IMG/VR virus record: IMGVR_UViG_3300028008_000047
Location: 1 to 36,368 of that record
DNA length: 36,368 bases
Source: a virus
Reading direction: 5' to 3' (one strand)
The stretch's first letter is position 1. Each line of letters begins with the position of its first letter. The notes under the pieces were generated by a model. It searched no databases. It was given only the letters and a program-made list of their open reading frames with translations, and was not told the DNA's origin. Positions 1-36,368 of the stretch are shown here, piece by piece. The position numbers and the translations under genes are program-made.

Positions 1-86
1 AAACCCTGTGATTCGTGAACTTGAATAGCCGCGGCCATAACATCAACGACTGTAATACTTGGCCAAGGTGTTTTATGTTTAGGCAT
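1..86 (-). CDS. N-terminus of an unknown protein (cut by window edge)
   Basis: Only the first 28 codons are present; the frame stays open to the window edge. The peptide starts MPKHKTPWPS and continues with an Ala/Val-rich stretch. I do not recognise it. The ATG at 86 is supported by GGAG about 8 bases upstream and by a strong sigma70-like promoter at 118-146, so expression is probably early. It lies downstream of uvsY but has its own promoter. Confidence 0.6.
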   Translation of the reverse strand, partial: MPKHKTPWPSITVVDVMAAAIQVHESQG

Positions 87-117
87 GATCATTACTCCAT
101 TTAATTAATATACTTAC

Positions 118-146
118 AGTATACAGTAAGACTTCTTACCTGTCAA
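118..146 (-). promoter_or_regulatory. sigma70-like (early) promoter
   Basis: On the minus strand TTGACA (141-146), a 17-base spacer, then TATACT (118-123). The same hexamers and spacing recur at 3180-3208, 22483-22511 and 22884-22912. It points into the partial gene at 1-86. I infer recognition by unmodified host sigma70 polymerase, as for T4 early genes. Confidence 0.8.
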
Positions 147-150
147 CCTC

Positions 151-609
151 TTAAAGTGAGATATCTTCTAGTCCTGCCGCTCTAAGTTTTACTACGTTAT
201 TAATTTGAAACTGTTTAGCTTCTAATGCTTTAATTATACCAATATACCTATTTCTGACTAAACTAAAGTCATTAATTAAGTATTGCAGGTCTACTACCTC
301 TGATTCGCCGTCTACATATTTGTCAGCATCACGCGAACTAAGTGCTTTATTGTAATTTTCTAAGAATTTGCGAAATGTTTTTGATCGTAATTTACGCATT
401 TCAGTATTTAGAAATTCTAGTATAGCTTCAACTTCTTGTAATTGATTAAATCTATGCTCAACAATTCCTGGCATATCTCTACTTTGCTTTTCGAGATTAC
501 CTTTCATACTGCATTCAAATCTTGCTTCATCAATTTGCTTTTCGAAGTGAGAGATAGCCGAAACTATCTCTCCAAGATTTGCTGTTACTTTACGATACCA
601 TATACTCAT
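151..609 (-). CDS. uvsY: UvsY-like recombination mediator
   Basis: A 152-aa protein; T4 UvsY is 137 aa. UvsY loads the UvsX recombinase onto gp32-coated single-stranded DNA. The C-terminal half carries the UvsY-like pattern: a short acidic turn, DLQYLINDF, an aromatic/Ile segment, then KALEAKQFQINNV followed by KLRAAGLED, comparable to the end of T4 UvsY. The N-terminal half is charged and helical. The ATG overlaps the stop of the upstream acidic gene by one base (TAATG), indicating translational coupling. Location just downstream of uvsX and gp32 fits a recombination/repair operon. Identification rests on C-terminal pattern and context. Confidence 0.78.
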   Translation of the reverse strand: MSIWYRKVTANLGEIVSAISHFEKQIDEARFECSMKGNLEKQSRDMPGIVEHRFNQLQEVEAILEFLNTEMRKLRSKTFRKFLENYNKALSSRDADKYVDGESEVVDLQYLINDFSLVRNRYIGIIKALEAKQFQINNVVKLRAAGLEDISL

Positions 610-881
610 TAGTAATCTAAGCTCTCATCATCTTCGTTATACTCATCAAATACAGAGCCTTCATCTTCTTCTTCTAGTTCGAGATACTCATCGATTGCTT
701 CACTAAGGAAGTCGCAATGATCAGCAATCTCTTTTACTGCTGGTTTAATTTCAAACCCATGATCAACTAGAACCGCAATTACTTTTGTTGCAAACTCCGG
801 TTTATCTTTGTCATTAATTAAAGCAGTTGCTTCGTCATATATATTAAAAACAAACTCAAAATCTCCTTCATCAAGATTCAT
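609..881 (-). CDS. small acidic protein between uvsX and uvsY
   Basis: A 90-aa protein beginning MNLDEGDFEFVF. A longer reading frame exists upstream, but I chose the ATG at 881 because GGAGG lies 6 bases before it, and it then overlaps the end of uvsX by only 11 bases. The last 25 residues are almost entirely Glu, Asp and Tyr, so the protein is strongly acidic; the middle looks helical. I recognise no family. Its place between recombinase and mediator, coupled to both, suggests a role in recombination or in binding these basic proteins, but that is inference from position only. Confidence 0.75.
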   Translation of the reverse strand: MNLDEGDFEFVFNIYDEATALINDKDKPEFATKVIAVLVDHGFEIKPAVKEIADHCDFLSEAIDEYLELEEEDEGSVFDEYNEDDESLDY

Positions 882-1980
882 TAATAGCCTCCGTTGTTGT
901 AATAGTTTCTTCAGTATTACCCATTTCTTCTTCTGCCGCATCAGCAATTTCATTGTTATATTCATTCATTACAATGTCTAATGCACCGTCCTTATTTGCA
1001 TTCCAAGGTTTACGGAACATTTTAATTACTTCACCTGTTACCGGGCTAATGTATTCTAAACTGTTTCCACTTTTCTTTAACAAACCTTTGGCTTCAAAGA
1101 ATTCAGTTAAGCCACTGTATGGGCTCATACCTGTTTCATATGGGATCTCTACTTGCACACTTTCAAATGGCTTAGAGTATCTTGTTTTCATTACTTTACA
1201 AGCCGCTCTAATACCAAATACTTGTGATGTTTTATTGCCGTCTGCATCAACTTTTAGTTTAAGTTTACGCATTGCAATAACAATACTTGATGCATATATA
1301 AAGCCTTGTCCGCCTGATATTTTATCATCAGGATCAAACATATCCTGCGATGCATAAGTGTGGTTAGTTGCTAGCAATCCTACGTTGTATTCACCAAACA
1401 TGTTAACTGTATTACGTACCAATGATGTTAGTGCTTTAGGCTTACGACCCATGTCACCTTTCATGTCACCCTTTTGAAACTGATCTACATCAGTAGGTGT
1501 TAGTAGCATACCCAATGAATCAACTACAAATAATACCTTAGGACGTTCGTCCGATTCTTTTTCAGCATATTCTGCTTTGTAGTCTTTCATGAAGTCACTA
1601 ATAGTTCTAGCAACATCATCAATCATTGACATGTTTAGTTTAAGTAGTTTCTCTGGTGCTGTGTCTACATCCAATGCATGTAGCCATTTTTCATCAAGTG
1701 CGTTTTCACTATCAATAAGGATAACAAAAATACCTTGATCTTGTGCCGCTTTAACTACGTTACCTGCGGCGATGTAACTTTTACCTGCTCCGGATTCTCC
1801 GGCTAGTACTGTTACTTTACCTAGTGGAATTCCTTTATTGAAATCGTCACTAATTAATTTATTTAATGTGTAATTTCCTGTACTAATCCATGTATCAGGG
1901 TCGTTGAATCCAACACTTAAACCTGGTACACTTTTTGTAATACTTTTACGGAATTTACTTACGTCAAATGGTCTTGCCAT
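871..1980 (-). CDS. uvsX: UvsX RecA-like recombinase
   Basis: A 369-aa protein (T4 UvsX is 391 aa). It is the ATP-dependent strand-exchange protein of T4-like phages, acting in recombination-dependent replication and repair. Walker A GESGAGKS is at residues 61-68. A hydrophobic Walker B strand KVLFVVDSLGML is near residue 150. VILIDSENALD and GLLATNHTY are RecA-core-like segments. The C-terminus is acidic, as in RecA-family proteins. AGGAG precedes the ATG at 1980. It is downstream of gp32, followed by the acidic protein and uvsY, the three T4 presynaptic partners together. Confidence 0.95.
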   Translation of the reverse strand: MARPFDVSKFRKSITKSVPGLSVGFNDPDTWISTGNYTLNKLISDDFNKGIPLGKVTVLAGESGAGKSYIAAGNVVKAAQDQGIFVILIDSENALDEKWLHALDVDTAPEKLLKLNMSMIDDVARTISDFMKDYKAEYAEKESDERPKVLFVVDSLGMLLTPTDVDQFQKGDMKGDMGRKPKALTSLVRNTVNMFGEYNVGLLATNHTYASQDMFDPDDKISGGQGFIYASSIVIAMRKLKLKVDADGNKTSQVFGIRAACKVMKTRYSKPFESVQVEIPYETGMSPYSGLTEFFEAKGLLKKSGNSLEYISPVTGEVIKMFRKPWNANKDGALDIVMNEYNNEIADAAEEEMGNTEETITTTEAINES

Positions 1981-2002
1981 AATGTTTTTTCTCCTCAGTT
2001 AA

Positions 2003-2027
2003 AGTGAGGGCACTAAGGACCCCCACT
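2003..2027 (-). terminator. stem-loop between gp32 and uvsX (weak terminator or RNA structure)
   Basis: AGTGAGGG (2003-2010) pairs with 2020-2027 with one mismatch around a 9-base loop. Transcribed from the minus strand it directly follows the gp32 stop and precedes the uvsX ribosome site. The U tract after it is poor, so it may attenuate rather than stop transcription, or protect gp32 mRNA. Confidence 0.45.
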
Positions 2028-2040
2028 CGTTTTATATTAC

Positions 2041-3069
2041 TTATTGCTTACGATTTCTAATCGCCGCTAAAATGTCTTGAGCACTCGGTGCATCACTTGC
2101 TGGTGCGCCTGCTGTAGCCATTTCTGGTTCTTGTGCAGGAATTGCAGTTGGTGCCGCAACCGTCTCTTGTACAACTGCCGGTGCCGCTTCAGCTACAGGT
2201 GCTACAGGAGCCGCTGGTGCTGGTGTTGGTACTGGTGTTGGAGCAGGAGCTGGTGCTGGTGTTGCGCCTGTTGTTGGTGCATCAACGCCATATGGACGAT
2301 AATACTGACCAAAACGTGCAGGATCATATAATTGACCATCTACACTTGCTTCAAACATTTCAAAGATAGCATTTAATGCTTCTGCATCTGGTTTCTTTGG
2401 TAAGAAGTCGTTTAGATTAAACAAGCCATGTGTTGCAATTGCATCACGTTCTGCTTGATCTAAACTACGTTCTCTACGACCCCAATTAGATGTAGAATAA
2501 TCTGCATACTGACCTTTTGTAGATTTTACAATCTTAAAGTCTGTACCAGCTTCGTAATCGGTAGGGATTTCTTGAAACTCAGGATCCATAAGTGCTGAAC
2601 TGATAATCTTATAAATTTGAGGTGAAATTACGAAACGTCTGATAGGATTCTCAGGTACTGAGTCTTCCTGCATTTCGCTTTGTGATACAAATCCTTGGAA
2701 AATGTATGAACGTTTTTTCCAATACTTACGTCCCATATCTTCCATAGTAGGATCTTTAAACCAAGGACGAATTTCAGCATGGACTGGGCATTGCTCTCCC
2801 CACATTTCCACACATGGAACTTGTACTGTTACTGGTTTATTTTCGTCTCCGCCTTTTACTCCTGGAAATTGAAGACGGATCATTTGACGCTCTTTCCAAA
2901 AGAACGTATTGTTCTCATCTGCGTCTGGTAAGAATCTCAATGATGCTGATGTGCCTTCTGGAATGTTCCAGTGTGCGAAGATTGCGTTGTCGCCGCCGCT
3001 ATTACTAGAGCCTGTGCTCTTTTTATCTTGTGCCTGTAATTTTGCACGGATTTCTGCTAAAGATGCCAT
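2041..3069 (-). CDS. 32: gp32-like single-stranded DNA-binding protein
   Basis: A 342-aa protein (T4 gp32 is 301 aa). It coats single-stranded DNA during replication, recombination and repair. The basic N-terminus with LAEIRAKLQAQDKK resembles the T4 cooperativity region. A zinc-site-like cluster has C86, C94 and H97. Aromatic- and Lys/Arg-rich segments such as YWKKRSYIFQGF fit the DNA-binding core. Residues about 270-325 form an Ala/Pro-rich linker, longer than T4's acidic tail region, ending in a short charged tail (ILAAIRNRKQ). AGGAG precedes the ATG. It has its own sigma70-like promoter (3180-3208) and a structured leader of about 100 bases. uvsX and uvsY follow. Confidence 0.9.
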   Translation of the reverse strand: MASLAEIRAKLQAQDKKSTGSSNSGGDNAIFAHWNIPEGTSASLRFLPDADENNTFFWKERQMIRLQFPGVKGGDENKPVTVQVPCVEMWGEQCPVHAEIRPWFKDPTMEDMGRKYWKKRSYIFQGFVSQSEMQEDSVPENPIRRFVISPQIYKIISSALMDPEFQEIPTDYEAGTDFKIVKSTKGQYADYSTSNWGRRERSLDQAERDAIATHGLFNLNDFLPKKPDAEALNAIFEMFEASVDGQLYDPARFGQYYRPYGVDAPTTGATPAPAPAPTPVPTPAPAAPVAPVAEAAPAVVQETVAAPTAIPAQEPEMATAGAPASDAPSAQDILAAIRNRKQ

Positions 3070-3104
3070 TATTAGTTTCTCCTATTTTAGCCTTTATTAG
3101 TAGC

Positions 3105-3150
3105 GAAACATTATTGTTTCACTTTGTTTTTTAACTAACCTCTCGTTAGT
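3105..3150 (-). promoter_or_regulatory. two hairpins in the gp32 mRNA leader
   Basis: Between the promoter at 3180-3208 and the gp32 start are two short inverted repeats. ACTAAC/GTTAGT (3134-3139 with 3145-3150) has a 5-base loop. GAAACA/TGTTTC (3105-3110 with 3115-3120) has a 4-base loop. T4 gp32 represses its own translation by binding a structured leader. These hairpins could be an analogous operator, but that is inference. Confidence 0.4.
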
Positions 3151-3179
3151 CAAATAGTTTTGCCTTTGTTAGCCTTTAC

Positions 3180-3208
3180 AGTATACATTTTATAGTACTT
3201 ACTGTCAA
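3180..3208 (-). promoter_or_regulatory. sigma70-like (early) promoter of gp32
   Basis: TTGACA (3203-3208), 17-base spacer, TATACT (3180-3185) on the minus strand. Predicted start is near 3173, giving a leader of roughly 100 bases before gp32. This matches the early need for a single-stranded DNA-binding protein and would also feed uvsX and uvsY. Confidence 0.85.
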
Positions 3209-3227
3209 GTACTTTTTACTGAAAAAT

Positions 3228-4508
3228 TTATGAAATTTTTCTACGTAAATCATTTACAACCGATTCAGCAATACTTTCTGCTGGTTCCGCTTGTTTTTCT
3301 GACGTTTTATTGTTTTTATCTAAATACATAACAATTTTCGCCAATAACATAACTGTCTTTTCTGGCATGTTATGTAATTCTGTTCCTAAGTGACTTAGCA
3401 AGTTAAATGCTTCGTCGTTCTTGCTAGACATAGCAAGATAAGATAGCATACTGCTTAGTTTTGCCATTGCACCCATTCCACCTGAATATTTAACTGGATC
3501 TTCGTTATCAGGATGTTCTGGATCGTTTGGATCAATACTAAGTTTAAAATCTTCTTTGTTTTTAATCATATCATACAGTCTGCTTAGATATTCTTTTGTT
3601 AGATCTGTCATACTATCTCTCTCCTTCACAATACGTGCTACGGTTTCTAATACTGCGTCCATATTTGCAGCTTGAAATGTATTGTACATGAATTTTCCAG
3701 TAATGTCAACCTCTTTGTCTGAATTTTCTACAATCGGCGTAGAAGAACTCTGAAAGTTGTTATAACCTCTAGAGGTCTGAAGACTGTGTACTGTTTGTTT
3801 TAATTCTTTTAACTTTAATTTAACGGTTTCAACAATATCCATGTTTCCTTCGTTAACTAATTTATTTGAACGTACATGACGTACAAATTGGTTGCATTCT
3901 GCTACTTCTTTGCAGATGCTTATAATGGACTCACCTATTTCATCATATGGTGTTCCGCCCATACTTACATGTTTAGCCATTGCCTTAGCACCAGCTAAAT
4001 ATTTGTGTGGAAAGCTAAATCGCTCACCTGCAGAATTCTCAATAAATAATGCTTTGATATTACGTGATCTACTACCACGTATTTCTTCATTAACACCTTT
4101 TGAATGTTTAATGATAAGTCTAGTTGACTCTGGTAATTGTATATAACTTGTTTTTAAACTTCCTGTTGCACGTGCATAGCCTTCTTTAACTGTTTCACTT
4201 GCGAAGTCTTTTGGTGCTATATTTTTATCAAATTTTCTTATTGTATATTCTGCCATAGCGTTATGTCCTGCTTTCTTAATACTTGCTAAAAGATCTTTAT
4301 GTTTATCAAAACTGAAATCTGCTCCTGCTTGTACAACGACTTCTACTTCATCATTTTCTGTTCGTATAGTGACTAGAAAATCTTGATCATAAGCATAAAA
4401 TCTTGCTGACTGATCTGCGTCTAAAGTCTTGTTGCCTTCAAAATCAAACAAACGTAACTTAATGTTCGCTCCTTTAATAATGTTAAAAATTTCTGTTGAT
4501 AGTTGCAT
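3228..4508 (-). CDS. unknown 426-aa protein downstream of terminase
   Basis: I do not recognise the family. The N-terminal 200 residues mix beta and helix and include KTSYIQLPESTRLIIKHSKG and ERFSFPHKYLAGAKAMAKH. The C-terminal half is helical and acidic, with Met-rich segments (MGAMAKLSSMLSYLAMS). No signal peptide or membrane segment is visible. A late promoter at 4529-4537 and AAAGGAA ahead of the ATG at 4508 indicate late expression, so a structural or assembly role is plausible. A promoter-like sequence lies inside the gene at 3681-3709. Confidence 0.8.
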   Translation of the reverse strand: MQLSTEIFNIIKGANIKLRLFDFEGNKTLDADQSARFYAYDQDFLVTIRTENDEVEVVVQAGADFSFDKHKDLLASIKKAGHNAMAEYTIRKFDKNIAPKDFASETVKEGYARATGSLKTSYIQLPESTRLIIKHSKGVNEEIRGSRSRNIKALFIENSAGERFSFPHKYLAGAKAMAKHVSMGGTPYDEIGESIISICKEVAECNQFVRHVRSNKLVNEGNMDIVETVKLKLKELKQTVHSLQTSRGYNNFQSSSTPIVENSDKEVDITGKFMYNTFQAANMDAVLETVARIVKERDSMTDLTKEYLSRLYDMIKNKEDFKLSIDPNDPEHPDNEDPVKYSGGMGAMAKLSSMLSYLAMSSKNDEAFNLLSHLGTELHNMPEKTVMLLAKIVMYLDKNNKTSEKQAEPAESIAESVVNDLRRKIS

Positions 4509-4528
4509 CTTTATAGTATTCCTTTAAT

Positions 4529-4537
4529 GTATTTATC
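4529..4537 (-). promoter_or_regulatory. T4-type late promoter
   Basis: GATAAATAC on the minus strand, about 20 bases before the start of the 426-aa gene, with a ribosome site between. It lies between the gp17 stop region and this gene, so it gives the gene a late start of its own. Confidence 0.75.
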
Positions 4538-4546
4538 AAATAAGTG

Positions 4547-6103
4547 CTATAGTAAGCTAAAAGGCATTGGTTCCATACCGTCATCATCGTCAAAGTCTTC
4601 ATTTAAATACTCAAATGCACTTTCTTCGTACTTAGATACTTCCATGCTCATTCTTACTATAAGAACTAATGCCATTACAAGGTCATCATTCTCACCATCT
4701 TTGGCAGAATAGCTATTACCTCTAGCGATAAATGTTTTTAATTCTCTTAATAGCGGTTTACTTGCTATTTCTAATTTTTCTGTTTCAATCCAATGCTTTA
4801 ATTTACTACATGCTGATATTTTACTTTTATGTGTAGTAGTAAATCCACGTCTATAACGTTTAGCATTACCATGTGCTTTTGTTTCGCTTAAGAATGTACC
4901 AGGAAAGTGTTCTTCACCTGTTTCTTCTACTACGACTAGTGCTGCTTCACCTAATGTATTGTTTTCCATACTGTAGTATATTTCACAGTCGCCGCTTGTT
5001 TCACTTTCAATGTACTGTGCAATTTCTCTTAATATTTTTACTTGACCTTGAACTGTAGTTCTATTATGCATCCATTCTGCAACTTGTTTCATTCCTGGCA
5101 TACTGTATACTTGTATAGCACTATTATCTCCTCCTGTACCTAAACTAGGATCTAATGCTATTACGTATAACTTTCCTTTTGCAATAGGAGCATACCAACG
5201 CACTTGTCCTGCTTTGGCATATGGATCACGTGCTTCCATATTACTAAGTCTAATACTATCTATAAGTGTTTCATCAAATGCAATGAACTCACAATTATGT
5301 TCACGTCTAAATCTTTCTTCACCAATTTTACCTTGTTCAATTTCTGCCCATTCCCAATCTCTATCTGGATGTACTTCCCAATTAGCTAGATAATGTGCAA
5401 ATCCATTAATACCTTGTTTAGTTTCATTTCCATGTTCATCTTGATTTTTATTAGCATCTCTCCAAATCTGTGCAAATTGGTCGTCATCCATATTTGGTGT
5501 TGATGTGATAATACATTTACCACCTGTTGCTAGTGTAGGTGAAAGTGAAGTCCAAAATTCTTTAGCAATGTTTGGTCTAACAAATGCAAACTCGTCTAAG
5601 TATGCTAACGATATAGACAAACCACGTCCAGTATTTTCTGTTGTACTCTGTGCTACAATACGAGATCCGTTGTCAAATTCCAACGATCCTTTGTTATATG
5701 CAGTAACACCAGCTCTAATAAAATCAGGCAGTGTTTCGTACGCAAAACGTATACGTTGCATAATTTCACTAGCACCACTATATTTGTGTGCCGCTATAAG
5801 AATAGTTTGATCTGGGTTAAACATTGCATACCATAGCAAGTATCCTGCCGCACAAGTACTTTTACCTGTTTGTCGTGCAAGCATACTAATACTGTATCTA
5901 TTATTGTGATATGTATCCACTAGATCTTCTTGGAAATCATATAACTTAAATTTCATACGACCTTTTGTAGGATGCTGAATATAACAGTGTTCCTTCATAA
6001 AGTGTTTAGGATCTTGTGAACATAGTGCAAGTTCTTGAATTTGCTCTTCTGTATAACGTTCTTTTTTGTAAGGGGTTTTGGTTAATTTTGTATCTACTGC
6101 CAT
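4547..6103 (-). CDS. 17: terminase large subunit gp17
   Basis: A 518-aa packaging motor and headful nuclease (T4 gp17 is 610 aa). ATPase: Walker A LARQTGKST at 75-83, Walker B LAYLDEF at 166-172 with catalytic Glu, coupling motif TSTPN near 200. RNase H-fold nuclease: first acidic residue in VIALDPSLGTGGD (D318), a second Glu in YYSMENNTLGEAAL (about E380), and an acidic GENDDLVMAL near the C-terminus. There is no Shine-Dalgarno sequence; the late promoter ends 5 bases before the ATG, so the mRNA may be leaderless. The unit is insulated upstream by a terminator at 6131-6160. Confidence 0.95.
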   Translation of the reverse strand: MAVDTKLTKTPYKKERYTEEQIQELALCSQDPKHFMKEHCYIQHPTKGRMKFKLYDFQEDLVDTYHNNRYSISMLARQTGKSTCAAGYLLWYAMFNPDQTILIAAHKYSGASEIMQRIRFAYETLPDFIRAGVTAYNKGSLEFDNGSRIVAQSTTENTGRGLSISLAYLDEFAFVRPNIAKEFWTSLSPTLATGGKCIITSTPNMDDDQFAQIWRDANKNQDEHGNETKQGINGFAHYLANWEVHPDRDWEWAEIEQGKIGEERFRREHNCEFIAFDETLIDSIRLSNMEARDPYAKAGQVRWYAPIAKGKLYVIALDPSLGTGGDNSAIQVYSMPGMKQVAEWMHNRTTVQGQVKILREIAQYIESETSGDCEIYYSMENNTLGEAALVVVEETGEEHFPGTFLSETKAHGNAKRYRRGFTTTHKSKISACSKLKHWIETEKLEIASKPLLRELKTFIARGNSYSAKDGENDDLVMALVLIVRMSMEVSKYEESAFEYLNEDFDDDDGMEPMPFSLL

Positions 6104-6108
6104 AATAT

Positions 6109-6116
6109 TATTTATC
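6109..6116 (-). promoter_or_regulatory. T4-type late promoter abutting the gp17 start
   Basis: GATAAATA on the minus strand, separated from the gp17 ATG (6101-6103) by only ATATT. With usual T4 late spacing the transcript would begin at or next to the A of the ATG. The terminator at 6131-6160 lies immediately upstream. Confidence 0.75.
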
Positions 6117-6130
6117 TACGTAGTTAACAA

Positions 6131-6160
6131 AGAAAAACAGCGTAGACTAGCTACGCTGTT
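6131..6160 (-). terminator. rho-independent terminator before gp17
   Basis: A perfect 10-bp stem (6136-6145 with 6151-6160), 5-base loop, followed on the minus strand by five T and then C. It closes the unit ending with the 511-aa gene and separates it from the gp17 late promoter. Confidence 0.9.
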
Positions 6161-6176
6161 TAAGGGGGATGTTATA

Positions 6177-7712
6177 TTATTTTTTATTTTTAGATGTTTT
6201 ATATGCTTCTTTGATATCTTCAACTTTATGTTCTTTTAAGCCTACTTTCATATCTTCTGCATCTAAATATCTTTTTAAACTTAGGTTCACGCTTTGTGCA
6301 AAATTTTCGTATGGTTCACCATGTGATGTAGCTTCTTCTTCTGCTGCACCTGCTGGTGTATTTGCCCATTCGTCTAATTTTTCTTTAATTTTTTCTTCGC
6401 TCAAACCTGAGTTTTTCATTAAATTAATTAATTGTGTTGTGTCCATAGTTGGTGCCTCTTCAATGTTTTCTTTTTTATGTGAATCACAGTCGCAACCTGG
6501 TTTTGGATGATCCATATCGCATCCACAAGTACCACATTTTTCTGTAATAACTGCTTCTTCAACTTTATCATCTTTATCATCTTCGTCATCTTTTTTAGCA
6601 CCTTTTTTAGAAGCTAACATTTTTGCAAATGCGTCCTTTTGTGCTTGGCTTTGTGCTTCATTGACTGTTTCTTCATTAACCCAATGGTCGCCACTTTCAT
6701 CATGACAATCATTATCGCAATCAGTAGTAGGATTATGTAGTTTATCTCCACAGTCTTTACAAATTAATGTACCTTCTGCAATTTCTGTTTCCATTAGTCC
6801 TAGTTCTTTTAATCTAGCTTCGATTGCTGGTCTTGCATCTGCATCTGGTCCCATGTCAACTGACATTTCGTGGAATGTATCAAATAACTCATCGTCACCT
6901 AATAAACCATACATTACGTCACATGCGTTATCGCCGTCTGCGCCTACTAATAGTGGCTCTGACATTACTTCTTTTAATTTTTCTACTTGTTCTGGAGTTT
7001 CTGGAACTGCCCATGTACCTTCTTGTACAGTTGAGTCAGCTAGTTTATCTCTACCCCATTTAAATTTACCATCTGCGCCTGGTTTCATACGTTTAGTAAT
7101 TGCTCCATTTACACCTAGTCCATCGTTTTTACGTGCATCTGCTTTTGCTGCATAAAATGGATTATCTGCATGTGTATATGAACTATCACCTGATACTTTA
7201 CGTACTGCGTCTTGTGGCATTGTAGCATTGCTTTTGCCTACTTTAATAGCGTTCGCTGTACTTGCTACTTTATTGTAACGATCTTGATAGTTTTCTACTT
7301 GGTATGTTTTACCATCTACTTTAAATTCTTTTTTGCCTTCTTTTCTGGCTTTTTCTAATTCACCTGAGAATTCATTACCTTCTTCAAAGTTTTCATCGTC
7401 ATCACCATAATCGCCATCTTCACCTGGGTGGTTCATGTCGTTGTGTCTACGGAAGTCTGCTACGAAATCTTTAATTGTGTCGCCATCTAAATAACGAATT
7501 AATTCGCCAAGTACTGGATGATCTGAATCACATCCTAAATCATCGCATAAATCCAAAATTGGATCTGCAAATTCTCCAACTGCTTCAGTTGTACCAACTT
7601 CTTCAGTTGTTGCTGGAATTTCTTCTTTCATTTCTCTTTCTGCTGGAGCCTGGCTTTGAGCTCTGTCTGTGCCGTGGCTAGCAAGTTTTAATATTCTGTC
7701 TAAATCACTCAT
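6177..7712 (-). CDS. acidic Cys-cluster protein, possible head or core protein
   Basis: A 511-aa, very acidic, low-complexity protein. An N-terminal segment (about 48-92) holds paired Cys in DLCDDLGCDSDHP and a helical RYLDGDTIKDFVADF stretch. A long Lys/Asp-rich middle follows. Two Cys clusters, C318/C321/C332/C336 and C393/C396/C398/C407/C409, each with nearby His, look like small zinc-binding knuckles. A Glu-rich helical C-terminus ends it. Its ATG overlaps the previous gene by 8 bases, so it is coupled to the probable internal head protein, between gp16 and gp17. I infer a scaffold or internal head component; the family is not recognised. Confidence 0.8.
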   Translation of the reverse strand: MSDLDRILKLASHGTDRAQSQAPAEREMKEEIPATTEEVGTTEAVGEFADPILDLCDDLGCDSDHPVLGELIRYLDGDTIKDFVADFRRHNDMNHPGEDGDYGDDDENFEEGNEFSGELEKARKEGKKEFKVDGKTYQVENYQDRYNKVASTANAIKVGKSNATMPQDAVRKVSGDSSYTHADNPFYAAKADARKNDGLGVNGAITKRMKPGADGKFKWGRDKLADSTVQEGTWAVPETPEQVEKLKEVMSEPLLVGADGDNACDVMYGLLGDDELFDTFHEMSVDMGPDADARPAIEARLKELGLMETEIAEGTLICKDCGDKLHNPTTDCDNDCHDESGDHWVNEETVNEAQSQAQKDAFAKMLASKKGAKKDDEDDKDDKVEEAVITEKCGTCGCDMDHPKPGCDCDSHKKENIEEAPTMDTTQLINLMKNSGLSEEKIKEKLDEWANTPAGAAEEEATSHGEPYENFAQSVNLSLKRYLDAEDMKVGLKEHKVEDIKEAYKTSKNKK

Positions 7713-8196
7713 TGCCTTTTTCCTTTTCTTTTTTGAGTTTCGCTAACTCTTTAATAAATTTACTGTTGTATTGATCACCGTAATGATCTTCTGCTTTAAC
7801 TTTTTCTGCCTCGGAGTAATCACCATCTTCTAGTACGCTCTTGATTTGTAAGCCTACTGCTGGAATTGCTTCGTCTGGTTCATGTGCACCTTTTACTTTA
7901 AGTACGCCGTCTGCTAGTCCAAGCATATTACGGATGTCATTTTGTATTTGCCATCCACTAGCAACTCTGTCACAATCAAATTCGTATGTAAATACTTCGT
8001 ACCCTCTGGCTTTAGGAAAATCACGTGGTGTACTTTGTAACATTGTTTTCTTCACAGCACCGAGTCCTTTAGAGTCGTATTTTCCGAGGTGCTTCTCTAT
8101 GCGATCACATTGATCGTCAGTTAATTCATGTATAGTTTTAATTTTAAAACTCCACGTTTTTTTAGCTTCCGTTAAGTATTGTGTGTACGATTTCAT
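7705..8196 (-). CDS. probable internal head protein with capsid-targeting N-terminus
   Basis: A 163-aa protein starting MKSYTQYLTEAKK. T4 internal proteins start MKTYQEFIAEA; that leader directs them into the prohead and is cut by the gp21 protease after (Leu/Ile)-x-Glu. Here LTE followed by Ala gives an equivalent site after residue 10. The rest is an unrecognised mixed alpha/beta domain (to about residue 120) with a Lys/Glu-rich tail. The gene has a late promoter at 8220-8228 and an AGGAG site, and lies between gp16 and the acidic protein. The targeting role is inference from the N-terminal match. Confidence 0.75.
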   Translation of the reverse strand: MKSYTQYLTEAKKTWSFKIKTIHELTDDQCDRIEKHLGKYDSKGLGAVKKTMLQSTPRDFPKARGYEVFTYEFDCDRVASGWQIQNDIRNMLGLADGVLKVKGAHEPDEAIPAVGLQIKSVLEDGDYSEAEKVKAEDHYGDQYNSKFIKELAKLKKEKEKGNE

Positions 8197-8219
8197 TGCT
8201 ATGTATTCTCCTATTAATA

Positions 8220-8228
8220 CTATTTATC
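8220..8228 (-). promoter_or_regulatory. T4-type late promoter inside the end of gp16
   Basis: GATAAATAG on the minus strand. It also encodes the last two residues (Asp-Lys) and the TAG stop of gp16. It drives the internal head protein gene, whose ribosome site AGGAG follows. Confidence 0.7.
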
Positions 8229-8765
8229 TTTTTCGGGCAATTGTTTTAAGATTTCTGCAAGCATATCCGTTCTATTACCAATAATACGCCCCTCTGTGCC
8301 TTCTGGCTCGTCTAATCCTAATTCATTGTTCTTTTGTGCTACATATGCATCGATTTTTTCACTGTCTTTTTCAAGTCTAGCTTGTCGCATTTGCAATTCT
8401 ATCATTTTCATTTTTTTGTCCATTTTAGCTTGCTTTGCTTGTAATGCTGCTGATATCATTTTACTTGCACTATCAAATATAGGTGCTGCATGTCTATCTT
8501 CAACATTTTTTCCCAAGTCAACTAATTCATCAAATGTTTCCATGGCTTTTTTTGCATATTCGTCCATTTCTCTATCTAACTGTTCTAAACCTTCAACTGT
8601 AGGTAATGCAATATTAGCACGTTCTACCATACTCATTTCACCTTTATATTCAGCTATTTCATTTTTAATATCTTCAGTTGTAGGTTCTATATGCTCTGCC
8701 TCTTCTCCAGGCATTAAGTCATCTAAATCTGGTAAGTTTAGTTCTTCTTCTAATTTTTTTGTCAT
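8220..8765 (-). CDS. 16: terminase small subunit gp16-like
   Basis: A 181-aa protein (T4 gp16 is 164 aa). It regulates gp17 and recognises DNA for packaging. The acidic N-terminus (LNLPDLDDLMPGEEAEH) and a central region of two long helices (about 60-140), the second Met/Lys/Gln-rich, match the coiled-coil oligomerisation core of gp16 proteins. A C-terminal segment with RTDMLAEILKQLP recalls the T4 gp16 tail that contacts gp17. It lies three genes upstream of gp17 in the same direction. The assignment is by architecture and position; primary sequence is weakly conserved in this family. Confidence 0.75.
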   Translation of the reverse strand: MTKKLEEELNLPDLDDLMPGEEAEHIEPTTEDIKNEIAEYKGEMSMVERANIALPTVEGLEQLDREMDEYAKKAMETFDELVDLGKNVEDRHAAPIFDSASKMISAALQAKQAKMDKKMKMIELQMRQARLEKDSEKIDAYVAQKNNELGLDEPEGTEGRIIGNRTDMLAEILKQLPEKDK

Positions 8766-8806
8766 ATTACTTTTCCAATTATATTAGTACTTATCCTTTT
8801 AAAATT

Positions 8807-9256
8807 CTACTTTTTTCTCTTTTTCTTAGAATTTTGAGGTTTGTTAAATATCTGATGTTCTGTTATTACTCTAAAGCCCATACCTTGTGATTTACACCAA
8901 GCATGGCATGCTGCCCATTTAGCTTGATTAACTACTGCCGCTGCTTTCTGTGCTTGCGTTCTTGCTTCTGCTATTGTTTGACTAGCAGGTTTTATTTCAA
9001 TCATTTCAGCATGATTTTTTCCATTCTTATCTTTATACACAATAAGTAAATCTGGAACATATGTTGTTTGTTTTCCTGTTAATGGATTCTTATATGGAAT
9101 TCTATGTGTTTCGCTACCCCAACCTAATATGGCTGGATGATTATCACACATACGCATAACTGCTAGTTCCCAACCACTTCTGTATTGTGGTGCTCGTTTA
9201 CCTATATATTTGTCTGGCTGTTGTGGGACAAATTGTCCCCTTTGAAACTTCGGCAT
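8807..9256 (-). CDS. 4: head completion protein gp4
   Basis: A 149-aa protein (T4 gp4 is 150 aa). Family members finish the packaged head before tail joining and have an endonuclease-like fold. Visible: PDKYIGKRAPQYRSGWE at the N-terminus, GWGSETHRIPYKNPLTGK, then PDLLIVY and EMIEIKPASQ, giving a possible Glu...Asp...Glu-x-Lys nuclease-like set. The Lys-rich C-terminus is typical of DNA contact. The ATG overlaps the stop of the tail-tube-like gene by one base. Confidence 0.9.
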   Translation of the reverse strand: MPKFQRGQFVPQQPDKYIGKRAPQYRSGWELAVMRMCDNHPAILGWGSETHRIPYKNPLTGKQTTYVPDLLIVYKDKNGKNHAEMIEIKPASQTIAEARTQAQKAAAVVNQAKWAACHAWCKSQGMGFRVITEHQIFNKPQNSKKKRKK

Positions 9257-10113
9257 TAACTTGGGCCGTTTGCAGGAGCTGGTACTTTGTAAGATACGCC
9301 ATCAATGTTTCTAATTTTTTCACCTTTTTTAAGTGTTCCATCCCATCTTTCTAATTGTGGCTTATTAGTTTTAACAACGGGTTTGTGTGTTCCTTTAGCA
9401 GGTGGTACTAACGCTGTAGTAAATTCTTCAGCATCTTGATGTACTTCATAATTATCTTCATTTCCTTCTTCAAATGGATCTTCGTCTTGAAAACCAGCAT
9501 CTGGTGTAGCAGTGTCATCCATAAAAGGAGGTGGTGGTGATGTTCCATCACTTATAATATTATAACCTTCATATGAAAACGATACTCTAAATACCGATGC
9601 TGAACTATCAGCATAGTCAAGTGTATCAGTATCAACGTTTGTAATATATGGGTTAAATATTTCTATTGTATTTGATCTATTAGCTGTGTCTTTTCTAATA
9701 ATCTTTAATGTAGTTATAAAGTTTCTGCTGTTTGGTAGTTCTAATCCTTTTGGAGATTGTAACCACGAAGCATAATCTTCTTCATTCATCGGACCAGCAA
9801 AATAATATCTTGCATAGTCCTTTAAAAAGTCTTCAAAATAATGATCTTTTGTATCATACGCTGTTAGAGTAATAGGAGTGTAATCTATACCAGTCTGTAC
9901 AATATTTTTAGCATTATATTTGTTTAATGTCTGCGTTCTATATGTGAACGTAGGCATTTGAATATTAGCAATGCGTGTCAAATCTAGAGGTCTTGGACTT
10001 CCTACATAATTCAAGGATACAGTAAACGAATACTTATTTCTTGGTATTGCGTCTATTTCACCCTGAACTGATGATTGTCCATATATATAATAACCTGCGT
10101 CACCTATTGCCAT
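9256..10113 (-). CDS. tail-tube-like protein (gp19 paralogue)
   Basis: A 285-aa protein immediately downstream of gp19. It shares the gp19 signature: PYITNVDTDTLDYADSSASVFRVSFSYEGYNI matches in pattern ITNVQYGDLNYADSSMVQVTLSVRF of gp19. The N-terminal 200 residues form the tube-like fold; about 80 C-terminal residues are an acidic, Pro-rich extension ending in a Lys-rich part. In T4 the tube initiator gp54 and gp48 have a gp19-related fold, so this may be a tube initiator or terminator, or a second tube subunit. Which one cannot be decided from sequence alone. Confidence 0.75.
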   Translation of the reverse strand: MAIGDAGYYIYGQSSVQGEIDAIPRNKYSFTVSLNYVGSPRPLDLTRIANIQMPTFTYRTQTLNKYNAKNIVQTGIDYTPITLTAYDTKDHYFEDFLKDYARYYFAGPMNEEDYASWLQSPKGLELPNSRNFITTLKIIRKDTANRSNTIEIFNPYITNVDTDTLDYADSSASVFRVSFSYEGYNIISDGTSPPPPFMDDTATPDAGFQDEDPFEEGNEDNYEVHQDAEEFTTALVPPAKGTHKPVVKTNKPQLERWDGTLKKGEKIRNIDGVSYKVPAPANGPS

Positions 10114-10131
10114 TTTAAAGTTCCTTACTTA

Positions 10132-10740
10132 TTAAAGTGTAGAACCAGTTTGTGAAATATCGTTAGATGCTGTTCCGTTACTTAATTGATCTGAACCATC
10201 AATCATGTGTAGTGCGTTATCAAAACGAACTGATAATGTAACTTGTACCATGCTTGAATCTGCATAGTTTAAGTCTCCATACTGTACGTTAGTAATGAAG
10301 CAACCTTGTAATTCCCATGCATCAAAAGTTGTTGGCGATGTTGTGCCATTTGCACCATCTAGTGTTTCAATCTTAACACCAAATTTATATGCACTACCTG
10401 AGATTGCACTTGATTGATCTGCATGATCAACTTGTTTGTTTAGTTGGTTACCTAATTTTTTAATAACATTTGATTTCATATCATCACGGAATACAATTGT
10501 TACTGGATCCCATGTATGCTTACCTGCAAGGTACATTTTTGAGTTATATGAATCAACTACCACTTCCTCGTGTGTTAAATTTGGTCTGCCTGTGCTAATA
10601 ACATTTTGTGTAACTTCATCAGTTCCAGTCGCTCCGCCTAAGTTACTAAATGTAACTCTGAAACGATATTGTAGCTTCGGCATTAGTGTAGTTCCTGCAC
10701 TTGCGTCAGTTGGTACACCAAAATTTGTAATTACGGCCAT
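10132..10740 (-). CDS. 19: tail tube protein gp19
   Basis: A 202-aa protein (T4 gp19 is 163 aa). It polymerises into the inner tube inside the contractile sheath. Typical features: an N-terminal strand with LQYRFRVTFSNLG, TGRPNLTHEEVVVDSYNS, GKHTWDPVTIVFRDD, and a C-terminal ITNVQYGDLNYADSSMVQVT strand pair. AGGAG precedes the ATG, and the late promoter at 10788-10796 gives it a separate, presumably strong, transcript. A terminator isolates it from upstream genes. Confidence 0.9.
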   Translation of the reverse strand: MAVITNFGVPTDASAGTTLMPKLQYRFRVTFSNLGGATGTDEVTQNVISTGRPNLTHEEVVVDSYNSKMYLAGKHTWDPVTIVFRDDMKSNVIKKLGNQLNKQVDHADQSSAISGSAYKFGVKIETLDGANGTTSPTTFDAWELQGCFITNVQYGDLNYADSSMVQVTLSVRFDNALHMIDGSDQLSNGTASNDISQTGSTL

Positions 10741-10787
10741 TTTGTTTTCTCCTATAATACTATACTGTAGTATCTTCTTGTTATATT

Positions 10788-10796
10788 GTATTTATC
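10788..10796 (-). promoter_or_regulatory. T4-type late promoter of gp19
   Basis: GATAAATAC followed by AATATAACAAG on the minus strand. The same extended sequence, ATAAATACAATATAACAAG, occurs at the plus-strand promoter of gp14 (25284-25292), so the initial transcribed region is also conserved. Confidence 0.85.
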
Positions 10797-10808
10797 AAAT
10801 CAACGCTC

Positions 10809-10844
10809 AAAAAGATAGGTCACTTTAAAAAGTAACCTATCTTT
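10809..10844 (-). terminator. terminator between the 99-aa gene and gp19
   Basis: AAAGATAGGT-ACTT pairs with AAGT-ACCTATCTTT around a short A-rich loop with one mismatch, followed on the minus strand by five T. It ends the hydroxylase/99-aa transcript and lies just before the gp19 promoter. Confidence 0.88.
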
Positions 10845-10862
10845 GGTATTTTTATTGATTGA

Positions 10863-11162
10863 TTATACAACCCAGCCTTCTTGAGCGATAGTTTCGCCTA
10901 GTTGACCTGCTGATTGTCCCAAATGGACACTTGAATCAGATGCTAAAATATATGATTTGAACTCTGCAACTTTTGCTGCAGTTTCAAATTGGTATTTGAT
11001 CCATATTTTAGTATCAATTAATTTGTATTCCATAACGATATCAATTTCACCTGGTGTGAAACCTACAATTGCGTCAGAAATAGCTTGGTGAGCTGAAGAT
11101 GATTTAAACTGATCTATTGAAGTCCAATCACCCGGTACTCTTCTAATTTTATTAGTTTCCAT
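10863..11162 (-). CDS. unknown 99-aa protein
   Basis: A small soluble protein starting METNKIRRVPGDW, with alternating beta and helix segments (IDIVMEYKLIDTKIWIKYQF, then an Ala/Lys helix). It ends in a Gly/Gln-rich tail and EGWVV. I recognise no family. AGGAG precedes the ATG. It is 11 bases downstream of the hydroxylase-like gene and the terminator follows, so the two form a bicistronic late unit between gp18 and gp19. It could be a substrate or partner of that enzyme; this is only a positional suggestion. Confidence 0.7.
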   Translation of the reverse strand: METNKIRRVPGDWTSIDQFKSSSAHQAISDAIVGFTPGEIDIVMEYKLIDTKIWIKYQFETAAKVAEFKSYILASDSSVHLGQSAGQLGETIAQEGWVV

Positions 11163-11173
11163 AATAGTTCTCC

Positions 11174-11839
11174 TTAGTTACGGCTACAGTCAACACCTTT
11201 ACGGTCGCCCGCTGGGTGTGAATATGGTAGCACATCAAGTAACCATTTTACTGTTTCTTCACGCTTATCGTCATCGAGACTTAGTGCCGCACTTAAATGA
11301 TATACTCCGTCAACAAAAGAAAATCCATAATGAACTTTTCTTGTGTTAATTGCGTACCATCTACGTGCTTCTGGTTTAAAAATTTTACCATCTACAACAA
11401 AATGAAATTCTGCTGAGTTAGTGTGATTTAAGTGACAAATCATTCTAAATGAATCGCCTGTGATTCCGTCTGGAGTAACTTGTCTCCATTTATCTCTGTG
11501 AGGAGCTAAAAAATCACCTTTATCGTATATTAATGAACCTAACGATTCAGTGTGGTTTGGTATATTCCATGACTCTGGAATTACGTTATATTCGTATCCT
11601 GCTTTAGGACCGTTATAATCATCGTTCACACGTGAACGTAGGATTTTTGATGGATCAGCGTTTAATGTATCAATCTGTTCGATTGCATTTTCTGGTACCC
11701 ATGCATCGAGTTCGATGATGTCGCCTGCTGCGCCAAAAAGAAAATTAGTATCAAATCTCATGCTAGTAGTTACTTCAGGGTTAAATCTGTGTTCACTCAT
11801 GTTAGTAGCAATGATTTTAGCTTGTTCTAGTTTTACCAT
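11174..11839 (-). CDS. Asp/Asn hydroxylase-like cupin (2OG oxygenase family)
   Basis: A 221-aa protein with the double-stranded beta-helix pattern of Asp/Asn beta-hydroxylase-type 2-oxoglutarate/Fe(II) enzymes. H114-x-D116 is the first iron motif. RMICHLNH and FKPEARRWYAINTRKVHYG follow, with H170 as probable distal iron ligand. The Arg that usually follows the distal His by about 10 and binds 2-oxoglutarate is not there; Tyr-His (180-181) occupies that place. The gene at 30676-31254 shows the same change, so the two are paralogues with an altered co-substrate site. It has a late promoter at 11904-11912 and sits between gp18 and gp19. The substrate is unknown. Confidence 0.72.
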   Translation of the reverse strand: MVKLEQAKIIATNMSEHRFNPEVTTSMRFDTNFLFGAAGDIIELDAWVPENAIEQIDTLNADPSKILRSRVNDDYNGPKAGYEYNVIPESWNIPNHTESLGSLIYDKGDFLAPHRDKWRQVTPDGITGDSFRMICHLNHTNSAEFHFVVDGKIFKPEARRWYAINTRKVHYGFSFVDGVYHLSAALSLDDDKREETVKWLLDVLPYSHPAGDRKGVDCSRN

Positions 11840-11903
11840 GGTGTTATCCTTTTATATAAATTATAGCTCATTAGCTGAACTATGTGCATTGCAATGTGCA
11901 ACT

Positions 11904-11912
11904 GTATTTATC
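11904..11912 (-). promoter_or_regulatory. T4-type late promoter
   Basis: GATAAATAC on the minus strand, about 65 bases before the hydroxylase-like gene. It follows the gp18 terminator directly. An AAAGGA ribosome site stands near the start codon. Confidence 0.78.
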
Positions 11913-11927
11913 AGTTAATGTTAAATT

Positions 11928-11957
11928 AAAAAAGGCTACTATATCTCTATAGTAGCC
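11928..11957 (-). terminator. terminator of gp18
   Basis: A perfect 10-bp stem (11934-11943 with 11948-11957), 4-base loop, followed on the minus strand by six T. It lies about 30 bases after the sheath gene stop. Confidence 0.92.
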
Positions 11958-11987
11958 CTTTAATAGTATTAATTATGAATTAACGTC

Positions 11988-14405
11988 TTACGAAAGTTCG
12001 CCAGTGTTTACAATTCTAATTGGAATGTAAATAAATTCTGCTGATTTTGTAGGCTCAATTGCTACGTCAACATAAAATTCATTTGCATCAATTCTTGCTG
12101 GTGTGTTGTTAGTTTCATCACACACAACTGCAAAATCGTAAATACCACGCTGTTGTAAAATGTTAGCTAGGAAACCATCAAATACTGCTTTAGCATTTGT
12201 ACGTGTTCCTACATCATTTGGTTCAAATAAGAACGGTCTTGAAATAACTGCAAAACGCTCTCTTAGATAAGCTGTAAGTCTAGCTACGTTCACTCTGTCT
12301 AATGCTGAAGCACTTGTATGAAGTGATTTTTGACCAAATACAACAACGCCCTCTGCCGGGAATCTTGCAATTGGGTTCATTTTGTTATCATACATTGCAT
12401 CTCTAGAACCTTGTGTTAGTGCTAACTTAACAAACTCGTCTTCGCTATTTAAGTAACCAACGTTTGATGCGTTTTGTACAACACCACGTGTTAAACCTGC
12501 TGGTGCAAACCATTGGAATGACACATTATCACTGTATGCATATGTGTATAATGCAATGTGTGATGCTGGTGCAACAACGCTATCGCCTGTTACTGGATTT
12601 GTAGTTAATGCGTGTGGGTAGTAAACTGCTGAATAAGTATTCTTAGTTACTAGTCCTTTTTCACCATTTTCAGTTGCCGCTGTTCCTTGAATCCAAGAAA
12701 CTGCTTCTGTTTGATTTAAACGGAATGGAGCATCAACAATAACAAATGCTGTTTCGTCTTTGTCGCTGTTTAGTGTTACCATTTCGTCATATAGTTCTGG
12801 ATATGCTGGAGCTGCAATTAAACGGAATTGAACTGTGTCTTCACGTAGTTCTGATTTCGCTGCTGATGCTTGCATAGCTGTTGTAACAACTTTACGCTGT
12901 GCTAATCTACCAAACGAACCTGAGCCGTCAGCTGCATTGCTTGCTTTATTACGCCATTTCCAAGTTGTTGTTAATGAACTATCATATTCTCTAACTGTGC
13001 TAGATGATCTACACATGTTAATACCAGTTATTCCAACTGGATGTATTAGTGGATCTGGTGCACCTGCTAATAGTGTACTTTCAAAAGCACCTGCTGTTGT
13101 ATCAAGGGCAGTAATATCGCCAAATACAATACCTGCACTTGTGCTTTGATCTGTGCCATCTTTTAGTACCCATGTTGTACCGTTATGTCTGTAAATTACA
13201 GGATAACCGTCTGCATCTGTATCAATCCAATAATCACCATCTGCTAACGATCCGCCATTTGCGTCTGTAGTTGGAGCAGTAGTAACATATTGTACATCTG
13301 ATACACGTTGCCATTTTTGAGTTCCTGAATCGCTTACTACTTCGTAGATTGCTAATTCATTTACATCTGGATCAAACCAAATTGTACCATCTGTTGGATT
13401 ACCTACTGGTGCTGTTGCTTTTACTTCCATTACAAAACCGCCAGTTGCTACTGTTGGGTCTGTTGCAATGTTATCCCAATCGTTACCAATACTGTCGTAA
13501 CGTTTAATTGCGATATCTGAAGTAGCTGTGTCTAACCAAATGTCACCATCTGTTAGTGTACGTGCTGTTGCTGATGAACCATCTGCAAACGTGTCGCCTG
13601 TAACACCCGTTGGTGCTGTAGCTTGTGCATATGTTACACCTTGTGTAACGAATGAATCTGCTACTGTTGTAAATAATTGTAAATCTACATTTAATCCGCT
13701 ACCTGGTGTTGTTGTTTTAATCCACACGTCACCTGTGCTTGGTGAAGCTGGTGCAGAATAGTGTGGTGCGAAAGTTGGTGAAACTGCTACCCATGCTGGA
13801 TTAGCATCACCTACATAGTATTCAATTTTTGTGTCTGTTGTAGAATTTGCTACTGCTACAAGGAATTCGCCTTGTACTGCTGCTGTGCTTGGAGCACTGC
13901 CATCTGTAAGTTCTACTGTTGGAGTTTTTTCTACCCAACCTGCTGCTGAATATTCGAATATACCCCAACTTGAAGTTGAAGGTTTTACCCAATATGTATT
14001 ATTTGCAGGATTACCTGTTGGTTCTGCTGAAAGTGGTCTCAATGCTGTTAAGTCTACATCAGAACGTACAATGTACGCAGCTGAACTTTGACCTAAAAAT
14101 GAGTATGCTGCCAATAAACCGTATTCGTTAGTTTCATCACCCTGTGATACTGTGCCACTTACCTTACGGAAGTCAACATTACCAAAATATTGAGTTAATT
14201 CTCTTTGTGATGTAACTAGAACAGGTTGGTTTGAATTTGCAGACTTTGTGAATTTTGCAATACCATCGGTTTCAGTTAGGGTTGGATCAACCTTGTCCTG
14301 ACCAGTGGCAATGAAAATCATTGGTACAGTACCGGCACCGGCTGGACCGTAAACTGATTCGTCTGTTACTGTTACCTGGACGCCAGGTGAAACAAGATTT
14401 GCCAT
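11988..14405 (-). CDS. 18: contractile tail sheath gp18, enlarged by repeats
   Basis: An 805-aa protein; T4 gp18 is 659 aa. It forms the contractile sheath. The N-terminus (LVSPGVQVTVTDES) and the conserved C-terminal polymerisation core (ASALDRVNVARLTAYLRERF, then FEPND and ANEFYVDVAIEPT...AEFIYIPIRIV) are typical of myovirus sheaths. Residues about 125-418 are an insertion of roughly six imperfect repeats of the form G-D-x-W-x-D-T...Y...W-V (for example GDIWLDTATSDIAIKRYD, GDYWIDTDADGYPVIYRHNG). Sheath proteins commonly carry variable outward-facing domains there. The gene has its own late promoter and terminator. Confidence 0.95.
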   Translation of the reverse strand: MANLVSPGVQVTVTDESVYGPAGAGTVPMIFIATGQDKVDPTLTETDGIAKFTKSANSNQPVLVTSQRELTQYFGNVDFRKVSGTVSQGDETNEYGLLAAYSFLGQSSAAYIVRSDVDLTALRPLSAEPTGNPANNTYWVKPSTSSWGIFEYSAAGWVEKTPTVELTDGSAPSTAAVQGEFLVAVANSTTDTKIEYYVGDANPAWVAVSPTFAPHYSAPASPSTGDVWIKTTTPGSGLNVDLQLFTTVADSFVTQGVTYAQATAPTGVTGDTFADGSSATARTLTDGDIWLDTATSDIAIKRYDSIGNDWDNIATDPTVATGGFVMEVKATAPVGNPTDGTIWFDPDVNELAIYEVVSDSGTQKWQRVSDVQYVTTAPTTDANGGSLADGDYWIDTDADGYPVIYRHNGTTWVLKDGTDQSTSAGIVFGDITALDTTAGAFESTLLAGAPDPLIHPVGITGINMCRSSSTVREYDSSLTTTWKWRNKASNAADGSGSFGRLAQRKVVTTAMQASAAKSELREDTVQFRLIAAPAYPELYDEMVTLNSDKDETAFVIVDAPFRLNQTEAVSWIQGTAATENGEKGLVTKNTYSAVYYPHALTTNPVTGDSVVAPASHIALYTYAYSDNVSFQWFAPAGLTRGVVQNASNVGYLNSEDEFVKLALTQGSRDAMYDNKMNPIARFPAEGVVVFGQKSLHTSASALDRVNVARLTAYLRERFAVISRPFLFEPNDVGTRTNAKAVFDGFLANILQQRGIYDFAVVCDETNNTPARIDANEFYVDVAIEPTKSAEFIYIPIRIVNTGELS
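13152..14033 (-). repeat. six divergent Trp/Gly repeats inserted in gp18
   Basis: In protein terms, units start near residues 135, 178, 224, 287, 339 and 389. Each has a GD/DG turn, an aromatic strand (YWV, FLV, VWI, IWL, IWF, YWI), a spacer with D-T or similar, then a Tyr/Ile strand and a closing W-V or W-x-x-I/V. They are too diverged to be recent DNA duplications. Similar units occur in gp14, gp15 and the fibre at 34119-35813. Confidence 0.7.
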
Positions 14406-14455
14406 ATTATAGCTCCTTTTCTATTTTAGAATATTATCTAAATTGTTATCTACAT

Positions 14456-14464
14456 GTATTTATT
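14456..14464 (-). promoter_or_regulatory. T4-type late promoter of gp18
   Basis: AATAAATAC on the minus strand, about 50 bases upstream of the sheath start, with AAAAGGAGC ahead of the ATG. No terminator is apparent between the preceding hydroxylase gene and this promoter, so read-through from upstream is likely as well. Confidence 0.7.
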
Positions 14465-14499
14465 TAGATTTTAGAAAAACAGTGGTTTATAGAGTTAAC

Positions 14500-15282
14500 T
14501 TAGTCTTTAATTTCAGCTAAAAGCTGGTCAAAGCTCTCACATAGAATGTTTTCAAAGTTATCGCCCCAATGACCATGAATAATCATATGAATTCTGTTTT
14601 CTGTACCAGTATTATATACTGAATGCAATCTACCAATATCAATTGCTCTAGCATCGCCTACTTCCCAAGGTACTATTCCTGCATCTTCCATACAAAACTT
14701 TACTCCTGGAGGATTACTAAGTGCTACATTAAAGGCTGCTAAGTTTCTTTCTTTAAAATCCAAATGTGGACTGATAAAACCACCCGGTTCTAATAGCATA
14801 AATCTAACTCTTTGATATAATTTAAACGGCCATACATTTTTAAGCCAATTTACTGTTACTGGACACTTATCTGCAATTTCTGTCCAGCCAAATTCAGGTC
14901 CTTCGCCTTCTTTCCAAGCGCCTTCTTCAACGTAGAAATTATCCGGTTGTGTTTTATCCCATCCTTGACCGTGAACAACTATACTGCTCCAGCCTGGATT
15001 TATATCACCTCGGTGTTTTACATAATCACCTAAAAATTGCTCTGCTTCTTTTGCCATTTGTTCATGTGGCACATCTAATTGCATCTTTAATGTAGGGCAA
15101 TTAGCTTGATTCATTATCCATCTCGAATATGGTATTTTTTGTTTTTTATCTGTTTTCCAATTTAAGAATTCTTCGGGAGGTAATGCCATATTTTTATAGT
15201 GAGGAATATCACCATGTTCTTTTAAGAACTTTGTTACCTTTGCTAATTGTCTAATTCTTATTTCTTCTTTGTCTTGTTCCAT
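14500..15282 (-). CDS. Asp/Asn beta-hydroxylase-like 2OG-Fe(II) oxygenase
   Basis: A 260-aa protein with a complete active-site set of the aspartyl/asparaginyl beta-hydroxylase family: RVRFMLLEPGGFISPHLD with H173-x-D175, EVGDARAIDIGRLHSVYN with distal H220, and R230 ten residues later for 2-oxoglutarate. Expected reaction: oxidative decarboxylation of 2-oxoglutarate coupled to hydroxylation, usually of a protein side chain. The first 150 residues are an unrecognised, Trp-rich region. It overlaps the upstream 493-aa gene by 25 bases and is the last gene of the late unit 16732-18198 / 15258-16739 / this gene, so it may act with the two paralogues. The substrate is unknown. Confidence 0.82.
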   Translation of the reverse strand: MEQDKEEIRIRQLAKVTKFLKEHGDIPHYKNMALPPEEFLNWKTDKKQKIPYSRWIMNQANCPTLKMQLDVPHEQMAKEAEQFLGDYVKHRGDINPGWSSIVVHGQGWDKTQPDNFYVEEGAWKEGEGPEFGWTEIADKCPVTVNWLKNVWPFKLYQRVRFMLLEPGGFISPHLDFKERNLAAFNVALSNPPGVKFCMEDAGIVPWEVGDARAIDIGRLHSVYNTGTENRIHMIIHGHWGDNFENILCESFDQLLAEIKD

Positions 15283-16739
15283 TTAAATAACTTTCCTATA
15301 TTCCACGGTGCAATTTTATCCCACTCTGGCATTCTATCAATGTGATGTTGTATCCAATTATATCCACCAGCTTCTCTAGCCGGGCATGTTGAATATACTA
15401 ATATATCATTATTATTATCATTATTATAATCATATTTATATATAGCATGTAATAATTCTCTATGGATTTTATATCTTTCTTCTAATGTATACCATTTGGC
15501 TGTAACTTCATAGTGAAATATATTACTCAAATGTACATAAGTTGACCCTTTTAAGTTGGGTCGGCATTTTGCAGCAAATTTGTCATGCTTGTGTGTATTA
15601 AGCAAGTTCTGATGATAATAGTTTATGTTTAGTTTAGGGAATACTGTACGATACCATTCTAAAAATCCTTCTTCATATATCTCATTCAAATGTTGTTCTG
15701 TATATTCTATTTGTTTAATACCTTTAAAGTATTCAAATTTACTATCATATTGTTTAAACTCAGTTCCATCCCACTTTCCTACTCTACTATCCATAAAGTT
15801 ATTTGCAAACTTTTTAAAATCAGTTCCATCCCATTCTTCAATTATCTGTTGCATACACCCTAGTGCATATCTACTTACATCATATATCCATAATGTATCA
15901 CCTGCTGTTAATTTTTTATCAAATGCAAAGAATATAGGAGATATTCCAGATGCTGGAGCAACTACTTTAGTAAATTTTCTAACTGGTGTGTCTTTGGGTG
16001 GTACAACATTTCTGCCATTTTCTGTATTGGCTATAAAGAAAACATTTGGATTAGTAATTGTTAATGTTTCGTGTATGTTTCTAAATCCATCTTGCTTAAC
16101 TTCTCCATACGTATACCCTTTTGATAATCTGACATCCTCGTTCCATGATATTATTTTATGATTATCTCTTAGAAGGTGTTTTACTATATTCCACCCAGTT
16201 TGTTTTCCTGTATATGTTCTTAAATTACTACCAGGGCCTACCCAATGTGGTGTGTATCCATCATGATGATTGTTTTCACTACGTATTGGTTCTGGAAGCT
16301 GATACGGTTCAACATCATCTTCGTCGTTTCCCCATTCTGGCTTACCTGCCGACTCCCACCATTCTAGATCAATTAAAAAGCATTGTTGATGTATTGAATA
16401 ATAATCATCTTCTTTGTCTAGTATATGTCCAATAAATTTAGCATCTAGATTTTCTTCATAAAATGTAGGAAACTGTTCTTCAAATTCGTTTAATATAATA
16501 CCCTGTTTAAATACAACTATCTTTTTAAAACCATTGCTAATTGCTTTTTCAAATAAATCTACAATTTTCTCTTCTGCATATTGTTTATTACAAAAGAATG
16601 ATAATTCAATAGACCAAAAGTCAAGTGTGGCTTTTGAATAATGCTGTAAATAGTCAGTTTTTATACTATTATTATAAAGCCAACCTATACATAGTTCTTT
16701 GCTTTCGGTTTTGTTTCTCCACCAGTCTTTTTTAAACAT
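15258..16739 (-). CDS. unknown 493-aa protein, paralogue of its upstream neighbour
   Basis: Clearly homologous to the 488-aa neighbour over its length: shared SKELxxGWLYNNSIK near the start, FKKIVVFKQG, FIGHILDKEDDYYSIHQQ, the GYTPHWVGPG element, FFIANTE, VAPASGISPIFFAF, then LWIYDVS and LSNIFHY. The N-terminal 150 residues loosely recall glycosyltransferase-like domains (FIGHILD, IHQQCFLID). The later part looks Rossmann-like (acidic D after a beta strand, then SNIFHY), as in some methyltransferases. Neither is firm. The start overlaps the previous stop by 8 bases. The C-terminus ends in Lys-rich KWNKTKKK. Confidence 0.82.
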   Translation of the reverse strand: MFKKDWWRNKTESKELCIGWLYNNSIKTDYLQHYSKATLDFWSIELSFFCNKQYAEEKIVDLFEKAISNGFKKIVVFKQGIILNEFEEQFPTFYEENLDAKFIGHILDKEDDYYSIHQQCFLIDLEWWESAGKPEWGNDEDDVEPYQLPEPIRSENNHHDGYTPHWVGPGSNLRTYTGKQTGWNIVKHLLRDNHKIISWNEDVRLSKGYTYGEVKQDGFRNIHETLTITNPNVFFIANTENGRNVVPPKDTPVRKFTKVVAPASGISPIFFAFDKKLTAGDTLWIYDVSRYALGCMQQIIEEWDGTDFKKFANNFMDSRVGKWDGTEFKQYDSKFEYFKGIKQIEYTEQHLNEIYEEGFLEWYRTVFPKLNINYYHQNLLNTHKHDKFAAKCRPNLKGSTYVHLSNIFHYEVTAKWYTLEERYKIHRELLHAIYKYDYNNDNNNDILVYSTCPAREAGGYNWIQHHIDRMPEWDKIAPWNIGKLFKWNKTKKK

Positions 16740-18198
16740 TTTTATTCCACTTTAATAGCTTCTGTAAATAATTATCAGGAATTTCTGTGAATTTATCCAT
16801 TTCTTGTTTATCAATCCATACTAAGTTTGGATGTGTAAGAGTTCCACGTGATGATAACACTAAAACATTATTTTGATATGAACTATCTTTTATTTTGCCC
16901 ATTAGTTCATTATGTAATTCCCATCTTTGCTGTAAGCTGTAATAAAATGAAGTAGGTAGGTAATGAAATATGTTACTTAAATAACAAAATGTTATTGGGT
17001 GTCGTAATCTATCTGTTTTAAACGAATTAACAAATCCTTGATATGTATTTGGATCAAATATATTAATTGGCAAATAAACTACTTCAATTTCAGGTAACAC
17101 ATTGGTTATCCATTCTTGAAATCCACGTTCATTTAGTTTATCAAATACTTCTTGTGTATGTGGTAACTTATTTTTACCTCTAAAAATATCTCTTTGATAT
17201 TTTTCATCTGGTGCTAACTGATTCATTAGATCAGTAGCAAATTTTTCGTAATTAGTTCCATCCCATTTTTCAATAATTGTCTTTGTGATGTTAATAGCAA
17301 ATTTACTAATATCATAAACAAGTATTTTACTGTATTTGTCGCATCCTAATTCAAATGCATATATTAACGGTGTTAACCCTGCGGCTGGTACAACTAGTGT
17401 ATCCCATTTTTCATCCCATTCTGGGAATTGTAATTTTCTTCTTTCAACTTCAAGATGAATATCTCTTAAAGGCTCTGTATTAGCAATAAAAAATATATCT
17501 AAATCAATTTGCTCCATAACACCGGATAAGTGTCTAGGTCCATCTTCTTTTATTTCTGGATAAGAATAGTGTTTTTCATCTCTAATATTTTTATTCCAGG
17601 ATACAATTCTTTGTTGATCATCTAATAAACTTTTTACTAAATTCCAACCCGTATGTTTTGCATTATATGTTTTATTATTTTTACCTGGTCCAATCCAATG
17701 AGGTGTATAATCGTCATGCCAGTTAGAAATACTCCTAGCAGGTTCGATTGCTTCTAGTGGTTTATTTTCTGGTGAGCCCCATGCTGGTTTGCCTGCTTTT
17801 ATCCACCAATCAACATCAATCATAAATGCTTGTGGATGTAAAGAATAATACTCGTCACCTTTATCAACTATATGTCCAATAAAAGTTGCATCTTTATTAT
17901 CTTCATAAAACTGTACAAACTGTTCTTTAAAATTAGATAAAGGAGTTGTTCCTTGTTTGAACACTAATATCTTTTTATATTTCTTCTCAACTGCATCTTC
18001 TAACAAACCTTCTATAGTATCATTGGCCATTTGTTCGTGGAAATAGAATCCCAATTCCATTGACCAATAATCTGTTAAGTTTTTAGTGTATCCTCGAGCG
18101 AAGTCATCTTTAATGCTATTGTTATATAGCCAGCCAAACCCTAATTCTTTTGATTTGCTTTTATGTTGCCACCATTGATGTCCAAACATGTTTAACAT
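16732..18198 (-). CDS. unknown 488-aa protein, first of a tandem paralogous pair
   Basis: A tandem duplicate of the next gene, with the same conserved blocks: KELGFGWLYNNSIKDD, KKILVFKQGTTP, FIGHIVDKGDEYYSLHPQ, DYTPHWIGPGKN, FFIANTEPLRDI, VVPAAGLTPLIYAFELG, ILVYDIS and YLSNIFHYLP. FKQG...GHI.DK.D.YYSLHPQ.F.ID is reminiscent of a glycosyltransferase-like domain. AAGLTPLIYAFELG followed by an acidic strand end suggests a nucleotide-binding Rossmann-type part. I do not assign a function. No membrane segment is seen. The late promoter at 18221-18229 and AAAGGAA before the ATG place it in the late class. Confidence 0.82.
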   Translation of the reverse strand: MLNMFGHQWWQHKSKSKELGFGWLYNNSIKDDFARGYTKNLTDYWSMELGFYFHEQMANDTIEGLLEDAVEKKYKKILVFKQGTTPLSNFKEQFVQFYEDNKDATFIGHIVDKGDEYYSLHPQAFMIDVDWWIKAGKPAWGSPENKPLEAIEPARSISNWHDDYTPHWIGPGKNNKTYNAKHTGWNLVKSLLDDQQRIVSWNKNIRDEKHYSYPEIKEDGPRHLSGVMEQIDLDIFFIANTEPLRDIHLEVERRKLQFPEWDEKWDTLVVPAAGLTPLIYAFELGCDKYSKILVYDISKFAINITKTIIEKWDGTNYEKFATDLMNQLAPDEKYQRDIFRGKNKLPHTQEVFDKLNERGFQEWITNVLPEIEVVYLPINIFDPNTYQGFVNSFKTDRLRHPITFCYLSNIFHYLPTSFYYSLQQRWELHNELMGKIKDSSYQNNVLVLSSRGTLTHPNLVWIDKQEMDKFTEIPDNYLQKLLKWNKNV

Positions 18199-18220
18199 AT
18201 ATATTTCCTTTATAGTATAT

Positions 18221-18229
18221 GTTTATTTA
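18221..18229 (-). promoter_or_regulatory. T4-type late promoter overlapping the end of gp1
   Basis: AATAAATAA (within GAATAAATAAAC) on the minus strand. It includes the TAA stop of the dNMP kinase gene. It drives the 488-aa/493-aa/hydroxylase unit. Confidence 0.65.
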
Positions 18230-18859
18230 TTCTATAATTTTTTGTAGTGTTTGAGACTTAAAATCTTCTAATGTAGATGTATTAGATAATTCAATATCAA
18301 ATTTCCAACCTGCCCAGCTCCATTCACTTTTATGCACATCAGGAAAAACAACAGACATACTGTTGTGTTCTACGTTATTTGCACCTGCTTGATTAATACT
18401 AGAAGCAGTAGCCCACCAAAGTGGTTTATCATTTCTCCAAACAACTGCGGTTGTTCCACCTAGGTTCTTAATTGCTTTAAGCTCATTAAAAAATCTACAG
18501 TCACTAATAACAACATTTTTTGTACACATCTCAATTTGACGTTCACATGCCGCTACCCAAATGTCTGGGTGGAAGTGTGTTCTTAATACATCAGTACCTA
18601 CGTGCTGTAATGCAAACCGTGGAGTAAAATTAGGAATATCTAAACGTTCGGCCCACCACTCATCAACAGTTTCTCTCCATACTCTGCTTTCTGATGTATT
18701 TCCTTCTAGTAGGATTCTATCCCAACCAAATATATTTGCACATGCATCTTTTAGCACTCCTGCAAAACTAATACGTTGAAAGCCTTGTTCTATGAGAAAA
18801 CCTGCGGCAGTGTCTTTGCCGTGACCAATGAGGCCACATATACCAATTACCTTTTTCAT
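18227..18859 (-). CDS. 1: gp1-like deoxynucleoside monophosphate kinase
   Basis: A 210-aa P-loop kinase; T4 gp1 is 241 aa. It phosphorylates dNMPs to dNDPs for phage DNA synthesis. The P-loop GLIGHGKDTAA (residues 9-19) has Lys and Asp-Thr as in T4 gp1 (KRSGKDTTA). LQHVGTDVLRTHFHPDIWV matches the T4 LMQALGTDLI region, and VVISDCRFFNELKAIKNLGG matches the conserved acidic/Arg substrate segment. There is no Shine-Dalgarno: a consensus sigma70 promoter ends 6 bases before the ATG, predicting a leaderless early transcript. It is unusual among late genes here in having an early promoter. Confidence 0.82.
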   Translation of the reverse strand: MKKVIGICGLIGHGKDTAAGFLIEQGFQRISFAGVLKDACANIFGWDRILLEGNTSESRVWRETVDEWWAERLDIPNFTPRFALQHVGTDVLRTHFHPDIWVAACERQIEMCTKNVVISDCRFFNELKAIKNLGGTTAVVWRNDKPLWWATASSINQAGANNVEHNSMSVVFPDVHKSEWSWAGWKFDIELSNTSTLEDFKSQTLQKIIE

Positions 18860-18865
18860 AAACTT

Positions 18866-18894
18866 ATTATAGTGGGTTTTTAATTATTTGTCAA
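18866..18894 (-). promoter_or_regulatory. consensus sigma70 promoter of gp1
   Basis: TTGACA (18889-18894), 17-base spacer, TATAAT (18866-18871): both hexamers are perfect consensus. The -35 hexamer lies in the last codons of the upstream oxygenase gene. Six bases separate the -10 from the ATG at 18857-18859, so the usual start point would be the A of the ATG. Confidence 0.85.
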
Positions 18895-19519
18895 TAACAA
18901 AATTATTGTTTTTAAGTTTTTCAACTACTTCTTCAAATTTTTCACCTAATACTTTAATTCTTAGATAAATTCTTTCTCTTTTAATAGTAGGTACACCGTG
19001 TACTGTCATTCCATTAAATAGAGTAGGATGCTTGTTGCTATAGTAATGATTGTATTCAATATCTAAATCATTCCATCCATATTTCTTTTCATAGTTAACA
19101 TTTCGTTCTGGAGTAACTCCAACTCTACTGTAGAAACTAATTGGTTCACCTGCATCTTCTGGTTCAATAGGAAACATTATTCCACACCACATATAATGAT
19201 CTGTATGGGGATGGAAGCTATAACCAGGGTCGTAATGTAATAGATCAATATCACGTGGAGCAATGGGTTGTTTGAAGTTAAACATATTAACGTATTTTTG
19301 TATAACTGGATATTCTAGTAAATCTTTACCTTCGGTTTTTTGTACTGCAATAGCATTCATGCCTGTTCTACCTTTGAACTCTCTTTTTTCTGGAGAAAGG
19401 TATTGCATATAATCGCCAAATTGCATTATATTGTGTTTGTGTTGATTTACAAAATCTAATAGTTCTAGCCTATCGTATGTTATTTCATCGATAGTACAGT
19501 GGTGGTTACCAAGTTGCAT
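18884..19519 (-). CDS. 2OG-Fe(II) oxygenase
   Basis: A 211-aa protein with the prolyl-hydroxylase-like pattern: LLHYDPGYSFHPHTDHYMWC gives H105-x-D107, followed by SFYSR and a distal TVHGVP (H174) with Arg residues (R181, R183, R187) for 2-oxoglutarate. Expected activity: iron- and 2-oxoglutarate-dependent hydroxylation; substrate unknown. The ATG at 19519 has AGGA nearby and lies 3 bases downstream of the gp13 stop, so it is co-transcribed with gp13 from the late promoter at 20282-20290. The gene's last codons contain the -35 of the gp1 promoter. Confidence 0.82.
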   Translation of the reverse strand: MQLGNHHCTIDEITYDRLELLDFVNQHKHNIMQFGDYMQYLSPEKREFKGRTGMNAIAVQKTEGKDLLEYPVIQKYVNMFNFKQPIAPRDIDLLHYDPGYSFHPHTDHYMWCGIMFPIEPEDAGEPISFYSRVGVTPERNVNYEKKYGWNDLDIEYNHYYSNKHPTLFNGMTVHGVPTIKRERIYLRIKVLGEKFEEVVEKLKNNNFVIDK

Positions 19520-19521
19520 TG

Positions 19522-20259
19522 TTATCCTATCACAAAACCTAAACCTGTACTTCCATCGTTGTATAATGTTAGTTCAATTTCAAGTTTATCAATCTCTGCC
19601 TGTGCATCTGCTCTAAGTTGATCTGCGTTCATTGTAGTACCACCTTGTGGTCCTGCAATCTGTGTAAATTTACCACGTGCTTCTGATAGTATTAGTTTAG
19701 CATGAGCAAATGCATAATCCTTTAACCAAGGACCTGCATATGTATCTTCTAATAGACTTTCTGTTGGTCTATAGTTGTAGCAATGCAATACTGCATTGTC
19801 ATTTGCTTTAATCTTACGTTGTAAAATTAACCTTTTATCTTGTGGACGCCAAGTAAACATTATTTCAGCACCAAATAGTCTACCCATTGTTTCTCTATTT
19901 TGTTGTAAGAAATCAAATGATGCTAATCCACCATTTCTACTACTTCCTAATAGATATGTATTAATATAAGCGGCTTGGAATGGTTCTATATCGTTACCTG
20001 TTCCACTACTTACACCAGTTGTTCTACGATAAATGTCACGAACTTCCATTACTTCATCTGGTAAAGTATATTCACTCTGATCTTTTATCATATCTAATAT
20101 AATAAAACTTTCCTCAACTGCATTTTCTGCACGTTGTCTATACTTTGATAAAGATTTGTCTATTGCTAGCTCATAATGTTCTGGATCTAGCTCAACATCA
20201 ATCATTCCACCACCTAGGCGAAGTTCTATTTCTTTTTGAAGTTTGTTTGATGCACTCAT
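19522..20259 (-). CDS. 13: neck protein gp13
   Basis: A 245-aa protein (T4 gp13 is 309 aa). With gp14 it forms the neck that closes the packaged head and joins the tail. The N-terminus KLQKEIELRLGGGMIDVELDP corresponds to T4 [20 protein letters not shown]. The C-terminus WLKDYAFAHAKLILSEARGK...QADAQAEIDKLEIEL corresponds to the T4 WVKDYATALAKELNGQIL...LIEEARLEKEALREEL region. The final GFVIG resembles T4 GILVG. AGGAG precedes the ATG and a late promoter is at 20282-20290. gp14 is 5 kb away on the other strand, unlike T4. Confidence 0.9.
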   Translation of the reverse strand: MSASNKLQKEIELRLGGGMIDVELDPEHYELAIDKSLSKYRQRAENAVEESFIILDMIKDQSEYTLPDEVMEVRDIYRRTTGVSSGTGNDIEPFQAAYINTYLLGSSRNGGLASFDFLQQNRETMGRLFGAEIMFTWRPQDKRLILQRKIKANDNAVLHCYNYRPTESLLEDTYAGPWLKDYAFAHAKLILSEARGKFTQIAGPQGGTTMNADQLRADAQAEIDKLEIELTLYNDGSTGLGFVIG

Positions 20260-20281
20260 TTAAGTTATTCTCCTGCTGTAT

Positions 20282-20290
20282 GTATTTATC
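20282..20290 (-). promoter_or_regulatory. T4-type late promoter of gp13
   Basis: GATAAATAC on the minus strand, 22 bases before the gp13 start codon, with the AGGAG ribosome site between. Confidence 0.85.
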
Positions 20291-20297
20291 ATAACAA

Positions 20298-21017
20298 CTA
20301 GAAATTTATTGTACGTTTACCAAACCTTATAGGGTTATTTAAACACTCTTCTAGGTATTTTCTAGCTACATTTTGCCATATTGAGTACTGATCGTCTTTA
20401 ATATCATCAATAAATATTATCTGTTCAAAATTTGTATCTTTATACAATGAACAATAATGTTTAGCATATGTGGAGTCTACTAGTTCAAGTTCGTCTTTGA
20501 ATGAACTTGTATTAATTATACCAGGTGTGTGATTAGTGTATGTTAATCCATTCCAAGCATCATTGACATTTTGAAAAGGAGTATATGGTTGATCAGCATC
20601 TGGATAATTATAGTCTATGTGTATAATTTCATTTACTTCTTGACGTTGTGCCCATCTTGCAAACATTCTACTTTTGCCAGGATGTACATTAACTCTTCCT
20701 GGAATCCAATACGCAACTGGCTTGTAAATTATATCTTGATCTGCCATATACAAATGCTGTATTAAAAACCTGCATTGTTGCCCTGTGTGCGTATGCATAA
20801 AATTTTTATTGGTGTTAATAAAGAATTCAAAATGCTTATCTATTTGTTCCCAATTTTTTCTTACAAATGTTACCAAAGGTTCTAGTGTTATATTAACAAG
20901 TTCTGGAAGACTTAACCTATAATTACTAAGATTGGATGCGTCGAAATAACCTATGTTTCCGCCACATTCTATGTGATTGTCATACCATTTTACAAAGTTA
21001 CTATATGCAATATCCAT
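20298..21017 (-). CDS. unknown 239-aa protein
   Basis: I do not recognise this family. The protein is rich in Tyr, His, Asn and Asp and has no membrane segment. It contains a possible HPGKSRMFARWAQ element near the middle, an acidic strand (EIIHIDYNYPDADQPY) and FEQIIFIDDIKDD near the C-terminus, suggesting an alpha/beta enzyme fold. There is no ribosome site: the late promoter at 21022-21030 ends 5 bases before the ATG, exactly as at gp17, predicting a leaderless mRNA. It precedes gp13, with that gene's late promoter in the gap. Confidence 0.75.
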   Translation of the reverse strand: MDIAYSNFVKWYDNHIECGGNIGYFDASNLSNYRLSLPELVNITLEPLVTFVRKNWEQIDKHFEFFINTNKNFMHTHTGQQCRFLIQHLYMADQDIIYKPVAYWIPGRVNVHPGKSRMFARWAQRQEVNEIIHIDYNYPDADQPYTPFQNVNDAWNGLTYTNHTPGIINTSSFKDELELVDSTYAKHYCSLYKDTNFEQIIFIDDIKDDQYSIWQNVARKYLEECLNNPIRFGKRTINF

Positions 21018-21021
21018 ACAA

Positions 21022-21030
21022 CTATTTATT
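21022..21030 (-). promoter_or_regulatory. T4-type late promoter inside the end of the 430-aa gene
   Basis: AATAAATAG on the minus strand. It encodes Asn-Lys-stop of the upstream gene. GTTGT (5 bases) separates the octamer from the ATG of the 239-aa gene. Confidence 0.65.
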
Positions 21031-22314
21031 GAATGTTGCTACTAGTATTACTTCTCCATTTATACGACCGTTTAATTTAGTTTCTGTTGTTTTTAATGTT
21101 TCAAACAATTTCTCTGTTTTAGCTCTTGTAGCTTTTTTAACTTCTGGTAAGAATTCAGCAGTTTTACGAACAGTACGTTGTACACTTTTTTCTTCATCGT
21201 ATCCTGTTATAGTAGTTCCTTTAACACTTAGTCCACTACCTTGTCGTTGTAATCCCATAGGGTCTACATTTTTAGCATAGTACATTCCGATCTTACGGTT
21301 CTTAGTGTTAAAAACCACCAGTATACGGGCGTAAACAATATCTGCTGGTGTTATGCTACCTAAACCATATTCGGTGTCTGTTTGCTTAAATTTGAGCTTC
21401 TTAACAACATCCTCTGGGCTTTTTATACGAGTTTTACGTGGCTTACGATTTGCTTTGCTTTCTGCTTCAACAATATCACATGCATCTACTATTTTACGAT
21501 ATACTTCTAGTAGTGATTTTTTCTGCTGAGTATTAAGATGGTTGTATCCTTCTTCTAGTTGCTCACGCCAGTCGTCAATTTTATCTTTAGGAACTTTAGT
21601 ATTAAGTTCAGTGTATTCTTCTAGTCCATGAATGTATCCTTTACGTATGATACGTGCATGGGCTTGTTTAACACCTGCTCTGCGAAACATCTCAACTGGA
21701 GCAAAGTCTTTTACAAATGTTAGATCATATCCTGAATTAACCCAATCATCTAAAAACTGCTCAACTTCATCAGTCATTAGCATTGCGGCTTTGTGTAGCA
21801 AATCTTGTATTGTAGGTTTATACACATTCGCAGTTCGTTTAGCTTCGGCTTCAGCTTTTTCTTCAGCTTCGTCTACAAAGGTTTTACCTTCTTCAATTGC
21901 ATTGTTAATACGTGTTTTAATATACGTAGAAATTGGTTGCGGTGTTCCACCTGTACCAGGAAGACTTTCCCAATAAGCATTCCATGCTAAGTGTATATCT
22001 GGACAACCCATTGTAAGCATACGACAGTAATATCCTGTCACTGCACTTAATGATTGACTCTTTGATGCTTTTACACATTTAATATCTTTTTTTGTATATT
22101 CATTAGCAAGCATCCAATCATATGCATACTCAACTAAGTCGCTTGCTTTGTAATTGCGATAATAATATTCAGTTGCATGCTGTCTTTTAACATGATACTC
22201 TTTGCCAGACCAACCGTCTGCACCTTCCCATGAAGGATCTTGTAATGAACCTTTACGAACTCGTTGTGAAGGTGCTCTTGCTTTTTTCTTTTTAGTAGCC
22301 TTGGGTAATGCCAT
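21022..22314 (-). CDS. unknown 430-aa Lys/Glu-rich protein
   Basis: The N-terminus is strongly basic (KATKKKKARAPSQRVRKG), as in nucleic-acid-binding tails. The rest is mostly helical with charged stretches, including an Ala/Glu coiled-coil-like part (EEGKTFVDEAEEKAEAEAKR) and an EQLEEGYNHLNTQQKK segment. A C-terminal part (NTKNRKIGMYYAKNVD, VKGTTITGYDEEKSVQRTVR) looks like a beta domain. I do not recognise the family. It follows the 45-aa gene by 3 bases, so the sigma70-like promoter at 22483-22511 would express both early, unlike its virion neighbours. Confidence 0.8.
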   Translation of the reverse strand: MALPKATKKKKARAPSQRVRKGSLQDPSWEGADGWSGKEYHVKRQHATEYYYRNYKASDLVEYAYDWMLANEYTKKDIKCVKASKSQSLSAVTGYYCRMLTMGCPDIHLAWNAYWESLPGTGGTPQPISTYIKTRINNAIEEGKTFVDEAEEKAEAEAKRTANVYKPTIQDLLHKAAMLMTDEVEQFLDDWVNSGYDLTFVKDFAPVEMFRRAGVKQAHARIIRKGYIHGLEEYTELNTKVPKDKIDDWREQLEEGYNHLNTQQKKSLLEVYRKIVDACDIVEAESKANRKPRKTRIKSPEDVVKKLKFKQTDTEYGLGSITPADIVYARILVVFNTKNRKIGMYYAKNVDPMGLQRQGSGLSVKGTTITGYDEEKSVQRTVRKTAEFLPEVKKATRAKTEKLFETLKTTETKLNGRINGEVILVATFNK

Positions 22315-22317
22315 TGC

Positions 22318-22455
22318 TTATACTCCGTGATAATCTTCGAACATATGACGATCTATTTCGTCTGCTTTATTTTGATACTTATCAATTAAGTACAAAACTT
22401 CGCTTGTTTGAGGTAATTTTTTTAATTCTTCGATGAATTCTAGCAACTCCATCAT
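22318..22455 (-). CDS. small 45-aa early protein
   Basis: A short gene starting MMELLEFIEELKK and ending MFEDYHGV. It is acidic and probably a single long helix or helical hairpin. Support: AGGAGT about 8 bases before the ATG at 22455, a TTGACA-N17-TATACT promoter just upstream, and a stop placed 3 bases before the next gene. A second ATG follows directly. No family is recognised; small acidic early phage proteins often bind host enzymes, but there is no direct evidence here. Confidence 0.65.
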   Translation of the reverse strand: MMELLEFIEELKKLPQTSEVLYLIDKYQNKADEIDRHMFEDYHGV

Positions 22456-22482
22456 ATTATGATTACTCCTGTGAATGTTCTA

Positions 22483-22511
22483 AGTATACGGCTTCTAGTT
22501 TATAGTGTCAA
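22483..22511 (-). promoter_or_regulatory. sigma70-like (early) promoter
   Basis: TTGACA (22506-22511) overlaps the last codons of the 119-aa gene; after 17 bases comes TATACT (22483-22488). It drives the 45-aa and 430-aa genes. Confidence 0.82.
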
Positions 22512-22854
22512 CCTTTTTGAATCCAAAATTTGCAACCACATGTTGATTACCTGTTGAATCTTCAACAATATCTCCAACACTAACACTATACATACGAGAT
22601 AAACGTTCAATGTTTTCTTCCGGACCCATATTACCTGTATGAAACACACCTTCTAAATTATCAGCAGTAATGTTTGACACGTGTGTATAGTATCCACGAT
22701 TAAAAGCATCTGCGGCAACTGTACCTGTGTCATTTTTACTAAAGCTCATATCTAATTTTAATGATTGTTTATGAACAGCATCGTGTCCTTCTTCATTAAT
22801 AAGATCAATTTCAGCGTCTGTTAGGTGAATTTGGTATAATTTAAATGTTTGCAT
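22495..22854 (-). CDS. unknown 119-aa protein with SVGD motif
   Basis: The protein contains RGYYTHVSNITADNLEGVF, then a GNMGPEENIERL helix and MYSVSVGDIVEDSTGNQHVV followed by GFKKV. The combination Y-x-x-V...LE-x-VF...N...S-x-SVGD-(I/V)...GF is one I associate with small conserved phage and plasmid proteins of unknown function; I cannot name the family. A sigma70-like promoter and GGAG lie just upstream, so it is early. A separate promoter for the next genes begins inside its last codons. Confidence 0.75.
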   Translation of the reverse strand: MQTFKLYQIHLTDAEIDLINEEGHDAVHKQSLKLDMSFSKNDTGTVAADAFNRGYYTHVSNITADNLEGVFHTGNMGPEENIERLSRMYSVSVGDIVEDSTGNQHVVANFGFKKVDTIN

Positions 22855-22883
22855 TACTGACTCCTTTAATTAACTATACATAT

Positions 22884-22912
22884 AGTATACGATAAGACGT
22901 CTTGGTTGTCAA
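22884..22912 (-). promoter_or_regulatory. sigma70-like (early) promoter
   Basis: TTGACA (22907-22912), 17-base spacer, TATACT (22884-22889) on the minus strand. It directly follows the terminator at 22925-22952 and drives the 119-aa gene. Confidence 0.83.
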
Positions 22913-22924
22913 CCTTTAGTCGTC

Positions 22925-22952
22925 AGAAAAAACCCAATGAAATCAATGGGTT
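22925..22952 (-). terminator. terminator of the halogenase-like gene
   Basis: AACCCAATGA (22931-22940) pairs with TCAATGGGTT (22943-22952), followed on the minus strand by six T. It lies 16 bases after the stop, so the halogenase transcript ends here. Confidence 0.9.
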
Positions 22953-22967
22953 ACAATTTTTTTAAAT

Positions 22968-24173
22968 TTATTTTGATTTATAATGAATTAATTTGTCATA
23001 ATATAGTGCTAAGGTAGCCCATATTGCGTCTGGATACAAGTTAGTATACTTGTTTCCCATTTTATGATAATTTTTCCATACTGTTTTACTTGCATCAAAC
23101 TTACTGTAGTATTTCCAAAATTCTGTATCAGTTCTATCGCTTAACATATAATGATGTTTTATATATGTACTATTATCATTCCATACATTACGCATTGCTC
23201 TATTGTACGTATTAGCTCCATAGCCACGTTGTAAGCACCGTACAAGCGTTGTTATGCTGAATTGCGTCATAAACAATGCATTACTTTCCAAAGGGTCTAT
23301 AAAGCCGTTACTAAGCCCTACTGCAACTACATTATCATGCCAAGGATTAGATAGAACACTAGGATTCCATTTTAATAGTCTAGGACTTTTTCCCATAAAG
23401 GGAGTTCTGTGTGCATTTACTTTATTAAATTCTGCAAGTGCATCTTCGTCTGTTTGATGTTTACTACTAAACACATAACCTGTTCCAATTCTATTTGTTA
23501 AGTCAATAATAAATTGCCAACCGTTGCTACGTGCTACGCTTTGTGTATATCCTTGTACATCGCTGTCTTGTAATTCAAAAGGACACACCCATGCTTTATC
23601 TACTAAATGATGTTCAAGTGTTACTTCTGTATTATCCTTTACAAACTTTCTACGGAAACCTGTACAATCTAAATATAAATCATATCCCTCAGGTAACTCG
23701 TCTAAAGTGTCTATAATATGTGTTACATTTTTACAATTGTTTTTAACTATGTCGCCTGCTTTTTCAGCATCTAAGTGATAAGCAGTTGCTTGCCAACCAC
23801 CTTTATGATATAGTTGATCATTAATATTGTGCTTATCTACTTTGCCGGAATCATATTGTTGCTTCCATTTATCAAATACATTATTATCATTAAACCAAAA
23901 TGTAAATGCAAATTCATCTCCACCTGGTTTATTCCATTGACTTTTTATATTGCCAAATTTCTTTTGTGCATTACTTTTTTCCATCCACTCATCTTCAGAC
24001 ATTCCCATGTCTTCAAAGAATTGTGCAATTTGAGGTAATGTACTTTCACCTACACCTATTATAGGAATATCACTACTTTCAATAAGTGTGATATCATAAT
24101 CTGGGAATTGTTTTTCTAAATAGCCTGCAGCCCACCAACCTGTAGTTCCGCCGCCAATAATACAAATTTTCAT
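22968..24173 (-). CDS. flavin-dependent (tryptophan) halogenase-like protein
   Basis: A 401-aa protein, shorter than PrnA-type halogenases (about 500 aa). FAD-binding GGGTTGWWAA is at 7-16, GVGESTLP at 40-47. A Lys pair at 71-72 (NAQKKFG) is where the catalytic Lys of PrnA lies. DCTGF is at 169-173 and FIDPLESNAL, with Glu near 296, resembles the PrnA Glu/Ser site. The family hallmark WxWxIP is replaced by WQFIID at 219-224, though the following RIGTGYVFSS is conserved. It may be a divergent halogenase or another flavin monooxygenase; no separate flavin reductase is seen. The gene stands alone between a consensus late promoter and a terminator. Confidence 0.83.
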   Translation of the reverse strand: MKICIIGGGTTGWWAAGYLEKQFPDYDITLIESSDIPIIGVGESTLPQIAQFFEDMGMSEDEWMEKSNAQKKFGNIKSQWNKPGGDEFAFTFWFNDNNVFDKWKQQYDSGKVDKHNINDQLYHKGGWQATAYHLDAEKAGDIVKNNCKNVTHIIDTLDELPEGYDLYLDCTGFRRKFVKDNTEVTLEHHLVDKAWVCPFELQDSDVQGYTQSVARSNGWQFIIDLTNRIGTGYVFSSKHQTDEDALAEFNKVNAHRTPFMGKSPRLLKWNPSVLSNPWHDNVVAVGLSNGFIDPLESNALFMTQFSITTLVRCLQRGYGANTYNRAMRNVWNDNSTYIKHHYMLSDRTDTEFWKYYSKFDASKTVWKNYHKMGNKYTNLYPDAIWATLALYYDKLIHYKSK

Positions 24174-24192
24174 AGTTGTTCCTTATATGCAT

Positions 24193-24200
24193 TATTTATA
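24193..24200 (-). promoter_or_regulatory. T4-type late promoter of the halogenase-like gene
   Basis: TATAAATA, identical to the T4 late consensus, on the minus strand, with AAGGAAC ahead of the ATG at 24173. It abuts the hairpin at 24200-24230. Confidence 0.85.
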
Positions 24201-24230
24201 ATAACGCAGGCATATTTTACCTGCGTTATT
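24200..24230 (-). terminator. hairpin ending the SbmA-like gene
   Basis: AATAACGCAGG (24200-24210) pairs perfectly with CCTGCGTTATT (24220-24230) around a 9-base loop, just after the transporter stop. The U tract on the minus strand is weak, so termination may be partial. On the plus strand it is followed by a T-rich run. Confidence 0.7.
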
Positions 24231-24236
24231 GTATTT

Positions 24237-25208
24237 TTATTTTTCTTCAATTAGTCTTTCAAACTCTCTCAAACGTTTATATACGCTTGCTAGTTCAATA
24301 ATAGTAGGCCATGCTTTAAGTATATATTGCATTGAACCTTCTACTCTGCCAAAAGCTCTAATAATTTGTTGCATTACACCTAGTGTTACAACACCTGCTA
24401 CAATAGCTGGTGCTAAGAACACATAAGCACTTAATACATTTGCTTGTAAATATGAAATTCTACCTATATTAAAATACAAGTATCTAATATAAGATTTAAA
24501 GTGAATACTTCTTACATCATGGAATAATTCATCAATTCTCTTAGGACGAATTGTTACATCATCTTCTGCAATTACAAGTATCTTCCTGTAAGCTGCTTCT
24601 TTCTTTTGTAAATCATATTCTACTCCAACTAGACGTAATAACCAACCTAATCCAATTAAGAATATTGTTCCTCCAATACTCCAAACTAAAGCACCAGTTA
24701 CTAGTCCATATTGCCAATCACCAAAAAAGAAGATTGGAATACCAACTGATAGTCCTAACAGAATAGGAACAAATTGTACTAGAACCATTACTGATTCAAT
24801 TAAACTTGTACCAAGTCCTTCCATAATACGACTAAACTTAATAGTATCTTCTTGTACACGCTGAGCTGCGCCTTCAATGGTACGTGCTTTATCGTATACG
24901 CTATGATACCATTCAACCATTGCTGCTCTCCAACGGAACAAATAGTGTGCAGTAAAGTAACTAACAACTACGGCAATCAAAACATAAATTGCAGCCAAGT
25001 AAATAAAAGTTCCTAAACTACTCCAATATTCAGTAATTGTAATAGCGTTTGGTGCACCAAGTGCTTTTTGAATCATATCGTAAAACTGTCCAAACCATTC
25101 GTTAATTTTAACGTCAATTTGAACTTGTATCCACAATGAACTTAAAATAACAGCTGAACCCAGCCACGACCATAATCTCCATTGTTTTTGTGTGAAAAAT
25201 CTAAACAT
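24237..25208 (-). CDS. SbmA/BacA-type peptide transporter
   Basis: A 323-aa inner-membrane protein. Its core closely follows E. coli SbmA (406 aa): FRWRAAMVEWY and IEGAAQRVQEDTIKF (111-125), FVPILLGLS, YGLVTGALVWSIGGT, KKEAAYRK, AEDD, YFNIGRISYLQ, APAIVAGVVTLGVM and VYKRLREFE. Hydrophobic segments lie near 13-30, 63-92, 135-162, 168-195 and 255-283. There is no Walker motif, as expected: SbmA/BacA are proton-driven dimeric importers of peptides and peptide antibiotics. Relative to SbmA it lacks the first roughly 80 residues, including N-terminal membrane sequence. It stands alone with its own late promoter and a hairpin, between gp13 and gp14. Confidence 0.93.
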   Translation of the reverse strand: MFRFFTQKQWRLWSWLGSAVILSSLWIQVQIDVKINEWFGQFYDMIQKALGAPNAITITEYWSSLGTFIYLAAIYVLIAVVVSYFTAHYLFRWRAAMVEWYHSVYDKARTIEGAAQRVQEDTIKFSRIMEGLGTSLIESVMVLVQFVPILLGLSVGIPIFFFGDWQYGLVTGALVWSIGGTIFLIGLGWLLRLVGVEYDLQKKEAAYRKILVIAEDDVTIRPKRIDELFHDVRSIHFKSYIRYLYFNIGRISYLQANVLSAYVFLAPAIVAGVVTLGVMQQIIRAFGRVEGSMQYILKAWPTIIELASVYKRLREFERLIEEK

Positions 25209-25251
25209 TTTCTTTTCCTTATATAAAATGTAGAATTAACTACATACATAT

Positions 25252-25260
25252 CTATTTATC
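25252..25260 (-). promoter_or_regulatory. T4-type late promoter of the SbmA-like gene
   Basis: GATAAATAG on the minus strand, about 44 bases before the transporter start, with AAGGAAAAG before the ATG. It is back to back with the gp14 promoter on the other strand. Confidence 0.8.
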
Positions 25261-25283
25261 GTAGCAATAGGATGTCTAATTTG

Positions 25284-25292
25284 CATAAATAC
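25284..25292 (+). promoter_or_regulatory. T4-type late promoter of gp14-gp15
   Basis: CATAAATAC followed by AATATAACAAGG on the plus strand. It shares its downstream sequence with the gp19 promoter. The AAGGA just after it serves as ribosome site for gp14. Confidence 0.82.
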
Positions 25293-25312
25293 AATATAAC
25301 AAGGAAACCTGC

Positions 25313-26377
25313 ATGCCAAGATTAAGTTTATATAAACCATTTAAAGGTAACGACTATAAGTTTATGGATCACGCAATACGTGAACAATTCGATATAGGCG
25401 GTACTGGAATACACGTACACAAGTACCTAGGACCAGATCCTAAAAGAGATAGTAAAGATCCTAGTGAGCCTAATTATGGCAGTGGACTTGAGATTGATAA
25501 TATTACAGGCGAAGAAATTAATCCTGAAGGTTTAATTGACGAAACAAACATACAAGACTTACTATTCATGGAAAACAGAGATCGTAAATACGATCCTGAT
25601 GTATTTGAACTACGTGGTGTATACAATGTTAGTGACAATGACTTTGATTTAACACAATTTGGATTATTTTTAACAAACGATACACTGTTTATTAGTTTTC
25701 ATATTAATGATATGGTAGAACGTATGGGTCGTAGACTTATGCCAGGTGATGTAATTGAACTACCACATTTACGTGATGAATTATTACTTACAAACGACAG
25801 AGATGCTATTAATAAGTTTTATGTTGTACAAGATGCCGCAAGAGGAAGTGAAGGTTTTTCACAAACTTGGTATCCACACATTTGGCGTGTTAAAGTAGCA
25901 CCACTAACAGATACACAAGAATACGCAGATATACTTGGTACTGCTAATGATCCAAATAGTCTTAAAAATGATATCAGTGCATACAAAACAGAACTTAATA
26001 TTAGTAATGCTATTGTAAAAAGTGCTGAAGCAGCAGATCCGTTAGGATTGCCATTAGCTGATCATTTATTTGGCGTAGACAATAATACTAATGAATACAA
26101 TCACGGAGAATCACTAGAACAAGGTGATCAATTTCCAGTTGTACCAAACGAAGGCGATTATTTTGTAAGAACAGATTTTACACCTAATAGACTTTTTGTG
26201 AGACGAGGTAACAAATGGCATAGACTATATGATAATGTTACTGATCAAACATGGAGTGATAGAACATATAATGCAAGTAGCTTTATCAATAATAATGCTA
26301 CTACAGTTATTGACGATAAAGAGTTTCCTGAAAAGCAAGCACTTAGTCAGGTAATTAAACCAAAGAGTGATTTTTAA
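25313..26377 (+). CDS. 14: neck protein gp14
   Basis: A 354-aa protein (T4 gp14 is 256 aa). With gp13 it makes the neck/head-completion complex. The central region, FGLFLTNDTLFISFHIND followed by RRLMPGDVIELPH, aligns in pattern with T4 FGMQVQDEVTLSINP...EPKEGDLIYFP. The N-terminus (MPRLSLYKP) and Gly/Asp-rich 35-60 region look like the marine T4-like form. Residues 279-308 (EGDYFVRTDFTPNRLFVRRG, then KWHRLYD) are an extra module like those in the sheath. The next gene is gp15, as in T4, but both are on the opposite strand from gp13. Confidence 0.83.
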   Translation: MPRLSLYKPFKGNDYKFMDHAIREQFDIGGTGIHVHKYLGPDPKRDSKDPSEPNYGSGLEIDNITGEEINPEGLIDETNIQDLLFMENRDRKYDPDVFELRGVYNVSDNDFDLTQFGLFLTNDTLFISFHINDMVERMGRRLMPGDVIELPHLRDELLLTNDRDAINKFYVVQDAARGSEGFSQTWYPHIWRVKVAPLTDTQEYADILGTANDPNSLKNDISAYKTELNISNAIVKSAEAADPLGLPLADHLFGVDNNTNEYNHGESLEQGDQFPVVPNEGDYFVRTDFTPNRLFVRRGNKWHRLYDNVTDQTWSDRTYNASSFINNNATTVIDDKEFPEKQALSQVIKPKSDF

Positions 26378-26379
26378 TA

Positions 26380-27735
26380 ATGGCACAACAATACTTTTAC
26401 GATAAACAAATTAGAAGATACATTCAACAGTTTATAAGACTGTTTAGTGGATTCAGTGTCGAAATGGGTAAAAACGATCAAGACTTATCTATATTTCAAC
26501 AAGTACCTGTACGTTACGGAGACATCAACAGAATGGCTGCACACATAACAAGAGAAAACAGTGAAAATATTATCAATACTGTTCCATTTATAAGTTGTTA
26601 TGTAACTTCATTAGATATGCTACCAGAAAGACGTACATACCAAGATCATGTTGATAAGGTTCAAGTTTTTGAAAAGAAATATGATAACGAAACCGGAGAG
26701 TATACTAATGAACGAGGCAATAGCTATACTGTTGAAAGACATGCACCCGTTCCTTACATGCTACAAATGAATTGCGACATTTGGACTTCAAATACAGATC
26801 AAAAATTACAGTTAATGGAACAAATATTAGTATTATTTAATCCTACATTAGATATAAGAACAAACGATAGTCCAATTGACTGGACTGCATTAAGTCATGT
26901 AGAATTAACTAATACAACGTGGAGTACTAGAAGTGTAGGATCAAGCATAGATGATATTATTGATGTTGCAACTTTAAGTTTTAATATACCAATACATATT
27001 AATCCTCCAGCTAAAGTTAAACAACAAAAATTAATTCATACAATTATAAGTGAATTATATAATTTAGATGACACAAATTTAGACTTGTTCAGAGAAGAAA
27101 AGTCTTTTGATACGCAAACATTACAATATACTATTGTAACATACGAAGATAGAAAAGTGAAATACGAAGATGGAACTTTACAATTATTAAATGCAAATGG
27201 GCAAAAACTTGACAACGATGGTTTAATACTAGACTGGACAAAAGAGTTAAAACCCTTTGGTGTATTAAGAACTGGAATAAGTCAATTAAGGCTTAGAAAA
27301 AATTCAGTTACAAATCCTAAATCAGACGATATAATTGGTAAACTTGATTTTCATCCTAGTAACCCAAATCTATTAACAGTTGATGTAGATCAATCAACTT
27401 TACCAACAAACACACTAACGGCTGTAAATGCTATTTTAGATCCAGTTATTAATTATCCTGGAGATGGAACAGTACCAGCTGCCGTACTAGGACAACGATA
27501 TATTTTAATTAACGATACTCCTAGTAATCAGTTGTTAAATGTTGTTGCACACAAATATGATATTATTGAATATAATGGTTCGGCATGGAATGTAAGTTTT
27601 GATGCTTCAACAACTATAGACACTCAATATGTAACTAATGTGGCAAGTAACGACCAACTTGAATGGAACGGCAAAGAGTGGGTTAATAGTTATGAGGGAA
27701 TTTACAATGCAGGATTCTGGAGACTCTATCTCTAA
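26380..27735 (+). CDS. 15: proximal tail sheath stabiliser gp15
   Basis: A 451-aa protein (T4 gp15 is 272 aa). It caps the tail and joins it to the neck. The first 220 residues follow the T4 order: YFYDKQIRRYIQQFIRLFSG, PVRYGDINRM, ENIINTVPFISCYV, PYMLQMNCDIWTSNTDQKLQ then LMEQILVLFNPTLDI, and a PIHINPPAKV strand. The extra about 200 C-terminal residues are not in T4 and include a module of the shape LGQRYILINDTPSN...YDIIEYNGSAWNVSFD, related to surface repeats in gp18 and gp14. It starts 2 bases after the gp14 stop, so it shares the promoter at 25284. Confidence 0.88.
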   Translation: MAQQYFYDKQIRRYIQQFIRLFSGFSVEMGKNDQDLSIFQQVPVRYGDINRMAAHITRENSENIINTVPFISCYVTSLDMLPERRTYQDHVDKVQVFEKKYDNETGEYTNERGNSYTVERHAPVPYMLQMNCDIWTSNTDQKLQLMEQILVLFNPTLDIRTNDSPIDWTALSHVELTNTTWSTRSVGSSIDDIIDVATLSFNIPIHINPPAKVKQQKLIHTIISELYNLDDTNLDLFREEKSFDTQTLQYTIVTYEDRKVKYEDGTLQLLNANGQKLDNDGLILDWTKELKPFGVLRTGISQLRLRKNSVTNPKSDDIIGKLDFHPSNPNLLTVDVDQSTLPTNTLTAVNAILDPVINYPGDGTVPAAVLGQRYILINDTPSNQLLNVVAHKYDIIEYNGSAWNVSFDASTTIDTQYVTNVASNDQLEWNGKEWVNSYEGIYNAGFWRLYL

Positions 27736-27784
27736 CATCGACGACCCATGTGACGATGTAAGCCATTGGATAGGAAAAATATGA
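27707..27784 (+). CDS. possible 25-aa coupling peptide between gp15 and Nudix
   Basis: An out-of-frame ATG in the last codons of gp15 begins a 25-codon frame (MQDSGDSISN...HWIGKI) with GAGGGA about 7 bases upstream. Its TGA overlaps the Nudix ATG as ATGA. The position suggests translational coupling from gp15 to the Nudix gene. Codon evidence is too short to show it is made. Confidence 0.3.
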   Translation: MQDSGDSISNIDDPCDDVSHWIGKI

Positions 27785-28215
27785 TAATAGCAAGTGGTTG
27801 TTTATTTTTAAGCACAGACACTGGAAGAATAATGCTTCAGCAAAGAAGTGGTGAAGTTAATCACCCACGTACATGGGGTTTTTTTGGAGGTAAAGCTGAA
27901 AAAGGTGAAAGACCAAATGAAGCACTACTGCGTGAAATAGAAGAAGAACTTGGATTAGTTCCTGATATCAAAAAAGTTATTCCTATTAATAAATTCACTA
28001 GTCCTAATAAGAAATTTGTTTACCATACATTTTTAGTTACAGTTGAGGAAGAATTTATTCCTATTCTTAATAATGAAAGTGATGGTTATTGTTGGATTAA
28101 AATTGGTAATTGGCCTAGACCGTTACACCCTGGTGCAAAAATACAATGTAATTCAAAACAGTTTGTTAAAAAGATAAAAACAGTATACGAACAGTTTACT
28201 ACATCTTTGGATTAA
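27781..28215 (+). CDS. Nudix hydrolase
   Basis: A 144-aa protein with a complete Nudix box, residues 37-59: G-x5-E-x7-R-E-x-x-E-E-x-G-L (GKAEKGERPN..REIEEELGL). Such enzymes cleave nucleoside diphosphates linked to another group; marine T4-like phages and T4 (NudE) carry them. The exact substrate cannot be told from the box. I chose the ATG at 27781 with AGGA 6 bases upstream over a TTG at 27766. It ends the plus-strand unit and overlaps the convergent sulfotransferase-like gene by 17 bases. Confidence 0.9.
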   Translation: MIIASGCLFLSTDTGRIMLQQRSGEVNHPRTWGFFGGKAEKGERPNEALLREIEEELGLVPDIKKVIPINKFTSPNKKFVYHTFLVTVEEEFIPILNNESDGYCWIKIGNWPRPLHPGAKIQCNSKQFVKKIKTVYEQFTTSLD

Positions 28216-28915
28216 TAATACCCATTTCTTTTCTATTAAATATATTATTTAAAAAAGAATTAAATACTTCTTCACTATCGTATTGATGAATATCACTAAA
28301 GTCTGGATCAATGTCATACATCTCAGAGTTTGTTCTCATGTTATGTGAAAAACCCAAAGCAGTTGCCGTTTCTTTCCAACCATAATAACGTTTTAAATCA
28401 AAGTTATTTTTTATTTCATCACATTCTATAGCAATTTGTTGTAACATTCTTTCATCATTCTTATACCATGTATATATTGGATATGTGATATTCCATCCAC
28501 CTACATGTTTCCACCAATTAAAACATTCTTGTGGCGTATCATAAAAAGACCAAAACCTTGCTTTTGGAAATAGTTCTTTTAACAATGGTAAATGATAACT
28601 GAACCAATGACTTTTAATAATTTTAGTTCCATAATCCCAATCTGAAAATGGTGCTTTAAATTCTTGTATTATTTCTTCTTTAGTTAATGTATCCAATACG
28701 TCAAACTTATGTCCTACTGGATTATCGGGTCCCCAATAAGCACCTCGGTGCCAACCAACAACTTGTCCATCAACTTTCTTTCTGTATACAAAGTTATTTT
28801 TATTATCAGATAAATTAATATCTTTGCATATAAGACTAAGCATACGAATTGCTCCACTCCATCTAGAACCTGGAGCTCCTGTAACTATAATTAAATCTTC
28901 GCCCTGATATTCCAT
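28199..28915 (-). CDS. sulfotransferase-like P-loop protein
   Basis: A 238-aa protein. Residues 9-20, IIVTGAPGSRWS, resemble the PAPS-binding loop of sulfotransferases. GTKIIKSHWFSYHLPLLKEL followed by ARFWSFYDTPQECFNWWKHV resembles the second conserved region (K-x-H..., then a strand with a residue cluster contacting the 3'-phosphate). The rest is Trp/Tyr-rich. Sulfotransferases move sulfate from PAPS to sugars, lipids or tyrosines. The usual Arg/Ser of the 3'-phosphate site is not clearly present, so activity is uncertain. It is the last gene of the 33.7-28.2 kb operon; its ATG overlaps the SGNH gene stop. Confidence 0.62.
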   Translation of the reverse strand: MEYQGEDLIIVTGAPGSRWSGAIRMLSLICKDINLSDNKNNFVYRKKVDGQVVGWHRGAYWGPDNPVGHKFDVLDTLTKEEIIQEFKAPFSDWDYGTKIIKSHWFSYHLPLLKELFPKARFWSFYDTPQECFNWWKHVGGWNITYPIYTWYKNDERMLQQIAIECDEIKNNFDLKRYYGWKETATALGFSHNMRTNSEMYDIDPDFSDIHQYDSEEVFNSFLNNIFNRKEMGIINPKM

Positions 28916-29724
28916 TAGTTTCCTTTATTAATTTCTTCTAAAACTTTGTTTGCAAGATATTCATGTGTCTTAGGTCCTGGGTGTGTTTGGTCTCTTCCTA
29001 AGTCTATCATTTCTTCTTTACTGTATTGTATTGATTTAATGTGTGTTGGCTCGTAATCATAAAACCAATGCTTTCTTCTTTCATTTGGTTCTAGTATATA
29101 ATATTGTGCATTTGGAAATGATTGTAGTAATGCTAATTCAAACATTTTAAATATTTTACCATTACTTTGTTTAAAAGTTTCTCTAACAAGTTTTCTAACC
29201 TTTTCATCTTTTTCTTTTCTTAACCAAAATCTCATAAGCCAGTTAGTATCATTAACACCCCAAAAATCAGTAAGTATAACGTATTTTGGATTAAGTTTAA
29301 AATCAAATAAATTATCTGCCATGTCTGTTAATGTATCAAAATCACTTATGTTAAAATGATTCAATGATAATTTTTTAGAAAGCAAATATGGTATACTCAT
29401 CTCATACGGTATTCCAGTTCCTAGTAATAAACTTCCACCTGCAAATACTATACCAACATCAGTTAAATCATCTGGGCCTCTGTATCCGTATTTGTTCCAT
29501 GTATAGCTAAAGTCTAATTCAGCATTATTATCCCAATCAAGTTCTTGTATTGCATTAAAAGTAAAATGGTCAGTTCCATTTTCTCCTATTTTACATTTGT
29601 TTCCTGTATCATGTCTGCCATAATATTTTATTGTTTCGTTTGGCAATCTTGGTTGTTTTTCAGATTTTTCTTTTTGATTATAAAAAAACTTTGGATCTAC
29701 TTCAGGAAAGTCGTTTTCTATCAT
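28915..29724 (-). CDS. SGNH/GDSL-family hydrolase-like protein
   Basis: A 269-aa protein. Block I is GIVFAGGSLLLGTG with probable nucleophile Ser98. Block III is DFWGVNDTNW (Gly-x-Asn-Asp, 156-159). Block V is DQTHP with Asp245 and His248, the D-x-x-H pair of the catalytic triad. The block II Gly is not obvious. SGNH enzymes are esterases or acyl-hydrolases, often removing or adding acetyl groups on glycans. The first 90 residues are a polar extension. ATGA overlap with the upstream hydroxylase and TAATG overlap with the sulfotransferase-like gene show tight coupling. Confidence 0.8.
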   Translation of the reverse strand: MIENDFPEVDPKFFYNQKEKSEKQPRLPNETIKYYGRHDTGNKCKIGENGTDHFTFNAIQELDWDNNAELDFSYTWNKYGYRGPDDLTDVGIVFAGGSLLLGTGIPYEMSIPYLLSKKLSLNHFNISDFDTLTDMADNLFDFKLNPKYVILTDFWGVNDTNWLMRFWLRKEKDEKVRKLVRETFKQSNGKIFKMFELALLQSFPNAQYYILEPNERRKHWFYDYEPTHIKSIQYSKEEMIDLGRDQTHPGPKTHEYLANKVLEEINKGN

Positions 29725-30674
29725 ACTTCAATAATCCTATTAGGGTCTGGATTGTCAATCATGTGTTGTACTTTATCATTAATGAATCCAGTAAATTGAA
29801 ACGTAACTCTTGGAGTATATCCAAAGTTAGCTGTTCCATGTGGCATGTTACACCAGTCATATGTTATACACTCACCTGCTTTATATTGATGATAATATGT
29901 ATTACCGAATTGCCATACATGTCCATAATCCCAATCTTGCAACATAACTAAAAATCTTCTTAGCTTTAAAGGATTTTTATCTGCGCCAGCTTTAGTCCAT
30001 ACTTCACGCCAACCGGGTCTTGCATATCTCATTTGTTGATCAATATGAATAGGAGTAACTTGTCCTAGCCTTTGAATATGTAATCTAGATTGATGAACAT
30101 CTACTCCTAGTGCATCTATCATTCTAAGTAGTATTGCATACTCTGGAGATTCGTTACGTTTTGCAAAATAATTCTTTCCATCTTTATCAAATTTTGCTCT
30201 AACGACCATGTCATGATACATACTACTTACATCTTCTTTTCCAGAAGCAAGTAGAACATCTTGTATTTCGCCATCATGTAAATCTTTATCTTGTTTGCTT
30301 AAATTACGCTGTCTATAATTTCCTATAGTCATTTCTGTTGCAGTTTTTAATGCGTGTTGTACTGCTTCACTAAAATCTCCTACAAATCTACAAGGAACAA
30401 CAAATGTTTCTTCATGTGGATCAGCAAAAGTATCAAAGTGCCAATCAGCACGTAATTTATTATGCTCCCATCTACTTGGAACTCCATCTACTTTAAAGAT
30501 GTTATCCATTTTGTCATGTTTTTCCATCTGATCATTGCTGTACATTTCGTCTTTGTATGCTGAATCAGTTTGTGTATTACCTTCTTGATGCTTATGTTCT
30601 GCTTTTTTGACTGCATCAACAAGGTCATCTATTTTGTCGCCACTATAGTAATTTTTATCTGTTTTTTGTTTCAT
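29721..30674 (-). CDS. Asp/Asn hydroxylase-like 2OG-Fe(II) oxygenase
   Basis: A 317-aa protein. The C-terminal half has the full active-site pattern: LHIQRLGQVTPIHID with H210-x-D212, LRRFLVMLQDWDYGHVWQFG, and a distal CNMPHGTANFGYTPRVTFQF with H279 and R289 at the expected ten-residue spacing for 2-oxoglutarate. The first 100 residues are a charged, His/Lys/Asp-rich, probably disordered region followed by a beta segment (ETFVVPCRFVGDF). The substrate is unknown. It is in the same operon as two glycosyltransferase-like genes and another hydroxylase, which suggests hydroxylation of a protein or sugar acceptor. Confidence 0.82.
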   Translation of the reverse strand: MKQKTDKNYYSGDKIDDLVDAVKKAEHKHQEGNTQTDSAYKDEMYSNDQMEKHDKMDNIFKVDGVPSRWEHNKLRADWHFDTFADPHEETFVVPCRFVGDFSEAVQHALKTATEMTIGNYRQRNLSKQDKDLHDGEIQDVLLASGKEDVSSMYHDMVVRAKFDKDGKNYFAKRNESPEYAILLRMIDALGVDVHQSRLHIQRLGQVTPIHIDQQMRYARPGWREVWTKAGADKNPLKLRRFLVMLQDWDYGHVWQFGNTYYHQYKAGECITYDWCNMPHGTANFGYTPRVTFQFTGFINDKVQHMIDNPDPNRIIEV

Positions 30675-30675
30675 G

Positions 30676-31254
30676 TTAATGTTCTTTACAGTTTGGTAAC
30701 ATACTAATAATTGTCTTTAAATTATTTTCAGTTAAAAACACACTCATCAATATATGATATATGTCGTCTGACATAGCAAAGCTACCGTGTTGTTTTCTTG
30801 TATTTAATATATATGGAACACCGGGTTTAAAATCTATGCGTTTGTTTTCGTATATAAAATTCCACTGGCTAACATCTGTTTTATTCAATGGAATGAAGAT
30901 TCTAATTTGTGGATTTAATCTATATGCATCTCTATGCATACTAAAAAATGAGCCTGCGTTCATGTGTGCGGCTCTACATCTGGCTAAATTTTCCCATTTA
31001 GTAAAAAAATCAATTATTGATGGGCAATTGTGTGTATTAGTATTTGGCTCTTGATATTCTGCGTGTTTACCTTTGTGATCAAGTGTTAAATCACCTATTG
31101 GTCCTGTTAGATTTACTCCACGTTTTCCATTAGGTCCTTGTTCCCATTCTAGTTTTTTAAGTTCATTGATAGCTTCTTCTGAATCAAATTTATAATCTAA
31201 TTCAAATATATCTCCGTAACTATTCAGAAGTGGTAGTAGATTTATATCTTTCAT
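30676..31254 (-). CDS. Asp/Asn hydroxylase-like cupin, paralogue of 11174-11839
   Basis: A 192-aa protein. H107-R-D109 (SMHRDAYRLNP) is the iron motif. RIFIPLNKT and FKPGVPYILNTRKQHGSF follow, with H156 as distal ligand. As in the paralogue near gp18, the expected Arg ten residues on is replaced, here by Tyr-His (IYH at 165-167). The shared NTRK-x-H...YH signature shows common origin. The co-substrate may be bound differently or the protein may be non-enzymatic. It overlaps the DUF6356-like gene by 35 bases and has only a weak ribosome site, so translation is likely coupled. Confidence 0.75.
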   Translation of the reverse strand: MKDINLLPLLNSYGDIFELDYKFDSEEAINELKKLEWEQGPNGKRGVNLTGPIGDLTLDHKGKHAEYQEPNTNTHNCPSIIDFFTKWENLARCRAAHMNAGSFFSMHRDAYRLNPQIRIFIPLNKTDVSQWNFIYENKRIDFKPGVPYILNTRKQHGSFAMSDDIYHILMSVFLTENNLKTIISMLPNCKEH

Positions 31255-31504
31255 TTTTTGGTTTCTTTCTTAGTTCGTCCATATCTTTTATATGCTGAAT
31301 ACGCATAATTTGATGATACATTTTGATTACACCTTTAGGTGCATCTGCTTTCCATAAGAAAGGAAATATTCCATGTATAACGCTTTTAAATGCAATTACA
31401 ACAAGCGACCAGCTATTCTTAAAACTATGCCATAAATGATACCAGTATCCCCATCCGGTTTCTACTTTAAGATGATGTATTGATTCCTTGAACCATTTTA
31501 ACAT
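31220..31504 (-). CDS. DUF6356-like small protein
   Basis: A 94-aa protein: GYWYHLWHSFKNSWSLVVIA followed by FKSVIHGIFPFLWKADAP and GVIKMYHQIM. The order E-x-Y/W-H...F...A...(I/V)HG-(I/L)-(F/L)PF-(L/F) is the pattern I remember for DUF6356, a family of short bacterial proteins of unknown function with a hydrophobic helix. The hydrophobic stretch (about 33-52) may touch or cross the membrane. The C-terminus is charged. Family call is from memory of the pattern and moderate at best. Confidence 0.6.
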   Translation of the reverse strand: MLKWFKESIHHLKVETGWGYWYHLWHSFKNSWSLVVIAFKSVIHGIFPFLWKADAPKGVIKMYHQIMRIQHIKDMDELRKKPKNERYKSTTTSE

Positions 31505-31507
31505 TTA

Positions 31508-32605
31508 TCATTCCGTCACTTTCTTTTTCATACTTGCAACAAACTGTTCACGCAACCATTCGTAGTCATTAATTTTGTTAAGAGCATCTACATCTTTCGC
31601 ATGTTGTTCACCATACGATTTTCCTTCTAATGCACCCTTAATACAATAACGTCCAAATCTTGCACCGTTGTCTAATGTACACCATGCTTCTAATCTGTCT
31701 ACTGTATCTTTTCTAGGACTATCTGTTTGCTGAATTCCACTTGAAAGTTTTACACATTCACGGAATGAACTACGCCATGTTCTGTATGGATCTTTATTAA
31801 ATCTTGTGATGTTTGATACATCAGTAATTGGTTGATAAAAACTAACACCTGTTGTAAAGTCTGGAAGTACATGTCCTAGTTCTAATAATTGTTCTCTTGG
31901 AAATAATTTTACACCACCATATCCATATTCTAAATCGTTAATAGGATTTTTAGCACTCCACACATATGTTGTATTTTTACGTTTACTCATTGGTGGAATA
32001 TAATCAAAACTAAAATGCGACATTACATCTGCATCTGCATCAACAATGTATACCATTTCTGATTTAGCTAATTCTGCAACTTTTCTGTGTGCGTTACCAA
32101 TGCCTTCAACATTTTTAACATGTTGTGCGTCTTTAAATCTGTTTCTTAATTTTTGGAAATTCTCGTCTGCTTCAGCTTCATGAAAACTAATCATAAAGAT
32201 ATCAAATTCTGCTACATGATAACTTGAAACAATTTTATTTTGTACTATAGTATGTGCTACACCATTAGTAGGAACTAAATGAATATCTCCCCAACTAACT
32301 GGTCTGTTTGTTCTTTTAATTACTCTAGGAAATGTGTGTATCACAGATTTTGCAATACGATCAGTTGGTCTATATTGCCAAGGAAAGCTAGGATTAATTT
32401 CAGTTTCATCAAATACTACCCAAGCCATGTCAGCTGTATCTTTGTATTGTGATGCTTCTTTTAGTAATTCCGTTTCTTCTGTAATTTTTGTAGCAGTTCT
32501 AATTATTGGATATGATTCGAACATAAATCTTTTTAGTCTATCCCAAGGCGTTACTACATTTTGTCCTTGAAACTCTTTACCTTTGTTATTAATTAAATTA
32601 ATCAT
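31508..32605 (-). CDS. glycosyltransferase-like protein (GT-A type)
   Basis: A 365-aa protein. EFDIFMISFHEAEADENF starts a GT-A-like domain, followed by NVEGIGNAHRKVAELAKSEM and the strand VYIVDADADVM (D189-A-D-A-D193), equivalent to the D-x-D metal/nucleotide-sugar site of family 2-type enzymes. YGGVKLFPREQLLELG and DFTTGVSF resemble the acceptor part. I chose the ATG at 32605 (AAAGG upstream, 8-base overlap with the previous gene) rather than one 27 bases earlier. The donor sugar is not predictable. It is directly downstream of another GT-A protein. Confidence 0.72.
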   Translation of the reverse strand: MINLINNKGKEFQGQNVVTPWDRLKRFMFESYPIIRTATKITEETELLKEASQYKDTADMAWVVFDETEINPSFPWQYRPTDRIAKSVIHTFPRVIKRTNRPVSWGDIHLVPTNGVAHTIVQNKIVSSYHVAEFDIFMISFHEAEADENFQKLRNRFKDAQHVKNVEGIGNAHRKVAELAKSEMVYIVDADADVMSHFSFDYIPPMSKRKNTTYVWSAKNPINDLEYGYGGVKLFPREQLLELGHVLPDFTTGVSFYQPITDVSNITRFNKDPYRTWRSSFRECVKLSSGIQQTDSPRKDTVDRLEAWCTLDNGARFGRYCIKGALEGKSYGEQHAKDVDALNKINDYEWLREQFVASMKKKVTE

Positions 32606-33248
32606 TGCAATCGCCTTTAACTGTAAATGCACGTGTTCCTATATGTGCAATTCTGTCACTTAATTCGTGACTAATATTTACTTCGTATCCTGCATCATTT
32701 GCAAGGCTACAAAAGTATATATCTTCTCCTACAAGGCTAGTATATGTTTCATTATATTCTATCTTATAGTGAGGCAGAGGAATATTCTCGTATACTTCTC
32801 TTCTTACTAACATCATTCCACTACCAACTGCCCAAACTTTTTCAATTCCTGTACCTGTTAATACTCTACTATCTAAGTTTGTTTTGCTTTTAAAAGCAAC
32901 AGGTCTGTGCGGTGGTACTCTTGTTGCATAATTACCAGCAATAATATCCTTATTGGCTGCTAATAATATATTTAGCGTATCTACTGGAAATTGCATATCA
33001 GCGTCTATCCACATAATATGTGTACAATTTGTTTCTAATGCTTCAGTAACAAGTTGCTGACGTTGCATTGCTACTTCGCTTCCCATGTTAAAATGTAAGC
33101 TAGTAGATAGTCCAGTCTCACCACACTTTTTTTGAAGCATGGCAAGACTGTACGCAAAAACCGCTGTAACATTATCTCGCACAGGAACACATATTGCTAC
33201 ATTTGCGGTGTTATTGTTTTTGTGGAAATAGTTAGGTACGCTTACCAT
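32598..33248 (-). CDS. family 2-type glycosyltransferase
   Basis: A 216-aa protein with a GT-A fold signature: VAICVPVRDNVTAVFAYSLA (first strand and nucleotide-binding region), NCTHIMWIDADMQFP with D82-x-D84, VWAVGSGMMLVRREVYE, then LVGEDIYFC (GED at 174-176) as the acceptor/catalytic acidic motif. No membrane segment is seen, so it is a cytoplasmic enzyme. The sugar and acceptor are unknown. Second gene of the operon, 3 bases after the 140-aa gene, and overlapping the next glycosyltransferase-like gene by 8 bases. Confidence 0.85.
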   Translation of the reverse strand: MVSVPNYFHKNNNTANVAICVPVRDNVTAVFAYSLAMLQKKCGETGLSTSLHFNMGSEVAMQRQQLVTEALETNCTHIMWIDADMQFPVDTLNILLAANKDIIAGNYATRVPPHRPVAFKSKTNLDSRVLTGTGIEKVWAVGSGMMLVRREVYENIPLPHYKIEYNETYTSLVGEDIYFCSLANDAGYEVNISHELSDRIAHIGTRAFTVKGDCND

Positions 33249-33251
33249 TAA

Positions 33252-33674
33252 TTATTTTACAGAAGCTAGTTCTGTTTGAAGTTCTGCTTCTACTTGCTGT
33301 ACTTCATAATTAAGTTGTTTAGCGATAGCTGTAGCTTGTTTAACACATGCGGCAAATGCTTCATCTTCTAAAGCTACCATATAATTCATATGCTCAGGCT
33401 GTACTTTACCAATTGTTAAAATATCAATGGCTGCTAATTTTGATAGACGTGCTACCCAATATTCTTCTTCAGACTCTTCAATATTTGCTAGTAGTGCATC
33501 AATATCATGCTCAGCTGCAAAATCTTTATGAATTGCTTCTAAAACTGGTAAGTCTGGATGTTGTTGTTCACGTGCTTGCATAAGCTCCGTGGTTAATACT
33601 TGTGCTTTACGAGATGCGGTTGGATGTGCACCAAGCACGAACGTCTCGATTTCAAATCGTGTTCTTATACTCAT
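33252..33674 (-). CDS. unknown 140-aa helical protein heading the glycosyltransferase operon
   Basis: Starts MSIRTRFEIETFVLGAHPTA. It is largely helical and acidic, with Ala/Gln/Glu-rich helices such as FAACVKQATAIAKQLNYE near the C-terminus. No family is recognised. AGGAG precedes the ATG, and the sigma70-like promoter at 33725-33753 makes it the first gene of an eight-gene early operon. A chaperone or cofactor role for the enzymes downstream is possible but unsupported. Confidence 0.75.
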   Translation of the reverse strand: MSIRTRFEIETFVLGAHPTASRKAQVLTTELMQAREQQHPDLPVLEAIHKDFAAEHDIDALLANIEESEEEYWVARLSKLAAIDILTIGKVQPEHMNYMVALEDEAFAACVKQATAIAKQLNYEVQQVEAELQTELASVK

Positions 33675-33724
33675 TGTTTTCTCCTGTGTTGAGTTTACAT
33701 TATTTGTAAATATATTTAGTTACT

Positions 33725-33753
33725 ATTTTACAATAAAACAATGATGCTGTCAA
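33725..33753 (-). promoter_or_regulatory. sigma70-like promoter of the glycosyltransferase operon
   Basis: TTGACA (33748-33753), 17-base spacer, TAAAAT (33725-33730). The -35 lies in the loop of the terminator at 33737-33773, so promoter and terminator share DNA. No NATAAATA octamer is seen upstream of this operon. Confidence 0.72.
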
Positions 33754-33773
33754 GTAATAACAACATCATTGTT
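33737..33773 (-). terminator. terminator after the 73-aa gene
   Basis: AACAATGATG (33737-33746) pairs with CATCATTGTT (33764-33773) around a 17-base loop; the minus-strand tail is TTATTG, only moderately T-rich. The loop holds the -35 of the next promoter. Confidence 0.7.
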
Positions 33774-33783
33774 AAATTAATTC

Positions 33784-34005
33784 TTATGGATGTGTTGGTT
33801 CGTCGGTTGTTGGATCTACTCCAGAACTCGTACCCCACGTATTAGGATTCTGCCATCCGCCAAACGTAGCCGATAAACTAATGTTTGTTGTTACTGATGG
33901 TGTAATAAACGCACCTAATTGACTTAGTGTTACTGTTCCACTTAGTCCAAAATAGTTACGAACTTCTCCCATGCTGATTGCTGAACCTGTTGCTGGTAAT
34001 GCCAT
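33784..34005 (-). CDS. small structural-like protein (73 aa)
   Basis: Starts MALPATGSAISMGEVRNYFG, a pattern (short Pro/Gly N-terminus, then a helix with a conserved Ile-Ser-Met) often seen in small virion-associated proteins next to fibre genes. The rest is Thr/Ser/Gly-rich beta sequence with FGGWQNPNTW and ends in an acidic, Pro/Thr-rich tail. GGAG precedes the ATG and there is a late promoter at 34060-34068. Specific role unknown. Confidence 0.7.
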   Translation of the reverse strand: MALPATGSAISMGEVRNYFGLSGTVTLSQLGAFITPSVTTNISLSATFGGWQNPNTWGTSSGVDPTTDEPTHP

Positions 34006-34059
34006 TTGTTGACTCCTTGCTTATAATTAACGTTAATCACAAGCATATTGCTTGCTTAA

Positions 34060-34068
34060 CTATTTATC
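34060..34068 (-). promoter_or_regulatory. T4-type late promoter
   Basis: GATAAATAG on the minus strand, 55 bases before the 73-aa gene. The leader contains a short self-complementary AAGCAAGC...GCTTG segment. Confidence 0.78.
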
Positions 34069-34118
34069 TATATGTCTCATAACATATAATAGTATATTAC
34101 TTTGCTTTAATTTTGATA

Positions 34119-35813
34119 TTAAGGTATTATTTGTAATGTAGATGGTACTAATTGTATCCAATTTGTTCCGTCATATCCTTCAAATATTTTAGTATCAGTA
34201 TTAAAATAAAACTGTCCTTCAACCGGGCTAGCCGGTCTTTGTGCTTCTGTACCCTTTGGTGCTACCCAAGTTGTAGGTGCATTTGCATAACTTTGTAATG
34301 TAGATGTAACTGTAGTTATCTGTGTATTTGTATATGAATTTGCTGAATTTACCGCTGCTGTTTTAGTTATTAAATCTTGTTGTTGTACAAATAAATTAGA
34401 TACCGCTGTTGTTGAATAATTTGTTAAGTCACTTGGCTGTATTACATTATTAGCATCAGTTAAGTCACTTATGTCTAATCCAGTTATTGTTGCATTAGTA
34501 ACATCTATTGTATCATTAACAGTTAGTTCATCTATCATTGATTCATGTACAACTAATTGAGAATCGTTGTTTCCTGTACCTACTGTTAAAACCGGATCAT
34601 TTGCTAGTCTGTCAGCAATGTCACCAAACAATGTTCCTGTTATTGCTATATTCTGTCCTTGCAGTGTATAGTAGCCTGTTGTATCAATTACTGTTGCTCC
34701 ACCTTGCGATGATGGTGCTTTTATTAAATCAATTTCAGCATCGTGAATTGTTAATAGATCTCTTACTGGACCGGTGGTAATAATTGGTGTATTTTGAGTA
34801 GGTGAAATTACATCTCCATATAAGCTACCTGCTACATTACCTGTTAGTGTGTATTGAGGTTGCGAAGCGTTTAATACGGTTGAGCCAGTATTTGGATTTA
34901 TAATGTTGCCCGTAACATTACCAGTAACATTACCAGTAACATTACCTTGTAAGTCGGCGTGAACAATAGGACCTGGTGTTGCATCATCTTCAATAATAAG
35001 TGTACTGCCGGTTCTGTCATAAACTGCACCGTTCCAATTACCAATTGTAGTTGTTCCAGTAAAGTCTGCACTACCACCAGTAAATGTAGCAATGCCACTA
35101 ATATTAGTAGTGCCTGCATTTAATGTTGTTGCGGTTGCTGAATCAACTGTTAAGACAGAATCTAAATTTCCAGTTCCGCTTTCTAAAATTTTATTTGCAC
35201 CAGTTGGATTGTAAACATCACCATACACATTGCCCGCTAGTCCGCCAGTAAATGTAGTACTTGTACTTGATACATCAACAATAACGTTTCCACTATTATC
35301 AACTACATCTCCACGATATGTTGCTGGTGTACTTGCATCTCCTGGGTTTAAAACAATTGATGTTGCGTCTGTTTCGTCTGCTAAGTTATAACCAACTTTA
35401 GTAGCATATGCAGAGTCTGTATCAGTAAAACTAATAACACCTGTTGCACTATCATAAGATAAACTACCAGTTGCTGAAATAGCTGCTCTCGCATTTGCAT
35501 CTGTATATTGTGTTGGTAAATTACCTGCAATAATTGTATCTGCAGTTAATGTTCCAACTGTTAAATTTCCTTTTTGTGTTATTTGTGCTGCTTCAATTTG
35601 ATTACTTGATTCTGAACCAATATATCCATCAATTACATAAAATGTTTGTGTTTCTGCATCTCTAACAAAACCTGCATAATTATTAATGCCAATTTTCCCT
35701 AAAAAACCTATATCAGATATTCCAGAGTTATCCTTGCCTAAAATTAATATAGGATCGGAAAATGCGGCATCGCTAGTGTCAATGTTTGACGTTTGAATTT
35801 TTCTAAAAGACAT
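34119..35813 (-). CDS. tail fibre-like repetitive structural protein
   Basis: A 564-aa protein of Thr/Ser/Asn/Asp/Gly-rich beta sequence with no enzyme motif. Visible fibre features: an N-terminal MSFRKIQTSNIDTSDAAFSD segment, SATGSLSYDSATGVISFTD (a unit common in phage fibres), repeated NVYGDVYNPTG / SLYGDVISPTQ-like turns, and a triple GNVT repeat. The last 40 residues (ASPVEGQFYFNTDTKIFEGY then DGTNWIQL) form the Trp/Gly module also found in gp18 and gp14. It probably forms part of a trimeric fibre or whisker upstream of another fibre gene. Late promoter at 35840-35848. Confidence 0.8.
   Translation of the reverse strand: MSFRKIQTSNIDTSDAAFSDPILILGKDNSGISDIGFLGKIGINNYAGFVRDAETQTFYVIDGYIGSESSNQIEAAQITQKGNLTVGTLTADTIIAGNLPTQYTDANARAAISATGSLSYDSATGVISFTDTDSAYATKVGYNLADETDATSIVLNPGDASTPATYRGDVVDNSGNVIVDVSSTSTTFTGGLAGNVYGDVYNPTGANKILESGTGNLDSVLTVDSATATTLNAGTTNISGIATFTGGSADFTGTTTIGNWNGAVYDRTGSTLIIEDDATPGPIVHADLQGNVTGNVTGNVTGNIINPNTGSTVLNASQPQYTLTGNVAGSLYGDVISPTQNTPIITTGPVRDLLTIHDAEIDLIKAPSSQGGATVIDTTGYYTLQGQNIAITGTLFGDIADRLANDPVLTVGTGNNDSQLVVHESMIDELTVNDTIDVTNATITGLDISDLTDANNVIQPSDLTNYSTTAVSNLFVQQQDLITKTAAVNSANSYTNTQITTVTSTLQSYANAPTTWVAPKGTEAQRPASPVEGQFYFNTDTKIFEGYDGTNWIQLVPSTLQIIP
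34911..34946 (-). repeat. three 12-bp tandem repeats in the fibre gene
   Basis: The unit (A/C)GTAACATTACC is repeated three times without a gap. On the minus strand it encodes Gly-Asn-Val-Thr three times. It preserves frame and could vary in copy number by slippage, changing fibre length. Confidence 0.85.
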
Positions 35814-35839
35814 TTTATGTGTTCCTTACGTATGTAGTA

Positions 35840-35848
35840 GTATTTATC
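35840..35848 (-). promoter_or_regulatory. T4-type late promoter of the fibre-like gene
   Basis: GATAAATAC on the minus strand, 27 bases before the start, with AAGGAAC as ribosome site. It follows the terminator at 35872-35901. Confidence 0.82.
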
Positions 35849-35871
35849 TACATACAGTAATATTTAGCCAT

Positions 35872-35901
35872 AAAAAAAGCAGGGTAAATATACCCTGCTT
35901 T
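35872..35901 (-). terminator. terminator of the S74 fibre gene
   Basis: AAAGCAGGGTA (35876-35886) pairs with TACCCTGCTTT (35891-35901), 4-base loop; a run of seven T follows on the minus strand, its first three within the stem. It lies about 20 bases after the stop. Confidence 0.93.
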
Positions 35902-35921
35902 AGTTTAATTAGTAATAATTA

Positions 35922-36368
35922 TTACTTCTTTTTTAGTTCTTCTACTTGAGCTGATAATTCTTTAACTGCTTCAATTAGTAGACCTGTAATGTTTCCGTAT
36001 GCTACTGAATGAACACCTTCTGCATCTGTGTGTACTGCTTCTGGAAGAACTGCTTTTAGTTCTTGGGCAATAACACCAGTTGAAGTTGATCCGTCTGAGA
36101 TACGATCAAAAGTTACACCACGTACTGCATTAACTTTACCTAAAGCACCGTCAATTACTTGTACGTTTGTTTTTAGAGTATCGTCTGAGTAAGCTGTAAT
36201 ATCACCAGTTGCTGTAAAGCTACCTGTGTATGAACCACTCATTGCAAATGATGTACCACTTAGTGACATACCATTTCCTGCTGTATATGTAGTATCTGCA
36301 TCACCGCTGTCAGCATATGTTTTTGCTGCCGCTAGTGCCGCATCTGCTTTTGAAGTTGCGTCTGCTGC
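35922..36368 (-). CDS. C-terminus of a tail fibre with S74 chaperone domain (cut by window edge)
   Basis: The frame is open from the window edge (33 codons before the first Met at 36269), so the start lies outside. The Ala/Asp-rich SKADAALAAAKTYAD part is a fibre shaft or coiled coil. The end is an intramolecular chaperone auto-processing (peptidase S74) domain: SDDTLKTNVQVIDGALGKV with the catalytic Ser-Asp, RGVTFDR, STGVIAQELKAVLPEAV and VAYGNITGLLIEAVKEL, ending in a coiled coil. Such domains help trimerise the fibre and then cut themselves off. T4-like fibre or spike function is likely; the host-binding part is not in view. Confidence 0.88.
   Translation of the reverse strand, partial: AADATSKADAALAAAKTYADSGDADTTYTAGNGMSLSGTSFAMSGSYTGSFTATGDITAYSDDTLKTNVQVIDGALGKVNAVRGVTFDRISDGSTSTGVIAQELKAVLPEAVHTDAEGVHSVAYGNITGLLIEAVKELSAQVEELKKK

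Follow-up and report, generated by a model that had tools for sequence, protein, structure and literature searches.

A transporter gene of the SbmA/BacA family was found at a fixed location beside a virion gene of a T4-type phage. The whole stretch of DNA that was analyzed, IMG/VR record IMGVR_UViG_3300028008_000047 with a length of 36,368 nucleotides, is called the window below. The encoded protein has an intact set of proton-pathway residues, the gene is under purifying selection, and alleles have been exchanged at its site. The reading that we favor, with moderate confidence, is that the gene encodes a working proton-driven importer that was acquired from bacteria, is made late in infection and feeds peptides or similar solutes to the infected cell.

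Identity and length of the transporter

The gene is located at 24237..25208 on the minus strand, starts with ATG and encodes a product of 323 amino acids. An earlier note, made from the sequence alone, had described it as an SbmA/BacA-type transporter and had proposed a profile search as a check. This search was significant and covered the whole SbmA_BacA profile PF05992 (positions 1-314 of 315, E = 3.6e-138, 460.8 bits against a cut-off of 24), and E. coli SbmA in the PDB was matched with E = 1.5e-88 (query residues 4-320 on SbmA residues 77-393). The three motifs quoted in the note were all present in the translation. A second and weaker Pfam match was ABC_membrane_2 (E = 2.1e-09). In an alignment with full-length E. 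coli SbmA, 145 of 321 aligned residues (45%) were identical, while the nearest bacterial copies (the best 80 of 517) displayed 82-86% identity. The only PHROGs match was a weak one to phrog_11436, a family of unassigned function (residues 104-305, E = 8.5e-06, 26.5 bits), suggesting that distantly similar phage proteins have already been catalogued.

The first methionine falls on SbmA residue 73, therefore the missing part of the phage protein corresponds to TM0a/TM0b, the N-terminal domain of E. coli-type SbmA. The earlier note was right about an N-terminal loss and overstated its size, which is about 72 residues and not about 80. The nearest relatives, from SAR11 and other marine bacteria, likewise lack the peripheral TM0 part. 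The window protein passed the cut-off of NF009036, the equivalog for a short "putative transporter" (429.7 bits against 385, positions 1-323 of 326), and missed that of NF008306, which represents SbmA proper (363.8 bits against 492). By these scores, the protein is classified as a TM0-less member of PF05992 rather than SbmA itself.

All of the best 80 of 195 matching viral stretches encode copies of 321-324 amino acids with an ATG start, which is preceded by no more than 20 open codons; the identical copy in L002 has only nine. The bacterial copies are 323-336 amino acids long in the 77 of the best 80 (of 517) whose match includes the start. The other three (L128, L135 and L148) matched from residue 9 only, and were left out of the length range as their start was not set. 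A truncated or dominant-negative SbmA was rejected because the bacterial relatives are equally long and few open codons precede the viral ATG. The suggestion that a shortened protein might poison the host SbmA was thus not supported, since the length is the native one.

Residues of the proton pathway

The proton pathway of SbmA is described as six glutamates (E193, E203, E269, E276, E287 and E378) with the gate tyrosine Y368, and loss of any glutamate of this ladder is reported to inactivate or impair the protein (PMC13316013). The equivalent residues in the window protein are E120, E130, E197, E204, E215 and E305, with the gate at Y295. The six glutamates and the tyrosine were kept in an alignment of 81 viral and 80 bacterial sequences, and also in all copies of a set of 71 distinct viral sequences. 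Among three sequences of the commonest SAR11 type, the last glutamate was lost in one and the gate tyrosine in all three.

No nucleotide-binding domain is fused to the transporter, and its sequence ends with the transmembrane domain, unlike BclA/YddA. No ABC ATPase was detected among the nine other window proteins scanned with Pfam. As an intact SLiPT protein that has the complete glutamate ladder and lacks an ATPase, the phage transporter should import solutes together with protons. The AlphaFold models computed from 30 and 58 input sequences (mean pLDDT 57.9 and 53.8) were too weak to serve as evidence. A Foldseek search with the first model gave two matches with E < 0.001, both of them SbmA chains; their low TM scores (0.36-0.37) and an rmsd of 12.9 indicated that the matches were carried by sequence. 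A simple hydropathy scan, too crude to use, found five segments above the threshold against the six core helices of SbmA.

Location of the gene in the phage genome

Proteins encoded in the window matched UvsX, UvsY, terminase, tail tube, sheath and head-tail adaptor. The terminase displayed 56.5% identity to those of PA5oct-like phages (284-288 kb) and 48-51% to those of Atu_ph07 and Phosso, and the virion protein beside the transporter had a similar set of relatives. From these matches the phage can be placed as a T4-type myovirus related to the PA5oct-like jumbo phages.

The fixed right-hand neighbor of the transporter gene encodes a virion structural protein of 354 amino acids (25313..26377, plus strand), assigned by its match to phrog_11591 and its recurrence. 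It is followed by a gene for a T4 gp15-like tail sheath stabilizer of 451 amino acids (26380..27735, plus strand; PF16724, E = 9.2e-27). The variable left-hand neighbor (22968..24173, minus strand) encodes a tryptophan-halogenase-like protein of 401 amino acids by Pfam and PHROG matches, and a conserved phage protein of 430 amino acids with a PHROG match is encoded further on (21022..22314, minus strand). The earlier note had the transporter flanked by gp13-side genes and by gp14 and gp15. The gp15-type gene is indeed there, and the gene tentatively named gp14 in the note is that of the phrog_11591 virion protein. The other side is occupied by the halogenase-like gene, and the closest match to a head-tail adaptor (phrog_211, "Ad2", 19522-20259) is about 4 kb away from the transporter.

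The claim that the transporter is truly on the phage was confirmed by the recurrence of this junction. Relatives were detected in other viral contigs, where the note had suggested looking for them, with 195 matching stretches. Among the best 80 of these, the virion gene was located within 300 bases of the transporter gene in 56 contigs and behind a 1.7-kb spacer in three, and the other 21 showed different contexts. One of the sister contigs with the same junction is 204,772 bp long and may be incomplete, and the window itself is a 36-kb fragment. In the reverse search from the virion protein (best 80 of 513), the transporter was encoded on the opposite strand within 300 bases in 69 loci, five had no transporter and six were too short. 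In four of the five transporter-less loci (L241-L243 and L248), a homologue of the 430-amino-acid gene adjoins the virion gene with 16-94 bases between them, and in L240 a plus-strand ORF of 390 amino acids lies beside the virion gene.

A functional tie between the transporter and the neighboring halogenase was considered and found unsupported, because many transporter-bearing loci of lineage A, the lineage of the window, have no halogenase beside the transporter. The halogenase displayed only 59-67% identity in L008, L010, L017 and L049, where most neighbors were more similar (94-100% in L008), as if this gene, too, had been swapped in place. Elsewhere in the window, two adjacent ORFs without PHROG matches (15258-16739, 493 amino acids, and 16732-18198, 488 amino acids) are a probable tandem duplication; the first one also matched the place of the second in the sister locus L003 with 46% identity.

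Other viral contexts of the transporter

The transporter is also carried in a second, unrelated phage context, B1, of which 10 loci were compared. The gene order differs, with genes for S-adenosylmethionine synthetase, an exonuclease, an AMP-binding enzyme and a halogenase. One of the B1 records (G003) had tail-fiber, baseplate and head-decoration matches, which indicates that B1 is a phage. A third group of contexts (L014, L032, L076, L077, L309 and others) differs again and is viral by IMG/VR classing only. The T4-type terminase and sheath were each matched in none of the 13 lineage-B records searched; a 14th record, which belongs to lineage A, matched both.

A xanthine/uracil-type permease and a sodium:solute symporter are encoded in two of the three B1 records searched, in agreement with an uptake theme. 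Neither family was detected in seven lineage-A records (at least 76 kb) and two others searched, thus the theme is drawn from the two B1 records. The symporter genes were found in L249 (1659-3146) and L341, the two B1 records in which the peptide importer and the permease occur as well. The gene at L067:51-1343 belongs to phrog_27398, labelled "tail protein", and is a xanthine/uracil-type permease by Pfam; the label is likely a misannotation. In six B1 loci, including L021 (15815-18889) and L067 (15105-18166; Pfam on this copy), the gene for the AMP-binding (adenylating) enzyme is directly followed by a tryptophan-halogenase gene, and the pair looks like a small unit for amino-acid activation and halogenation. 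In one viral contig of the third group, a coproporphyrinogen III oxidase gene immediately precedes the transporter gene (L014:9206-10972).

A collection of 50,697 named-phage records gave four transporter matches, none of them in PA5oct-like or Atu_ph07/Rak2-like phages. The one match that was inspected (L338, CAKLQH020000002.1), a 254-kb "Acinetobacter phage", encodes threonine dehydratase, gatB and pepO in the 13 kb around sbmA, and looks like a bacterial contig.

Bacterial relatives, inheritance and selection

Members of the transporter family were detected in 100 of 117 sampled genomes of the SAR11 family. By identity to the phage protein, the short SbmA-like proteins of SAR11-family genomes (for example L261, L259 and L264) could be divided into three types, with 81-86% in eight genomes, 52-56% in 15 and 35-45% in 77. 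As most SAR11 genomes already have a family member, an extra phage copy must pay for itself. Judging from the nearest relatives, the phages are probably marine and their hosts SAR11-type bacteria. The gene neighborhoods in phages and SAR11 contained generic neighbors only and gave no clue to the cargo; in the SAR11 genome HTCC9565, for example, the transporter gene lies between those for NDUS4 and a glpX-type FBPase.

In an initial quick tree, limited to near relatives, the bacterial rows fell nearly together and three changes were needed. A careful tree was then built with 54 representatives, 36 of them viral. Viral and bacterial rows interleaved in this tree, and at least four changes of the viral label were forced by starred branches; the bacterial sampling of this tree is biased toward near relatives of the window protein. 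A single viral clade was rejected with all rows (AU test, p = 0.0005) and also with a subset of 26 rows that was named after the tree had been seen (p = 0.0019). When the 10 "other" rows, with contexts having neither the virion gene nor B1 markers, were left out, five changes were needed, two of them forced by starred branches, and one clade of all phage rows was weakly rejected (p = 0.032). One of these 10 rows (L320) paired with a Pelagibacter copy (L099). Lineage A alone was rejected as one clade (p = 0.0001), which may be explained by the B1 rows among it. Taken together, several transfers of the transporter between viruses and bacteria appear likely.

The type of transporter was also mapped onto a quickly computed tree of 57 virion proteins. 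With two types or absence as states, the types being defined after the first tree was seen, nine changes were needed, of which at least three were forced by starred branches for either type. These changes suggest replacement of the allele at a site that is mostly retained.

The window transporter was compared with those of 13 selected sister loci. The dN values were 0.014-0.103 and the dS values 0.14-1.34, with a ratio of about 0.07-0.12; the larger dS values are near saturation and only approximate. The virion gene gave a close ratio of about 0.08-0.15 with the same 13 sisters. Amino-acid identity of the transporter was 87-98% across the sisters, and that of the gp15-type protein went down to 65%. 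The transporter is therefore under purifying selection.

Timing of expression

The motif ATAAATA, which we take to be the core of the T4 late promoter, occurs twice in the window between the transporter gene and the divergent virion gene. One copy is upstream of the transporter (25253..25259, minus strand) and the other upstream of the virion gene (25285..25291, plus strand). A ribosome-binding-site-like sequence read just before the ATG of the transporter (AAGGAAAAG, 25212..25220, minus strand) has identical letters in the sister intergenic regions of L002, L004, L009 and L010. Of 23 distinct intergenic regions, 21 had ATAAATA toward the virion gene and nine had it toward the transporter; a single-base shuffle control gave a mean of 3.03 and a maximum of 7 (200 shuffles).

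Among 39 distinct upstream regions of lineage A, 26 had the shorter form TAAATA between -70 and -20, against a mean of 6.0 and a maximum of 12 in dinucleotide shuffles. This form was found in none of six B1 and none of nine other viral regions, and the 10 of 78 bacterial regions correspond to chance (10.5). The full ATAAATA preceded 14 of the 39 lineage-A copies (shuffle mean 2.3, maximum 6) and 10 of the 78 bacterial copies (shuffle mean 4.2, maximum 10). By raw count, 11 of the 14 ATAAATA sites on the minus strand of the window and one of the three on its plus strand were located at most 120 bases upstream of one of 36 selected ORF starts; the selected ORFs include those for sheath, tail tube and adaptor. 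The late expression that the earlier note had assumed is thus probable, in lineage A only, given the promoter-like motif upstream.

Proposed function and alternative explanations

The following model is proposed. The phage lineage would have obtained the transporter from bacteria, with alleles exchanged since, and in lineage A the gene would be switched on together with the virion genes. The protein, probably a homodimer in the inner membrane, would draw small peptides or hydrophilic solutes of a similar kind out of the periplasm and into the infected cell, driven by the proton gradient and in addition to the host's own transporter. The amino acids or nitrogen gained in this way, or a peptide-like cofactor, would then feed virion production. 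For two pelagiphage infections, an increase is reported for 10 of 14 and 26 of 38 host transporter genes with differential expression, and the lowered host genes are described as primarily transporters, chaperones and folding catalysts (PMC12753301).

Other uses of the same protein are conceivable. The importer might clear the periplasm of envelope-damaging peptides, such as bacteriocins or host-defence-like peptides, and in this way keep the cell alive until lysis. BacA-type transporters are thought to remove envelope-active peptides (PMC12003926), for example NCR peptides in the case of BacA, and allele swapping at one site would suit changing peptide threats. However, there was no sign here of such peptides threatening the hosts within one infection cycle, and the same import would raise sensitivity to peptides with internal targets; we regard this explanation as rather unlikely. 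Uptake of one cofactor-like hydrophilic molecule, instead of peptides in general, is given the same low standing. It agrees with the structurally related Rv1819c of Mycobacterium, reported as a cobalamin transporter (PMC13316013), and with the coproporphyrinogen oxidase gene preceding the transporter in L014. The latter is one context only, however, and neither the window nor the SAR11 genome that was read had a recognized cofactor gene next to the transporter. Still less probable is that the phage protein modifies the host transporter by forming mixed dimers, or just replaces the host copies during shut-down. SbmA and BacA are described as homodimers (PMC13316013), and with up to 86% identity to copies from the SAR11 family mixed dimers would be possible; against this, the phage protein is not truncated, and in 77 of the 100 matching genomes of the SAR11 family the type with 35-45% identity is the only one present.

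Explanations without a function in the phage fared worse. A neutral passenger, a mobile host gene of no benefit to the phage, would agree with the apparent transfers of the gene among viruses and bacteria and from one viral context to another, but the purifying selection, the intact frames in 80 of 80 copies and the retention at one site make such a passenger very improbable. An assembly chimera with a bacterial contig, or bacterial contamination, was rejected with near certainty. The four named-phage matches, with the one inspected in a bacterial-looking contig, might point that way, but the same junction within 300 bases recurs in 56 of 80 contigs and is found on the 204,772-bp contig.

Under the favored reading of a late, proton-driven importer, a wider picture can be drawn, which we hold to be speculative and rather doubtful. 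The transporter would be a near-core late importer in marine jumbo phages, with continued renewal from a gene pool that SAR11, SAR116 and other marine bacteria have in common with them; infected cells would live in part on peptides scavenged from the lysate of their neighbors, and the phages would spread the transporter among the commonest heterotrophs of the ocean.

SbmA/BacA is regarded as an entry door for peptide antibiotics, and the precise physiological function of SbmA is described as unclear (PMC13316013). The family is common in SAR11 and is retained by phages under purifying selection, and an importer kept by a phage suggests that phages alter what the infected cell takes up from its surroundings. 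This retention makes the natural cargo testable as whatever the infected cell gains through the importer. If the hosts are SAR11-type bacteria, phage infection would be tied to the uptake of marine dissolved organic nitrogen.

Comparison with known systems

In the literature searched, which mostly excluded subscription papers and preprints, no report of SbmA in a phage was found, and passing mentions may exist; a phage-borne SbmA-type importer is provisionally new. A survey from 2025 locates SbmA/BacA primarily in Hyphomicrobiales and Enterobacterales, and its main text names neither phages or viruses nor Pelagibacter or SAR11 (PMC12003926).

The phage protein shares with E. coli SbmA and Sinorhizobium BacA (SLiPT, PF05992) the whole profile, the glutamate ladder, the gate tyrosine and the lack of an ATPase domain, with 45% identity to SbmA. 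It differs in the absence of TM0a/TM0b, in falling below the SbmA-proper cut-off and in being phage-borne. The length class is that of NF009036 (PRK12369) and of the SAR11/SAR116 relatives; the window protein is above the NF009036 cut-off and is 82-86% identical to the best 80 of 517 bacterial copies. The relatives are encoded by bacterial chromosomal genes, whereas here it is a phage gene with a late-type motif.

With the PA5oct-like and Atu_ph07/Rak2-like jumbo phages, the window shares its closest terminase and similar relatives of the virion protein. It represents a metagenome lineage with no isolate, while those phages had no transporter match in the named-phage collection.

Transport-class auxiliary metabolic genes include the phosphate-binding pstS in cyanophages and an ammonium transporter in algal viruses. 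The gene described here likewise has a bacterial homologue, lies on a viral contig, is intact and evolves under purifying selection, as expected of a putative auxiliary metabolic gene. It resembles those examples as a host-type uptake gene retained by a virus, and differs from them in encoding a complete, putatively proton-driven importer of the peptide type.
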